A DNA stretch of 64,000 nt. Origin: Streptomyces sp. NBC_01551 (GTDB taxonomy: Bacteria > Actinomycetota > Actinomycetes > Streptomycetales > Streptomycetaceae). The translations under genes and the position numbers were made by a program. The stretch is taken from positions 4,921,001 through 4,985,000 of the forward strand of contig NZ_JAPEPX010000001.1 of NCBI RefSeq assembly GCF_026339935.1, written 5' to 3'. Numbering within the stretch: position 1 is the first letter of the stretch; every line of letters starts with the position of its first letter. Below, in pieces: positions 1 to 64,000 of this stretch. The notes under the pieces are model-generated. The model made no database searches. It saw only the letters and a list, made by a program, of their open reading frames with translations, and was not told the DNA's origin.

Positions 1-3
1 GGG

Positions 4-175
4 CGCACCGGGAGGTGCGTGACGTAGGTGTCCAGAGGTCGAGTTCGGCGAAACCACGTGGTGCTCTGCCAACTGAGCTACACCGGCTCGGAAGCCGGTG
101 ACGGGACTCGAACCCGCGACCGCCCCATTAAGAGTGGAAGTAGGTCTCGCCTTCGCACCTGGACGACTCCTACGT
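4..175 (-). repeat. Inverted-repeat arms flanking the permuted tRNA (leader/trailer helix)
   Basis: Sequence on either side of the split tRNA is complementary in nested order. 47-55 (ggcgaaacc) pairs with 143-151 (ggtctcgcc, one G-U). 30-35 (gtccag) pairs with 159-164 (ctggac). 22-28 (acgtagg) pairs with 169-175 (cctacgt). Additional short pairs (AGGT/ACCT, CGA/TCG) fill the gap between the first two blocks. In the transcript the leader and trailer would therefore form one long imperfect helix that holds the two open ends of the split anticodon stem together. Outside it, 4-19 forms a separate hairpin (cgcacc-ggga-ggtgcg), possibly a 3' end. Everything here is direct pairing; the role is inferred. 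Confidence 0.7.
60..137 (-). tRNA. tRNA-Lys (anticodon CUU), circularly permuted gene
   Basis: Read on the minus strand, the 3' half comes first (137 to 93) and the 5' half second (87 to 60). The 3' half has an anticodon loop CTCTTAA (134-128, anticodon CTT), the anticodon 3' strand TGGGG, a 5-nt variable loop, a T arm with loop TTCGAGT (112-106) and acceptor strand CACCGGC (100-94). The 5' half starts with GCCGGTG (87-81), which pairs perfectly with that acceptor strand. It continues with T8/A9, D stem GCTC/GAGC, a GG-containing D loop and A26, and ends in CC (61-60). Joining position 60 to 137 gives a perfect CCCCA/TGGGG anticodon stem. There is no encoded CCA and the discriminator would be U, both odd. 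No contiguous copy is present in the window. Alternatives are a tRNA-like structured RNA, or an att-type half-tRNA relic next to another fragment. The halves are seen directly; maturation is inferred. Confidence 0.75.
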
Positions 176-215
176 TAGGCGGCGGCCGCGGACCGCCGCG
201 AACGGTTTTTCCGGC

Positions 216-785
216 TCAGTCCCGCGCCGCCGCGTCCGCGCCCGACCGCAGCCGCTCGCGGGCCTCCATCAGGGCGAAGCCCAGCAGGTTCAGCCCGCGC
301 CAGCGCGCCGGGTCCAGGGCGCGCTCGTCGTCGGCGGCGAGGCCGATGCCCCAGATCCGGTCCATCGGGCTCGCCTCCACCAGCACCCGGTTCCCGGTGC
401 CCAGCAGGTACCCCCGCAGCGCCGGGTCGGAGCCGAACTTGTGGACGCTGCCCTCCACCACCAGGGCGAACCGCTCGCGCTCCCACATCGCGTCGTCGAA
501 GCCGCGCACCAGGCGCCCGGCCTGCTTCGCCGCCGCCGGGCTCGTCGCTTCCAGCGCGGCGCGCTCCGCCTCGGCGTCCCCGAACAGCCGGGCCTTGCCC
601 GCCATCATCCAGTGCTCCGCCGTCGCGTACCGGACGTCACCCACAGTGAAGGCGGACGGCCACCACTGGCTCAGACAGCTCGGCCCGAGCGACCCGTCGA
701 GCCGCGGCCGGTGCCCCCAGAACGGCAGGAACTTCACCCGCTCACCGCTGCTGACCTGCCTGATCAAGCCATCGATCATTTCCAT
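216..785 (-). CDS. NADAR-family protein (YbiA/RibX-like)
   Basis: A protein of about 189 aa with the motifs of the NADAR superfamily: an N-terminal FLPFWGH, then SQWWPSAF, a central YATAEHWMMAGKA helix, KFGSDPALRGYLL, and LVEASPMDRIWGIGL near the C-terminus. Members act on ADP-ribose-linked or ribose-linked substrates. YbiA-like proteins are linked to riboflavin intermediates, and some NADAR proteins remove ADP-ribose from guanine in nucleic acids. The substrate here cannot be read from sequence. I chose the ATG at 785 because conservation begins shortly after it; the frame stays open to 875, so the start is uncertain. The stop is followed by a short CCGG-A5-CCG hairpin and then a GC-rich stem (180-198). 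The gene lies just upstream of the permuted tRNA on the same strand, about 80 nt away, so co-transcription is possible. Confidence 0.75.
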   Translation of the reverse strand: MEMIDGLIRQVSSGERVKFLPFWGHRPRLDGSLGPSCLSQWWPSAFTVGDVRYATAEHWMMAGKARLFGDAEAERAALEATSPAAAKQAGRLVRGFDDAMWERERFALVVEGSVHKFGSDPALRGYLLGTGNRVLVEASPMDRIWGIGLAADDERALDPARWRGLNLLGFALMEARERLRSGADAAARD

Positions 786-933
786 GCACGCGAGTCTGGC
801 AGTCGCCACTGACACTTCGTACGGGATTTTCGTTGTGCCTCGACACATGGTCGACCGATTCCGTCGCGTAATCAAAAGGCAACAACGGAATCACTTGGCC
901 GAGGGTCCCACCTCTGTCAGGATCGGCACTCAA

Positions 934-951
934 TTCGAGCTGTAGCTCGAA
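934..951. promoter_or_regulatory. Perfect palindrome upstream of the polyamine operon (candidate operator)
   Basis: TTCGAGCT-GT-AGCTCGAA is a perfect 8-bp inverted repeat with a 2-bp centre. Overlapping it, the heptamer TGTAGCT occurs at 941-947 and 953-959, 12 bp apart. The site lies in the gap between the divergent NADAR gene and the aldehyde dehydrogenase, 29 bp before the latter's ATG. A dimeric repressor or activator of polyamine catabolism is a reasonable guess, but no regulator in the window can be assigned to it. Confidence 0.5.
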
Positions 952-979
952 CTGTAGCTACGGAGAGCGTGAGAGCGTG

Positions 980-2497
980 ATGGGTAACCGCTTCCAGGTT
1001 AAGGACCGCTTCGCAGACGGCGCGCAGTACATCGACGGACGACTCACGTCCGGCACCTCGGGCCGGTCACACACGGTCATCGACCCGGCGACCGGCGACG
1101 AGGTCCTCACCTACGAGCTCGCGAGCACGGCGGACGTGGACGAGGCCGTCGCCGCCGCCAAGCGGGCCTTCCCCGGCTGGTCCGGCGCCACCCCCGGGGA
1201 GCGCTCCGACGCGCTGCACCGGCTGGCCGCCGTGCTGGCCGAGCAGGCCGAGGACTTCGCGTACGCCGAGTCGCTCCAGTGCGGCAAGCCGATCAAGCTG
1301 TCCACGGAGTTCGACGTACCTGGGACGATCGACAACACCGCCTTCTTCGCGGGCGCCGCGCGCCACCTCCAGGGGCAGGCGGCCGCCGAGTACTCCGGCG
1401 ACCACACCTCCTACGTACGCCGCGAGGCGATCGGGGTCGTCGGCTCCATCGCGCCCTGGAACTATCCGCTCCAGATGGCCGCCTGGAAGATCCTCCCGGC
1501 CATCGCGGCGGGCAACACCATCGTCCTCAAGCCCGCCGAGCTCACCCCGCTGACCTCCCTGATGTTCGCGCAGGCGGCCAAGGACGCGGGTCTGCCCGAC
1601 GGCGTGATCAACATCGTCACCGGCGCCGGCCGGGAGGCGGGCGAGCACCTGGTCGGCCACCCGGACGTGGTCATGACCTCCTTCACCGGCTCCACGGCCG
1701 TCGGCAAGCGCGTCGCGGAGATCGCCACCGCCACCGTCAAGCGGCTCCACCTGGAGCTCGGCGGCAAGGCCCCCTTCCTGGTCTTCGACGACGCGGACCT
1801 GGAGGCCGCCGCACACGGCGCCGTCGCCGCCTCCCTCATCAACACCGGCCAGGACTGCACCGCGGCCACCCGCGCCTACGTCCAGCGCCCGCTGCACGAC
1901 GCCTTCGTCGCCCGGGTCGCCGAGCTGATGGAGACCGTCCGCCTCGGCGACCCCTTCGCCGCCACGACCGACCTCGGCCCGCTCGTCTCGCACGCCCAGC
2001 GCGACCGGGTCGCCGGCTTCGTCGAGCGCGCCCGGGCGTACGCCACCGTCGTCTGCGGCGGCGAGGTCCCCGGCGGCGAACTCGCCGAGGGCGCCTACTT
2101 CCGGCCCACCCTGATCGCCGGCGCCGCCCAGGACAGCGAGGTCGTCCAGTCCGAGATCTTCGGCCCGGTCCTGGTCGTCCTGCCCTTCGACACCGACGAC
2201 GAAGGCATCGCGCTGGCCAACGACACCCCGTACGGACTCGCCGCCTCCGCCTGGAGCCGCGACCTCTACCGGGCGAACCGCGCCACCCGCGAGATCAAAG
2301 CGGGCTGTGTCTGGATCAACGACCACATTCCGATCATCAGCGAGATGCCCCACGGCGGCTACAAGGCGAGCGGCTTCGGGAAGGACATGAGCGCCTACTC
2401 CTTCGAGGAGTACACGCAGGTCAAACACGTTATGTTCGATAACACCGCGGTCGCCGAGAAGGACTGGCACCGCACGATCTTCGGGGACCGCACCTAA
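980..2497 (+). CDS. Aldehyde dehydrogenase, gamma-aminobutyraldehyde/betaine aldehyde type (PuuC/PatD-like)
   Basis: A 505-aa NAD(P)+-dependent aldehyde dehydrogenase. It has the complete ALDH core: APWNYPLQMAAWK, the cofactor loop FTGSTAVGK, general base Glu259 in LELGGKAP, nucleophile Cys293 in GQDCTAATR, and EIFGPVL. The family includes gamma-aminobutyraldehyde and betaine aldehyde dehydrogenases. The next five genes encode polyamine uptake and amine oxidation, so the likely job is oxidising the aldehyde made from putrescine (or its gamma-glutamyl form) toward GABA. The ATG at 980 is taken rather than the overlapping GTG at 977; GGAGAG at 962-967 is a weak, distant ribosome site. It is the first gene of the operon and lies 72 bp before the binding-protein gene. 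The exact substrate is inferred. Confidence 0.9.
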   Translation: MGNRFQVKDRFADGAQYIDGRLTSGTSGRSHTVIDPATGDEVLTYELASTADVDEAVAAAKRAFPGWSGATPGERSDALHRLAAVLAEQAEDFAYAESLQCGKPIKLSTEFDVPGTIDNTAFFAGAARHLQGQAAAEYSGDHTSYVRREAIGVVGSIAPWNYPLQMAAWKILPAIAAGNTIVLKPAELTPLTSLMFAQAAKDAGLPDGVINIVTGAGREAGEHLVGHPDVVMTSFTGSTAVGKRVAEIATATVKRLHLELGGKAPFLVFDDADLEAAAHGAVAASLINTGQDCTAATRAYVQRPLHDAFVARVAELMETVRLGDPFAATTDLGPLVSHAQRDRVAGFVERARAYATVVCGGEVPGGELAEGAYFRPTLIAGAAQDSEVVQSEIFGPVLVVLPFDTDDEGIALANDTPYGLAASAWSRDLYRANRATREIKAGCVWINDHIPIISEMPHGGYKASGFGKDMSAYSFEEYTQVKHVMFDNTAVAEKDWHRTIFGDRT

Positions 2498-2569
2498 CGA
2501 GACGCGGCCTCCGCCGCGTGGCCACCCCGCCGCCCGACCAGCGGCACCCATCCCGAAAGGGCACAGCCC

Positions 2570-3820
2570 ATGGAGCAGTTCGAGCCCGACCGCCTCTCGG
2601 CGGCGCAACTCGCCGCGATGCGGCGCAGCCTCACCGACGGCCGCGGCGCCCTCACCCGCCGTTCGCTGTTGCGCGCCTCCGGAGTCGGAGCGCTCACCCT
2701 CGGCGGTCTGTCCTCCCTGACCGCCTGCGGGATCCCGCCCGCCAAACGGGAGGGCGGCGCGGCTGCGGCCTCCGACGACCGCTCGGCCCAGGAGAAGGAG
2801 ATCAACTTCTCCAACTGGACCGAGTACATGGACACCAGCGACGACGAGAAGTCCCGTCCGACGCTGGAGGAGTTCACCAAGCGCACCGGGATCAAGGTCA
2901 AGTACACCGAGGACATCAACGACAACGTCGAGTTCTTCGGCAAGATCCGCCCGCAGCTCGCGGCGGGCCAGGACACCGGCCGCGACCTCATCGTGGTCAC
3001 CGACTGGCTCGCCGCCCGCATCATCCGGCTCGGCTGGGCGCAGAGGCTGGACCCCTCCCACCTCCCGCACGCCTACGCCAACCTGATCCCGCAGTTCCGC
3101 AGCCCCGACTGGGACCCGGGCCGCGCCTACAGCTACCCCTGGACCGGCATCGACACCGTCATCGCCTACAACTCCAAGGCCACCGACGGCAAGAAGGTCG
3201 ACTCCGTCACGCAGCTGCTCGACGACCCCTCCCTCAAGGGCCGGGTCGGCTTCCTCACCGAGATGCGCGACACCGTCGGCATGACCCTGCTCGACCAGGG
3301 CAAGGACCCGGCGACCTTCACCACCGCCGACTACGACGAGGCCATCGGCCGGCTCCAGAAGGGCGTGGACAAGAAGCAGATCCGCCGCTTCACGGGCAAC
3401 GACTACACCTCGGACCTCGACAAGGGCGACCTGGCGGCCTGCCTGGCCTGGGCCGGCGACGTCATCCAGCTCCAGGCCGGAAACCCTGACATCAAGTACG
3501 CCATCCCGGCCCCCGGCTACATCAGCTCCAGCGACAACCTGCTGGTGCCCGCGCACGCCCGGCACAAGGCCAACGCCGAGAAGCTCATCGACTACTACTA
3601 CGAGCTCCCGGTCGCCGCCCAGCTGGCCGCCTACATCAGCTACGTCTGCCCCGTCGAGGGCGTCAAGGACGAGCTGGCCAAGATCGATCCCGAGCTCGCG
3701 GACAACCCCCTGATCGTGCCGGACAAGGCCATGGCGGCCAAGGCCCACGCGTTCCGCTCCCTCACCCCCGAGGAAGAGACCGCGTACGAAGAGAAGTTCG
3801 CCAAGCTCATCGGAGCCTGA
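2570..3820 (+). CDS. potD: Spermidine/putrescine ABC transporter substrate-binding lipoprotein
   Basis: A 416-aa periplasmic-binding-type protein of the PotD/PotF class. The N-terminus carries a twin-arginine signal (RRSLLRASG, Arg30-Arg31), a hydrophobic stretch and a lipobox LTAC, so lipidation at Cys53 and a place on the outer face of the membrane are expected. Conserved PotD features follow: INFSNWTEYMD at the start of the mature part, DLIVVTDWLAARII, and PWTGIDTVIAYN. It captures polyamines and hands them to the two permeases encoded downstream. Tat export of a solute-binding lipoprotein is common in Streptomyces. Substrate choice between putrescine, spermidine and other amines is inferred from neighbours. 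Confidence 0.9.
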   Translation: MEQFEPDRLSAAQLAAMRRSLTDGRGALTRRSLLRASGVGALTLGGLSSLTACGIPPAKREGGAAAASDDRSAQEKEINFSNWTEYMDTSDDEKSRPTLEEFTKRTGIKVKYTEDINDNVEFFGKIRPQLAAGQDTGRDLIVVTDWLAARIIRLGWAQRLDPSHLPHAYANLIPQFRSPDWDPGRAYSYPWTGIDTVIAYNSKATDGKKVDSVTQLLDDPSLKGRVGFLTEMRDTVGMTLLDQGKDPATFTTADYDEAIGRLQKGVDKKQIRRFTGNDYTSDLDKGDLAACLAWAGDVIQLQAGNPDIKYAIPAPGYISSSDNLLVPAHARHKANAEKLIDYYYELPVAAQLAAYISYVCPVEGVKDELAKIDPELADNPLIVPDKAMAAKAHAFRSLTPEEETAYEEKFAKLIGA

Positions 3821-3887
3821 CGGGCCCACGCACGGCACCCGCGCTCCCGCACCCTTCCGACGACACCACCACCGAAGGCCGCGACCC

Positions 3888-5057
3888 ATGACTGACAAGA
3901 CCGCGGGCGGCGACGTCCGCCTCGCCGGGATCAGCAAGCACTACGGCTCGTTCACCGCCGTGCACCCGCTCGATCTCACCATCCCCCAGGGCTCCTTCTT
4001 CGCCCTGCTCGGCGCCTCCGGCTGCGGGAAGACCACCACCCTGCGCATGATCGCCGGCCTGGAGGAGCCCTCCACCGGCACGGTCAGCCTCGGCGACCGC
4101 GAGGTCACCCAGCTGCCGCCGTACAAGCGGCCCGTCAACACGGTCTTCCAGAGCTACGCGCTCTTCCCGCACCTGAACATCTACGAGAACGTCGCCTTCG
4201 GGCTGCGCCGCCGCGGCATCAAGTCCGTCAAGAAGCAGGTCGAGGACATGCTGGAGCTGGTCGAACTCGGCCAGTTCGCCCACCGCAAGCCGCACCAGCT
4301 CTCCGGCGGCCAGCAGCAGCGCGTGGCCGTCGCCCGCGCGCTCATCAACCACCCCCAGGTGCTGCTCCTCGACGAGCCCCTCGGCGCCCTCGACCTCAAG
4401 CTGCGCCGCCAGATGCAGCTGGAGCTCAAGCGCATCCAGACCGAGGTCGGCATCACCTTCGTGCACGTCACGCACGACCAGGAGGAGGCCATGACCATGG
4501 CCGACACGGTCGCCGTGATGAACGGCGGGCGCGTCGAGCAGCTCGGTGCCCCCGCCGAGCTCTACGAGAACCCCAAGACCACCTTCGTCGCCAACTTCCT
4601 CGGCACCTCGAACCTCATCGAGGCCGAGGTCCTGGAGGCCGGCGCCGCCGACGTCGTCGTCTCCAGCGCGGGCACCACGCTCCGGCTGCCCGCGGCGCGA
4701 TGTTCGACCACCCCCCGCGCCGGCGGAAAGCTGCTCGTCGGGGTGCGCCCGGAGAAGATCTCCCTGGTCCACGCGGACGAGGAGGACACCGTCGCGGCCG
4801 GCCGCAACAAGGTCCGCGGCACGATAGCCGCCTCCTCCTTCATCGGCGTCTCCACCCAGTACGTCATCGACAGCCCGGTCTGCCCCGAGCTGGAGGTGTA
4901 CGTCCAGAACATCGAGCGGGACGCCCGCCTCGCCCCCGGCGCCGAGGTGGTCCTGCACTGGAACCCGGAGCACACCTTCGGCCTCGACGCCGCTCAGTCC
5001 ATGCTTGCAGGGACGATGGGCGACGCGGGCATCGAGACGGTCGAGGAGGGCTCATGA
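3888..5057 (+). CDS. potA: Polyamine ABC transporter ATP-binding protein
   Basis: A 389-aa ABC ATPase. Walker [10 protein letters not shown] is at residues 42-50, the Q-loop follows [13 protein letters not shown], the signature is LSGGQQQR, Walker B is [11 protein letters not shown] and the switch His is in [11 protein letters not shown]-terminal TOBE-type domain starts at about residue 240, as in PotA, and probably senses load or regulates transport. It energises the PotB/PotC permease pair in the cytoplasm. Its stop codon overlaps the permease start by ATGA, so the two are translationally coupled. It lies 67 bp after the binding-protein gene, which is consistent with one transcript. Confidence 0.93.
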
Positions 5058-5983
5058 CCGCCACCGCCGCGCCGCCGCGGGCCGAGGCACCCGCCGAACC
5101 CCCGGTCCACAAGGCGTCCGCGCGCAAGCGACTGGTCCCGTACTGGCTGCTGCTCCCCGGCATCCTGTGGCTGCTGGTGTTCTTCGTACTGCCGATGATC
5201 TACCAGGCCTCCACCTCGGTGCAGACCGGCTCCCTCGAAGAGGGCTTCGAGGTCACCTGGCACTTCCAGACGTACTGGGACGCCCTCACCGAGTACTACC
5301 CGCAGTTCCTGCGCTCGCTGCTGTACGCCGGCACCGCGACCGCGCTGTGCCTGCTGCTCGGGTACCCGCTGGCCTACCTGATCGCCTTCAAGGCGGGCCG
5401 CTGGAGAAACCTTTTGCTGGTGCTGGTCATCGCGCCGTTCTTCACCAGCTTCCTGATCCGCACGCTGGCCTGGAAGACGATCCTGGCCGACGGCGGCCCG
5501 GTGGTGGAGGTCCTCAACACCCTGCACGTCCTCGACGTCACCAGCTGGCTCGGGATGACCGAGGGGGAGCGGGTGCTCGCCACGCCGCTCGCCGTCGTCT
5601 GCGGTCTGACGTACAACTTCCTGCCCTTCATGATCCTGCCGCTCTACACCTCCCTGGAGCGGATCGACACCCGCCTCCACGAGGCCGCCGGGGACCTGTA
5701 CGCCCGCCCCTCCACGACCTTCCGGAAGGTGACCTTCCCGCTGTCGATGCCGGGCGTGGTCTCCGGAACCCTGCTGACCTTCATCCCCGCGAGCGGCGAC
5801 TACGTCAACGCGGAGCTGCTCGGCTCCACGGACACCCGGATGATCGGCAACGTCATCCAGTCGCAGTACCTGCGGATCCTCGACTACCCGACGGCGGCCG
5901 CGCTGTCCTTCATCCTCATGGCCATCGTGCTGATCATGGTCACCGTCTACATCCGCCGAGCGGGAACGGAGGACCTGGTCTGA
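5054..5983 (+). CDS. potB: Polyamine ABC transporter permease (PotB-like)
   Basis: A 309-aa inner-membrane permease. After a charged, Ala/Pro-rich cytoplasmic N-terminus (about 40 aa) come roughly six membrane segments, starting with LLLPGILWLLVFFVLPMI. The EAA loop that docks on the ATPase is EAAGDLYARP, followed by TLLTFIPASGDYVNAELL, typical of PotB/PotH. The start is the ATG in ATGA overlapping the ATPase stop; the reading frame is open further upstream but that part is antisense-like in composition. Its own stop (TGA) overlaps the next ATG by one base. Confidence 0.92.
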   Translation: MTATAAPPRAEAPAEPPVHKASARKRLVPYWLLLPGILWLLVFFVLPMIYQASTSVQTGSLEEGFEVTWHFQTYWDALTEYYPQFLRSLLYAGTATALCLLLGYPLAYLIAFKAGRWRNLLLVLVIAPFFTSFLIRTLAWKTILADGGPVVEVLNTLHVLDVTSWLGMTEGERVLATPLAVVCGLTYNFLPFMILPLYTSLERIDTRLHEAAGDLYARPSTTFRKVTFPLSMPGVVSGTLLTFIPASGDYVNAELLGSTDTRMIGNVIQSQYLRILDYPTAAALSFILMAIVLIMVTVYIRRAGTEDLV

Positions 5984-6777
5984 TGCGTTGGCTCCGCCGC
6001 AATCTCGTCGTCATCTTCGGCCTCGGCACGCTCGCCTACATGATCCTGCCGAACGTCGTCGTCACGGTCTTCTCCTTCAACAACCCCACCGGGCGCTTCA
6101 ACTACGCCTGGCAGGAGTTCTCGCTCGACGCCTGGAAGGACCCCTGCGGGGTCGCCGACATGTGCGGCTCCCTGTCCCTGTCGCTCCAGATCGCCCTGTG
6201 GGCGACCGTCGTCGCCACCGCCCTCGGCACGGCGATCGCGTTCGCGCTCGTCCGCTACCGGTTCCGGGCGCGCGGTGCGGTCAACTCGCTGATCTTCCTG
6301 CCCATGGCCATGCCCGAGATCGTGATGGCGGCCTCGCTGCTCGCGCTCTTCCTCAACATGGGCATCCAGCTGGGCTTCTGGACGATCCTGATCGCCCACA
6401 TCATGTTCTGCCTCAGCTTCGTCGTCGCCGCCGTCAAGGCGCGCGTCCTGTCGATGGACCCGCGCCTGGAAGAGGCCGCCCGCGACCTCTACGCGGGACC
6501 GGTGCAGACCTTCGTACGGGTCACCCTGCCGATCGCCGCGCCCGGTATCGCGGCCGGAGCGCTGCTCTCCTTCGCGCTCTCGTTCGACGACTTCATCATC
6601 ACCAACTTCAACTCGGGCAACACCGTCACCTTCCCCATGTTCGTGTGGGGATCGGCCCAGCGCGGTACGCCTGTACAGATCAACGTCATCGGCACGGCGA
6701 TGTTCGTCATCGCGGTGCTGGTGGTCCTCGCCGGCCAGATGGTCGGCAACCGCCGCAAGAAGACTCAGCACCAGTAA
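5983..6777 (+). CDS. potC: Polyamine ABC transporter permease (PotC-like)
   Basis: A 264-aa permease with about six membrane segments and an EAA loop EAARDLYAG, followed by LSFALSFDDFIITNFNSG, a hallmark of PotC/PotI. It pairs with the upstream PotB-like subunit to form the channel. The start ATG overlaps the preceding TGA (TGATG), and GGAGG at 5969-5973 sits 9 nt upstream, so translation is coupled. The C-terminus ends in a basic tail. It is followed after 32 bp by the amine oxidase. Confidence 0.92.
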   Translation: MRWLRRNLVVIFGLGTLAYMILPNVVVTVFSFNNPTGRFNYAWQEFSLDAWKDPCGVADMCGSLSLSLQIALWATVVATALGTAIAFALVRYRFRARGAVNSLIFLPMAMPEIVMAASLLALFLNMGIQLGFWTILIAHIMFCLSFVVAAVKARVLSMDPRLEEAARDLYAGPVQTFVRVTLPIAAPGIAAGALLSFALSFDDFIITNFNSGNTVTFPMFVWGSAQRGTPVQINVIGTAMFVIAVLVVLAGQMVGNRRKKTQHQ

Positions 6778-6809
6778 CGCCCAAGTAACTCTGTGGGGAG
6801 TTGGAAGAC

Positions 6810-8228
6810 ATGGCCCCAGTCGCCATGCGAAGTGTTGCTCAATCCCTTTCCGAAGCACTGCCGGTCTCGTACTGGCTGGACGACCCCGGCAAGCCCGCCG
6901 CCGAGCCGGCGCTGACCTCCGACGAGGCCTGCGACCTGCTCGTCATCGGCGGCGGGTACAGCGGACTGTGGACCGCGCTGATCGCCAAGGAGCGCGATCC
7001 CGCCCGGGACGTCGTCCTGATCGAGTCGAAGGAGGCGGGCTGGGCCGCCTCCGGACGCAACGGCGGATTCTGCGCCGCCTCCCTCACGCACGGCCTCGCC
7101 AACGGCATGGCCCGCTGGCCCGGCGAGCTCGCCAGGCTGGAGGAGCTCGGCGCCCGCAACCTCGACGAGATCGAGGCGGCGATCGCCCGCTACGGCATCG
7201 ACTGCGACTTCGAGCGCACCGGCGAGATCGACGTCGCCACCGAGCCCCACCAGGTCGAGGAGCTGCGCGAGCTGTACGAGGAGGCCGAGAAGCTCGGCCT
7301 CGCGGGCGGCTCGCGCTGGCTGGAGCGCGACGAACTGCGCGCCGAGATCGACTCGCCGACCTTCCTCGCGGGCCTGTGGGACACCGACGGCGTCGCCATG
7401 CTCAATCCCGCCAAGCTCGCCTGGGGCCTGAAGCGGGCCTGCCTCTCGCTGGGCGTGCGGATCTACGAGAACACCCGCGGGCTGTCCCTGACCTCCTCGG
7501 GCGCAGGCATGGCCGTCCGCACCCCGTACGGGCGGATCTTCGCCCGCAGGGTGGCGCTGGGGACGAACATCTTCCCCTCCCTGGTCAAGCGGATCCGGCC
7601 GTTCACGGTCCCGGTCTACGACTACGCGCTGATGACCGAGCCGCTGACCGCCGAACAGCTGGGGGCCATCGGCTGGCAGAACCGCCAGGGCCTCGGCGAC
7701 AGCGCCAACCAGTTCCACTACTTCCGGATCACCCCGGAGAACCGCATCCTGTGGGGCGGCTACGACGCCATCTACCCCTACCGCGGCAAGCTGGACTCCG
7801 AGTACGACCACCGCCCCGAGACGTACCTGAAGCTCGCGCAGCACTTCTTCACCGCGTTCCCGCAGCTGGAGGGCATCAAGTTCAGCCACGCCTGGGGCGG
7901 CGCCATCGACACCTGCTCGCGCTTCTCCGCGTTCTTCGGCACCGCGCACGGCGGCAAGGTCGCCTACGCGGCCGGCTACACCGGGCTCGGGGTCGGGGCC
8001 ACCCGCTTCGGGGCCGACGTGATGCTGGACCTGCTGGACGGGGCCCGCACCGAGCGCACCGAGCTGGAGATGGTCAAGTCCCGGCCGATGCCGTTCCCGC
8101 CGGAGCCGTTCGCCTGGACGGGGATCACGCTGACCAAGTGGTCGCTGGCCCGGGCCGACGCCCGCGGCGGCCGCCGGAACCTGTGGCTGAAGGCCCTGGA
8201 CAAGCTCGGCCTGGGCTTCGACAGCTGA
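6810..8228 (+). CDS. FAD-dependent amine oxidase (PuuB/DadA-type)
   Basis: A 472-aa flavoprotein of the DAO/glycine-oxidase superfamily. The Rossmann dinucleotide-binding motif VIGGGYSGLWTAL is at about residues 45-57, with a second FAD contact ESKEAGWAASGRNGGF and the C-terminal AAGYTGLGVG loop. The GRNGG segment and overall length match gamma-glutamylputrescine oxidase PuuB and relatives, which oxidise an amine to an aldehyde plus ammonia and hydrogen peroxide. The aldehyde would be the substrate of the operon's first gene. GGGGAG at 6795-6800 supports the ATG at 6810; an in-frame TTG lies at 6801. Last gene of the operon. No gamma-glutamyl-polyamine synthetase is present in this window. 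Confidence 0.85.
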   Translation: MAPVAMRSVAQSLSEALPVSYWLDDPGKPAAEPALTSDEACDLLVIGGGYSGLWTALIAKERDPARDVVLIESKEAGWAASGRNGGFCAASLTHGLANGMARWPGELARLEELGARNLDEIEAAIARYGIDCDFERTGEIDVATEPHQVEELRELYEEAEKLGLAGGSRWLERDELRAEIDSPTFLAGLWDTDGVAMLNPAKLAWGLKRACLSLGVRIYENTRGLSLTSSGAGMAVRTPYGRIFARRVALGTNIFPSLVKRIRPFTVPVYDYALMTEPLTAEQLGAIGWQNRQGLGDSANQFHYFRITPENRILWGGYDAIYPYRGKLDSEYDHRPETYLKLAQHFFTAFPQLEGIKFSHAWGGAIDTCSRFSAFFGTAHGGKVAYAAGYTGLGVGATRFGADVMLDLLDGARTERTELEMVKSRPMPFPPEPFAWTGITLTKWSLARADARGGRRNLWLKALDKLGLGFDS

Positions 8229-8280
8229 CCCCGGCCGCCGCGTACGCCCCCGGCGCACTCCGCCGGTCCCTCCCGTGAGC

Positions 8281-8305
8281 CGCGTCACCCCCACGGGGTG
8301 ACGCG
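8281..8305 (+). terminator. Hairpin terminator of the polyamine operon
   Basis: CGCGTCACCCC-cac-GGGGTGACGCG forms a perfect 11-bp stem with a 3-nt loop, 52 nt after the oxidase stop codon. There is no T-tract, as is common for Streptomyces hairpin terminators. Confidence 0.7.
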
Positions 8306-8340
8306 TTCCGCGTCATGGTCGCGCCCGGCCCCGCTCTCCC

Positions 8341-8358
8341 TCGGTGAGGACTCACCGA
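8341..8358. promoter_or_regulatory. 18-bp palindrome upstream of a hypothetical gene
   Basis: TCGGTGAG-GA-CTCACCGA is a perfect 8-bp inverted repeat with a 2-bp centre, 24 bp before the ATG at 8383. Its size and placement fit a dimeric repressor site, but no partner regulator is evident. Confidence 0.4.
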
Positions 8359-8382
8359 CACACAGGGAACGGAGGCCGGGCG

Positions 8383-8859
8383 ATGACGACCCCGGGGGAC
8401 AAGACGGCGGTGGAATGGCTGGTTTCGGCGGCGCCGGATCCCGCTGCCTGCCGGTGGGAATGGGAGCGAAACCCCTTCGGGGTCGCCCTCCTGCCCGCCG
8501 GCCGGCACTGGGACGTACTGATCCTGCCCGGGGAGCTGGGGCAGGCCACCCTCGACGTACTGACCCGGCTCCTCGACGCGCCCGGCCCCGTGCTCGCCGA
8601 TCTCGGCGACACGCGGCTGGGCTTCTTCGTGCCCGCGGGCACCGCCTCGCGCTGGCTCGCCACGGGGGTACGAGGGGCAGGTCGCGGCACCTGGATCGTG
8701 GTCCCGTACCCGGGCCGGGCCGCGGTCGGGGTGCGCTGGCTGGTGGTCCCCGACGGCCGGGGGACCCTGACCGACCCGGTGGTGCTGGAGCTCGCGATGC
8801 ACGAGGCCGCGGCGCTGACCGCCGCGCGCGTCGCCGCAGGGGAGGGTCGGAAGCCTTGA
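8383..8859 (+). CDS. Conserved hypothetical protein, about 158 aa
   Basis: I do not recognise a characterised family. The protein is soluble, with no signal or membrane segment. It has WEWERNPFGVALLPAGRHWDV near residue 30, a PGPVLADLG segment, FFVPAGTASRW, and a C-terminal helix rich in Ala. The arrangement loosely resembles the small proteins in Streptomyces annotated as related to the N-terminal part of bifunctional primase-polymerases, but the catalytic acids of that family are not convincingly visible. GGAGG at 8371-8375 supports the ATG at 8383. Its stop TGA lies inside the -35 element of the chitinase promoter, so the two genes are packed tightly but probably transcribed separately. 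Confidence 0.7.
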   Translation: MTTPGDKTAVEWLVSAAPDPAACRWEWERNPFGVALLPAGRHWDVLILPGELGQATLDVLTRLLDAPGPVLADLGDTRLGFFVPAGTASRWLATGVRGAGRGTWIVVPYPGRAAVGVRWLVVPDGRGTLTDPVVLELAMHEAAALTAARVAAGEGRKP

Positions 8860-8884
8860 CAAGGGGATTGGTCTGGACCATGTT
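8856..8884 (+). promoter_or_regulatory. Chitinase promoter with embedded DasR-type operator (dre)
   Basis: A -35 TTGACA (8856-8861) and a weak -10 CATGTT (8879-8884) are spaced by 17 bp. Inside the spacer, ATTGGTCTGGACCATG (8867-8882) closely matches the N-acetylglucosamine-responsive DasR element with consensus ACTGGTCTAGACCACT. Binding here would block RNA polymerase, giving repression that is relieved by phosphorylated aminosugars from chitin breakdown. The match is seen; the regulation is known for the family and inferred for this gene. Confidence 0.8.
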
Positions 8885-8943
8885 GGGCGCCGCTGTCGCC
8901 TCACCGGCGGCCTGGCTCCATCCCCCATGCACCGGAGGCAGTT

Positions 8944-10758
8944 GTGCGCAGACCCCCAGGAAGATTCACGGCCCTCCTCACGGCCACCGCCCTCGCGGTG
9001 GCCGCCTTCCTCGCCGCGGGCCCGCCCGCCGCGGCGGCCGACGCGGACCTCGCCCGCAACGGCGGCTTCGAATCCGGCCTCGACGGCTGGAGCTGCTCCG
9101 GCGGCAGCGGAGCCGTCGTCAGCGCCCCCGTCCACGGCGGGACTTCCGCCCTCAAGGCCACCCCGGCCGGCCAGGACAACGCCCGCTGCGGCCAGAGCGT
9201 CACCGTCAAGCCGGACTCCACGTACACCCTCAGCGCCTGGGTGCAGGGGGCGTACGTCTACCTGGGCGCGAGCGGGACCGGCACCACCGACGTGTCGACC
9301 TGGACGCAGACCCCCGGCGCATGGAAGCTGCTGAGCACGACCTTCCGTACCGGCGCGGCCACCACCTCGGTCACCGTCTACACCCACGGCTGGTACGGCC
9401 AGCCCGCGCACCTCGCCGACGACGTCTCCGTGGTCGGCCCGGACCCCGGCCAGAGCCCGCCCCAGACGCCGGCCGCCCCCACCGGCCTCACGGCGTCCGG
9501 CGCCACGGCGAGCAGCGTGAACCTGTCCTGGGCGACGTCCCAGGGCGCCACCTCGTACAAGGTCCACCGCGACGGCGCCGCGCCCCTGACCGTCACCGGG
9601 ACCTCGGCGACCGTCACCGGGCTCGCCGCCTCCACCGCGTACTCCTTCCAGGTCAGCGCGGTGAACGCGGCCGGCGAGTCACCCAAGAGCGCCGCCGTCT
9701 CCGCGACCACCACCAGCGGCGGCGATCCGGGCAACCCGGGGCTGCCGGCCCACGCCCTGGTCGGCTACCTGCACGCGAGCTTCGCCAACGGCTCCGGCTA
9801 CCTCCGGATGGCCGACGTGCCCGCCTCCTGGGACGTCGTCAACCTCGCCTTCGGCGAACCGACATCGGTGACCTCCGGCGACATCCGGTTCTCGCTCTGC
9901 CCGGTGAGCGAATGCCCGAACGTGGAATCCCCGGCCGAGTTCAAGGCCGCCATCAAGGCGAAGCAGGCGGCGGGCAAGAAGGTCCTGATCTCGATCGGCG
10001 GGCAGAACGGCCAGGTACAGCTCGCCACCACGGCCGCCCGCGACGCCTTCGTCTCCTCCGTCAGCAAGATCATCGACGAGTACGGGCTCAACGGCCTCGA
10101 CATCGACTTCGAGGGCCACTCCCTTTCCCTCGCGACCGGCGACACCGACTTCCGCGCGCCGACCACCCCGGTGATTGTCAACCTCGTCTCGGCCGTCAAG
10201 ACCCTCAAGGCCAAGTACGGCCCGGACTTCGTCCTGACCATGGCGCCGGAGACGTTCTTCGTCCAACTGGGCTACCAGTACTACGGCTCCGGTCCCTGGG
10301 GCGGCCAGGACCCGCGCGCCGGCGCGTACCTCCCGGTCATCCACGCCCTGCGCGACGACCTCACCCTGCTCCACGTCCAGGACTACAACTCGGGCCCGAT
10401 CATGGGCCTCGACAACCAGTACCACTCCATGGGCGGCGCCGACTTCCACGTAGCCATGACCGACATGCTGCTCACCGGCTTCCCGGTCGCGGGCAACACC
10501 GCCCGCGTCTTCCCGGCGCTGCGCCCGGACCAGGTGGCCATCGGCCTCCCGGCCACGACGAACGCCGGCAACGGCCACACCTCGCCCGCCGAGGTGAACA
10601 GGGCGCTGGACTGCCTGACGAAGAAGACCGACTGCGGCACCTACCAGACCCACGGCACCTGGCCCGCCCTGCGCGGTCTGATGACCTGGTCGATCAACTG
10701 GGACCGCTTCGGCGCCTGGGAGTTCTCGAAGAACTTCGACGCCTACTTCGGCGGCTGA
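8944..10758 (+). CDS. Secreted family 18 chitinase with CBM and fibronectin type III domain
   Basis: A 604-aa extracellular chitinase. A signal peptide (Arg-rich start, long Ala/Leu core, cleavage after about residue 32) is followed by a carbohydrate-binding module (about 36-165, opening LARNGGFESGLDGW), a fibronectin type III domain (about 175-255) and a GH18 barrel (about 268-604). The catalytic DxDxE motif reads LDIDFEG, with Glu390 as the proton donor; SIGGQNG is the second GH18 signature. It would hydrolyse chitin beta-1,4 links outside the cell. Start is GTG with GGAGG at 8934-8938. The promoter carries a DasR-like site. The gene converges on the phosphatase gene and their 3' ends overlap by 16 bp. 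Confidence 0.95.
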   Translation: MRRPPGRFTALLTATALAVAAFLAAGPPAAAADADLARNGGFESGLDGWSCSGGSGAVVSAPVHGGTSALKATPAGQDNARCGQSVTVKPDSTYTLSAWVQGAYVYLGASGTGTTDVSTWTQTPGAWKLLSTTFRTGAATTSVTVYTHGWYGQPAHLADDVSVVGPDPGQSPPQTPAAPTGLTASGATASSVNLSWATSQGATSYKVHRDGAAPLTVTGTSATVTGLAASTAYSFQVSAVNAAGESPKSAAVSATTTSGGDPGNPGLPAHALVGYLHASFANGSGYLRMADVPASWDVVNLAFGEPTSVTSGDIRFSLCPVSECPNVESPAEFKAAIKAKQAAGKKVLISIGGQNGQVQLATTAARDAFVSSVSKIIDEYGLNGLDIDFEGHSLSLATGDTDFRAPTTPVIVNLVSAVKTLKAKYGPDFVLTMAPETFFVQLGYQYYGSGPWGGQDPRAGAYLPVIHALRDDLTLLHVQDYNSGPIMGLDNQYHSMGGADFHVAMTDMLLTGFPVAGNTARVFPALRPDQVAIGLPATTNAGNGHTSPAEVNRALDCLTKKTDCGTYQTHGTWPALRGLMTWSINWDRFGAWEFSKNFDAYFGG

Positions 10759-11564
10759 CCGTCCTCCGGTCCGGGGCCCCGCGCGGCTCCGGACCGGCCG
10801 GGCGGGCCGGCGCCGCGGCGTACGGACCGCGCGACGGCCAGCAGCAGGGGGAGGCAGAGGAAGCAGCTGGCCAGGACGTCCAGGGGCCAGTGGAAGCCGC
10901 GGACGATCAGGCCGGCGGCCGTGGCGGCCGTCAGGGTGAGGGCGGCGGCCATCGGCCACGGGCGGCGGGTGTACGGGGCGATCAGCAGCGCCGCGCCGAG
11001 GTAGGCGACGGCGGCGGTGGCCGTGTGGCCCGAGGGGTAGTAGCCCGCGGCCCAGGGCTCCAGCGGGCCCGGGCGGGCGGTCCACTCCTTCAGCGGGATG
11101 ATCAGCGCCGGCACCAGGGCCATCGCGAGGCCCGCCGTCAGGGCCGGGGCCCAGGCGCGGGAGCGCCGCACGGAGTACGCCATCGCGAGCGCGAGGACCG
11201 GCAGCGCGACCGGGATGTTGCCGAGGTCCGCGAGGCGTTCGGTGACCGCGTCGGGGACGGTGCGGACGAGGGCGCGGCTGAGGTGCTCGTCCGGCGTGAG
11301 CAGCGGGCCCGTGACCAGGACCTGCCAGGTCGTCAGGGCGAGGCCCAGCAGGGAGAAGAGGAGGAGAGTGGCCGGCCGTCCCGGAACAGGGGGGATGGTT
11401 CCGGGACGGCCGCCCGGATCGGGTTGCCGCGCGCCCCGGGGGGTTTGGGGCGGACGGCCGTCCGATCGGTGAGGAGCGTGCGCGAACGCATGCCCGGTAC
11501 GGCGCTGGGGAAGCCCGGTACCGGGATCGTCCCCGGTTTCCCGGGAACGGGCTGTCTCACTCAT
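10743..11564 (-). CDS. PAP2-superfamily membrane phosphatase
   Basis: A 273-aa membrane protein with about five or six hydrophobic segments after a polar 70-residue N-terminus. All three acid-phosphatase motifs are present: KEWTARP, PSGHT and RGFHWPLDV, which contain the Lys/Arg, the Ser-Gly-His and the nucleophilic His with its Asp. Such enzymes dephosphorylate lipid phosphates, such as undecaprenyl pyrophosphate or phosphatidic acid, on the outer membrane face. The start is taken as the ATG at 11564 (MSETARS); the frame is open to 11633. The C-terminal tail is Pro/Gly-rich. Substrate unknown. Confidence 0.88.
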   Translation of the reverse strand: MSETARSRETGDDPGTGLPQRRTGHAFAHAPHRSDGRPPQTPRGARQPDPGGRPGTIPPVPGRPATLLLFSLLGLALTTWQVLVTGPLLTPDEHLSRALVRTVPDAVTERLADLGNIPVALPVLALAMAYSVRRSRAWAPALTAGLAMALVPALIIPLKEWTARPGPLEPWAAGYYPSGHTATAAVAYLGAALLIAPYTRRPWPMAAALTLTAATAAGLIVRGFHWPLDVLASCFLCLPLLLAVARSVRRGAGPPGRSGAARGPGPEDGQPPK

Positions 11565-11697
11565 CTGCAGAAACCGTACGGCAGCGAAAGGGGGACCGAC
11601 AGCGGGAACGCGCTCCCGCCATCGGCCCCCCACACCTTCTTCACAGTGCCCGACCGTTACCGGCGGTATGGATTGGTCACCGTGTTCGGGCGTTCGC

Positions 11698-13032
11698 TCA
11701 GATGCCCGCGAACGCGGCCTCGATGATGTCCAGGCCCTCGTTCAGCAGGTCCTCGCCGATGACGATCGGGGGGAGGAAGCGGAGCACGTTGCCGTAGGTG
11801 CCACAGGTGAGGACGAGCAGGCCCTCGGCGTGGCAGGCCTTGGCGAGCGCGCCGGCCGCCTCCGGGAACGGGGTCTTGGACGCGGGGTCCTTGACCAGCT
11901 CGATCGCGATCATGGCGCCGCGGCCGCGGATGTCGCCGATGATGTCGTACTTCTCCTGCATGGCCGTCAGGCGGGCCTTCATGAGGGACTCGATCTTCTT
12001 CGCCGCGGCGTTGAGGTCGAGCTCCTTCATGGTCTCGATGGAGCCGAGCGCACCGGCGCAGGCCACCGGGTTGCCGCCGTAGGTGCCGCCCAGGCCGCCC
12101 GCGTGCGCGGCGTCCATGATCTCGGCGCGGCCCGTCACGGCGGCGAGCGGCAGGCCGCCCGCGATGCCCTTGGCGGTGGTGATCAGGTCGGGGACGATGC
12201 CCTCGTCCTCGCACGCGAACCACTGGCCGGTGCGGCAGAAGCCGGACTGGATCTCGTCGGCGACGAAGACGATGCCGTTGTCGTTGGCGAACTTCACGAT
12301 CTCCGGCAGGAAGCCCTTGGCCGGCTCGATGAAGCCACCCTCGCCGAGGACCGGCTCGATGATGATCGCGGCGACGTTGTCGGCGCCGATCTGCTTGGTG
12401 ATCTGGTCGATCGCCTGGGCGGCGGCCTCGGGGCCGCAGTTCTCGGCGCCGGTGGGCCAGCGGTAGCCGTAGGCGACCGGGACGCGGTACACCTCGGGGG
12501 CGAACGGGCCGAAGCCGTTCTTGTACGGCATGTTCTTCGAGGTCAGAGCCATCGTCAGGTTCGTACGGCCGTGGTAGCCGTGGTCGAAGACGACGACCGC
12601 CTGGCGCTTGGTGTACGCGCGGGCGATCTTGACCGCGTTCTCGACGGCCTCGGCGCCGGAGTTGAACAGAGCCGACTTCTTGGCGTGGTCGCCCGGGGTC
12701 AGCTCGGCGAGGGCCTCGCAGACCTCGACGTAGCCCTCGTACGGCGTGACCATGAAGCAGGTGTGGGTGAAGTCCGCGAGCTGCGCGGAGGCGCGGCGCA
12801 CGACGGCCTCGGCGGAGGCGCCGACGGAGGTCACGGCGATGCCGGAGCCGAAGTCGATCAGGCGGTTGCCGTCGACGTCCTCGATGATGCCGCCGCCCGC
12901 GCGGGCGGTGAAGACGGGGAGCACGGAGCCCACGCCGCCGGCGACCGTCTCGAGACGGCGGGCCTGCAGCTCCTGCGACTTGGGGCCGGGGATCGCGGTG
13001 ACGATGCGGCGCTCCTGCGGGACAGCGGTCAT
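11698..13032 (-). CDS. gabT: 4-aminobutyrate aminotransferase
   Basis: A 444-aa class III PLP aminotransferase. It has NSGAEAVENAVKIAR, the gating loop GYHGRTNLTMALTS, the Asp/Gln pair in VADEIQSGFCRTG and the PLP-binding Lys in LITTAKGIAGGLP; GGTYGGNPVACA is the phosphate-binding end. GabT moves the amino group of GABA to 2-oxoglutarate, giving succinic semialdehyde. It is divergently arranged to the membrane ATPase and sits between the polyamine operon and an aldehyde dehydrogenase/PucR pair, which supports the polyamine-to-succinate route. The ATG at 13032 is preceded on its strand by GGAG. Confidence 0.93.
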   Translation of the reverse strand: MTAVPQERRIVTAIPGPKSQELQARRLETVAGGVGSVLPVFTARAGGGIIEDVDGNRLIDFGSGIAVTSVGASAEAVVRRASAQLADFTHTCFMVTPYEGYVEVCEALAELTPGDHAKKSALFNSGAEAVENAVKIARAYTKRQAVVVFDHGYHGRTNLTMALTSKNMPYKNGFGPFAPEVYRVPVAYGYRWPTGAENCGPEAAAQAIDQITKQIGADNVAAIIIEPVLGEGGFIEPAKGFLPEIVKFANDNGIVFVADEIQSGFCRTGQWFACEDEGIVPDLITTAKGIAGGLPLAAVTGRAEIMDAAHAGGLGGTYGGNPVACAGALGSIETMKELDLNAAAKKIESLMKARLTAMQEKYDIIGDIRGRGAMIAIELVKDPASKTPFPEAAGALAKACHAEGLLVLTCGTYGNVLRFLPPIVIGEDLLNEGLDIIEAAFAGI

Positions 13033-13271
13033 AGAGGGCTCCTGGGGGGTGTTTTCGGACGCACTTGTGTCTTTGTCCGCAGGCTAGGCCCGGGGGAGGG
13101 GGTACGGCATGCTCCGTTCGGGAGTGGTGTCCGCGTGTCCTTGTCCGTGACGGCCATAGGAGTGGGCGGGCGTGTGTCTTGTGGACAGTGCCGTGGTACG
13201 CGCCCGTGGGCTGCGCGGGGCAACTACATTGAGCGCCGCAGGGCATGGCACGGGTAGGGGGCAGGGGTTTC

Positions 13272-15620
13272 ATGGACACCGACGGCACGTACGACGGACG
13301 GACGACCCGCGAGGGCCGCGTACCGAGGCCGTCCGCGCCCCCCGACCACCCCCCGAGGCCTCGTCACGCCCCGGGCCAGACCACGAGCCTGGCGGACTGG
13401 CTGCGGGCGGACCGCCCGGCGGCCGAGCCGGGGGTCTGGCGGTACGGGCACACGCCGCGTGCCGACGAAGAGCCGGTAGACGCCCCCGCGCGCGCCTTGC
13501 TCAGCGGCGCCGTCATCTCGCTGCTCGCCTGTGTGCTCGTCTGGTCGCTGCTGAGCAACAACTACATTCCGTACTGGCGGGTCCCTCCCCGGCTGGTCAC
13601 CCCGAATGACTGGTGGCCGCCCCTGGGCCGGGACCCGATGCTCGGCACGGCCGGTGATGTTGCCCGGCGGGTGTACGAAATGCTGGTCGTCGCCGGTCTG
13701 CTCTACGGATTCGGCAGGCTGGGCAACTGGCGACTGGCCTGGCGGCGCCTGGTCGTCGCCCGGGGCCGGCTGCTCCAGGCGGCGGTAGCGGCCATCGGCG
13801 CCCTGATCGGGCTCGCGCTCGTATCGCGCGACGCGGTGCCCCTGCGGAGTCTGGCGAATTCCATGCTGCCGGTGGAGGGCGTCGGGCGCGAGCGCGCCCT
13901 GTCCCTCGTGGACAACGCCAACACCGTCGTCTACGCGATCGTCATCCTGTCCTTCGTCTGGCTCGGCCTGTACCGGCCGTCCGCCGTCGCCGCGTCCGTA
14001 ACCAGTGGCGGTCAGGCCCGGCAGCAGACCCGTATCGCCCCCGGAGCGGCCGAGGACGACCCCGCACAGTGGCCGCAGGTCAGGGCGGCCGGGATGGGGG
14101 ACGTCGCCGAGCGGTTGGCGGCGGAGGTTTCGGGCGGGGGGATGAACGATGTGGATTACGCGCGGATCCGGCGGGCCTGGGAGGGGGTGCGGGTCGATCC
14201 CTCGCGGGCGAGGGTCTTCGGCGATGCCGTGCGGGAGCGAGGGGCGGGGGCTTGCGTGCATCCGTCCGGGGCGCGGGACCTGCCCGTGCGGGCCGCGCGG
14301 CACGATCTGCTCGCCCGGCAGGTGCTGCTCGGCACCGTGGACGACAGCGCCCGCAACCCGTACGCCCGCCGCGGCACCCGGCTCGCGCTCGACCCCGCCG
14401 TGCTCGGGACCTCCCTGCTCGCCGTCGGGCCCTCCGGGACCGGGAAGACCCGCCAGCTCGTGCGGCCCGTCGTCGAGTCGCTGGCGCTCCAGGCGCTCGC
14501 CGGCCAGGCCGCCGTCATCGCCGTCGGCGCCGCCGGGTCGCAGCTCGGGCCGGACGCCGCGTACGACGTCGTCGTCCGGATCGGCGACCCGGCCTCCGTC
14601 TACGACCTCGACCTCTACGGCGGCACCACCGACCCCGACGAGGCCGCCACCCTGCTCGCGGACGCCTTCGTCGGGGACGTCCCCGGCACCGACGTACGCC
14701 GCGCCGCGACCGCCCTCGCCCAGCTGCTCGGCCCGTTCCGCGCCGTGCACGGGCGCTTCCCCGCCGTGCCCGAGCTGCGCGAGCTGCTGGAGCGGGTGCC
14801 CGCGGCCGTCGACGGCCTGCGGGCCGCGCTGGAGGGCGCCGGGCAGTCCGCCATGCTCCGCGAGCTCGACGCCCGCGCACGCCAGAACGGCGCCCCCGGC
14901 GACCCCGGCGCGGTGCTCGCCGACCGGGTGGCGCTGCTGGACCGGCCCGCGTTCGCCGGCTTCTTCGACACCACCGCCCAGTCGCGGCTCTTCTCGCTGC
15001 GCTCCCTCGAACACCCCCTGCGGGTCCGGATCGACCTCCCCGAGCGGGGCCACGCCGACGCCTCCCGGATGCTCGCCCGGCTGCTGCTCGCGCAGTTCAC
15101 GGCCTCCGCCTCGGCCCGCGCCGACCGCTCGCTCTTCGCCTTCCTGGCTTTCGACGACGCCTCGCGCACCCTCACTGCCGAGACCGTGCGCGGGGTCCAG
15201 CGGCTGCGCTCGGTCCACGCCGGTGTGCTGCTGACGCTGCGCACGCTGGACGACGTACCGGAGGCGCTGCGGACGCCGCTGCTCGGGGCGGTCGGCTGCC
15301 GGATGGTCTTCTCCGGGGTGACCACCTGGGACGGGCAGCGGTTCGCCGAGGCGTGGGGCACCGAATGGGTCGAGACCCGCGACGTCACCAGCCGGACGGT
15401 CTTCGCCGACCAGCCGCTGACCCGGGCCATCCACGCGTTCCGCAAGCTGGTCACCGGCAAGGCCGTCACCACGGACGCGGTGACCGTACGGCAGGTGGAG
15501 CGCGAGCGCTGGTCCGCCTCGGACCTGGCGAACGCGGTGCCGCCGGGGCACGCGGTGCTCTCGCTGACCACCGTCCGGGGGGAGCGGGCGGCTCCGCTCC
15601 TCGTCCACCTGGCGGGCTGA
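13272..15620 (+). CDS. Membrane-anchored P-loop ATPase of unknown function (VirD4/FtsK-like fold suspected)
   Basis: A 782-aa protein. A polar N-terminus of about 75 aa is followed by three or four membrane segments (ALLSGAVISLLACVLVW, RVYEMLVVAGLLYGF, AAVAAIGALIGLALV, VVYAIVILSFVWLGL). The large cytoplasmic part has Walker A GPSGTGKT near residue 390. The acidic FLAFDDAS stretch is a candidate Walker B, and VLLTLRTLDDVPEAL a possible sensor. The layout (membrane anchor, then a P-loop domain that could act on DNA or protein) resembles coupling or translocating ATPases, and homologues in Streptomyces are usually labelled only as ATP/GTP-binding protein. AGGGGG at 13256-13261 supports the ATG at 13272; another ATG is at 13245. 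Function is not known. Confidence 0.75.
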   Translation: MDTDGTYDGRTTREGRVPRPSAPPDHPPRPRHAPGQTTSLADWLRADRPAAEPGVWRYGHTPRADEEPVDAPARALLSGAVISLLACVLVWSLLSNNYIPYWRVPPRLVTPNDWWPPLGRDPMLGTAGDVARRVYEMLVVAGLLYGFGRLGNWRLAWRRLVVARGRLLQAAVAAIGALIGLALVSRDAVPLRSLANSMLPVEGVGRERALSLVDNANTVVYAIVILSFVWLGLYRPSAVAASVTSGGQARQQTRIAPGAAEDDPAQWPQVRAAGMGDVAERLAAEVSGGGMNDVDYARIRRAWEGVRVDPSRARVFGDAVRERGAGACVHPSGARDLPVRAARHDLLARQVLLGTVDDSARNPYARRGTRLALDPAVLGTSLLAVGPSGTGKTRQLVRPVVESLALQALAGQAAVIAVGAAGSQLGPDAAYDVVVRIGDPASVYDLDLYGGTTDPDEAATLLADAFVGDVPGTDVRRAATALAQLLGPFRAVHGRFPAVPELRELLERVPAAVDGLRAALEGAGQSAMLRELDARARQNGAPGDPGAVLADRVALLDRPAFAGFFDTTAQSRLFSLRSLEHPLRVRIDLPERGHADASRMLARLLLAQFTASASARADRSLFAFLAFDDASRTLTAETVRGVQRLRSVHAGVLLTLRTLDDVPEALRTPLLGAVGCRMVFSGVTTWDGQRFAEAWGTEWVETRDVTSRTVFADQPLTRAIHAFRKLVTGKAVTTDAVTVRQVERERWSASDLANAVPPGHAVLSLTTVRGERAAPLLVHLAG

Positions 15621-15626
15621 GCCGGA

Positions 15627-15710
15627 TCCGGACGAGGCGAGCCGGACGAGGCGATCGGGACGGGGTGATCGGGACGGGGTGATTCGGACGGGGCGATCCA
15701 GATGAGGCGA
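15627..15710 (+). repeat. Six tandem 14-bp units
   Basis: Units tccggacgaggcga, gccggacgaggcga, tcgggacggggtga (twice), ttcggacggggcga and tccagatgaggcga follow each other without gaps, 6 bp after the ATPase stop codon. The period is not a multiple of three and the site is intergenic, so this is a non-coding minisatellite upstream of the PucR-type gene. Confidence 0.85.
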
Positions 15711-15826
15711 CCCTGCCGAGGTGGCAGAATCGAGGGGAGCCGTTCATACGCCATGGCGAAATCGCCCCGCCCGGCTCCGCTTCCCTTGGCTCCTCCTCCT
15801 TCCTCCTGTTAGGCCCCTGGTACCCG

Positions 15827-17407
15827 ATGCCGCTCACCCTCGCCTCGCTCGTCCAGCACTCGGCGCTCAAACTCAGCGTCCGCGCGGGGGAGGACCGCCT
15901 CGACACCCCCGTGCGCTGGGCCCACGTCAGCGAGCTCGCCGACCCCGTCCCGTACATGGAGGGCGGCGAGCTGCTCCTGATCACCGCGATGAAGCTGGAC
16001 GCGGACGACCCCGAGGAGATGCGGCGCTACGTACGCCGCCTGGCCGCGGCCGGGGTCGTCGGGATCGGCTTCGCCGTCGGCGTCAACTACGAGGCCGTCC
16101 CCGAGGCGCTGGTCGAGGCCGCGCGGGCGGAGGACCTGCCGCTGCTGGAGGTACCGCGCCGGACCCCGTTCCTCGCGATCAGCAAGGCCGTCTCGGCGGC
16201 GCTGGCGGCCGACCAGTACCGCGCCGTCACCGCCGGCTTCGAGGCGCAGCGGGAGCTGACCCGGGCCGCGCTCTCCGCCGACGGCCCCGCCGAGCTGCTG
16301 GCGAAACTGGCCGCGCACGTGCACGGCTGGGCGGCCCTGTACGACACCTCGGGCGCGGTCGTCGCGGCCGCCCCGGACTGGGCCGCGCGCCGGGCCGCCC
16401 GGCTGACCCCGGACGTGGAACGGCTGCGGGAGCGGCCCGCGCCCGCGAGCGCGGTGGTCGGAGGCTCGGAGGACCGCGTCGAGCTCCAGTCGCTGGGCAC
16501 CGGGCGGCGGGCGCGCGGGGCCCTGGCGGTGGGTACGGGCGCCCCGCTGGGCACCGCCGAGCGGTACGCGGTGCACTCCGCGGTCGCGCTGCTGACGCTG
16601 ACCACCGAACGGTCGCGGTCCCTGCACGACGCCGAGTCCCGGCTGGGCGCGGCGGTGCTGCGGATGCTGCTGGCCGGGGAGGCGGAGCACGCGCGGGCCG
16701 TCGCGGGGGACCTGTACGGGGCCCTGCTGGAGGCCCCGTTCCGGATCATCGTGGCCGAGCCGGCGCTGCCGGGGACCGCGCAGCCGGCGGGGCTGGCGCT
16801 GCTGGCCGACGCGGTGGAGTCGGCGGCGGCCCGCACCGGGGAGGCGCTGCTGGTGGTGCCGGAGCCGGGGCGACTGGCCGTACTGGCCGCCGACGGGGGC
16901 TCCGCCGTGCAGGCGTGCGCGGACCACGCGGAGGCGCTGGAGTCGCGGCGCGGGCGGGAGTCCACCGGGCCGGAGCCGGACGAGCTGGTGGTGGGGCTGT
17001 CCGCGGCCGCGGGGCCGAGCGGGGTGGCGGCCGCGTTCAAACAGGCCGACCAGGCCCTTTCGGTGGCACGGCGGCGGGGGCGGGCGCTCGTGGAGCACGA
17101 GGACCTGGCGACGGGGTCGGTGCTTCCGCTGCTCGCGGACGACGCGGTGCGGGCCTTCGCGGACGGCACGCTGCGGGCCCTGCGGGACCACGACGCGACC
17201 GGGCGCGGGGATCTGGTGGCCTCGTTGCAGGCGTGGCTGTCGCGGCACGGGCAGTGGGACGCGGCGGCGGCCGATCTCGGTGTGCACCGGCACACGCTGC
17301 GGTACCGGATGCGGCGGGTGGAGGAGATCCTGGGGCGGTCCCTGGACGACCCGGACGTCCGGATGGAGCTGTGGCTCGCCCTCAAGGCCAGCCCGCCTGC
17401 GGCGTAG
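15827..17407 (+). CDS. PucR-family transcriptional regulator
   Basis: A 526-aa regulator. The N-terminal PucR domain (about 1-125) opens LTLASLVQHSALKL and contains GELLLITAMKL. A GGDEF-like middle part follows. The C-terminal helix-turn-helix (about 475-520) reads DAAAADLGVHRHTLRYRMRR. Family members control purine, GABA or amino-acid catabolism and often activate a neighbouring gabT/gabD pair. Placement between gabT and an aldehyde dehydrogenase makes control of GABA use a reasonable inference. No good ribosome site precedes the ATG at 15827. Intergenic sequence downstream (17408-17693) is GC-rich with two copies of a CCGGGGCTCC-type palindrome and no gene. Confidence 0.88.
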   Translation: MPLTLASLVQHSALKLSVRAGEDRLDTPVRWAHVSELADPVPYMEGGELLLITAMKLDADDPEEMRRYVRRLAAAGVVGIGFAVGVNYEAVPEALVEAARAEDLPLLEVPRRTPFLAISKAVSAALAADQYRAVTAGFEAQRELTRAALSADGPAELLAKLAAHVHGWAALYDTSGAVVAAAPDWAARRAARLTPDVERLRERPAPASAVVGGSEDRVELQSLGTGRRARGALAVGTGAPLGTAERYAVHSAVALLTLTTERSRSLHDAESRLGAAVLRMLLAGEAEHARAVAGDLYGALLEAPFRIIVAEPALPGTAQPAGLALLADAVESAAARTGEALLVVPEPGRLAVLAADGGSAVQACADHAEALESRRGRESTGPEPDELVVGLSAAAGPSGVAAAFKQADQALSVARRRGRALVEHEDLATGSVLPLLADDAVRAFADGTLRALRDHDATGRGDLVASLQAWLSRHGQWDAAAADLGVHRHTLRYRMRRVEEILGRSLDDPDVRMELWLALKASPPAA

Positions 17408-17693
17408 CCACAGCGCCCCGCCGCGCGGAGCCTCCCCCCGACCCGACCCGACCCGAATCCGGGGCTCCCCCCCGGACCCCGTGCCGGGCGGAGCTCCCCC
17501 GTCCCGCCCCGAAACCGGGGCTCCGCCCCGGACCCCGCGCGCCTGAGGGCCCGGGTCCGCCGAGCGACAGTGACAAAGCGGCGCGGGGGGAGCTCCGCAT
17601 ACTCCATGCCGGACAATCACCGAATCCGCGACGGAGTCCTACCGTGGTGGGGACAACGACCCACCGCACGAACTCCGAAGGGCCGGGATTCGC

Positions 17694-19139
17694 ATGACTT
17701 CCACCCACGCCTTCTGGCTGGCCGGCCGCCAGGCCACCGGCGAGTCCAGCTTCGACGTCCACAACCCGTGGGACGGCCGGCTGGTCGGCACCGTCAGCGT
17801 GCCCACCGACGCCCAGGTCGAAGAGGCCGTGGCCGCCGCGCACGCCGTGACGGCGGAGTTCTCCGCGACGCCCGCGCACGTACGGGCCGCCGCCCTGGAC
17901 CACGTGTCCAAGCGGCTCGCCGAGCGCACCGAGGAGATCGCCCAGCTGATCTCCGCCGAGAACGGCAAGCCCGTCAAGTGGGCCCGCGGTGAGGTCGGCC
18001 GTGCGGTGTCCGTGTTCCGTTTCGCCGCCGAAGAGGCCCGCCGCTTCAACGGCGGAGACGCCCAGCGCCTCGACACCGACGCCGGTGGCGTCGGCCGCCT
18101 GGCCCTGACCCGCCGCTTCGTCAAGGGCCCGGTCCTCGGCATCGCGCCGTTCAACTTCCCGCTGAACCTGTGCGCCCACAAGGTGGCCCCGGCCATCGCC
18201 GTCGGCGCGCCGATCATCCTCAAGCCCGCCCCGGCCACGCCGCTCTCCGGCCTGATCCTGGGCGAGCTGCTCGCCGAGACCGACCTCCCGGCCGGCTCCT
18301 GGTCCGTCCTGACGGTCGCCAACGACAAGATGCCGGCCCTGGTGAAGGACGAGCGCCTGCCCGTCATCTCCTTCACCGGTTCCGACACCGTCGGCTACGC
18401 CATCCAGCAGTCGGTGCCCCACAAGCACTGCACCCTGGAGCTCGGTGGCAACGCCGCCGCCGTCGTCCTGGACGACTGGTCCTCCGAGGCCGACCTCGAC
18501 TGGGCCGCGACCCGTATCGCGACCTTCTCGAACTACCAGGCCGGCCAGTCCTGCATCTCCGTGCAGCGCGTGATCGCCGACGCCTCCGTCTACGACCGCC
18601 TCGTCGAGAAGGTCGTCGCGGGCGTCCAGGCGCAGGTCACCGGCGACCCGTCCGACTCGGCCACCGACGTCGGCCCGCTGGTCTCCGAGGACGCCGCCAA
18701 GCGCGTCGAGGCCTGGGTCGAGGAGGCCGTGTCCGCCGGCGCGAAGCTGCTCACCGGCGGCAAGCGCGACGGCGCCACGTTCGAGCCGACCGTCCTCGCC
18801 GACGTCCCGGCGGGCGTCAAGCTGGCCACCGAGGAGGTCTTCGGCCCGGTCCTGACCCTGACGAAGGTCGAGAACACCGACGAGGCCTTCGCCGCCGTCA
18901 ACGACTCGAAGTTCGGCCTCCAGACCGGCGTCTTCACCCGCAACGTCCAGACGGCGTTCCGCGCCCACCGCGAGCTCGAAGTCGGCGGTGTGATCATCGG
19001 CGACGCGCCGTCCTACCGCGCCGACCAGATGCCGTACGGCGGCGCCAAGCAGTCCGGCGTGGGCCGCGAGGGTGTCCGCTACGCGATGGACGACTACACG
19101 TACGAGCGAGTCCTGGTCCTGACCGGCCTCGACATCTGA
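17694..19139 (+). CDS. Aldehyde dehydrogenase, probable succinate-semialdehyde dehydrogenase
   Basis: A 481-aa NAD(P)+-dependent ALDH with IAPFNFPLNLCAHK, the cofactor loop FTGSDTVGY, the general base in LELGGNAA, the nucleophilic Cys in GQSCISVQR and EVFGPVLTL. The short N-terminus and the FRAHRELEVGGVIIGD end place it in the lactaldehyde/succinate-semialdehyde group rather than the betaine-aldehyde group of the ALDH at 980. With gabT and a PucR regulator nearby, succinic semialdehyde to succinate is the likely step, completing polyamine degradation. This is inference: the family also contains enzymes for other short aldehydes. Confidence 0.85.
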   Translation: MTSTHAFWLAGRQATGESSFDVHNPWDGRLVGTVSVPTDAQVEEAVAAAHAVTAEFSATPAHVRAAALDHVSKRLAERTEEIAQLISAENGKPVKWARGEVGRAVSVFRFAAEEARRFNGGDAQRLDTDAGGVGRLALTRRFVKGPVLGIAPFNFPLNLCAHKVAPAIAVGAPIILKPAPATPLSGLILGELLAETDLPAGSWSVLTVANDKMPALVKDERLPVISFTGSDTVGYAIQQSVPHKHCTLELGGNAAAVVLDDWSSEADLDWAATRIATFSNYQAGQSCISVQRVIADASVYDRLVEKVVAGVQAQVTGDPSDSATDVGPLVSEDAAKRVEAWVEEAVSAGAKLLTGGKRDGATFEPTVLADVPAGVKLATEEVFGPVLTLTKVENTDEAFAAVNDSKFGLQTGVFTRNVQTAFRAHRELEVGGVIIGDAPSYRADQMPYGGAKQSGVGREGVRYAMDDYTYERVLVLTGLDI

Positions 19140-19160
19140 TCCTCGTACGGCCAAAAAGCC

Positions 19161-19204
19161 GACGGCCGGAGCCTACTGTGCGGGGGCTCCGGCCGTCCCC
19201 CTTT
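19161..19204 (+). terminator. Rho-independent terminator after the aldehyde dehydrogenase
   Basis: GACGGCCGGAGCC (19161-19173) pairs perfectly with GGCTCCGGCCGTC (19185-19197) across an 11-nt loop, followed by CCCCTTTT. It is 21 nt after the stop codon. Confidence 0.9.
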
Positions 19205-19292
19205 TCCCGGCGGCCCGAAGCGGGTACGACTCACAGGTAGCACCGGCCAGTAGGCCGGTACCACCGACTCCGGCGGCGAGGTGAGTCCCCGC

Positions 19293-21236
19293 ATGTCCGC
19301 AACACAGCCCAAGGTGACCGAGCGCGAGGCACGGCAGGTCGCGGAAGCGGCCCGGGAACAGGACTGGCGTAAACCCAGTTTCGCCAAGGAACTGTTCCTC
19401 GGGCGGTTCCGGCTCGACCTGATCCACCCCCACCCGCTGCCCGCCGACGAGGACGTCCGGCGCGGCGAGGCCTTCCTGGCCCGACTGCGGGAGTTCTGCG
19501 AGAGCGAGATCGACGGCGCCCGCATCGAGCGCGAGGCGCGGATCCCCGACGAGACCGTGCGCGGGCTCAAGGAGCTCGGCGCCCTCGGGATGAAGATCGA
19601 CCCCAAGTACGGGGGGCTCGGCCTCACCCAGGTCTACTACAACAAGGCCCTCGCCCTGGTCGGCTCGGTCAGCCCCGCCATCGGGGCGCTGCTCTCCGCC
19701 CACCAGTCGATCGGCGTGCCCCAGCCGCTGAAGATGTTCGGCACGCAGGAGCAGAAGGACGCCTACCTGCCGCGCTGCGCGACCACCGCGATCAGCGCCT
19801 TCCTCCTCACCGAGCCCGACGTCGGCTCAGACCCGGCGCGGCTGGCGACGACCGCCGTCCCGGACACGGAGGGCGGCGAGGACGCGTACATCCTCGACGG
19901 CGTGAAGCTGTGGACCACCAACGGGGTCGTCGCCGACCTGCTGGTGGTGATGGCCCGGGTGCCCAAGAGCGAGAACCACCGCGGCGGGATCACCGCCTTC
20001 GTCGTCGAGGCCGACTCGCCGGGGATCACCGTCGAGCACCGCAACGCCTTCATGGGCCTGCGCGGCCTGGAGAACGGCGTCACCCGCTTCCACCGCGTCC
20101 GGGTCCCCGCCGCCCAGCGGATCGGCGCCGAGGGAGCCGGCCTCAAGATCGCCCTGACCACGCTCAACACGGGCCGGCTGTCGCTGCCCGCCATGTGCGT
20201 CGGCGCCGGGAAGTGGTGCCTGAAGATCGCCCGCGAGTGGTCCGGCGTACGCGAGCAGTGGGGGCGCCCGGTCGCCCGCCACGAGGCCGTCGGCGCCAAG
20301 ATCTCCTTCATCGCCGCCACCACCTTCGCCCTCGAAGCGGTCGTCGACCTCGCCTCCCAGATGGCCGACGAGGACCGCAACGACATCCGCATCGAGGCCG
20401 CCCTCGCCAAGCTCTACGGCTCCGAGATGGCCTGCCTGATGGCCGACGAGCTCGTCCAGATCCGGGGCGGGCGCGGCTTCGAGACCGCCGAGTCGCTGGC
20501 CGCCCGCGGCGAGCGGGCCGTGCCCGCCGAGCAGATGCTGCGCGACCTGCGCATCAACCGGATCTTCGAGGGCTCGACGGAGATCATGCACCTGCTGATC
20601 GCCCGCGAGGCCGTCGACGCCCACCTGTCCGTCGCCGGCGACCTCATCGACCCCGACAAGGACCTCGGCGACAAGGCCAAGGCGGGCGCCCGCGCCGCCG
20701 GGTTCTACGCCCGCTGGCTGCCCAAGCTCGCCACCGGACCCGGCCAGGTCCCCGGCACGTACCGGGCCTTCCACCCGGCCGGACACCCCGACCTCGCCAC
20801 TCACCTGCGCTACGTCGAGCGCAGCGCCCGCAAACTCGCCCGGTCCACCTTCTACGCCATGTCGCGCTGGCAGGGCCGCATGGAGACCAAGCAGGGCTTC
20901 CTCGGCCGCGTCGTGGACATCGGGGCCGAGCTGTTCGCGATGAGTGCCGCCTGCGTGCGCGCCGAGCACCTGCGCGCGAGCGGCGACCACGGCCGCGAGG
21001 CCTACCAGCTGGCCGACGCCTTCTGCCGGCAGTCCCGGATCCGCGTCGAGGAGCTCTTCGGCCGGCTCTGGTCCAACACCGACGACCTCGACCGCAAGGT
21101 CGTCGCGGGCGTCATGTCCGGCACCTACACCTGGCTGGAGGAAGGGGTCCTCGACCCGTCCGGCGACGGCCCCTGGATCGCGGACGCCACCCCCGGCCCC
21201 TCTACGCACAAAAACGTACACCGCCCCCTGCGCTGA
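19293..21236 (+). CDS. Acyl-CoA dehydrogenase, long (VLCAD/ACAD9-like) form
   Basis: A 647-aa FAD enzyme. The standard ACAD domains are complete: FLLTEPDVGSDPARL (substrate/FAD), LWTTNGVVADLLVV, REQWGRPVARHEAVG and a C-terminal core ending RIFEGSTEIMHL. An additional helical domain of about 190 residues (about 455-647) follows, as in very-long-chain dehydrogenases. It would catalyse the first step of beta-oxidation or oxidise a related acyl-CoA. ATG at 19293 is preferred over GTG at 19281, because GAGGTGAG at 19278-19285 gives proper spacing. It stands alone between a terminator and an unrelated gene, so no pathway is suggested by context. Confidence 0.9.
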   Translation: MSATQPKVTEREARQVAEAAREQDWRKPSFAKELFLGRFRLDLIHPHPLPADEDVRRGEAFLARLREFCESEIDGARIEREARIPDETVRGLKELGALGMKIDPKYGGLGLTQVYYNKALALVGSVSPAIGALLSAHQSIGVPQPLKMFGTQEQKDAYLPRCATTAISAFLLTEPDVGSDPARLATTAVPDTEGGEDAYILDGVKLWTTNGVVADLLVVMARVPKSENHRGGITAFVVEADSPGITVEHRNAFMGLRGLENGVTRFHRVRVPAAQRIGAEGAGLKIALTTLNTGRLSLPAMCVGAGKWCLKIAREWSGVREQWGRPVARHEAVGAKISFIAATTFALEAVVDLASQMADEDRNDIRIEAALAKLYGSEMACLMADELVQIRGGRGFETAESLAARGERAVPAEQMLRDLRINRIFEGSTEIMHLLIAREAVDAHLSVAGDLIDPDKDLGDKAKAGARAAGFYARWLPKLATGPGQVPGTYRAFHPAGHPDLATHLRYVERSARKLARSTFYAMSRWQGRMETKQGFLGRVVDIGAELFAMSAACVRAEHLRASGDHGREAYQLADAFCRQSRIRVEELFGRLWSNTDDLDRKVVAGVMSGTYTWLEEGVLDPSGDGPWIADATPGPSTHKNVHRPLR

Positions 21237-21309
21237 CCTGAGATCATCGAAGTATCAGTCGGACGGACGTACGGGTAGCCGTACGGGTACGAAGGCAAGG
21301 CGGGCAGCG

Positions 21310-22665
21310 ATGTCGACGGCCGTGGAAGACCGCAACAGCCGGCGGCTGGCCTGGTGCGTGGCGCAAGTGCTGCGCCACGCACCGGACCACATCGCGCTGG
21401 CCCTCCTCGGCCGGCTCGACTGGCCGACCCGCAAGTACCTCACCCGCGACGAGTGGCTCCCCGCCTCGGCCGTCACCCTGCTGCTGCGCCACGGCAGCGA
21501 GGCGGACCGCCACTTCATCGCCCGCAACCCGCGCGTCGTCGGGCGGCCGCTGCCCGGCCTGCCCGGCCCCGCCCGGTACGCCCGCCGCCGGACCCCGCCC
21601 GAGCTGCTGCCCGTCCTACGGGCCGAGCTGGGCCGGGACCCCGCCGACGGCCCCCTCACCGGCACGGAGCTGATCGGCCTGCTGCGCCGGCACGGCATAC
21701 GCCGGCCGCGGGTCGCCCTCGACATCCTGCGGCTCCCGTACGACCTCGACCCGGAGCTGCCGGCCTCCGAGCACGCCCGCCGGCCGCTGCCGGACGGCTC
21801 CGCCGAAGCCCTGCTGCTCGTCGCGGACCTGCCCGCGCACACCGTCCGCGCGCTGCTCGCCGCCCCCGTCGCAGATGCCGTCGCCGATGCCGGCACCGCC
21901 CCGGACGGCCGCTCCTGGCACCGGCCCGCCGTCCGCGCCGTCCGGATGGGCCGGCTCACCCACGAGGAACTCGTCGGCTGCGTCGCGCCCGCCCGCCGCA
22001 CGCTGCTCCTCGGCCACCTCCCGGCCTACCCCGGCCTGCGCTGGACGCTGCCCGAGCAGGCCGGGATGCGGACGGCCGTGACCCGGGCGCTGGCCCCGCT
22101 GGGGGACGACCCCCGGCTGTGGTCGGAGCTGCTGCGGCACGCCCCCGGCTTCCCCGGGCCGCTGCCCGAGCTGGTGGCCGCCGTCCTCGCGGGAGGCCCG
22201 TCCGGGCCGGCCGGCCCGGCGGCGCCGGACGAGGCGCTGGTCCGGGCCGTGCGGCAGCTGGCGCCCACCGCCGCCGAGCCGGCGACCGGGGGCGTGGAGC
22301 GGGAACTCGCCCTGGCCAGCCTCGCCGTCCCGATGGAGACCGTCGAGGAGGACATCCGCTGGGTACGGGACTGCCTGGACCGGGGCCTGCTCACCGGCGC
22401 CGACGTGGTCCGGCACAAGCTGCCCGCCTGCTGGGCCCTGGACGAGGACCACTGGCTCGGCGACGTGGACCACCCCGACCACCACGACCGGCCGCAGGCC
22501 GTGCTCGCCGCCCGCGCCGAGGCGGACCGGCTGTTCGCCCTGGCCCTCGGCGAGGACCCGGAAGCCTGGTGGCGGGTGGCCCGGACGCTCCCCGACTTCG
22601 CCGGAACGCTGCCCCACCTCCTCCTGCGCGTCACCGACGGGGACTCCGTGTCAACGCGTCCGTGA
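21310..22665 (+). CDS. Uncharacterised 451-aa protein
   Basis: I do not recognise this family. The protein is soluble, very rich in Leu, Ala, Arg and Pro, and made mostly of helices. Repeated segments such as WCVAQVLRHAP, AVTLLLRHGSEADR, LRWTLPEQ and LWSELLRHAPGFPGPLPELV suggest helical-repeat architecture of HEAT type. No catalytic motif, signal or membrane segment is visible. It lies immediately before dxr (21 bp), which may mean shared transcription, but the gene need not be connected to isoprenoid synthesis. Upstream, 21275-21290 holds a near-palindrome around CGTACGGGTAGCCGTACG. Confidence 0.75.
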   Translation: MSTAVEDRNSRRLAWCVAQVLRHAPDHIALALLGRLDWPTRKYLTRDEWLPASAVTLLLRHGSEADRHFIARNPRVVGRPLPGLPGPARYARRRTPPELLPVLRAELGRDPADGPLTGTELIGLLRRHGIRRPRVALDILRLPYDLDPELPASEHARRPLPDGSAEALLLVADLPAHTVRALLAAPVADAVADAGTAPDGRSWHRPAVRAVRMGRLTHEELVGCVAPARRTLLLGHLPAYPGLRWTLPEQAGMRTAVTRALAPLGDDPRLWSELLRHAPGFPGPLPELVAAVLAGGPSGPAGPAAPDEALVRAVRQLAPTAAEPATGGVERELALASLAVPMETVEEDIRWVRDCLDRGLLTGADVVRHKLPACWALDEDHWLGDVDHPDHHDRPQAVLAARAEADRLFALALGEDPEAWWRVARTLPDFAGTLPHLLLRVTDGDSVSTRP

Positions 22666-22686
22666 GTTGCGGCAACAATGGGGGGC

Positions 22687-23940
22687 ATGAGCGACAGTCC
22701 AGCCCCCCTCGCCGACCCGCACCTCCTCTTCGACGCCGCGGCCGGCCGCCGGGACATCGTCATCCTCGGGTCGACCGGGTCCATCGGGACCCAGGCCATC
22801 GATCTCGCCCTGCGCAACCCGGACCGCTTCCGGGTCACCGCGCTGTCCGCCGCCGGCGGGCGCGTCGGGCTGCTGGCCGAGCAGGCCCGGCTGCTGCGGG
22901 TGAACACCGTGGCCGTCGCCCGGGAGGACGTCGTACCGGCCCTGAAGGAGGCGCTGAGCGCCCAGTACGGGGCCGGCGAGCCGCTGCCGGAGATCCTCGC
23001 CGGTCCCGACGCGGCGACCGAGCTGGCCGCCTCCCCGTGCCACACCGTCCTCAACGGCATCACCGGCTCCATCGGTCTCGCGCCCACCCTCGCCGCGCTG
23101 CGGGCCGGCCGGACCCTGGCCCTGGCCAACAAGGAGTCGCTGATCGTCGGCGGCCCGCTGGTCAAGGCGCTGGCGAAGCCCGGCCAGATCATCCCGGTCG
23201 ACTCCGAGCACGCGGCCCTGTTCCAGGCGCTCGCCGCCGGCACCCGGGCCGACGTGCGCAAGCTCGTGGTCACCGCCTCCGGCGGGCCCTTCCGCGGCCG
23301 CACCCGCGCCGAGCTGGCCGGAGTGACCGTCAAGGACGCCCTCGCACACCCCACCTGGGCCATGGGCCCGGTGATCACCATCAACTCCGCGACCCTGGTC
23401 AACAAGGGCCTGGAGGTCATCGAGGCGCACCTGCTCTACGACATCCCCTTCGACCGCATCGAGGTCGTCGTGCACCCGCAGTCCTACGTGCACTCGATGG
23501 TGGAGTTCACGGACGGCTCCACGCTCGCCCAGGCCACTCCGCCGGACATGCGCGGCCCCATCGCGATCGGCCTGGGCTGGCCCGAGCGGATCCCGGACGC
23601 GGCCCCCGCCTTCGACTGGACCAAGGCCTCGACCTGGGAGTTCTTCCCGCTGGACACCGAGGCCTTCCCGTCGGTCGGCCTGGCCCGGCACGTCGGCACC
23701 CTGGGCGGCACCGCGCCCGCCGTGTTCAATGCGGCGAACGAGGAGTGTGTCGAAGCCTTCCTCGCCGGTCGGCTGCCGTTCACAGCAATCATGGATACGG
23801 TCTCTGCCGTGGTCGATGAGCACGGGACACCGGACGCGGGAACTTCCCTCACCGTCGCGGACGTCCTCGAAGCGGAGACCTGGGCCAGGGCCCGGGCACA
23901 AGAGATGGCGGCCCGGGCCGCCGTGGAGGCGAGCGCATGA
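22687..23940 (+). CDS. dxr: 1-deoxy-D-xylulose 5-phosphate reductoisomerase
   Basis: A 417-aa enzyme of the MEP pathway. It converts DXP to 2-C-methyl-D-erythritol 4-phosphate with NADPH and a divalent metal. The NADPH-binding motif [10 protein letters not shown] is near the N-terminus. NKESLIVGG, the metal ligands in [13 protein letters not shown], the flexible loop around ASGGPFRG and HPTWAMG, and [18 protein letters not shown] are all intact. Two in-frame ATGs (22678 and 22687) are possible; the second matches the usual actinobacterial start MSDSPAP, and neither has a well-spaced ribosome site. The stop overlaps the protease start as ATGA. Confidence 0.95.
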
Positions 23941-25238
23941 CCCTACTGCTGACCTTGCTGGGAGTGCTCGTCTTCGTCGTCGGGCTGCTGTTCTCCATCG
24001 CCTGGCACGAGCTCGGCCACCTCTCCACGGCCAAGCTCTTCGGCATCCGCGTGCCCCAGTACATGGTCGGATTCGGCCGGACCATCTGGTCGCGGAAGAA
24101 GGGCGACACCGAGTACGGGATCAAGGCCATCCCCATGGGCGGCTACATCCGCATGATCGGGATGTTCCCGCCCGGCGAGGACGGGAAGGTCACCGCCCGC
24201 TCCACCTCGCCCTTCCGCTCCATGATCGAGGACGCTCGTTCGGCGGCCTACGAGGAGCTCCAGCCGGGCGACGAGTCGCGGCTCTTCTACACGCGCAAGC
24301 CCTGGAAGCGCGTGATCGTGATGTTCGCGGGCCCCTTCATGAACCTGGTGCTCGCCCTGGCGATCTTCTTCGGCGTCTGGATGACCTTCGGGATCAGCCG
24401 GAACACCAACGAGATCGCCGGCGTCACGCCCTGCGTCATCCAGCAGAGCGAGAAGCGCGAGGAGTGCAAGGCCGGCGACCCGGTCGCCCCGGCCAAGAAG
24501 GCCGGGCTGAGGGCGAACGACCGGATCGTCGCCGTCGGCGGCAAGAAGGTCGCCGACTGGACCGCGCTGCAGAAGCAGATCCGCGACACCGTCGGCTCCA
24601 CCACCGTCACCATCGTGCGCGACGGCGGGCGGATCGAGGTCCCGGTGGACCTGGTCGAGAACCGGGTCGCCAAGAGCGACGGCCGCGGCGGCTACGTCAA
24701 GGGCGAGTACGTGACGGCTGGCTGGCTCGGCTTCAGCCCCAAGACCGAGATCGCCGCCCTCACCTTCGGCGAGTCCGTGGACCACATGGGGGAGATCGTC
24801 GAGGGCAGCGTCCAGAGCCTGGTCAACCTGCCCGCCAAGATCCCCGCCCTGTGGAACGCCGCCTTCAGCGGGGCCGAGCGCGAGCCCGACTCCCCGATGG
24901 GCATCGTCGGCGCGGCCCGCATCAGCGGCGACATCGCCGCCCTCGACCTGCCCAGCGAACAGCGGATGTCGATCCTGCTGAACGTCCTCGGCATGTTCAA
25001 CCTGTCGCTCTTCCTGTTCAACATGCTGCCCCTGCTGCCGCTCGACGGCGGGCACATCGCCGGCGCCCTGTGGGAGTCGCTGCGACGGCACGTGGCCCGG
25101 ATCTTCCGCCGTGCCGACCCCGGCCCGTTCGACGTGGCGAAGCTGATGCCCGCCGCGTACGTGGTGGCCGGCGTGTTCGTCTGCTTCACGCTGCTGGTGC
25201 TCGTGGCGGACGTGGTGAACCCCATCAAGATCACCTAG
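23937..25238 (+). CDS. rseP: Site-2 intramembrane metalloprotease (RseP/RasP type)
   Basis: A 433-aa membrane protease. The zinc motif HELGH (residues 24-28) sits in the first membrane segment and the second ligand site LLPLDGGH in the third. A PDZ domain lies between (about 170-260). The protein carries the [11 protein letters not shown] amphipathic region typical of the family. It cuts membrane-bound regulators such as anti-sigma factors inside the bilayer. Translationally coupled to dxr by ATGA and followed by ispG, an arrangement frequently conserved in actinobacteria though the activities are unrelated. Confidence 0.93.
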
Positions 25239-25424
25239 GCGGGTCCCGCGCGGCGCGCTCGTATCACCGCGCGTACGGGAGCCGGGCACGCTTCGTGCCC
25301 GGCTCCCTACGTTCGGGTGGCGGGGCCCCTCGGATGCGAGGAGCACGCGGTCATTGGCGTAATCTCGAAGCCTGGAGCCCGCCGATCTCGGGACCTTGAT
25401 CCACACCTTGGGGTTGCACAGCAG

Positions 25425-26582
<1,158 letters not shown>

Positions 26583-26602
26583 CGGCCGCCCCGCACCTTC
26601 CG

Positions 26603-26648
26603 GCCCCGGCCCCGTTCCCGCAGCTCGCGGGCGGGGCCGGGGCTTTTT
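26603..26648 (+). terminator. Rho-independent terminator after ispG
   Basis: GCCCCGGCCCCG (26603-26614) pairs perfectly with CGGGGCCGGGGC (26632-26643), followed by TTTTT. The stem is 12 bp and the position is 20 nt after the stop. Confidence 0.93.
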
Positions 26649-26728
26649 CGTGACCTGCGAGAGACGGCATCCGAAGGCGACGCCGGGTACAGTGCGGAGA
26701 TCAGCAGACTTGTACGGTGAGGCCCCCA

Positions 26729-27574
26729 GTGTTGACGCAGACCACCACCCGGGTCCTTGAACCCAGTGATCTCGACGCCGCGCTCGCCATCCTCGGACGC
26801 GAGCCGGTCGAGAACGCGTTCGTCACCTCCCGGGTCCAGGTCGCCGGGCTCGACCCGTGGCGCCTGGGCGGCGAGATGTGGGGCTGGTACGCCGACGGCG
26901 AGCTGCGCTCCCTCTGCTACGCGGGCGCCAACCTCGTCCCCGTCTGCGCCGGACCCGACGCCGTGCGCGCCTTCGCCGACCGGGCCCGCCGCACCGGCCG
27001 CCGCTGCTCCTCCATCGTCGGCCCCTCCGCCGCCACCCGGCTGCTGTGGCAGCTCCTGGAGCCCACCTGGGGCCCCGCCCGCGACATCCGCTCCCACCAG
27101 CCGCTCATGGTCACCGAGCAGCCGTCCGCCGAGGTCCGCCCCGACGCGCTGGTCCGCCGGATCCGCAAGGACGAGATGGACCTGATCATGCCCGCCTGCG
27201 TGGCCATGTTCACCGAGGAGGTCGGCATCTCGCCGATGGCCGGCGACGGCGGGCTGCTCTACCAGGCCCGGGTCGCCGAGCTCGTCGCCGCCGGCCGCTC
27301 CTTCGCCCGGGTCGAGGACGGCAAGGTCGTTTTCAAGGCGGAGATCGGCGCCGCGACTTCCCGCGCCTGCCAGATCCAGGGCGTCTGGGTGGCCCCCGAG
27401 TTCCGCGGCCGCGGCCACTCCGAGAGCGGCATGGCCGCCGTCGTCGAGTACGCGCTGCGCGACGTGGCGCCGGTGGTCAGCCTCTATGTCAACGACTTCA
27501 ACACCGCCGCGCGGGCGGCCTACCGGCGGGTCGGCTTCCGCGAGGTCGGCGAGTTCATGAGCGTCCTGTTCTGA
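26729..27574 (+). CDS. GNAT acetyltransferase with N-terminal DUF4081
   Basis: A 281-aa two-part protein. The N-terminal half (about 1-130, including PVENAFVTSRV and EMWGWYADGELRSLCY) is the DUF4081 type. The C-terminal half is a GNAT domain with the acetyl-CoA loop VAPEFRGRGHSESG (the usual RGxGxG/A is RGRGHS) and LYVNDFNTAARAAYRRVGF. The substrate is unknown. Start is GTG 26729, supported by GGTGAGG at 26716-26722; an in-frame GTG at 26717 is less well placed. It precedes a second, unrelated GNAT gene and proS on the same strand. Confidence 0.88.
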   Translation: MLTQTTTRVLEPSDLDAALAILGREPVENAFVTSRVQVAGLDPWRLGGEMWGWYADGELRSLCYAGANLVPVCAGPDAVRAFADRARRTGRRCSSIVGPSAATRLLWQLLEPTWGPARDIRSHQPLMVTEQPSAEVRPDALVRRIRKDEMDLIMPACVAMFTEEVGISPMAGDGGLLYQARVAELVAAGRSFARVEDGKVVFKAEIGAATSRACQIQGVWVAPEFRGRGHSESGMAAVVEYALRDVAPVVSLYVNDFNTAARAAYRRVGFREVGEFMSVLF

Positions 27575-27687
27575 CGCCGCGCCGGCCCGCCGGCCCGCCG
27601 CCGAGGCCCGGACCGGGCGGCCGGAATGCCCGCCACCGGACCCCGTCGCCATACCGGCCCGCCGGGGCCGCGAAGTAAGGTCGCCGC

Positions 27688-28257
27688 ATGCTGCCTACGC
27701 CCGGGCTCGACCCCGACCGGCCCGCCGGACTCCGCATCGGCCCGCTCGATCTCGCCGCCCGGGTGGACGAGGCGCTGCGCGTCCAGGCCGTCGCCTTCGG
27801 GCTCAGCGAGGAGGAGGTCGGCATCCGGCGCTACATCGTGCAGCGCCACATGACCTGCTCCGGAGCCCGCGCGCTCGGCGCGTTCACCGACGACGGCGCG
27901 CTCGCCGCCTTCGTGTACGGGATGCCGAACGACCGTACGCACTGGTGGTCCACGATCGTCGAGCCGTACCTGCGGGCCGGCGGCCACGACGACTGGCTCG
28001 ACGGCTCCTTCGTGATCACCGAACTGCACGTCCACCCCGGCTTCCAGGGCCACGGCGTCGGCCGCACCCTCATCACCCGGATCACCGACAGCGCCGACGA
28101 GCGCCGCTCGATCCTGTCCGCCATCGACACCGACAGCCCGGCGCGCTCGCTCTACCGGGCGCTCGGCTACACGGACCTCGCCCGCCGGGTGCACTTCCCG
28201 AGCGCGAGCCTCCCGTACGCCGTGATGGGCGCCCCGCTGCCGCTGCCGAGGCCCTGA
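27688..28257 (+). CDS. GNAT-family N-acetyltransferase
   Basis: A 189-aa single-domain GNAT protein. The acetyl-CoA signature VHPGFQGHGVGRTLI is intact and the C-terminal SPARSLYRALGYTDL matches motif B. The N-terminal segment with IRRYIVQRHMTCSGAR is typical of small actinobacterial acyltransferases of unknown target. The start ATG at 27688 is preceded by an AAGTAAGG element. It ends 44 bp before proS, so the two may be co-transcribed, but no functional link is evident. Confidence 0.87.
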   Translation: MLPTPGLDPDRPAGLRIGPLDLAARVDEALRVQAVAFGLSEEEVGIRRYIVQRHMTCSGARALGAFTDDGALAAFVYGMPNDRTHWWSTIVEPYLRAGGHDDWLDGSFVITELHVHPGFQGHGVGRTLITRITDSADERRSILSAIDTDSPARSLYRALGYTDLARRVHFPSASLPYAVMGAPLPLPRP

Positions 28258-28301
28258 AATCCCGTTTCGGGGCCGGCGGGCGCTCCCGGTAGCCTCCCGG
28301 C

Positions 28302-29999
28302 ATGGCAACGCAACACGTACAGCGCATGTCCCGCCTCATGGCCAAGACGCTCCGCGAGGACCCGGCGGACGCCGAGACCCTGAGCCACAAGCTGCTGGTC
28401 CGCGCCGGCTACGTCCGCCGCAGCTCCGCCGGCGTGTGGACCTGGCTGCCGCTCGGCAAGCGGGTCCTGGACAACGTCTCGCGCGTCGTCCGGGAGGAGA
28501 TGGACGCGATCGGGGCGCAGGAGGTGCTGCTGCCCGCGCTGCTGCCGAAGGAGCCGTACGAGGTCAGCGGGCGCTGGTCGGAGTACGGGGACCTGCTGTT
28601 CCGGCTCAAGGACCGCAAGGGCGCCGACTACCTGCTCGGCCCGACGCACGAGGAGATCTTCACCCTGGTGGTGAAGGACCAGTGCACGTCCTACAAGGAC
28701 CTGCCGGTCATGCTCTACCAGATCCAGACCAAGTACCGGGACGAGGCGCGGCCGAGGTCGGGCGTGCTGCGGGGCCGCGAGTTCCAGATGAAGGACTCGT
28801 ACTCCTTCGACGTCTCCGACGAGGGCCTCGCGCAGTCCTACGCGCTGCACCGGGCCGCGTACCGGCGGATCTTCGAACGCCTCGGGCTGGACCACCGGAT
28901 CGTGTCGGCGGTCTCGGGGGCGATGGGCGGCTCGGCGTCGGAGGAGTTCCTGGCGCCCGCGGAGGCGGGCGAGGACACCTTCGTGGACTGCCCCTCCTGT
29001 GACTACGCGGCGAACACGGAGGCGGTGACGTTCGCGCTGACCCCCGTCGAGGGCGGCGGGCACCCGGCGCTGGAAGAGATCCCGACCCCCGACACCCCGA
29101 CGATCGAGACCCTCGCCGCGCACCTGGGCGTGCCGGCGTCGGCGACGCTGAAGAACCTCCTCGTGAAGGTCGACGGCGAGATCGTGGCCGTCGGCGTACC
29201 GGGGGACCGGGAGGTGGACCTCGGCAAGCTGGGCGAGCATCTCGCCCCGGCGGTCGTGGAGTTGGTGACGGCGGAGGACTTCGTCGAGCGGCCCGATCTG
29301 GTACGCGGGTACGTGGGCCCGCAGGGCCTGGAGAAGGTGCGCTACCTGGCCGACCCCCGTGTGGCGCCCGGCACTTCATGGGTGACCGGCGCCAACAAGG
29401 CGGACACGCACGCCCGGAACGTGGTGTGCGGGCGGGACTTCGAGGTGGACCGCTACCTGGACGTGGTCGTGGTCGAGGCGGGCGACCCCTGCCCCTCCTG
29501 CGGGGCCGGGCTCCGTCTGGACCGGGCCATCGAGATCGGTCACATCTTCCAGCTGGGGCGCAAGTACGCGGACGCGTTCGGGCTGGACGTGCTGGGCCGG
29601 GAGGGCAAGCCGGTCCGGGTCACGATGGGCTCGTACGGCATCGGCGTCTCGCGGGCGGTGGCCGCGCTGGCCGAACAGACGGCGGACGAGCGGGGCCTCT
29701 GCTGGCCGGCGGAAGTGGCCCCGGCCGACGTCCACGTGGTGGCGGCGGGCAAGGCCGTTCCCCTCGCGCTCGCGGAGCGGGCGGCCGATGCGCTGGCGTC
29801 TTCCGGGCGGCGGGTCCTGCTGGACGACCGCCCCGGGCTGTCGCCCGGCGTGAAGCTGACGGACGCGGAGCTGATCGGCGTCCCGTGGATCCTGGTCGCG
29901 GGCCGCCGCTCGGGCGACGGGGTCGTCGAACTCCAGCACCGCCCGACGGGCACCCGCGAGGAACTCACCCTGGACGAGGCGCTCGCCCGGCTGACCTGA
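28302..29999 (+). CDS. proS: Prolyl-tRNA synthetase (bacterial type)
   Basis: A 565-aa class II aminoacyl-tRNA synthetase that charges tRNA-Pro. Motif 1 is near [16 protein letters not shown], motif 2 near [19 protein letters not shown] and motif 3 near [14 protein letters not shown]. The YbaK-like editing insertion that clears Ala-tRNA-Pro lies between motifs 2 and 3 (about 220-400). This is the long bacterial form rather than the eukaryote-like one. It is followed by a short gap and then convergent genes on the minus strand; no T-rich terminator is obvious in 30000-30072. Confidence 0.96.
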
Positions 30000-30072
30000 T
30001 CGCAGGGGGTGGGCCGCTGGTCCCCTGCGGTACGGCCGGACGCGGCTGGTGCGCCGTCAGGCGGACGGGGTG

Positions 30073-31185
30073 TCAGGCGGACGGGGTGTCAGGGGCGGGC
30101 TCCTGGGCCGGGAGTGCCTGGGGCGACCCGTTCACGGTCGGAAGGCTCGGGGACTCCGGGTCGGGCACGGCCGGCGCGGGCGGCGCGGACCCCGGTGTCG
30201 AGGCGGCGCCCGGGGTGTTCGGCGGCGGGGCGGCGCCCGCTCCCCGGCCGGCGCCCAGCACCGGGGTGCCCGGTGCTCCCGCGGGGCCTTGTGCTCCCGG
30301 GATGCCCTGTGCTCCCGCGGGCCCCGGTGCTCCCGCGGGCCCCGGTGCTCCCGCGAGCCCCTGCGCTCCCGCGGGCCCCTGTGCTCCCGGGGTGCCTTGA
30401 GCTCCTGCGGCTCCCGCGGCGTCCGACGGCGTCGCGCGTTCGAGGAAGCGGAGGAGTTCCACCGGGAACGGCAGGACCAGGGTGGAGTTCTTCTCCGCGG
30501 CCACCGCCACCACCGTCTGCAACAGCCGCAGCTGCAGCGCGGCCGGCTGGTCCGACATGACCTCCGCCGCCTCGGCCAGCTTCTTCGACGCCTGGAGCTC
30601 CGCGTCCGCGTTGATGACCCGGGCGCGGCGCTCCCGGTCCGCCTCCGCCTGGCGGGCCATCGAGCGCTTCATGGTCTCCGGCAGCGAGACGTCCTTGATC
30701 TCGACCCGGTCGATCTGCACGCCCCACCCCACCGCCGGGCTGTCGATCATCAGCTCCAGCCCCTGGTTCAGCATCTCCCGGTTCGACAGGAGATCGTCCA
30801 GGTCCGACTTTCCGATGATCGACCGCAGCGACGTCTGCGCCATCTGCGACACCGCGAACCGGTAGTCCTCCACCGCGATGATCGCGTTCGCCGCGTCCAC
30901 GACCTTGAAGTACACGACCGCGTCCACCCGCACCGTGACGTTGTCCCGCGTGATGCCCTCCTGCGCCGGCACCGGCATCGTCACGATCTGCAGGTTCACC
31001 TTCTTCAGCCGGTCCACGAACGGCACGATCGTGGTGAACCCCGGCCCCCGGATCCCGGGCCGCAGGCGGCCGAGGCGGAACACCACGCCCCGTTCGTACT
31101 GCTTGACCACCCTGGCGGCGGCGCCCAGGTAGACGACGGCTCCCACTCCCGCGGCGATCCCCGCGGCCAGCAGTTCTTCGACCAT
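30073..31185 (-). CDS. SPFH/band 7 (stomatin-like) membrane protein with collagen-like C-terminal tail
   Basis: A 370-aa protein. One N-terminal membrane segment (about 7-25) anchors an SPFH domain (about 27-190) containing VVKQYERGVVFRLGR, RDNVTVRVDAVVYFKV and SLRSIIGKSDLDDLLSNRE, the slipin/stomatin pattern. A coiled-coil-like region (about 190-245) follows. The tail then has some 18 Gly-X-X triplets of collagen type (GAQGPAGAQGLAGAPGP and similar, about 258-310) and a Pro/Ala-rich end. SPFH proteins form membrane microdomain scaffolds. The collagen-like run is unusual for this family. Two 16-bp tandem copies (30061-30092) cover the last codons and stop. Confidence 0.88.
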   Translation of the reverse strand: MVEELLAAGIAAGVGAVVYLGAAARVVKQYERGVVFRLGRLRPGIRGPGFTTIVPFVDRLKKVNLQIVTMPVPAQEGITRDNVTVRVDAVVYFKVVDAANAIIAVEDYRFAVSQMAQTSLRSIIGKSDLDDLLSNREMLNQGLELMIDSPAVGWGVQIDRVEIKDVSLPETMKRSMARQAEADRERRARVINADAELQASKKLAEAAEVMSDQPAALQLRLLQTVVAVAAEKNSTLVLPFPVELLRFLERATPSDAAGAAGAQGTPGAQGPAGAQGLAGAPGPAGAPGPAGAQGIPGAQGPAGAPGTPVLGAGRGAGAAPPPNTPGAASTPGSAPPAPAVPDPESPSLPTVNGSPQALPAQEPAPDTPSA

Positions 31186-31227
31186 GACGGCCCCCTGCCG
31201 GACATACGTTCCTACCTACGGTATGCC

Positions 31228-32130
31228 CTACAACCAGGCCGCGAACTCCAGCAGCAGCTCCGCGTCCCGGCGCCGCCCCGCGGCCAGCGCCCGGTTGCCG
31301 GACTCCACCGCCCGGAACAGCGTCCAGCCCCGCAGCCGGTCCCGGTCCACCTCCAGCGAGTCCGCCAGCTTGTTCACCCGCCGCCGTGCCCCCGCCGCGC
31401 CCGCGGAGGAGGCGACCTGGTCCTCCAGCCGGTCCCGGACCAGCCGCGCCAGGTCGTACGCCCGCTCGCCGACCAGCGGGTCCGGGCCCACTGTCAGCCA
31501 CGGCGCCCGCTCGCCCGCCAGTACCTTGCCCTGCCGGAAGTTCCCGTGCAGCAACAGCTCCTCGCCCGGGACCGCCGTCAGCTCCTCCCGCGCCTCCAGA
31601 GCCGCCCCGGCCAGCGCCCCGACCTCCGCCGGAGCCGACCGCAGCGCCTCGGACTGCGCCTTCGTCCGCTCGGCCACCGTCTCCCAGTCGTGCGCGTCAC
31701 CCGGCGCCACCCACAGCCTGCGCAGCGTCCCGCACGCCTCCAGCAGCGCCTTCGCCTCCGGCAGCGACCGCAGCGACACCTCCGGGTGCAGCCGCTCCAG
31801 CAGCAGCGCCCCGTCGTCCGCGTGGTGGCGGGTGTCCAGGACCCGGACGGCCCCGAACCCGCCCCAGTGCGCCAGCGCGGCCAGCTCCCGGTCCGGGCGC
31901 GCGGACGGAGGAGCCAGCTTCAGCGCGGCGGGGGTCCCGTCGGCGTACCGGACGAGGACGAGCAGACTGCTCCGGCCCCCCGGCGCCTGCACCCGCTGGG
32001 CCAGCACCCCACGCCGGGCCAGCGCCGCCCCGGTGAGCTCGGGCAACTGCCCCAGCCAGTCCGCGTCCTGCGCCGATTCCGGCGTCTCGCCGAGCGCCCG
32101 TACAAGCCGCTGCGGCGGTTCGAAAGCCAT
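31228..32130 (-). CDS. Aminoglycoside/hydroxyurea phosphotransferase-like protein, degenerate active site
   Basis: A 300-aa protein of the APH(6)/Hur small-molecule kinase family. Conserved parts are GRSSLLVLVRYADGTPAALKL (nucleotide-binding Lys), HWGGFGAVRVLDT, GALLLERL and DPLVGERAYDLARLVRDRL (the metal-binding region). The catalytic loop, normally HGDLHxxN, reads HGNFRQGKVL. The Asp base is replaced by Asn and the metal-binding Asn by Lys. Either it is a pseudokinase or the substrate chemistry differs. It should not be read as an active resistance gene. It ends 42 bp from the SPFH gene's start and is likely co-transcribed. Confidence 0.8.
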   Translation of the reverse strand: MAFEPPQRLVRALGETPESAQDADWLGQLPELTGAALARRGVLAQRVQAPGGRSSLLVLVRYADGTPAALKLAPPSARPDRELAALAHWGGFGAVRVLDTRHHADDGALLLERLHPEVSLRSLPEAKALLEACGTLRRLWVAPGDAHDWETVAERTKAQSEALRSAPAEVGALAGAALEAREELTAVPGEELLLHGNFRQGKVLAGERAPWLTVGPDPLVGERAYDLARLVRDRLEDQVASSAGAAGARRRVNKLADSLEVDRDRLRGWTLFRAVESGNRALAAGRRRDAELLLEFAAWL

Positions 32131-32146
32131 GCGTGCGTGGTCCCTT

Positions 32147-32605
32147 TCAGCTGGTCCGGGCTCCTTCGGAGCGTTCCGTGAGCCCAGGGAAGGCTACGCC
32201 GACACCGCGCCAGCGTGCCGCGCGCACGGCCGCGGCGGTCAGTGCGTCGGCCGCCTCCCGGCGCAATCCGCCCTCCGCCGCCCGCACCAGATCGGAGTAC
32301 GCGCCGGCCACCCGGTCCTCGATCTCGGCGGCGAGCCGCCGGGCGTCGGCCGGGCCGCGCACCTCGAACGGCAGGGCGTACGCGGCCTCCGCCGGCCGCG
32401 GCGCACCGCCCAGCTCGCGCACCGTCCGGGTGAGCGCGTCGCGCCGCGCGACATGGGCGCCGTACGCCTCGCGGGCCTCGCTCGCGCGTGCCCCGCCGCT
32501 CCGGGCGCCGATCACGCCGTAGCCGTACGCGGCCGCGTGCTCGGCCGCGAGCGCGGACTGCGCCGCCTCCAGGGCCCGGCCGGCGGGGGAGGGTTCGGGC
32601 TTCAC
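32147..32605 (-). CDS. Ferritin-like DUF4439 protein
   Basis: A 152-aa all-helical protein. ALAAEHAAAYGYGVIGAR and the spaced acidic residues in helices 3 and 4 fit the DUF4439 ferritin-like four-helix bundle. Whether it binds metal is unclear. The GTG start overlaps the stop of the upstream lipoprotein gene (GTGA), so the pair is translationally coupled and the two proteins probably work together; fused or adjacent pairs of this kind are common in actinobacteria. Function unknown. Confidence 0.78.
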   Translation of the reverse strand: MKPEPSPAGRALEAAQSALAAEHAAAYGYGVIGARSGGARASEAREAYGAHVARRDALTRTVRELGGAPRPAEAAYALPFEVRGPADARRLAAEIEDRVAGAYSDLVRAAEGGLRREAADALTAAAVRAARWRGVGVAFPGLTERSEGARTS

Positions 32606-33183
32606 GACGTGGCTCCCGGGGTCGAGGTCAGCAGGTACGCGTGGACGGCGCCGCACGCCGCCACCGAGGCCAGCATCCGCGCCAGCTCCCCGGGAGCCCC
32701 GGCCAGGGCCATCGTCCGGGCCTCCGACAGGGACCGCTCCGCATCGGCGAGGGCGGCCAGGGCCTCGGCGGGCTTCGCGGGAACGGGCTCCGCGCCGGGC
32801 GCGGCCGCCCCACTGGCCGACGTCGACGACGTGGAAGACGCCGAGCCGGACCGGGCCGGCGAGGGCGAGGAGGAGGGGGACGGCTTCGTGCCCGAGGGCC
32901 CCGCGAGCGCCAGCGCCTCGCCGTGCGCCGCCACCGCCCCGCGCAGCGGACCCAGCCGCCCCGCCAGGCCGGGGTGGGCGGCGACCGTCGCGTCGTAGCG
33001 TTCCAGCAGTCGCTCACTGTCACGGACGGCGGCCTCGCGCATCCGCCGTTCGAGTGGAATGCCGGTGTCCGCGTCCGACGGGCCGCCGCCGGAGCACCCT
33101 CCGAGCAGCGTGGCACCGGCCACACCGGCGGCGCCGGCGAGCAGCCTCCTTCGCGAGGGCCGGGGGGGCTGGGTCCAGGGCAC
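32602..33183 (-). CDS. Tat-exported lipoprotein of unknown function, ferritin-like partner
   Basis: A 193-aa protein. The N-terminus has a twin-arginine motif (SRRRLLAGAAG), a hydrophobic stretch and a lipobox LLGGC, so it should be lipid-anchored outside the membrane. The mature part has a helical segment (residues about 45-95), a Ser/Pro-rich spacer and a second helix pair. I start at GTG 33183 because GAGGA lies 7-8 nt upstream on that strand and the signal follows directly; the frame stays open to 33318. Coupled to the DUF4439 gene by GTGA. Confidence 0.78.
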   Translation of the reverse strand: MPWTQPPRPSRRRLLAGAAGVAGATLLGGCSGGGPSDADTGIPLERRMREAAVRDSERLLERYDATVAAHPGLAGRLGPLRGAVAAHGEALALAGPSGTKPSPSSSPSPARSGSASSTSSTSASGAAAPGAEPVPAKPAEALAALADAERSLSEARTMALAGAPGELARMLASVAACGAVHAYLLTSTPGATS

Positions 33184-33338
33184 GGCGACGTCCTCGGGGT
33201 GATGGCGGGACAAGGTGTGATCACGGTACCCGGGGCCCCCCGCGGAGTGCGGACGGCAACACCCTCCGCGACCGGATACCCTTTGACCTGACACACGACG
33301 GAAACCACAACAGCACACGCGGCCGAGGAGTCACCCGG

Positions 33339-33851
33339 ATGAGCACCACCCAGAGCGACAGGCTGCGCGGACTGCTGGAGCCGCTCGTCGCCGCCAAGGG
33401 CCTGGACCTCGAAGAGATCGAGACGTCCAAGGCGGGCAAGCGCCGGATGCTGCGGATCATCGTGGACTCCGACGAGGGCGTGGAGCTGGACACCTGTGCC
33501 GAGCTGAGTCGCGAGATCTCCGACAAGCTCGATGAATCCGACGTGATGGGCGAGGACGAGTACGTCCTCGAAGTGAGCTCCCCGGGCGCCGACCGCCCGC
33601 TGACCGAGCACCGCCACTACGTCCGTGCCATCGGCCGCCTCGTGAAGTTCCAGCTGACCGCCGAGGACGCGAAGGGTGCCGGGGAACTGGTCGCCCGCAT
33701 CCTCGACGTCGACGACGAGGGCATGGACCTCGAAGTTCCGGGCGTGAAGGGCCGCAAGGCGACCGCCCGCCGCATCGCGTTCACCGACATCGCCAAGGCG
33801 CGTGTCGAGATCGAGTTCAACCGCAAGGACAAGAAGGAAGAGGAGGCGTAG
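33339..33851 (+). CDS. rimP: Ribosome maturation factor RimP
   Basis: A 170-aa protein needed for 30S subunit assembly. The N-terminal alpha/beta domain contains [17 protein letters not shown], and [21 protein letters not shown] is the family hallmark. A C-terminal SH3-like domain follows and the last residues are a Lys/Glu-rich tail. GAGGAG at 33325-33330 supports the ATG at 33339. It opens the rimP-nusA-ylxR-infB cluster, which is strongly conserved in bacteria. Its stop is 2 bp from the nusA start. Confidence 0.95.
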
Positions 33852-33853
33852 CC

Positions 33854-34864
33854 GTGGACATCGACATGAGTGCCCTGCGGGGTCTGGTCCGGGAGAAGGA
33901 GATCTCCTTCGACCTGCTCGTCGAGGCGATCGAGTCGGCCCTCCTCATCGCGTACCACCGCACCGAGGGCAGCTTCCGGCGTGCCCGCGTCGTGCTCGAC
34001 CGCACCAACGGTCACGTGGTCGTATGGGCGACGGAAGACCCGAAGGACCTCGAAGAGGGGCAGGAGCCCAAGGAGTTCGACGACACCCCGTCGGACTTCG
34101 GCCGGATCGCCGCGACGACCGCCAAGCAGGTGATCCTGCAGCGTCTGCGCGACGCCGAGGACGACCTGACGTTCGGTGAGTTCGCCGGCCGTGAGGGCGA
34201 CGTCATCACCGGTGTCGTCCAGCAGGGCAAGGACCCCAAGAACGTCCTCGTCGACATCGGCAAGCTGGAGGCCATCCTGCCCGTGCAGGAGCAGGTCCCC
34301 GGCGAGGAGTACACGCACGGTCTGCGTCTGAAGACGTACGTCGTGCGGGTGGCGAAGGGTGTCCGCGGTCCGTCCGTGACCCTGTCGCGGACCCACCCCA
34401 ACCTGGTGAAGAAGCTGTTCGCCCTGGAGGTCCCGGAGATCGCCGACGGCAGCGTCGAGATCTGCGCGATCGCCCGTGAGGCCGGTCACCGCACCAAGAT
34501 CGCCGTACGGTCCACCCGCGCGGGCCTCAACCCGAAGGGCGCCTGCATCGGCCCGATGGGCGCCCGCGTGCGCAACGTGATGGCCGAGCTGCACGGCGAG
34601 AAGATCGACATCGTCGACTGGTCGGACGACCCGGCGGAGATGGTCGCCAACGCCCTGTCACCCGCCCGGGTGAGCAAGGTCGAGGTCGTCGACTGGGACA
34701 CCCGCTCCGCACGGGTGACCGTCCCCGACTACCAGCTGTCGCTGGCCATCGGCAAGGAGGGCCAGAACGCCCGCCTCGCCGCGCGCCTCACCGGCTGGCG
34801 CATCGACATCCGCCCGGACACCGAGGTGTCGCCCGACGCCGACCGGGCCCGCGCCGGGGAATAA
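33854..34864 (+). CDS. nusA: Transcription termination/antitermination factor NusA
   Basis: A 336-aa protein. The N-terminal RNA-polymerase-binding domain (about 1-125) is followed by an S1 domain (about 130-200), KH1 and KH2 (about 205-336, with [19 protein letters not shown] and [21 protein letters not shown]). It lacks the acidic C-terminal repeats of enterobacterial NusA, as is normal in actinobacteria. GTG start two bases after rimP. It modulates pausing, termination and rRNA antitermination. Confidence 0.96.
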
Positions 34865-34868
34865 ACCA

Positions 34869-34922
34869 CTACCGGCCGGTGTTCCCGGCCGGTAGACAGG
34901 GATCCCGCAGGCCGGGATCCCT
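34869..34922 (+). terminator. Two tandem hairpins between nusA and ylxR
   Basis: CTACCGGCCGG/CCGGCCGGTAG (34869-34895, 5-nt loop) is followed at once by AGGGATCCC/GGGATCCCT (34898-34922, 7-nt loop). They start 5 nt after the nusA stop. Neither has a T-tract. As the downstream genes belong to the same cluster, they may act as partial terminators or RNA-processing sites rather than full stops. Confidence 0.65.
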
Positions 34923-35009
34923 TCCATCTGGTCCCGCAAGGATCACGACAACGTCCGTTCGATTTTTCGCCCGAAGGGGTGAGGTCGGTGCGGGGAGGTA
35001 GACTTAGGC

Positions 35010-35297
35010 GTGTCTGGCCGGACGCAAGCCCGCGCATGCCCCGAACGCACCTGTGTGGGGTGTCGGGAGCGAGCGGCCAAGAGCGATCTGCTGCGCATCG
35101 TGGCGATCGAGGACGAATGCGTCCCCGATCCACGCGGTACGCTGCCCGGCCGGGGTGCCTACGTGCACCCCGCCGCGGTCTGCCTCGACCAGGCGGTCCG
35201 CCGCAGAGCGTTCCCCCGGGCCCTTCGGTCCGCCGGAGCGCTCGACACGACGGAACTGCGCAAAGCCCTGGCCGGTGAGGCCGGGGCGACACCGTAA
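35010..35297 (+). CDS. ylxR: YlxR (DUF448) RNA-binding protein
   Basis: A 95-aa basic protein with the family motif RTCVGCRERAAKSDLLR near the N-terminus and GRGAYVHP in the middle. YlxR proteins bind RNA; in Bacillus a member affects RNase P and transcription. Start is GTG 35010 with GGGGAGG upstream. It sits in its usual place between nusA and infB. The upstream frame variants are not protein-like. Confidence 0.9.
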   Translation: MSGRTQARACPERTCVGCRERAAKSDLLRIVAIEDECVPDPRGTLPGRGAYVHPAAVCLDQAVRRRAFPRALRSAGALDTTELRKALAGEAGATP

Positions 35298-35365
35298 GAA
35301 GTAGTACGGCACGGATACCCCGTGCGGTCAGGTACCTCGCGAGTTGGAAGTAGGTCGAGATTGCG

Positions 35366-35408
35366 ATGAGCACTCGATGAGTACGCGATGAGTACGCCCA
35401 TGAAGTAG
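35366..35408 (+). promoter_or_regulatory. Three overlapping micro-ORFs in the infB leader
   Basis: Three 11-bp tandem units (cgatgagcact, cgatgagtacg, cgatgagtacg; 35364-35396) create a chain of tiny reading frames: ATG 35366 (M-S-T-R-stop), ATG 35377 (M-S-T-R-stop) and ATG 35388 (M-S-T-P-M-K-stop). Each start overlaps the previous stop as ATGA, the arrangement used for translational coupling. A hairpin GGTCCGG/CCGGACC (35413-35432) and the infB ribosome site AAGGAG follow. The frames are plain to see; a regulatory role, such as sensing initiation efficiency, is inference. Confidence 0.5.
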
Positions 35409-35445
35409 CGACGGTCCGGCGTAACCCGGACCTAAAAGGAGCGAA

Positions 35446-38562
<3,117 letters not shown>

Positions 38563-38592
38563 GCGCGAGGCGGTTCGCACCGTGTCGTAACA

Positions 38593-38631
38593 CCGGGGCC
38601 GGTCGGCGGAATATCCGTCGATCGGCCCCGG
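38593..38631 (+). terminator. Hairpin after infB
   Basis: CCGGGGCCG (38593-38601) pairs with CGGCCCCGG (38623-38631) around a 21-nt loop that itself can fold (CGGCGGAATATCCGTCG). No T-tract. It may only partly stop transcription before ylxP. Confidence 0.6.
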
Positions 38632-38740
38632 CCGTTGCGTGTACGGTTCTGGTGACCCGGCCGCGCGAGCGCCGGGTGATCCTGCCGGACGACGGCCCGG
38701 CAGGCCACCGAACCCGCACCGGCGGGATATCCGGAACTGC

Positions 38741-39034
38741 ATGTACGTGGGGACTCTGTCCTTCGATCTGCTCCTCGGCGACGTTCACTCGCTGAAGGAG
38801 AAACGCTCCGTCGTCCGGCCCATCGTGGCCGAGCTCCAACGCAAGTTCTCGGTGAGCGCGGCCGAGGTGGGCGACCAGGACCTGCACCGCAGGGCCCGCC
38901 TGGGGGTCGCCCTGGTGAGTGGGGACGCGGGGTTCGTGTCGGACGTACTGGACCGCTGTGAGCGGCTGGTCGCGGCGCGTCCGGAAGTGGAACTGCTGTC
39001 GGTACGACGGCGGCTCCACGGTGATGAAGACTGA
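38741..39034 (+). CDS. YlxP-like DUF503 protein
   Basis: A 97-aa protein of the DUF503 family. MYVGTLSFDLLLGDVHSLKEKRSVVRPI at the N-terminus and VGDQDLHRRARLGVALVSGDA in the middle are diagnostic. Members have a ferredoxin-like fold and are found next to rbfA; a role in ribosome or RNA metabolism is suspected but not established. The ATG at 38741 is chosen because conservation begins there, although the frame is open upstream. It ends 26 bp before rbfA. Confidence 0.87.
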   Translation: MYVGTLSFDLLLGDVHSLKEKRSVVRPIVAELQRKFSVSAAEVGDQDLHRRARLGVALVSGDAGFVSDVLDRCERLVAARPEVELLSVRRRLHGDED

Positions 39035-39060
39035 CTGCAAGAAAAGAAGGAGACGGACCA

Positions 39061-39513
39061 GTGGCCGACAATGCGCGGGCGAAGAAGCTGGCAGACCTCA
39101 TCCGGGAGGTGGTGGCCGAGAAGCTGCAGCGTGGTGTCAAGGACCCGCGGCTCGGTACGCACGTGACCATCACGGACACCCGGGTCACCGGCGACCTGCG
39201 GGAGGCCACGGTCTTCTACACGGTCTACGGCGACGACGAGGACCGTGCCAGCGCGGCGGCGGGCCTGGAGAGCGCCAAGGGCGTCCTGCGCTCCGCGGTC
39301 GGCCGGGCGGCGGGAACCAAGTTCACGCCCACCCTGACCTTCGTCGCCGACGCCCTCCCGGAGAACGCGAAGACCATCGAGGAGCTCCTCGACAAGGCGC
39401 GCGCCTCCGACGCCCAGGTGCGGGAGGTGTCCTCCGGTGCCCAGTACGCCGGCGAGGCCGACCCGTACAAGAAGCCGGGCGAGGACGACGACGAGGACGC
39501 AGCCGCGGAATGA
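39061..39513 (+). CDS. rbfA: Ribosome-binding factor A
   Basis: A 150-aa KH-domain protein that assists 16S rRNA maturation. ADLIREVVAEKLQRGVKDPRLG, VTITDTRVTGDLREATVFYTV and FVADALPENAKTIEELLDKAR are conserved. The last 35 residues are acidic. GTG start with GAAGGAG upstream. Its TGA stop overlaps the truB ATG (AATGA), giving translational coupling. Confidence 0.95.
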   Translation: MADNARAKKLADLIREVVAEKLQRGVKDPRLGTHVTITDTRVTGDLREATVFYTVYGDDEDRASAAAGLESAKGVLRSAVGRAAGTKFTPTLTFVADALPENAKTIEELLDKARASDAQVREVSSGAQYAGEADPYKKPGEDDDEDAAAE

Positions 39514-40418
39514 GCAGCAACGCAGGGAAGACGCCGGACGGCCTTGTCATCGTCGACAAGCCGTCCGGCTTCACGTCGCACGACGTGGTGGCCAAGATGC
39601 GCGGGATCGCCAAGACCCGCCGCGTCGGGCACGCCGGCACGCTCGACCCGATGGCCACGGGCGTCCTCGTCCTGGGCGTCGAGAAGGCGACCAAGCTGCT
39701 GGGCCACCTGGCGCTGACGGAGAAGGAGTACCTCGGGACGATCCGTCTCGGGCAGAACACCCTCACCGACGACGCCGAGGGCGAGATCACCTCGTCGGCG
39801 GACGCCTCCGCGGTCACCCGCGAGGCCGTCGACAAGGGCATCGCCAAGCTGTCCGGCGAGATCATGCAGGTCCCGTCCAAGGTCAGCGCCATCAAGATCA
39901 AGGGTGTGCGCTCCTACAAGCGCGCCCGCGACGGCGAGGACTTCGAGATCCCGGCCCGGCCGGTGACCATCTCGTCGTTCCGCGTGTACGACATGCGGGA
40001 CGCGGAGGCCGAGGACGGCACCAAGGTCATCGACCTCGTCGTCTCCGTCGTCTGCTCCAGCGGTACGTACATCCGCGCCCTGGCGCGCGACCTCGGCGCC
40101 GACCTCGGCGTCGGCGGGCACCTGACGGCGCTGCGCCGCACGCGCGTCGGGCCCTACAAGCTCGACCGGGCGCGGACGCTGGACCAGCTCCAGGAGGAGC
40201 TGACCGTCATGCCGATCGGCGAGGCGGCGGCCGCGGCTTTCCCGCGCTGGGACCTGGACGCGCGGCGGGCCTCGCTGCTCGCCAACGGCGTGCGGATCGA
40301 GATGCCGGAGGAGTACGAGGAGGGCAAGACCGTCGCGGTCTTCGGACCGGGTGGGCAGCTGCTCGGGCTCGTGGAGAGCAAGGGCGGCAAGGCGAAGTCG
40401 CTGGCGGTCTTCGTCTGA
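39510..40418 (+). CDS. truB: tRNA pseudouridine(55) synthase
   Basis: A 302-aa enzyme that makes pseudouridine 55 in the T loop of tRNAs. The catalytic Asp is in VGHAGTLDPMATGVL. GLVIVDKPSGFTSHDVV, SGTYIRALARDLG and LTALRRTRVGPYKL are the other family motifs, and a C-terminal PUA-like segment follows (about 250-302). The start overlaps rbfA. It ends the translation cluster. Confidence 0.96.
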   Translation: MSSNAGKTPDGLVIVDKPSGFTSHDVVAKMRGIAKTRRVGHAGTLDPMATGVLVLGVEKATKLLGHLALTEKEYLGTIRLGQNTLTDDAEGEITSSADASAVTREAVDKGIAKLSGEIMQVPSKVSAIKIKGVRSYKRARDGEDFEIPARPVTISSFRVYDMRDAEAEDGTKVIDLVVSVVCSSGTYIRALARDLGADLGVGGHLTALRRTRVGPYKLDRARTLDQLQEELTVMPIGEAAAAAFPRWDLDARRASLLANGVRIEMPEEYEEGKTVAVFGPGGQLLGLVESKGGKAKSLAVFV

Positions 40419-40732
40419 GGCGCCGTCTTCGTCGGAAGCGCCGTCTCGTCCGAGGCGCCGTTTTCCCCTGCTCCGCTGCTCTGCCGCGCTGTTGATCTGC
40501 GCAGTGCCGATTGACGTGGAGCGGTGAGCGCACATGGTCTGCTGCTCACCGCTCCACGACCCCCCTCGGGTAGGTCTCTATCCATCCGGGGCCTCGTATT
40601 CACCCGTCCGAGCAGGCGCTCGGAGTGAATGGAGGGAGCGTTAGGGGGCGCTTTCGCCCCGCGTGCTTTTCCTGCTGATCTTCACCTGCCTACCGTCATG
40701 AGCACGGGGCGTGGCGGGGGAGTGGTGCGGCA
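40419..40732. other. Intergenic region with degenerate repeats and a long inverted repeat
   Basis: No gene is seen. Just after the truB stop, three imperfect copies of about 17 bp around GGCGCCGTCTTCGTC lie at 40417-40467. Then CGTGGAGCGGTGAGC (40515-40529) pairs perfectly with GCTCACCGCTCCACG (40544-40558) across 14 nt, a 15-bp stem without T-tract. This could be the cluster terminator or a regulatory site for the following large gene. TTGACG at 40511-40516 overlaps its left edge and might be a -35 element. Confidence 0.6.
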
Positions 40733-43700
40733 ATGGCGGAGCTCGTGAGGATCTGCGATCTTGCCGGGCGGCCGCGCGGCAGCGGATTCGTCGCGGACGA
40801 CCGCGGGACGGTGATCACCAGCCACGAGGCCGTCGACGGACTGGCCCGGGTGGTCCTGCACGGCCCCGGCGAGCGGACTTGGCTCGCGGAGGCGCAGGAC
40901 GTGACCCCGCTGCCGGGGCTGGCGCTGGCGCTGGTGCGGACGGACGGGCTCGGGGTGGCGCCGCTGCCCGTCGCGATGTGCGAGCTGATCCTTCCGGGGA
41001 CTTACGTACGGCTGCCCGCGCGGGGCTGGCGCCAGGCGCGGGTGCTCTCGGCGGACGCGGAGGCCACCTACACCGCGACGGACCGTTTCCATGTGCTGCC
41101 GGCGGTGGTCGAGCTGGCCATCGGCACCGACGGGCGGGATGCGCTGCGGCTGGGGGGCGAGGCCTGCGGCGGGCCGGTGCTGGACGCCGAGACCGGAGCG
41201 GTGCTCGCGGTCCTGGGCACCGCTCTCCAGGCGGAGCGGCGCTCCGGCGGTTTGGCGGTGCCGTTGCGCGCGGCCGCGGCGGCCGATCCGGGCGGTGCGC
41301 TGGCGGCGCTGCTGGAGCGCAACGCGGCCAGTGTCCCCGGGTACGGGGCGGACCTGAACCTGGCGGGCGCGCTCGAACTGACCGGGACCACGGTCGGCGC
41401 CGCCCTCACCCCGGAGCAGCCCGAACCGGTGCCCCGGCCGGGGATCGCGGCCGAGCTGGCCGCGTTCACCGCCGGGGACCGGCCCGTCCTCGGCCTCGTC
41501 GGAGACCCCGGGACCGGCCGCACGACCGCCCTGGCCGCCCTCGCGGCGGCCCGCGCGCGCGGCGCGTACCCGGCGCCGACCCTGTGGCTGCGCGGCGCGG
41601 ACCTCCTGGCGGGGGACGCCTCCCTGGCCGACGCCGTCACCCGCACCCTGGAATCGGCGGCCCGGATCGTCTCCTGTGCCACCCCCGCCGCCGCCCCGGC
41701 CGGGCCTGACGACGACGGCACCGGCCCGCCGGCCCCCGACGCCGCCCGCCGGAACTCCGACCGGTCTGCGAAGCCGAGCGCCCACGCCCGCCGCCGCACC
41801 CGCCCGTGGCCGAGCCCCGGCGGGGCCGCCGCCGGCCGAGCGCAGGCGCCGGCCCCCGACACCGGCCGCCGACCCGCCGCGCCCGCGCACGAACCGGACC
41901 CCGCAGGGTCTGCGGGCGGTTCCGGTGGGGTGGCCGGCGGGTGGGGCGCGGGGTCGGGCGATGCCGGAGGCGGACGCGGCGGTGTTGCGTCGGCGTCTGA
42001 GGGAGGCTCTGCGGGGGCTGCCGCGAGGGCGTCCGGGGTGGGGCCTGGGGGCGGTGCCGGTGGGGTGGCCGGCGGTCGGGTGCCGGAGCAGCGCAGCGGC
42101 GCGGGTGCCGGAGAGGCTGCGGGGGTGGTGGCCGGGCCGGAGCCTGCTGGGGTTGGCGCGGGGGCGTCCGGGGCGGCGCGCGGGCCGGGGGCCGAGGGGG
42201 CGGGTGGCGGTGTGGGTGGTCGGCGGGTTGCCGGGGCCGTGGGGGAGCGGGGTTCTGACGGGGCGTTCGGAGGCGGGTGTGGGGGGTGGGGAGCGGCGCG
42301 GGCTGTCGGCGCCTCGGGCCGGGGTGGAGCTGCGACAGCTCCCGCGCGGTCGGCCGCGCCGTCCGGGGCGGACCCGGGCGAGGGGATCGCCGGGCGGGTG
42401 GCGCGGTTGGCGGGCGGGGCCGGGCGGGCGTTGCTGGTGGTGCTGGACGCGCCCGAGGAGATGCCGTCGCAGCTGACCCACCGGCTCGGGGAGTGGACCG
42501 ACGCCACCACCGCCTGGCTGCGCGGTACCGGGGCGCGGCTCGTCGTAGGGGCGCGGCCCGAGTTCTGGGAGCGGGCCGGCGCGCTGTATCCGCCCGAGGC
42601 ACTGCACACCCCGGCCCGCGCCGCCCGGCGGATGCCGCCCGCGCTCGCGGTCGGCGATCTCACCCCCGCCGAGGCGGAACTCGCCAGAGCCCGCCTCGGG
42701 ATCCCCGCCGGCGCCGTACAGGAGGCCGACGCGCGGCATCCGCTCACCCTGCGCCTGCTCGCCGGTGTCCGCGCCGCCGAGGTCACGGCCGGCCGGCCCG
42801 GCCGCGACGACGTGTTCGGCGCCCACCTGGACCTGCTCGCCCTCCGCGTCGCGGTGCGCATCGCCGCCTCGGCCTCCGCACGCGTGCACGGCCCCGGCGT
42901 ACGGCGGCTGGCCGCCCGGGTCGCCGGACGGGTGCACGAGGCCGCCCGCCGCTGCCTCGGCCCGGGCCAGGGCGAGCTGGACCGGGCCTCCTTCGAGGAG
43001 CTGTTCCCCTGGCGCACCGGCTGGGCCTCCGCCGTGCTCACCGAGGGGCTGCTCGTCCCCGCCGGGCCCGGCTACCGCTTCGCCCACGAGGAACTGTCCG
43101 ACTGGCTCCAGGCCGGCCACCTCGACGTGCCGGCCGCCCTCGACTGCCTCGTCCACCGGCCCGCCGCACCCGGCCTGCCCGTCCCCCGGCACCGCATCGG
43201 CCCCGTCCTGGAGGCCCTGCGCCGGCTGCCGCGCGCCGAGATGCGGAACCAGTTGATGCGACTGCTCGGCGCCCTCAACGCCTTCGCCGAGGAGCGGACG
43301 GGCGGCGCCGTCCACCCCGACCGGGCCTGGTGGGCCGCCCGGCTGCTGCGCGAGACCCTGCTGCGCGCCCCCGACGCCGTACCCCACCTGCCCGTCCTGC
43401 ACGCCCTCGCCGAGCACGTGGCGCGGACCGCCCACGCGACGCACGCGGTGCAGGCGCCCGATGCAACCCGTCCGACCCGTCCAACCCGTCCAACTCCTCC
43501 AACCCACGCAGGCCACCGCACCGGCCCCGGTCCCGACCCGTACGACACCTTCGGCGGCTGGTTCTGGAACCGGCTCCGCCTCCCCGAGCCCGACCGCCTC
43601 GACCTCCTGCGCCGCCTGCTGCCCTCGGACCACCGCTACCTCGACGCCGCCGCCCGACGCCTCGCCCGCGACCCCCGCTTCGTACAGCCCCTGCTCTGCG

Positions 43701-44839
43701 CCTGGTTCACCGACGAGCGCCGGCTGCGCGGCCGCCCCGGGGCCACCGTCGCCACCGCCGCCCAGGCCCTCCTGCACACCCACCGCCGCCCGGCCGTGGA
43801 CGACCTCACCGAGGCCCTCGTCGCCGCCGCGCACTCCCGCGCCGACGAGCTGCTCGCCGTACTCGCCGAGGAGGAACCCTCCGCGCTGTGCCGGGCCGTG
43901 GACCGCTGGGCCCACGACGAACGGCCCGGGCGGCGGGTCGCCGCCGCCGCGTACGGGCTGGCCACCGCCCCGCACGTGCGCACCCCCGCCGACCGGGAAC
44001 TCCTGCGCCACGCCGCCCAGGCGCTGCTCGCCCGCCCCGGCGACGCGACCCTGCACGGCAGCGCCCTCGGGATGCTGCTGCGCGACCCCCAGGTCCGCGC
44101 CCGCTACCTCCCCGACGCCCTCGCCTGCTTCCGCGACCCCGAGCGCGGCTCCCGGCTGCCCGCGACCGCGCTGGTCTCGGCGCTGCCCGTACTGCCCGAC
44201 CCGGACGCCGTGTTCGACGCCCTGCGGGCCCGGGCCGACGGGGAGGTGCTCCGGGCCCTGGCCGCGCTGAGCACGCCCGGGCTGGCCCGCCGCGCGGGGG
44301 ACCTCGTACGGGACCACCTCGCGCGCCATCCCGGGGACGCCCCGCACGCCGCCGCCTTCGTCGACCGGCGCCTCGAACACGGCCTGGCGGCGGGACCGGT
44401 GCTGCGCCCGCTCGTGCTGGACCTGCTCCGGACCGGCCCGGTGTCCGTACGGGCCGCGCTGGCCGCCGTACTGGCCGCGCCCGGCGGGGAGCCCTCGCAC
44501 GCGCTACGGGGCGAGCTGGCCGACGTACTGCTCGCGCAGGAGGCGGATCCGCAGGTGCTGGGCGCGTTCCTGGAGGCCGTCGCCACCGGGGCCGCCGGGC
44601 GCCCCGAGGACCGCACCCGCGAGCTGCTGCGCCGCACCGGGCGGCAGCTGCTGCGGGTCCCGGGCGGACCGGCGGTCTTCGAGCGGCGGACGGTGGAGCT
44701 GGCCCGGACCGACCCGGCCTTCGGCGCGCTGGTCGCCCGCTGGCTCGCGGAGGCCGGCCCGGCGGCCGCGGCGCTGCTCGGGCCGAGCGCGCGGCGCACG
44801 GTGGAGACCCTCAGCAGAGCCGCCTGCGATGTGACCTGA
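40733..44839 (+). CDS. Trypsin-like domain fused to a STAND-type NTPase (1368 aa)
   Basis: The N-terminal region (about 1-190) has the trypsin-like layout: GSGFVADDRGTVITSHEAV supplies the His, LALALVRTDGL a plausible Asp and EACGGPVLD the oxyanion loop. The Ser nucleophile position is Cys145. A P-loop NTPase follows, with Walker A GDPGTGRTT (about 257-265) and a separated Walker B-like ALLVVLDAPEEM near 570. Between them lies a low-complexity Gly/Ala/Pro linker (about 330-545). The C-terminal 700 residues are helical repeats (RHPLTLRLLAGVRA, FAHEELSDWLQAGHLDV and so on), as in signalling STAND proteins. Good ribosome site GGGGGAG before the ATG. The cytoplasmic partner and trigger are unknown. 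Confidence 0.8.
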   Translation: MAELVRICDLAGRPRGSGFVADDRGTVITSHEAVDGLARVVLHGPGERTWLAEAQDVTPLPGLALALVRTDGLGVAPLPVAMCELILPGTYVRLPARGWRQARVLSADAEATYTATDRFHVLPAVVELAIGTDGRDALRLGGEACGGPVLDAETGAVLAVLGTALQAERRSGGLAVPLRAAAAADPGGALAALLERNAASVPGYGADLNLAGALELTGTTVGAALTPEQPEPVPRPGIAAELAAFTAGDRPVLGLVGDPGTGRTTALAALAAARARGAYPAPTLWLRGADLLAGDASLADAVTRTLESAARIVSCATPAAAPAGPDDDGTGPPAPDAARRNSDRSAKPSAHARRRTRPWPSPGGAAAGRAQAPAPDTGRRPAAPAHEPDPAGSAGGSGGVAGGWGAGSGDAGGGRGGVASASEGGSAGAAARASGVGPGGGAGGVAGGRVPEQRSGAGAGEAAGVVAGPEPAGVGAGASGAARGPGAEGAGGGVGGRRVAGAVGERGSDGAFGGGCGGWGAARAVGASGRGGAATAPARSAAPSGADPGEGIAGRVARLAGGAGRALLVVLDAPEEMPSQLTHRLGEWTDATTAWLRGTGARLVVGARPEFWERAGALYPPEALHTPARAARRMPPALAVGDLTPAEAELARARLGIPAGAVQEADARHPLTLRLLAGVRAAEVTAGRPGRDDVFGAHLDLLALRVAVRIAASASARVHGPGVRRLAARVAGRVHEAARRCLGPGQGELDRASFEELFPWRTGWASAVLTEGLLVPAGPGYRFAHEELSDWLQAGHLDVPAALDCLVHRPAAPGLPVPRHRIGPVLEALRRLPRAEMRNQLMRLLGALNAFAEERTGGAVHPDRAWWAARLLRETLLRAPDAVPHLPVLHALAEHVARTAHATHAVQAPDATRPTRPTRPTPPTHAGHRTGPGPDPYDTFGGWFWNRLRLPEPDRLDLLRRLLPSDHRYLDAAARRLARDPRFVQPLLCAWFTDERRLRGRPGATVATAAQALLHTHRRPAVDDLTEALVAAAHSRADELLAVLAEEEPSALCRAVDRWAHDERPGRRVAAAAYGLATAPHVRTPADRELLRHAAQALLARPGDATLHGSALGMLLRDPQVRARYLPDALACFRDPERGSRLPATALVSALPVLPDPDAVFDALRARADGEVLRALAALSTPGLARRAGDLVRDHLARHPGDAPHAAAFVDRRLEHGLAAGPVLRPLVLDLLRTGPVSVRAALAAVLAAPGGEPSHALRGELADVLLAQEADPQVLGAFLEAVATGAAGRPEDRTRELLRRTGRQLLRVPGGPAVFERRTVELARTDPAFGALVARWLAEAGPAAAALLGPSARRTVETLSRAACDVT

Positions 44840-44987
44840 ACCGCAGGTCCGGGGCCCCGCGAGCGGCCCGGCCTGACGGGGAGCGGCCGGGACCCGACGC
44901 CGATGCGGGGCCCCGCGCACCGGCATGGCAGTCTTAGACGTGCAATCAGGACAGGGACTACACGGGTTCGGGCGAGGAGCGGTCACA

Positions 44988-45950
44988 GTGCAGCGCTGGC
45001 GTGGCTTGGAGGACATCCCCCAGGACTGGGGACGCAGCGTCGTCACCATCGGCTCCTACGACGGCGTGCACCGGGGACATCAGCTGATCATCGGCCGGGC
45101 CGTCGCCCGAGCGCGCGAGCTCGGCGTCCCCTCGGTCGTCGTCACCTTCGACCCGCACCCGAGCGAGGTCGTGCGCCCCGGCAGCCACCCGCCGATCCTG
45201 GCCCCGTACGACCGGCGGGCCGAACTGATGGCCGGGCTGGGCGTCGACGCGCTGCTGATCCTGCCGTTCACGGCGGAGTTCTCGCAGCTGTCCCCGGCCG
45301 ACTTCATCGTGAAGGTGCTCGTCGACAAGCTGCACGCGCGCGCCGTCATCGAGGGACCGAACTTCCGCTTCGGCCACAAGGCCGCCGGGAACGTCGACTT
45401 CCTGCGCGAGCTGGGCGGCACCTACGACTACGAGGTCGACGTCGTCGACCTGGTCGAGCGGGGCGACGCGGGCGGCGGCGTGCCGTTCTCCTCGACGCTG
45501 GCGCGGCGGCTCGTCGCCGAGGGCGACATGGACGGCGCCGCCGAGATCCTGGGGCGGCCGCACCGGGTCGAGGGCGTCGTGGTGCGCGGCGCCCAGCGCG
45601 GGCGCGAGCTCGGCTACCCGACGGCGAACGTGGAGACGCGGCCGCACACCGCGATCCCGGCGGACGGCGTGTACGCGGGCTGGCTGACGGCGGACGGCGA
45701 GCGGATGCCGGCGGCGATCTCGGTGGGGACGAACCTGCAGTTCGACGCGACCGACCGGACGGTGGAGGCGTACGCGATCGACCGGATCGGGCTGGACCTG
45801 TACGGCAAGCACGTGACCGTCGACTTCCTCGCGTACGTGCGGGGGATGGCGAAGTTCGAGTCGCTGGACGGGCTGCTGGAGGCGATCGCGGACGACGTGA
45901 AGCGGGCGCGGGTGCTGACGGAGGCGTACGACGCGCCGCGGCGCGGCTGA
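44988..45950 (+). CDS. ribF: Bifunctional riboflavin kinase/FAD synthetase
   Basis: A 320-aa enzyme making FMN and then FAD. The N-terminal FAD synthetase part has the nucleotidyltransferase motif VTIGSYDGVHRGHQ and FDPHPSEVVRP. The C-terminal kinase has VRGAQRGRELGYPTANVE and PADGVYAGWL. GTG at 44988 (VQRWRGLEDIP) is taken as the start because GAGGAG lies 8 nt upstream; the frame is open from 44925. It is transcribed in the same direction as the preceding large gene. Confidence 0.94.
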   Translation: MQRWRGLEDIPQDWGRSVVTIGSYDGVHRGHQLIIGRAVARARELGVPSVVVTFDPHPSEVVRPGSHPPILAPYDRRAELMAGLGVDALLILPFTAEFSQLSPADFIVKVLVDKLHARAVIEGPNFRFGHKAAGNVDFLRELGGTYDYEVDVVDLVERGDAGGGVPFSSTLARRLVAEGDMDGAAEILGRPHRVEGVVVRGAQRGRELGYPTANVETRPHTAIPADGVYAGWLTADGERMPAAISVGTNLQFDATDRTVEAYAIDRIGLDLYGKHVTVDFLAYVRGMAKFESLDGLLEAIADDVKRARVLTEAYDAPRRG

Positions 45951-45971
45951 GCGGCTGAACGCTGAACGGGC

Positions 45972-46018
45972 AAGGGCCCGTACCGTCCTGGGGTTCCAGG
46001 GTCGGTACGGGCCCTTCT
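45972..46018 (+). terminator. Bidirectional terminator between ribF and the EspI-like gene
   Basis: AAGGGCCCGTACCG (45972-45985) pairs with CGGTACGGGCCCTT (46003-46016), a 14-bp perfect stem with a 17-nt loop. It lies between two convergent genes and can serve both strands. Confidence 0.9.
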
Positions 46019-46031
46019 CGCTGCGGTGCCG

Positions 46032-48734
46032 CTATCCGCCGAGGCGCGGGTCGCGCGGGGGCTGACCGGGCTGCGGGGCCTGCGGGGCCTGTGGCTGCCA
46101 GGGCTGGCCGGGCTGCGGGTAGGGCTGGGCGTACGGCTGGGGCTGCTGCGGGGGCTGCTGGTACTGCGGCTGGGGGGCCTGCGGTTGCTGCGGTTGCTGG
46201 GCCTGGGGCTGCTGCGGGGCGCTCCAGTTGGCCTGCGGAGGCTGCTGCTGTGCGCGCAGGAAGTCCTCGGCCACCAGGGCGGAGAGGTTGAAGTACGCCT
46301 CGCGGGTCTTGGGCCGCATCAGGTCCAGATCCACCTCGGCGCCGGTCGCGAGGTGCTCGTCGAACGGGACCACGACCACGCCGCGGCAGCGGGTCTCGAA
46401 GTGCTGGACGATGTCCTCGATCTTGATCATCTTGCTGGACTCGCGAACACCCGAGATGACGGTGAGCGAGCGCGAGACCAGCTCGGAATACCCGTGCGCC
46501 GAGAGCCAGTCGAGCGTGGTGCTCGCGCTGCTGGCCCCGTCCACGGACGGCGTCGAGATGATGATCAGCTGATCGGCCAGGTCCAGGACGCCGCGCATGG
46601 CGGAGTAGAGGAGTCCGGTGCCCGAGTCGGTGAGGATGATCGGGTACTGGCGGCCGAGCGTCTCTATGACGCGGCGGTAGTCCTCGTCGTTGAAGGTCGT
46701 CGAGACGGCCGGGTCCACGTCGTTGGCGATGATCTCCAGGCCGGAGGGCGCCTGCGAGGTGAACCGCCGGATGTCCATGTACGAGTTCAGGTACGGGATC
46801 GCCTGCACGAGGTCCCGGATCGTCGCACCGGTCTCGCGGCGCACGCGACGGCCGAGGGTTCCCGCGTCGGGGTTCGCGTCGATGGCCAGGATCTTGTCCT
46901 GGCGCTCGGTGGCGAGGGTGGCGCCGAGGGCGGTGGTGGTCGTGGTCTTGCCGACGCCGCCCTTGAGGCTGATGACGGCGATGCGGTAGCAGGACAGGAC
47001 CGGCGTACGGATCGCCTCCAGCTTGCGCAGCCGCTCGGCCTCGGCCGCCTTGCCGCCGAAGCGGAAGCCGGAGCGCTGGGGCTTGGCCTTCTGCTTGCCG
47101 CGCAGCAGGCGGTCGGAGGACAGCTCGACGGCCGCGGTGTACCCGAGCGGCGCCCCACCGGCGGCTTGGGCGGCCGGGTAGTGGGAGTCGTACTGCTGGG
47201 GCTGCGGGTACGGCTGCTGCGTCCACTGCGCCTGGGCCTGCGGATCGTACGCGGCCTGGGGCTGCGGCTGTGCCTGTGCCTGCGGCTGCTCAGGCTGCGG
47301 TGCCGGGAATCCGTACCCGTGGGGCTGCTGTGCCTGCGGCTGCTCAGGCTGCGGTGCCGGGAATCCGTACCCATGGGGCTGCTGTGCCTGCGGCTGCTCA
47401 GGCTGCGGTGCCGGGAATCCGTACCCGTGGGGCTGCTGGGGCTGCGCCTCCTCAGGCAGCGGTGCCGGGAACCCGTACCCGTGCGGCTGCTGGGGCTGGT
47501 TCTGCTCCGGCGGCGGGAACCCGTAGCCGTCCTGCGGCCCGGCACCCGCGAACTGCGGTGGCAACGCCGACAGTTCCCCACCGGGTACCGGTGCGGGCGC
47601 GGCATAGGGATTGTCCGCGACGGGCGCGGGCGCCGCGTCGCCCGGAGCCCCGAAAGACGCCGGAGCCGGCGCGGCGTCAACCGGGCCAGGCCCCCCGAAC
47701 GGAGCGGGTGCGGGGGAGTCGCCGACGGGAGCCGGGGCCGGTGCCGCGTCTACGGGGGCGGGCCCCCCATACGGGTTGGGCGAGGGCGCATCGCTGACCG
47801 GGGCCGGAGCCGGGGGCGTGAAGGGTGCGGGAGCCGGCGCCGCGTCAACCGGGGCCGAGGCTGCGAGGGGTGCTGAGGCAGGTGCGGGCGCCGTGTCAAC
47901 CGGGGCAGGTCCCCCGTACGGGTTGGGCGTCGGTGCGGGCGCCGCGTCGGCCGGAGCCGGAGGTGCGAACGATGCCGGTGCGGGCGCCGCGTCAACCGGG
48001 GCAGGTCCCCCGTACGGGTTGGGCATCGGAGTGGGCGCAGCGTCGCTCGGAGCCGGAGGACCGAACGGTGCGGCGGCCGGCGCCGCCTCGACCGGGGAGG
48101 GCGCCCCGTAGGGGTTGGGTGCGGGCGCCGCGTCAACCGGCGCCGGAGGCGCGAACGGTGCGGGCGCGGCCGCCGCGTCGACCGGGGTGGGTCCCCCGTA
48201 CGGGTTGGGTGCGGGCGCGTCACTGACCGGAGTCGGAGCCGGGGGCGTGAACGGTCCGGGAGCCGGGGCCGCATGAACCTGGGCAGGGGCAGGGGCAGAC
48301 GCATCAGCGACGGGAGTCTCGGCAGCCGCTGCCGCGACCGGTGCGGGCGTTTCGACTGCCTCGGCAACCGTCACCGGCGGAGCCGGGACGGCGGCCTCGG
48401 GTGCCGGAGCAGGGGGTTCCACGGCCGGGGCGGGGAAGGCGCCAGGCGGCTTCGGCGCGCCCCCCTCGTCGCCGGGGGTGCGCTGCGCGGGCGGGCCGAT
48501 CCGCATGGTCGGCGGAGCGGCCACCTCCGAAGGGTGGTGGGGTTCGAAGCCGCTGCCTTCGGGGAGACCCGGCACCGGCGTGGTCGGGGCAGGAGCCGCC
48601 GCACCCTGCGTGTACCAGGCCGGCGGGGTGTAGTCGATGGTGAACTCGCCCGTCGTCTCGGGCTCCGCGTCGGACTGATCGTCCGTCGGGACGTCCCACG
48701 TCCCGCCGCGCCTCTCGTTCCGATCGCCGCTCAC
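46032..48734 (-). CDS. EspI-like type VII secretion-associated ParA ATPase with long Pro/Ala/Gln-rich N-terminus
   Basis: A 900-aa protein. About 520 residues of low-complexity sequence come first: a [20 protein letters not shown] repeat region and then four or five copies of an 18-residue [22 protein letters not shown] unit. A ParA/MinD-type ATPase follows (about 575-830): deviant Walker [27 protein letters not shown], and a Walker B-like region around [12 protein letters not shown] Gln/Pro-rich tail ends the protein. EspI of mycobacterial ESX-1 has the same plan, and in Streptomyces a homologue sits at one end of the ESX locus. GTG 48734 is supported by GGAGGA. The gene appears intact although the rest of the locus is decayed. 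Confidence 0.85.
47281..47520 (-). repeat. 54-bp tandem repeats inside the EspI-like gene
   Basis: The 54-bp unit begins at 47281, 47335 and 47389, the first three copies nearly identical, with diverged copies continuing to about 47520. Each encodes an 18-residue [22 protein letters not shown] unit. The period is a multiple of three, so copy-number change would keep the frame. A second family of longer, less regular repeats (units containing [12 protein letters not shown]) covers about 47640-48260. Confidence 0.9.
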
Positions 48735-49557
48735 TGGTCCTCCTGGTCTGTCGAACACTGGTCCGGCGCCCACCTCAACGCCGCGCCCACGCTCAGCCTA
48801 ATCGTGCCCGGCCGCCGAAGTCCGCTCCGGTGGCCGCCCCCGGCCGCGTCGGCCGTGTCGGCTCGCGCTGTGGGGGTCGATCTCCTGCCTACAGGGCGTG
48901 CAGGCCCTCCGGCAACCGAACTTTCCGGCGCCCGCGCCCGACAGGGACCCCGACCCCACCACCAGACTCCGCCCCTGGTGGCCAACCTCCGTCAGCTCGC
49001 CTTGCGGGGGAGCGCCAATCTCCCGCTCACGGCGGCGCGTTGCCCTCCGGCGACCGAACTACCCCGCTCCCGAGCCCGCAGTAGGACCGCTGCCTCCGCC
49101 ACCGAAGTCCGCGACCGGTCTCGGCCCAGCACCCGCCACCCAGGCAACGAGCCTCGCAGGGACTCGCCCTACCAAGACCTGCCTCGCCGAAACCTGCCCA
49201 CCGAAACCTGCCCGCCGGGAACCTGGAGCGCAGGCAACTGGCCTTACCAGCACCCGCCTGTTGGGACGAGCCCGCCGGGACCCCAGCCCCGGCCGGGCCC
49301 GGGGTCCCGTCGAGCCATGTTCCCGCCGGGCCCCGGACCTCGGACCCGCCGGGCCCCGGACCTCGGACCCGCCGGGAACCTGGCCGGCCGAACCCCGGGC
49401 CCGGCCGAACCTCAGGCCGTCGGGACCCCGGGCCGCCAGGCCCCCGCCCCGCCGGACCCCGCCCCGTGGGGAAGTGGCCTGAGGGGGGGCGACGTCCGTA
49501 CCGAACCGCCCCGCAGGGAACCGGCAGGGAACCGTACGGAACCGGCCCGGAGCCCGT
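48735..49557. other. Gene-free GC-rich region within the decayed ESX locus
   Basis: No reading frame here has protein-like composition on either strand. The sequence is low-complexity and rich in CCGGG and AACCTGC strings. A 23-bp unit CCCGCCGGGCCCCGGACCTCGGA is tandemly duplicated at 49322-49367 with a partial third copy, and CCGAAACCTGCCC is repeated near 49188-49212. In related genomes this interval holds type VII secretion genes, including EsxA/EsxB; nothing of them is recognisable. Confidence 0.6.
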
Positions 49558-50395
49558 CAGTCGATGCGCCGCGGCGGCCCCAGCAGCTCCCGCTCCGTCT
49601 CGGTGCCCTCCGTCTTCACGAACGTCCGGTCGCGCAGGGTGCACCACAGGGTGACCCCGTCGCCCAATGCCGGCAGTGAATCCGCCGCCGGGTCCGGCAG
49701 GTTCATCAGGCGGCCGATCTGGTCCGCCTCGTCCGGGACACCCGCTGGACACCCACCAGCGCCGAGTTCCTCGGCAGCCGCGGCGCCGTCGGGCTCAGGT
49801 ACGGCAGCAGCGTCAGCACCGATTGCCACAGCGCCGCCGACACCCGGCCGCGCGGGGGCTTCATGCCGCAGTCGCGGATCAACCGTGCCGGGCTGCCCGC
49901 CGACGCGCCCCCTGCGGCGGCACCCGCCCCACCTCGTACAGCGTCACGCACGGCTGCCCGTCACCCGCCGCCCGCGCCGGCCCGGACCACACCCCCGCCC
50001 GCCCGGTCTCCACCGCGCCCCGCGCACCCGTGGCCGCCGTCCGCAGCGCCAGCACCTGGGCCGTCCACAGCCCGCCGATCAGCGTCACCTCGTACGGCGT
50101 CGGCCGGTTCACGCCGAGCACCGCCGGACTGCCCTGCGCGTCCAGGTCCGCCGCCGGGACCGAATGCCGCTCCCGGCGCGGGCCCGGCAAGCCGTATCCG
50201 CCCCTCGTCGAGGCCCTCATCGCGTTCCTCCGAGCGGCAGCGAGGCCGGCAGTCCGACCCAGAGCCCGGCAGGCCGCCAAGTTCGGCGTCACTGCGCCCG
50301 GTGACCCGGACGTGCCCGGTCAGCGTGACGCCGTGCCGCTCCCCCCGGGCCATCGGCAGGCTGAAGTTCGTCGCCAGCGTCGGCACCGAGGCCAT
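49558..50395 (-). pseudogene. Frameshifted relic of a type VII secretion-locus gene (possibly eccE-like)
   Basis: Protein-like stretches continue from one frame to another on the minus strand: MASVPTLATNFSLPMARGER near 50395, then VTLIGGLWTAQVLALRTAATG near 50100, SVLTLLPYLSPTAPRLPRN near 49820, and DQIGRLMNLPDPAADSLPAL near 49700, ending at a stop at 49558. At least two frameshifts separate them. The order and tone suit a membrane-associated ESX component with a cytoplasmic C-terminus, and the neighbours are EccC and EccD relics, but I cannot place it in a family with confidence. Confidence 0.6.
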
Positions 50396-50536
50396 CGGCG
50401 CGCCGACCGGCGGGCGCGGGGCGGAGCCCCGGACGGCCGCCCGAGCCCCGAGCGTCCAGCCCGGACCCGAACCCGAACACGCCGACGGGGCGCACCCGAA
50501 CCGGGCGCGCCCCGTCGGCGTTGCACCACGGGCCGA

Positions 50537-50770
50537 CTACGTCAGGTCGAACTCGCCGTCCCTGGCCCCGAGTACGAACGCCTCCCACTCGGCCGCCGTG
50601 TAGCGCAGCACGGTGTCCGGGTCCAGCGAGGACCGCATGGCCACCGCGCCCCCGGGCAGCTTCGCGATCTCGACACGCTCCTCGCTCGGGCTCGTCCCGG
50701 GCGGCCCTTCCCACTCCACGCCGCTGATGTCGAGCGCGTACAGCTCGTCCTTCTCCTGCTGGGTGCCCAT
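50537..50770 (-). CDS. DUF397 protein
   Basis: A 77-aa intact protein. The core WEGPP-SPSEERVEIAKLPGGAVAMRSSLDPDTVL and TAAEWEAFVLGARDGEFDL match DUF397. These small actinobacterial proteins usually work with a neighbouring XRE-family helix-turn-helix regulator and affect development or antibiotic production. No such partner is next to it here. The ATG is preceded by GGGAAAGG. It is the only intact reading frame between the EspI-like gene and rpsO. Confidence 0.85.
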   Translation of the reverse strand: MGTQQEKDELYALDISGVEWEGPPGTSPSEERVEIAKLPGGAVAMRSSLDPDTVLRYTAAEWEAFVLGARDGEFDLT

Positions 50771-50869
50771 GTGCGGCCTTTCCCTCGGTGGTGCGGTGCT
50801 GCTGAGGTCTTCGCTGCCGATTATCGGTGCTGCGGGGCCCGCCGGGGGAGGGTTTCCCCAGCTCCCCCG

Positions 50870-51560
50870 TCACCGGCCGGATCCCATCGCGGGCATCCGC
50901 CCCAGCTGCACCAGCGAGGTGCTGCGCCTGCACGAGACGAAGTTGGCCCGTCCCGGCGGCATCGGGCGCGGGCGGACGCCGCCGCCGAGTTCCCCTCGGA
51001 CGGGTTGCCCGACAGGATCAGGCCCTGCGCGCCCAGCTCCTTGATCCGCTGGGTGAACGGCTCGTACAGCGCCCGCGAGGCTCCGCCGAGTTGCGGGCGA
51101 TGACGAAGCGCACCCCGGTGTCCGGGCGAACGACAGGTACTGGCTCGTGGCCACCAGGTCGTAGTCGTCGATCACGATGAACACGTCCGGGCCCGTCCAC
51201 CAGCTGCGGTCGCGCAGCTGCCGCGGCGTGACGTGGCCGAACACCCCGGCCGGCGCCGCCATGTGCATCTGCAGGGAGTCGGCAGTCGGCGCCTACTCCA
51301 GCAGGTGCTCCTCCCGCCACCAGCAGGTTGCGCCGGCAGTCGCCGACCACGAGCTTCGCCCGCTCCGGCTGGTACCGGTGCGCGACCAGCCGCAGCAGGT
51401 TCGTCTGCCCGACTCGCTCTCGCCGAAGACGAGCAGGAACGGATCGGCGTCGAAGTCGAGGAACACCGGCTCCAGCGCCGTCTCGTCGATGCCGATCGAC
51501 AGTCCGCCCGCTGGGTGCTCCCCGCCCCGGGCAGCCGGTCGGCGTGCAGCAGCCGCACGC
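50870..51560 (-). pseudogene. 3' remnant of eccC (type VII secretion FtsK/SpoIIIE ATPase)
   Basis: On the minus strand, the last ATPase domain of EccC can be followed through three frames. [20 protein letters not shown] leads into the Walker A area (GESES, then the frame breaks before the Lys/Thr), [20 protein letters not shown] continues in another frame, and [20 protein letters not shown] with IDDYDLV (Walker B) and the C-terminal VRPRPMPPGRANFVS in a third. The first two ATPase domains and the N-terminal membrane part, about three quarters of a normal protein, are missing. The remnant lies head to head with the eccD remnant, and the junction near 51560 is probably a deletion scar. Confidence 0.8.
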
Positions 51561-51561
51561 C

Positions 51562-53060
<1,499 letters not shown>

Positions 53061-53245
53061 GAGATCCGGGGCCCGGCAGCCTGGTACGCTGTGTGACGGC
53101 CGTTTGTGTACGCGTCCCCCGGATTCCTCGACAGAGGGTCTGTGGACTGCGCCCAGCGGACCCCGCCTCCCGAGTTACGGAAGCTCCCCAGAGAATTCGA
53201 CCTGGGGCACTCGGTGGCTACGAAGACCTATTACGAGGAGTACGC

Positions 53246-53533
53246 GTGCCGCTCGACGCCGCAACGAAGAAGCAGCTCATCGCAGAGTTTGGTGCCAAGG
53301 AGGGCGACACCGGCTCCCCCGAGGTCCAGGTCGCGATGCTGTCCCGCCGCATCTCGGACCTGACCGAGCACCTCAAGACCCACAAGCACGACCACCACTC
53401 CCGTCGTGGTCTGCTGATCCTGGTCGGCCAGCGTCGCCGCCTGCTGCAGTACCTGGCCAAGAAGGACATCCAGCGCTTCCGTACGCTGGTCGAGCGCCTC
53501 GGCATCCGCCGCGGTGCGGCCGGCGCCAAGTAA
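53246..53533 (+). CDS. rpsO: 30S ribosomal protein S15
   Basis: A 95-aa protein binding the central domain of 16S r[44 protein letters not shown] and [12 protein letters not shown] are fully conserved. GAGGAG at 53235-53240 supports the GTG at 53246. The frame is open far upstream because the eccD relic's last segment is in the same frame with no stop between, but nothing suggests that this is translated. A possible -10 (TACGCT, about 53091) lies in the leader. It is followed by a strong hairpin and then pnp. Confidence 0.95.
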
Positions 53534-53543
53534 AGACGCTGTG

Positions 53544-53582
53544 AAGGGAGCGGACCCCACTCTGAGGGGGCCGCTCCCTTTG
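53544..53582 (+). terminator. rpsO-pnp intergenic hairpin
   Basis: AAGGGAGCGG (53544-53553) pairs with CCGCTCCCTT (53571-53580), then T. In S. coelicolor the rpsO-pnp intergenic hairpin is known to be an RNase III processing site and partial terminator, and the same role is likely here. Confidence 0.85.
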
Positions 53583-53798
53583 CTGTACGTGCGCGACGCA
53601 CCGGACGCTTTGTAGTCTGAGAACGCGCACACCGAAGAGGAGGAGCGCCCTCCCTACGCCGCCGGTCCTCGGTAGTGGCATCCGGAAGGCCCCCACGGGC
53701 CACGCACCGGGTGCTTCGATCGAAGACCGGCCCGCACGCCAGGAGCGCTTCTCCGACACCGTCCTCCACCACACGGGTGGCGGACGGAGACGACGAAT

Positions 53799-56032
53799 AT
53801 GGAGAAAACGCTAGTGGAGAACGAGACCCACTACGCCGAGGCCGTCATTGACAACGGTTCCTTCGGCACCCGCACCATCCGCTTCGAGACGGGCCGTCTG
53901 GCCCGCCAGGCCGCCGGTTCCGCCGTTGCCTACCTGGACGACGACACGATGGTGCTCTCCGCCACCACCGCGTCGAAGAAGCCCAAGGACCAGCTCGACT
54001 TCTTCCCCCTGACGGTGGACGTCGAGGAGCGGCAGTACGCGGCCGGCAAGATCCCCGGCTCCTTCTTCCGTCGTGAGGGCCGGCCCTCCGAGGACGCGAT
54101 CCTCACCTGCCGCCTGATCGACCGCCCCCTGCGCCCGTCCTTCAAGAAGGGCCTGCGCAACGAGATCCAGGTCGTCGCGACGATCATGGCCCTCAACCCC
54201 GACCACCTGTACGACGTCGTGGCGATCAACGCCGCCTCCGCGTCCACGCAGCTGGCCGGTCTGCCCTTCTCCGGCCCGATCGGCGGCGTCCGCGTCGCGC
54301 TGATCCGCGGCCAGTGGGTCGCGTTCCCGACGCACACCGAGCTCGAGGACGCCGTCTTCGACATGGTCGTCGCCGGTCGCGTCCTGGAGGACGGCGACGT
54401 CGCGATCATGATGGTCGAGGCCGAGGCCACCGAGAAGACCATCGCCCTCGTCAAGGGCGGCGCCGAGGCGCCGACCGAGGAGATCGTCGCCGCCGGTCTG
54501 GACGCCGCGAAGCCGTTCATCAAGGTCCTGTGCAAGGCCCAGTCGGACCTCGCCGCCAAGGCCGCCAAGCCCGAGGGCGAGTTCCCGGTCTTCCTGGACT
54601 ACCAGGACGACGTGTACGAGGCCCTCGCGGCCGCGGTCAAGGGCGACCTCACCCAGGCGCTGACCATCGCGGGCAAGCAGGACCGCGAGGCCGAGCTGGA
54701 CCGCGTCAAGGAGATCGCCGCCGAGAAGCTCCTCCCGGCCTTCGAGGGCCGCGAGAAGGAGATCTCCGCCGCCTACCGCAGCCTGACCAAGGCCCTGGTG
54801 CGCGAGCGCGTCATCAAGGACAAGGTCCGCATCGACGGCCGCGGGATCACGGACATCCGTACCCTCGCCGCCGAGGTCGAGGCCATCCCGCGCGTGCACG
54901 GCTCGGCGCTGTTCGAGCGTGGCGAGACCCAGATCCTGGGCGTCACCACCCTCAACATGCTCCGCATGGAGCAGCAGCTGGACACCCTCTCCCCGGTGAC
55001 CCGCAAGCGCTACATGCACAACTACAACTTCCCGCCGTACTCCGTCGGTGAGACCGGCCGCGTCGGTTCGCCGAAGCGCCGCGAGATCGGCCACGGCGCG
55101 CTCGCCGAGCGCGCGATCGTGCCGGTCCTCCCGACCCGCGAGGAGTTCCCGTACGCGATCCGTCAGGTGTCCGAGGCCCTCGGCTCCAACGGTTCGACGT
55201 CCATGGGCTCGGTCTGCGCCTCCACCATGTCGCTGCTGAACGCCGGTGTGCCCCTCAAGGCCCCCGTCGCCGGCATCGCCATGGGTCTGATCTCCCAGGA
55301 GATCGACGGCAAGACCCACTACGTCGCCCTCACCGACATCCTCGGTGCGGAGGACGCGTTCGGCGACATGGACTTCAAGGTCGCCGGCACCAAGGAGTTC
55401 GTCACCGCGCTCCAGCTGGACACCAAGCTCGACGGCATCCCGGCCTCCGTCCTGGCCGCCGCCCTCAAGCAGGCCCGCGACGCCCGCCTCCACATCCTCG
55501 ACGTGATGATGGAAGCGATCGACACGCCGGACGAGATGTCCCCCAACGCCCCGCGGATCATCACCGTCAAGATCCCGGTGGACAAGATCGGTGAGGTCAT
55601 CGGCCCCAAGGGCAAGATGATCAACCAGATCCAGGAGGACACCGGCGCCGAGATCACGATCGAGGACGACGGCACCATCTACATCGGTGCCGCCGACGGC
55701 CCGGCCGCCGAGGCCGCCCGCGCCACGATCAACGCGATCGCCAACCCGACCATGCCGGAGGTCGGCGAGCGGTACCTGGGTACGGTCGTCAAGACCACCA
55801 CCTTCGGTGCCTTCGTCTCCCTCATGCCCGGCAAGGACGGTCTGCTCCACATCTCGCAGATCCGCAAGCTCGCCGGTGGCAAGCGCGTGGAGAACGTCGA
55901 GGACGTGGTCGCGGTCGGTACCAAGGTCCAGGTCGAGATCGCCGAGATCGACTCCCGCGGCAAGCTCTCCCTGATCCCCGTGATCGAGGGCGAAGCGGCC
56001 GACGCCGATGCCGACAAGGACGACTCCGACAA

Positions 56033-56036
<4 letters not shown>
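53799..56036 (+). CDS. pnp: Polyribonucleotide nucleotidyltransferase (PNPase)
   Basis: A 745-aa exoribonuclease/RNA polymerase using phosphate. Two RNase PH domains (about 10-240 and 330-560) flank a helical linker. The catalytic region includes [14 protein letters not shown] and [22 protein letters not shown] domain ([15 protein letters not shown], about 590-645) and an S1 domain (about 660-730) follow. GGAGAC upstream supports the ATG at 53799; an in-frame GTG at 53814 gives the more usual N-terminus ([15 protein letters not shown]) and is an alternative. Streptomyces PNPase also adds 3' tails in vivo. The stop overlaps the M16 start. Confidence 0.96.
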
Positions 56037-58248
<2,212 letters not shown>

Positions 58249-58267
58249 TGAGCAGGCAGTAGTACCC

Positions 58268-58720
58268 ATGCGCGCGAAGATCACCTACTTCATCACGGCC
58301 GCCGTCCTGGCCCTCTACTTCGTCCTGGTCGGCAGCCGGGGCCTGATGCTGATCCGGCAGGGCACCCTGCTCACCGTCACCTTCGGGGTGGCGGTGCTGA
58401 TCCTGCCGGTCATCGGCGTCTGGTTCCTCTGGAAGAACACCCAGTTCGTCACCCGGGCCAACCAGCTCGCGACCGAGCTGGAGTCCGAGGGCGGACTCCC
58501 CGTCGACGAGCTGGAGCGGGACCAGTACGGCCGGATCCTGCGGGACTCCGCCGACGAGGTCTTCGCGCGCCGCAAGGCCGAGACCGAGGACGCGCCGGGG
58601 GACTGGCGCAGCTGGTTCCGGCTCGCCGTCGCCTACCACGACGCCCGCGACACCCCGCGGGCCCGCAAGGCGATGCAGCGGGCGATCGCCCTGCACGACG
58701 GAAAGCCCGCACAGGCCTGA
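58268..58720 (+). CDS. Small membrane protein with TPR-like C-terminus
   Basis: A 150-aa protein. Two N-terminal membrane segments (about 5-25 and 35-55) are followed by a cytoplasmic helical part in which WFRLAVAYHDARDTPRARKAMQRAI resembles one tetratricopeptide repeat. It belongs to a conserved but uncharacterised actinobacterial group found next to dapB. It starts 19 bp after the dapB stop, so it is probably in the same operon. Function unknown. Confidence 0.8.
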   Translation: MRAKITYFITAAVLALYFVLVGSRGLMLIRQGTLLTVTFGVAVLILPVIGVWFLWKNTQFVTRANQLATELESEGGLPVDELERDQYGRILRDSADEVFARRKAETEDAPGDWRSWFRLAVAYHDARDTPRARKAMQRAIALHDGKPAQA

Positions 58721-58763
58721 TCAGGTCCTGTACGGGCTTCCCCGTGCCGCGGTGTCGTCGCTC

Positions 58764-59321
58764 CTACGCGGCGGCCACGGCCCGGTACTCGTCCGCCCAG
58801 GCCTCGACCGCGTGCGCGGCCCGGTCGAAGGCCTCCGTCCGCGACAGGAAGTCGGCGTTGTGGTCGGTGAGCAGCACCGGCAGCTCCGCGCCGCCGCGCG
58901 CGGCCACCGTCAGCGCCTGCCCCTGTACGGTCCTCGGCAGCCCGAGCCAGCGCACCGGCTGCTGGACGGTACGGACCGCGTCGATCTCGCTCCAGGCGAG
59001 GGAACGGGTCCGCAGGAAGGCCACCCGGCGCAGCCCCGAGGGGCTCACCCAGACGCCCGCGAGCAGGATCCGCAGCGCGGACCCGATCACGGCGAGCGCG
59101 GCGGCGAGGCAGGCCACGGCCCCGGTCCAGGCACCCACGAAGGCGATGATCATTGTGGAGAGCAGCATGAAGGCGGCCAGCAGGAGCAGCAGGGCGGCGG
59201 CGGCCACCCGCCAGGGGCCGGGCCGGTAGGGCCGGCGCCAGCGGTCGTGGTCGACGTGGGCGAGGGCATCGTCTTCATGCGCTTCGAATACGCCGTCGGC
59301 CGTCAAAAAGGGCAGGGGCAC
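58764..59321 (-). CDS. Membrane protein with PH-like domain
   Basis: A 185-aa protein. A polar N-terminus (about 1-35) precedes two membrane segments (about 38-62 and 66-88). The C-terminal 90 residues (VWVSPSGLRRVAFLRTRSLAWSEI onward) are the bacterial PH-like (bPH_6) domain seen in many small actinobacterial membrane proteins. GTG start. It converges on the preceding membrane-protein gene. A 76-aa membrane-protein gene lies just upstream on the same strand. Confidence 0.85.
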   Translation of the reverse strand: MPLPFLTADGVFEAHEDDALAHVDHDRWRRPYRPGPWRVAAAALLLLLAAFMLLSTMIIAFVGAWTGAVACLAAALAVIGSALRILLAGVWVSPSGLRRVAFLRTRSLAWSEIDAVRTVQQPVRWLGLPRTVQGQALTVAARGGAELPVLLTDHNADFLSRTEAFDRAAHAVEAWADEYRAVAAA

Positions 59322-59368
59322 GGCTGGACCTCACTCACATGCACGTTCGGTTGGGCTGTGACGTGAGG

Positions 59369-59599
59369 CTACCGCCCCTGGGAGGCCTCGGACTTCTGCG
59401 GCGCGTTGCTGGGCTGAAGTGCGGGCATTCCGAGGAGCAACGAGCCGACGAGCCCGGCCACCACGGTCAGGCCCACCAGACTACGGGCGGCCATCTGGCT
59501 CTTGCTCAGAGTTTCGCGTGGCGGCGGAGTGACGTTGCTGCGGAATCGGTCGGCTTCGGCGACGAATGCGAACGGGACGGGTTCGCGCCGGCTGAACAT
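59369..59599 (-). CDS. 76-aa single-pass membrane protein
   Basis: A small protein: a polar N-terminus with PPPRETLSKSQMAARSL, one membrane segment (SLVGLTVVAGLVGSLLLGM) and a short polar tail. The start at 59599 is supported by GGAGAG about 8 nt upstream on its strand; the frame is open a little further. I do not recognise the family. It lies 47 bp before the PH-domain gene and may be co-transcribed with it. Confidence 0.65.
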   Translation of the reverse strand: MFSRREPVPFAFVAEADRFRSNVTPPPRETLSKSQMAARSLVGLTVVAGLVGSLLLGMPALQPSNAPQKSEASQGR

Positions 59600-59839
59600 G
59601 GGAGCGACTCTCCTCACGATCGATGCCGCCGGCTCTCCGGCGGCGGGACGGGCTGGCGTTCTGTGAGGTAAGACGAGTGGCGGGCCCAATCGGTGCCGGA
59701 TTTCGGGGCATTAACCAAAATTCATGGCGAGGCGTCAGCTGTCCGGGTGACGCGGCACCCGAGTGGGTCTGCGCGAGCGCTCGCACGGGGCGACGTAGAG
59801 TGGGCGCGCCCAGCCCGTGCATGTTCGGAAGGACCCCCG

Positions 59840-60580
59840 GTGAGCGAGACCGCCGCTTCAGACCTGAAACCCAGCTTCCGCAGCGATGTGACGGTGGAGC
59901 TGGTGAAGCACTCCGCCGCCGACTCCGACGTGCTGTGGGCCGCCCGGGTCTCCACGGCCGGCGAGCAGTCCCTGGAGGAGCTCCAGAAGGACCCGGAGCG
60001 CTCCAAGGGCCTCATCAACTACCTGATGCGCGACCGCCACGGCAGCCCCTTCGAGCACAACTCGATGACGTTCTTCATCAGCGCCCCCATCTTCGTGTTC
60101 CGCGAGTTCATGCGGCACCGCGTCGGCTGGTCCTACAACGAGGAATCCGGCCGCTACAGGGAGCTGGAGCCGGTCTTCTACGTCCCGGACACCGAGCGCA
60201 AGCTCGTCCAGGAGGGCCGCCCGGGCAAGTACGTCTTCGTCGAGGGCACCCAGGCGCAGCAGGAACTGACGGGCCGGGTCATGGAGGACTCGTACCGGCA
60301 GGCCTACGAGGCCTACCAGGAGATGCTGGCGGCGGGCGTGGCCCGCGAGGTTGCCCGTTCGGTCCTGCCGGTCGGACTTTTCTCCTCGATGTACGCCACC
60401 TGCAACGCGCGCTCGCTGATGCACTTCCTCGGCCTGCGCACCCAGCACGAGCTGGCGGCGGTCCCGTCCTTCCCGCAGCGGGAGATCGAGATGGTCGGCG
60501 AGAAGATGGAGCAGCACTGGGCGAAGCTCATGCCGCTCACGTACGCCGCCTTCAACGGCAACGGGCGCGTTGCCCCATAA
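59840..60580 (+). CDS. thyX: Flavin-dependent thymidylate synthase
   Basis: A 246-aa FAD/NADPH enzyme that converts dUMP to dTMP without consuming tetrahydrofolate as reductant. The ThyX signature RHRVGWSYNEESGRY is intact; ARVSTAGEQSLEEL and SLMHFLGLRTQHEL are also conserved. GTG start, with GGAAGGA upstream. It lies between dapB and dapA, as in other actinobacteria. Confidence 0.96.
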   Translation: MSETAASDLKPSFRSDVTVELVKHSAADSDVLWAARVSTAGEQSLEELQKDPERSKGLINYLMRDRHGSPFEHNSMTFFISAPIFVFREFMRHRVGWSYNEESGRYRELEPVFYVPDTERKLVQEGRPGKYVFVEGTQAQQELTGRVMEDSYRQAYEAYQEMLAAGVAREVARSVLPVGLFSSMYATCNARSLMHFLGLRTQHELAAVPSFPQREIEMVGEKMEQHWAKLMPLTYAAFNGNGRVAP

Positions 60581-60635
60581 GGGCTGATGCACCCATGGCG
60601 TACTGATGTACGGAGCGAAGTCCCAAGTGTCCGTA

Positions 60636-60714
60636 TTGCGGCGTTTCGTAAAGTTCATCTAGGCTGATCAAACGGACCCGGCACTGCTTGAACCCCCGAG
60701 CAGGCAGTGCCGGG
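60636..60714 (+). promoter_or_regulatory. Putative dapA promoter and leader hairpin
   Basis: TTGCGG (60636-60641) and TAGGCT (60660-60665) are spaced by 18 bp and resemble a vegetative promoter. Immediately downstream CCCGGCACTGC (60677-60687) pairs with GCAGTGCCGGG (60704-60714). The hairpin may terminate thyX transcripts or lie in the dapA leader. The 5' leader of dapA would be about 130 nt. Confidence 0.5.
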
Positions 60715-60805
60715 CTCCAACACCACCTCGCCGTTACAGGGAGGTGTCCCTGTTGACGTCCCCCGAGGGGACACCGCGAGCGTGGCAGCGAGTAGCGTGT
60801 TACCC

Positions 60806-61705
60806 ATGGCTCCGATCTCGACTCCGCAGACCCCCTTCGGGCGGGTCCTCACCGCCATGATCACGCCGTTTACGGCGGATGGCGCACTCGACCTCGACGG
60901 CGCGCAGCGGCTCGCCGTCCACCTGGTGGACGCAGGCAACGACGGCCTGATCATCAACGGCACCACCGGTGAGTCGCCCACCACCACCGACGCGGAGAAA
61001 AACGACCTCGTACGAGCCGTACTCGAAGCGGTCGGTGACCGCGCCCACGTGGTCGCCGGCATCGGCACCAACGACACCCGCCACACCCTGGAACTCGCCC
61101 GCCAGGCCGAGCGCACCGGAGCCCACGGCCTGCTCGCGGTGACCCCGTACTACAGCAAGCCGTCGCAGGAGGGCCTCTTCCGGCACTTCACCGCGATCGC
61201 CGACGCGACCGGCCTGCCGGTCATGCTCTACGACATCCCCGGCCGCAGCGGTGTCCCGATCGAGACGGAAACCCTCGTCCGGCTGGCCGAGCACCCCCGT
61301 ATCGTGGCCAACAAGGACGCCAAGGGCGACCTCGGCCGCGCCAGCTGGGCCATCGCGCAGAGCGGCCTGGCCTGGTACTCCGGCGACGACATGCTGAACC
61401 TGCCGCTCCTGTCGGTCGGCGCGGTCGGCTTCGTCTCCGTGGTCGGCCACGTGGTCACCCCGGACCTGCGCGCCATGCTCGAAGCCCACCTGGGCGGGGA
61501 CGTCCAGAAGGCCACCGAGATCCACCAGAAGCTGCTCCCCGTCTTCACCGGCATGTTCCGCACCCAGGGTGTGATGACCACCAAGGGCGCCCTGAACCTC
61601 CAGGGCCTGCCCGCGGGCCCGCTTCGGCTCCCGCTGGTCGAGCTGAGCGCCGAAGAGACGGCTCAGCTCAAGATCGATCTTGCCGCCGGCGGGGTACAGC
61701 TCTGA
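60806..61705 (+). CDS. dapA: 4-hydroxy-tetrahydrodipicolinate synthase
   Basis: A 299-aa aldolase that condenses pyruvate with aspartate semialdehyde in the lysine/diaminopimelate pathway. The Schiff-base Lys is in IVANKDAKGDL, the Tyr relay in VMLYDIPGRSGV, and NGTTGESPTTT is the other signature. ATG 60806 gives the usual N-terminus; the frame runs upstream to 60707. It probably cooperates with dapB about 2.6 kb upstream. Confidence 0.95.
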   Translation: MAPISTPQTPFGRVLTAMITPFTADGALDLDGAQRLAVHLVDAGNDGLIINGTTGESPTTTDAEKNDLVRAVLEAVGDRAHVVAGIGTNDTRHTLELARQAERTGAHGLLAVTPYYSKPSQEGLFRHFTAIADATGLPVMLYDIPGRSGVPIETETLVRLAEHPRIVANKDAKGDLGRASWAIAQSGLAWYSGDDMLNLPLLSVGAVGFVSVVGHVVTPDLRAMLEAHLGGDVQKATEIHQKLLPVFTGMFRTQGVMTTKGALNLQGLPAGPLRLPLVELSAEETAQLKIDLAAGGVQL

Positions 61706-61782
61706 CAACAGACTTCACAACTGAACAAGCACGACCGCGAAGCATTGAATCAAGAACAAGACAGACAACAGATAGTGCACGA

Positions 61783-61830
61783 ATGACATGCGCGCCACGT
61801 GCCTCAAGGGGTACGTGGCGCGCGTGGTGA
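61783..61830 (+). promoter_or_regulatory. RNase J leader: 15-codon uORF overlapping a perfect hairpin
   Basis: An ATG at 61783 opens a 15-codon frame (MTCAPRASRGTWRAW) whose TGA at 61828-61830 touches the ribosome site GAGGAGA of the next gene. The same stretch holds CGCGCCACGT (61791-61800) pairing with ACGTGGCGCG (61813-61822). Upstream the leader (61706-61780) is A/C-rich and unusually poor in GC for this genome. Control of rnj translation is inferred only. Confidence 0.45.
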
Positions 61831-61840
61831 GGAGATACTT

Positions 61841-63526
61841 TTGAGCCATCCGCATCCTGAACTCGGCCCGCCGCCGAAGCTGCCCAAGGGCGGCCTCCGT
61901 GTCACCCCCCTGGGTGGCCTCGGCGAGATCGGCCGCAACATGACCGTCTTCGAGTTCGACGGCCGCCTGCTGATCGTCGACTGCGGCGTGCTCTTCCCCG
62001 AGGAGGAGCAGCCCGGCATCGACCTGATCCTTCCGGACTTCTCGTCCATCAGGGACCGGCTCGACGACATCGAGGGCATCGTCCTCACGCACGGCCACGA
62101 AGACCACATCGGCGCCGTCCCCTACCTCCTCCGGGAGAAGCCGGACATCCCGCTGATCGGCTCCAAGCTGACGCTGGCCCTCATCGAGGCGAAGCTCCAG
62201 GAGCACCGCATCCGCCCCTACACCCTCGAGGTGAAGGAAGGCGAGCGCGAGAACCTCGGCCCCTTCGACTGCGAGTTCATCGCCGTCAACCACTCCATCC
62301 CGGACGCGCTGGCCGTGGCCATCCGCACCGGCGCCGGCCTGGTCGTGGCCACCGGCGACTTCAAGATGGACCAGCTGCCGCTGGACAAGCGCCTCACCGA
62401 CCTGCACGCCTTCGCGCGTCTGAGCGAAGAGGGCATCGACCTCCTCCTCTCGGACTCGACGAACGCCGAGGTCCCGGGCTTCGTCCCGCCCGAGCGCGAG
62501 ATCTCCAACGTCCTGCGCACGGTCTTCGCGAACGCCCACAGCCGGATCATCGTGGCCAGCTTCGCCAGCCACGTGCACCGCATCCAGCAGATCCTCGACG
62601 CCGCCCACGAATACGGCCGCCGGGTCGCCTTCGTCGGCCGCTCGATGGTCCGCAACATGGGCATCGCCCGCGACCTGGGCTACCTGCGGGTCCCCGCCGG
62701 TCTCGTCGTGGACGTGAAGACCCTCGACGACCTGCCGGCCCACGAGGTCGTCCTGGTCTGCACGGGTTCGCAGGGCGAGCCGATGGCGGCCCTGTCCCGG
62801 ATGGCCAACCGCGACCACCAGATCCGGATCGTCCCCGGCGACACCGTGATCCTGGCGTCGTCCCTGATCCCGGGCAACGAGAACGCGGTCTACCGCGTGA
62901 TCAACGGCCTGACCCGCTGGGGCGCCAACGTCGTCCACAAGGGCAACGCCAAGGTGCACGTTTCCGGCCACGCCTCCGCCGGCGAGCTGCTGTACTTCTA
63001 CAACATCTGCAAGCCGCGGAACCTGATGCCGGTCCACGGCGAATGGCGCCACCTGCGCGCCAACGCCGAGCTCGGTGCCATGACGGGCGTCCCGAAGGAC
63101 CGCATCGTCATCGCCGAGGACGGCGTGGTCGTCGACCTGATCGACGGCAAGGCCCGGATCTCCGGCAAGGTCCAGGCCGGCTACGTGTACGTGGACGGCC
63201 TCTCGGTCGGCGACGTCACGGAGACCTCGCTCAAGGACCGCCGGATCCTCGGTGACGAGGGCATCATCTCGGTCTACGTCGTGGTCGACAGCTCCACCGG
63301 CAAGGTCGTGAGCGGCCCGAACATCCAGGCCAGGGGTTCCGGCATCGAGGACTCGGCCTTCGGCGCGGTCAGCGCGAAGATCGAGGAAGCCATCGCCCGC
63401 GCCGCCGCCGACGGCGTCGCCGAGCCGCACCAGATCCAGCAGCTCATCCGCCGGACCATGGGCAAGTGGGTGTCGGACAGCTACCGCCGCCGCCCGATGA
63501 TCCTCCCGGTCGTCGTCGAGGTCTGA
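61841..63526 (+). CDS. rnj: Ribonuclease J
   Basis: A 561-aa metallo-beta-lactamase/beta-CASP ribonuclease with 5'-exonuclease and endonuclease activity, central to mRNA decay and rRNA maturation. The zinc motif is LTHGHEDHIGAVPYL. GDFKMDQLPLD, TNAEVPGF, and the beta-CASP region ending HVSGHASAGELLYFY follow, then a C-terminal domain. The start is TTG 61841, because GAGGAGA is 6 nt upstream and the conserved sequence begins right after; the rare TTG start is odd. Confidence 0.95.
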   Translation: MSHPHPELGPPPKLPKGGLRVTPLGGLGEIGRNMTVFEFDGRLLIVDCGVLFPEEEQPGIDLILPDFSSIRDRLDDIEGIVLTHGHEDHIGAVPYLLREKPDIPLIGSKLTLALIEAKLQEHRIRPYTLEVKEGERENLGPFDCEFIAVNHSIPDALAVAIRTGAGLVVATGDFKMDQLPLDKRLTDLHAFARLSEEGIDLLLSDSTNAEVPGFVPPEREISNVLRTVFANAHSRIIVASFASHVHRIQQILDAAHEYGRRVAFVGRSMVRNMGIARDLGYLRVPAGLVVDVKTLDDLPAHEVVLVCTGSQGEPMAALSRMANRDHQIRIVPGDTVILASSLIPGNENAVYRVINGLTRWGANVVHKGNAKVHVSGHASAGELLYFYNICKPRNLMPVHGEWRHLRANAELGAMTGVPKDRIVIAEDGVVVDLIDGKARISGKVQAGYVYVDGLSVGDVTETSLKDRRILGDEGIISVYVVVDSSTGKVVSGPNIQARGSGIEDSAFGAVSAKIEEAIARAAADGVAEPHQIQQLIRRTMGKWVSDSYRRRPMILPVVVEV

Positions 63527-63546
63527 GCCTCGCCGTAGCGACCTCA

Positions 63547-63590
63547 CTGGAGCGGGGCAACCGGATTTGCATCCGGGGGCCCCGCTCCAG
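63547..63590 (+). terminator. Terminator after rnj
   Basis: CTGGAGCGGGGC (63547-63558) pairs with GCCCCGCTCCAG (63579-63590). Inside, CCGGAT-ttgc-ATCCGG extends the stem beyond small internal loops. It is strong but without T-tract. Confidence 0.85.
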
Positions 63591-63599
63591 TACGTTTAC

Positions 63600-64000
63600 G
63601 TCTCCACCTCGCACGGCACCCGGGCACACACGTGTGCCCGGACGGGCATGTGCGGGCGGGTGGGAATCAGCACTCAGGGAGACCTGATAAAGTCTGATCC
63701 ACCCGAAAGGGAAAGGCCCTCCAACGGCCGCCGAATTCAAATCCAAGTCGGAAACGGCGCGGAAATGATCTGGTAAGGTTGGAATCGCCGGAAAGGGAAA
63801 ACGCGAAAGCGAAGAACCTGGAAAGCGAGCGGGACTGACTCTGATAGAGTCGGAAACGCAAGAACGAAGAACGAAAGCCCGGAGGAAAGCCCGCGAGGGT
63901 GAGTACAAAGGAAGCGTCCGTTCCTTGAGAACTCAACAGCGTGCCAAAAATCAACGCCAGAAGTTGATACCCCGTCCACTTCGGTGGATGAGGTTCCTTT
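63600..64000 (+). promoter_or_regulatory. rRNA operon promoter array and leader (16S gene lies beyond the window)
   Basis: No protein gene is seen. Three -10-like elements occur: TAAAGT (63688-63693), TAAGGT (63774-63779) and TAGAGT (63845-63850). After the first two comes the shared string CC(C/G)GAAAGGGAAA. The region is relatively AT-rich. From about 63920 the string TTGAGAACTCAACAGCGTGCC and then GTTGATACCCCGTCC with an ACTTCGGT hairpin match the conserved leader that precedes 16S rRNA in Streptomyces and other actinobacteria, and contribute to antitermination/processing. The window ends in GGTTCCTTT of that leader. The -35 elements are poor matches. Confidence 0.8.

Follow-up and report, generated by a model that had tools for sequence, protein, structure and literature searches.

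Bacterial Y RNAs are bound by orthologues of Ro60 through the stem that joins their two ends, and the tRNA-like domain forms the effector part of the molecule, according to the accessible text of two accounts of the family (PMC8394870, PMC4726728). YrlA (RF02553; Salmonella structure 6CU1) lies near rsr, has such an end stem, and carries D, T and acceptor arms in permuted order with the acceptor stem closed by a loop. The portion available of one of these accounts likens YrlA to the D, T and acceptor arms of tRNA and reports that it carries dihydrouridine and pseudouridine introduced by DusA and TruB (PMC8394870), and the available part of a structural study states that YrlA and tRNAs superpose with a circular permutation (PMC11472068). 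In the RYPER complex (Rsr-Y RNA-PNPase) of Deinococcus, the Y RNA serves as a tether between the Ro60 orthologue and its partner, as far as the accessible text goes (PMC4726728, PMC8394870). A permuted order is also found in the permuted tRNA genes of algae and archaea, in which the 3' half comes first and the halves pair across the break; the junction potentially forms a bulge-helix-bulge, the target of the splicing endonuclease, and a tRNA is the product (PMC3978253, in the part available).

The window analysed here is a stretch of 64,000 nucleotides from Streptomyces sp. NBC_01551 (NZ_JAPEPX010000001.1, positions 4,921,001 to 4,985,000). It starts inside a locus, whose flank was also fetched (L005), in which three Y RNA-like units stand in tandem ahead of rsr, all on one strand. 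The preliminary description had placed a permuted tRNA at 60-137 (-), and that core stands; its extent does not, as the feature runs from 164 to 30 and unit 1 is a larger element of 135 nt. The two ends pair with each other outside the tRNA-like part, and the permuted tRNA is the inner segment from 137 to 60. Read along the minus strand in tRNA numbering, this segment consists of positions 29-31 (CCA), the loop CTCTTAA, positions 39-43 (TGGGG), the variable loop, the T arm, the acceptor 3' strand CACCGGC, a six-base loop, the acceptor 5' strand GCCGGTG, the D arm, A26, and C27 C28. Thus the 3' half does precede the 5' half, the acceptor strands pair 7/7, and the anticodon stem pairs 5/5 across the break between 60 and 137, all as first proposed. 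The locus shares with YrlA the neighbourhood of rsr, the end stem, the permuted arms and the looped acceptor; it differs in that the RF02553 consensus has no anticodon hairpin and in that the window copy scores below the curated cut-off. On sequence grounds the element is almost certainly a Y RNA, and it is very probably one of the tRNA-mimic (YrlA) kind, the first of three units before rsr. Its features are listed in Table 1.

Table 1. Features of the Y RNA-like locus in the window (window coordinates).
Feature	Position	Strand	Remarks
Y RNA 1 (YrlA-like)	30..164	-	start presumed to lie close to or at 164; matched over its full length by model R1 (149 bits), the window copy being one of the 18 sequences used to build R1
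-10 promoter box TAACGT	172..177	-	conserved spacing in 18 aligned loci
Outer stem	5' strand 159..164, 3' strand 30..35	-	6/6 pairs in 18/18 loci
Inner Y stem	5' strand 143..151, 3' strand 47..55	-	9 pairs in the window copy
Linker TACTT (UACUUC with the next base)	138..142	-	invariant, 18/18
Anticodon-arm hairpin, tRNA positions 29-43, loop CUCUUAA	123..137	-	fixed-register and A2 counts
T arm, positions 49-65	101..117	-	5/5 pairs in 54/54 cores
Acceptor 3' strand, pairing with acceptor 5' strand	94..100 with 81..87	-	7/7 pairs in 53/54 cores
Loop capping the acceptor stem, without a CCA end	88..93	-	length differs among relatives
D arm	63..78	-	4-bp stem invariant, 18/18
Positions 27-28, paired with 42-43 across the break	60..61	-	54/54 cores, four pair types
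Start of Y RNA-like unit 2, short, without tRNA-like domain	1..15	-	resemblance and fold

Unit 3 also carries a tRNA-like part, and unit 2 resembles the ends of a unit only. The remainder of unit 2 precedes the window (about L005 4945-5015, minus strand); its fold has a z of -2.24, and it gave no Rfam match. The UACUUC linker also occurs in short units that lack the tRNA-like domain. Such a short unit was seen between or near long ones at L005, L009, L017, L018, L019, L022 and L024. The short units share GGTGCG..GG and UACUUC, and in most of the units in alignment A2 (see below) UACUUC again follows the stem. Upstream of the presumed start, a TANNNT box stands 7 nt before GTCCAGG in 17 of the 18 aligned loci and 6 nt before it in the remaining one; a generic sigma-70 scan found no promoter at Y RNA 1. 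The gene immediately upstream of the Y RNAs, likewise on the minus strand, encodes a NADAR-domain protein (window 216-875).

The gene 3' of the units (L005 3117-4751, minus strand) encodes a TROVE (Ro60/Rsr) protein (PF05731, E 2.7e-13). A scan of genome contigs gave at least 120 stretches, 83 of them with a model match, of which 82 were counted and L167 was left out. Among the matches listed, rsr stands downstream on the same strand in 73 of these 82 loci, with a median gap between unit and rsr of about 243 nt by extrapolation. In eight of the nine without a visible rsr, the fetched piece ends no more than 1025 bases downstream; L172 has 5667 bases downstream without an rsr match. Streptomyces, Kitasatospora, Planomonospora, Planobispora, Virgisporangium, Actinomadura, Actinoallomurus, Nocardia, Lentzea and Winogradskya are all represented. 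S. antibioticus DSM 40234 is one carrier of the locus. The uncounted L167 (3897-4274) is an AT-rich contig from a gammaproteobacterial MAG with a permuted tRNA-Thr(UGU)-like element and similar repeats, one of them apparently with an encoded CCA; no Rsr match was found in the contig.

The association also holds across genomes. Among 199 genomes of the genus, full-length R1 matches occur in at least 86, rsr in 98, and both in at least 83; the full-length matches listed extend to E 5e-10 (about 60 bits), and carriage of the RNA is thus a lower bound. Among the matches listed, three genomes have the RNA only, 15 rsr only and 98 neither, and the co-occurrence is strong (Fisher p 4e-36, counting the genomes as independent despite their kinship). 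The three genomes with a full-length match in which no TROVE protein was found (G149, G210, G220) and the 15 with rsr and no listed match speak against the Y RNA reading, as do orphan and plasmid copies with no rsr seen nearby. R1 matches at model positions 28-106 were not counted as Y RNAs; the one that was checked proved to be tandem tRNA-Asn genes. Because matches of this span can be tandem tRNAs, the raw tallies of 184/199 and 156/394 overstate Y RNA carriage.

A DNA search of 61 genomes gave some match in 46, and 18 loci (L006-L023, the window's included) could be aligned end to end, with a mean column identity of 87%. The structure of Table 1 leaves 97.3% of the alignment cells paired. 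Two-sided changes affect ten of its 37 pairs, where column shuffling would predict 1.7, a control that is lenient because the 18 sequences are related. When the structure was slid by 1 to 3 columns, 0 or 1 two-sided changes remained in five cases and 5 at a slide of -3. Three of the two-sided changes fall in the acceptor stem and two in the inner stem; in the latter, one pair is broken in 15/18 loci and L023 retains little of the stem. Both the outer 6-bp stem and the 4-bp D-arm stem are invariant in all 18 loci and therefore lack covariation support, which in the case of the outer stem weighs against the Y RNA reading.

A wider set of 54 distinct cores, the window's included, was obtained from loci L001-L146 by extraction in a fixed register, with no covariance model. 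These loci had been found by DNA similarity, by R1 (which itself contains the anticodon arm) or by RF02553, and the extraction detects only units with a 15-nt arm. The stem 29-31/39-41 is held in 53 of the 54. The junction pairs 27-28/42-43 are held in every core, as CC/GG (48), CU/AG (4), UU/AA (1) and CG/CG (1), and the bases at 15 and 48 are G-C in 48 and A-U in six. A further 70 cores came from a pattern scan; since the pattern fixes positions 29-33 and 36-41, they were kept apart, but it leaves the junction and 15-48 unconstrained. In these, among the matches listed, the junction reads CC/GG in 50, GC/GC in 11, CU/AG in three and GU/AC in two, with four other types once each (AC/GG not being fully paired), and 15-48 is G-C in 53 and A-U in 17. 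Comparison among relatives thus shows that compensatory changes maintain three arms (acceptor, T and anticodon) as well as the tertiary pair 15-48, with a D arm that never varies. The compensatory changes in both halves that the preliminary description suggested looking for in Streptomyces relatives are present. Nor do the halves vary independently, a finding that would have told against a permuted structure: pairing across the break is conserved, and it is this, together with the permuted anatomy, that ties the halves to each other.

Conservation of the stems is not matched by conservation of the anticodon. A quick tree built from 105 Rsr rows calls for a minimum of 12 changes for the junction pairs, eight for the 15-48 pair and eight for the hairpin stem, the last count being biased low because the tree mixes the 54-core and pattern-scan sets; the anticodon triplet requires at least 48, among 15 different triplets. 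These counts indicate that the stems are kept while the triplet changes freely.

The conserved and compensated five-pair anticodon stem across the break is what would be seen if, as first proposed, the feature were a circularly permuted tRNA-Lys(CUU) gene, whose precursor RNA would be joined into a circle and then cut at the acceptor stem to serve in translation. The genome also has a gene for the RNA ligase RtcB, though it is unlinked. Several observations nevertheless make this explanation highly improbable. A circularly permuted tRNA would conserve its anticodon, and this one changes freely on the Rsr tree. Three ordinary tRNA-Lys(CUU) genes are present in the same genome (98.56% complete), in which no match to the tRNA splicing endonuclease (PF01974) was found, in line with the earlier remark that bacteria lack this enzyme. 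Unlike the junctions of the algal and archaeal genes, that of the window locus shows no bulge-helix-bulge by inspection: one linker has 5 nt and the other varies in length, in place of two 3-nt bulges around 4 bp. The loop that joins the acceptor strands also varies in length among relatives, in some of which it contains UUCG, and the neighbour is rsr. The proposal of a tRNA gene that needs ligation is accordingly unsupported, and a functional permuted tRNA was rejected on the varying anticodons, the ordinary tRNA-Lys genes, the missing endonuclease match and the rsr neighbourhood.

A linear tRNA was also considered and rejected. ARAGORN calls no tRNA at the window locus; its calls on some relatives pair the 5' end of the Y RNA with the acceptor 3' strand and have poor D arms. 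They are taken as spurious, because among the 18 loci the acceptor stem has three pairs with changes on both strands, yet the GGTGCG of the 5' end never varies. Elsewhere in the window, the ARAGORN tRNA-Thr at 48472 looks spurious as well.

RF02553 matches unit 1 at 33-160 with 38.8 bits (E 5e-7) and unit 3 with 48.8 bits (E 6.6e-10), both short of the gathering score of 69 bits. None of 346 genomes has an RF02553 match above that score, and none of 20 loci reaches any Rfam cut-off. A tandem pair of tRNA-Asn(GUU) genes in the same genome outscores the window copy with 40.7 bits, and RF02553 alone therefore cannot separate a Y RNA from tandem tRNAs. These scores are a point against the Y RNA reading, and for this reason the identification relies on linkage to rsr, on the stems and on covariation; the unit is named YrlA-like and not a curated member of RF02553. 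The tRNA-Asn pair (G000:C1:1902637-1902714; L097 192-343, minus strand) has a 4-nt spacer and imitates a permuted tRNA. It matches R1 at 28-106, and matches of the same span, individually unchecked, occur in many other genomes. Tandem tRNA pairs can thus mislead searches for permuted tRNAs, and permuted mimics may plausibly have arisen from them.

The pair also gives substance to the idea that the window feature is a relic of tandem tRNA genes whose outer halves have decayed, so that the inner 3'-half/5'-half pair only looks permuted: the order is the same, the R1 match and the RF02553 score are as described above, and a tandem pair is a plausible evolutionary source. A relic, however, requires unconstrained drift of the halves, and the pair counts in the 54 cores show the opposite; compensatory changes, a conserved promoter box and conserved flanks in many species point to present selection. 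As an account of the present state of the locus, the relic is the least probable of the alternatives.

What distinguishes these units from YrlA is the anticodon arm. The RF02553 consensus has no anticodon hairpin, and the window copy has a 15-nt insert, uuccacucuuaaugg, that makes up most of it. Alignment A2, in which 150 matches from 82 loci, the 18 founding sequences among them, were fitted to the model (2 of 152 matches being omitted), has a 3-bp stem with a 7-nt loop in 76 units and none in the other 74. U33 and A38 are present in 76/76 arms. Base 36 is U in 55, C in 12, G in six and A in three; G36 is accompanied by G37 in 6/6, and U36 or C36 by A37 in 63/67. U33, A38 and such preferences between bases 36 and 37 are the rules of true anticodon loops. 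The arm is common in actinomycetes and their phages, in which some copies are annotated as tRNAs. Whether the element had been catalogued was left undecided in the preliminary description: the circular permutation is published for the structure of the Y RNA YrlA (PMC11472068, in the part available), whereas no description of an anticodon arm in bacterial Y RNAs was found in the accessible text of the literature searched, a search that covered sources other than the primary YrlA papers. Provisionally, the complete anticodon arm is considered a new element relative to the Rfam model and the published YrlA description. If it holds, these RNAs are unusually full tRNA mimics and offer direct tests of the binding partners of tRNA-like Y RNAs. 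Four other units (L102, L103, L104, L105) are Y RNA-like with a TCGTCCAGCGGCC-like D arm, presumably of the Glu type, a CTC/GAG stem and a CTGTCAA loop. Their tRNA-like domain was apparently derived from another tRNA. These orphan units have no rsr match in the 5 kb fetched.

Single-sequence folding bears on the arm only in part. Folded by itself to minimum energy, the window copy (z -2.33; 3/200 shuffles equally good) forms the end stems together with the acceptor, T and D arms; the anticodon hairpin is absent, that region being paired another way. The arm therefore rests on comparison and not on folding energy. The fold of unit 3 is unremarkable (z -0.79), no better than shuffles and without the expected shape. 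Both folds count against the Y RNA reading.

Similar units occur in phages. In a viral collection, 68 loci have the 18-base pattern and 35 of them a model match, and in 29 of the 35 an Rsr-like frame follows in the same orientation at a distance of up to 3 kb; several of the 35 look like duplicates (equal scores), and L317 is possibly Streptomyces, so that not all need be viral. Matches were found in 75 phage records. Six were examined, and three of these (prophiGD43A-5, Magritte, Cashline) have an annotated Ro-like RNA binding protein gene downstream of the match. In SM23 an 'RNA-binding protein' is annotated downstream, in Phabba the match lies within a tRNA array, and near the match in Olaya no Ro-like annotation was found. 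Three of the matches overlap with tRNA annotations: that in prophiGD43A-5 with a tRNA-Thr(tgt), that in Magritte with a tRNA-Arg(tct) and that in SM23 with a tRNA-Asn. What is called a permuted tRNA, or annotated in a phage as a 'tRNA' next to a Ro-like gene, may thus be a Y RNA. By eye, the Mycobacterium prophage prophiGD43A-5 (L336 2460-3200) has about five tandem Y-like units before the Ro-like gene, the first of which is annotated as the tRNA-Thr(tgt). Of the plasmid records, a single one, from Streptomyces, has a full-length match, and no Ro-like gene was found within 3 kb on either side in the PLSDB table, which is incomplete.

Sequence comparison shows that the two ends can pair into a long stem, which enters a complete cloverleaf between positions 28 and 29, with a loop capping the acceptor stem. 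By analogy with the known family, this end stem would bind Rsr. The tRNA-like domain would not be spliced into a tRNA; it would act as an effector module that recruits a partner, as with PNPase in Deinococcus, and Rsr, Y RNA and partner together would form a particle for RNA decay or quality control. The role as an Rsr tether is probable on this analogy. That PNPase is the partner in Streptomyces sp. NBC_01551 is a tentative suggestion, somewhat short of an even chance: the complex is known in Deinococcus, and in this genome the rsr and pnp genes are present. The PNPase gene stands at window 53799-56036, and its presence is weak evidence, since most bacteria encode PNPase. The anticodon arm would make the mimic readable by proteins that inspect anticodon loops, and would most likely broaden the range of tRNA-reading proteins available to the particle.

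A more specific reading is that the units form a widespread but undescribed subclass of Y RNA, in actinomycetes and phages, that mimics an entire tRNA and whose loops diversify between paralogues and species. Bound to Rsr, such an RNA might engage anticodon-reading enzymes or the ribosome as a decoy or guide, an idea to which we give a low probability. In a closely related and similarly doubtful form, the arm would be a decoy or sensor for anticodon nucleases or for the enzymes of t6A37 or m1G37, its loops diversifying to match the tRNAs. The invariant U33 and A38 and the dependence of base 37 on base 36 would suit this role, but these rules could also be inherited from the parent tRNA. At each of the five loci with more than one arm the loops differ, and copies exist in phages. 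The accessible part of one study suggests YrlA as a possible competitor for an anticodon nuclease; the same text reports, however, that Salmonella YrlA gave no fragments and thus was not cut by that nuclease (PMC7790460). Were the decoy or guide reading true, Ro60 particles would intercept tRNA damage or phage-defence nucleases. Two other RNA elements were seen in the window: an Actino-pnp RNA element followed by the PNPase gene (53661-56036, plus strand) and a match to the Scr5676 sRNA (11461-11566, minus strand).
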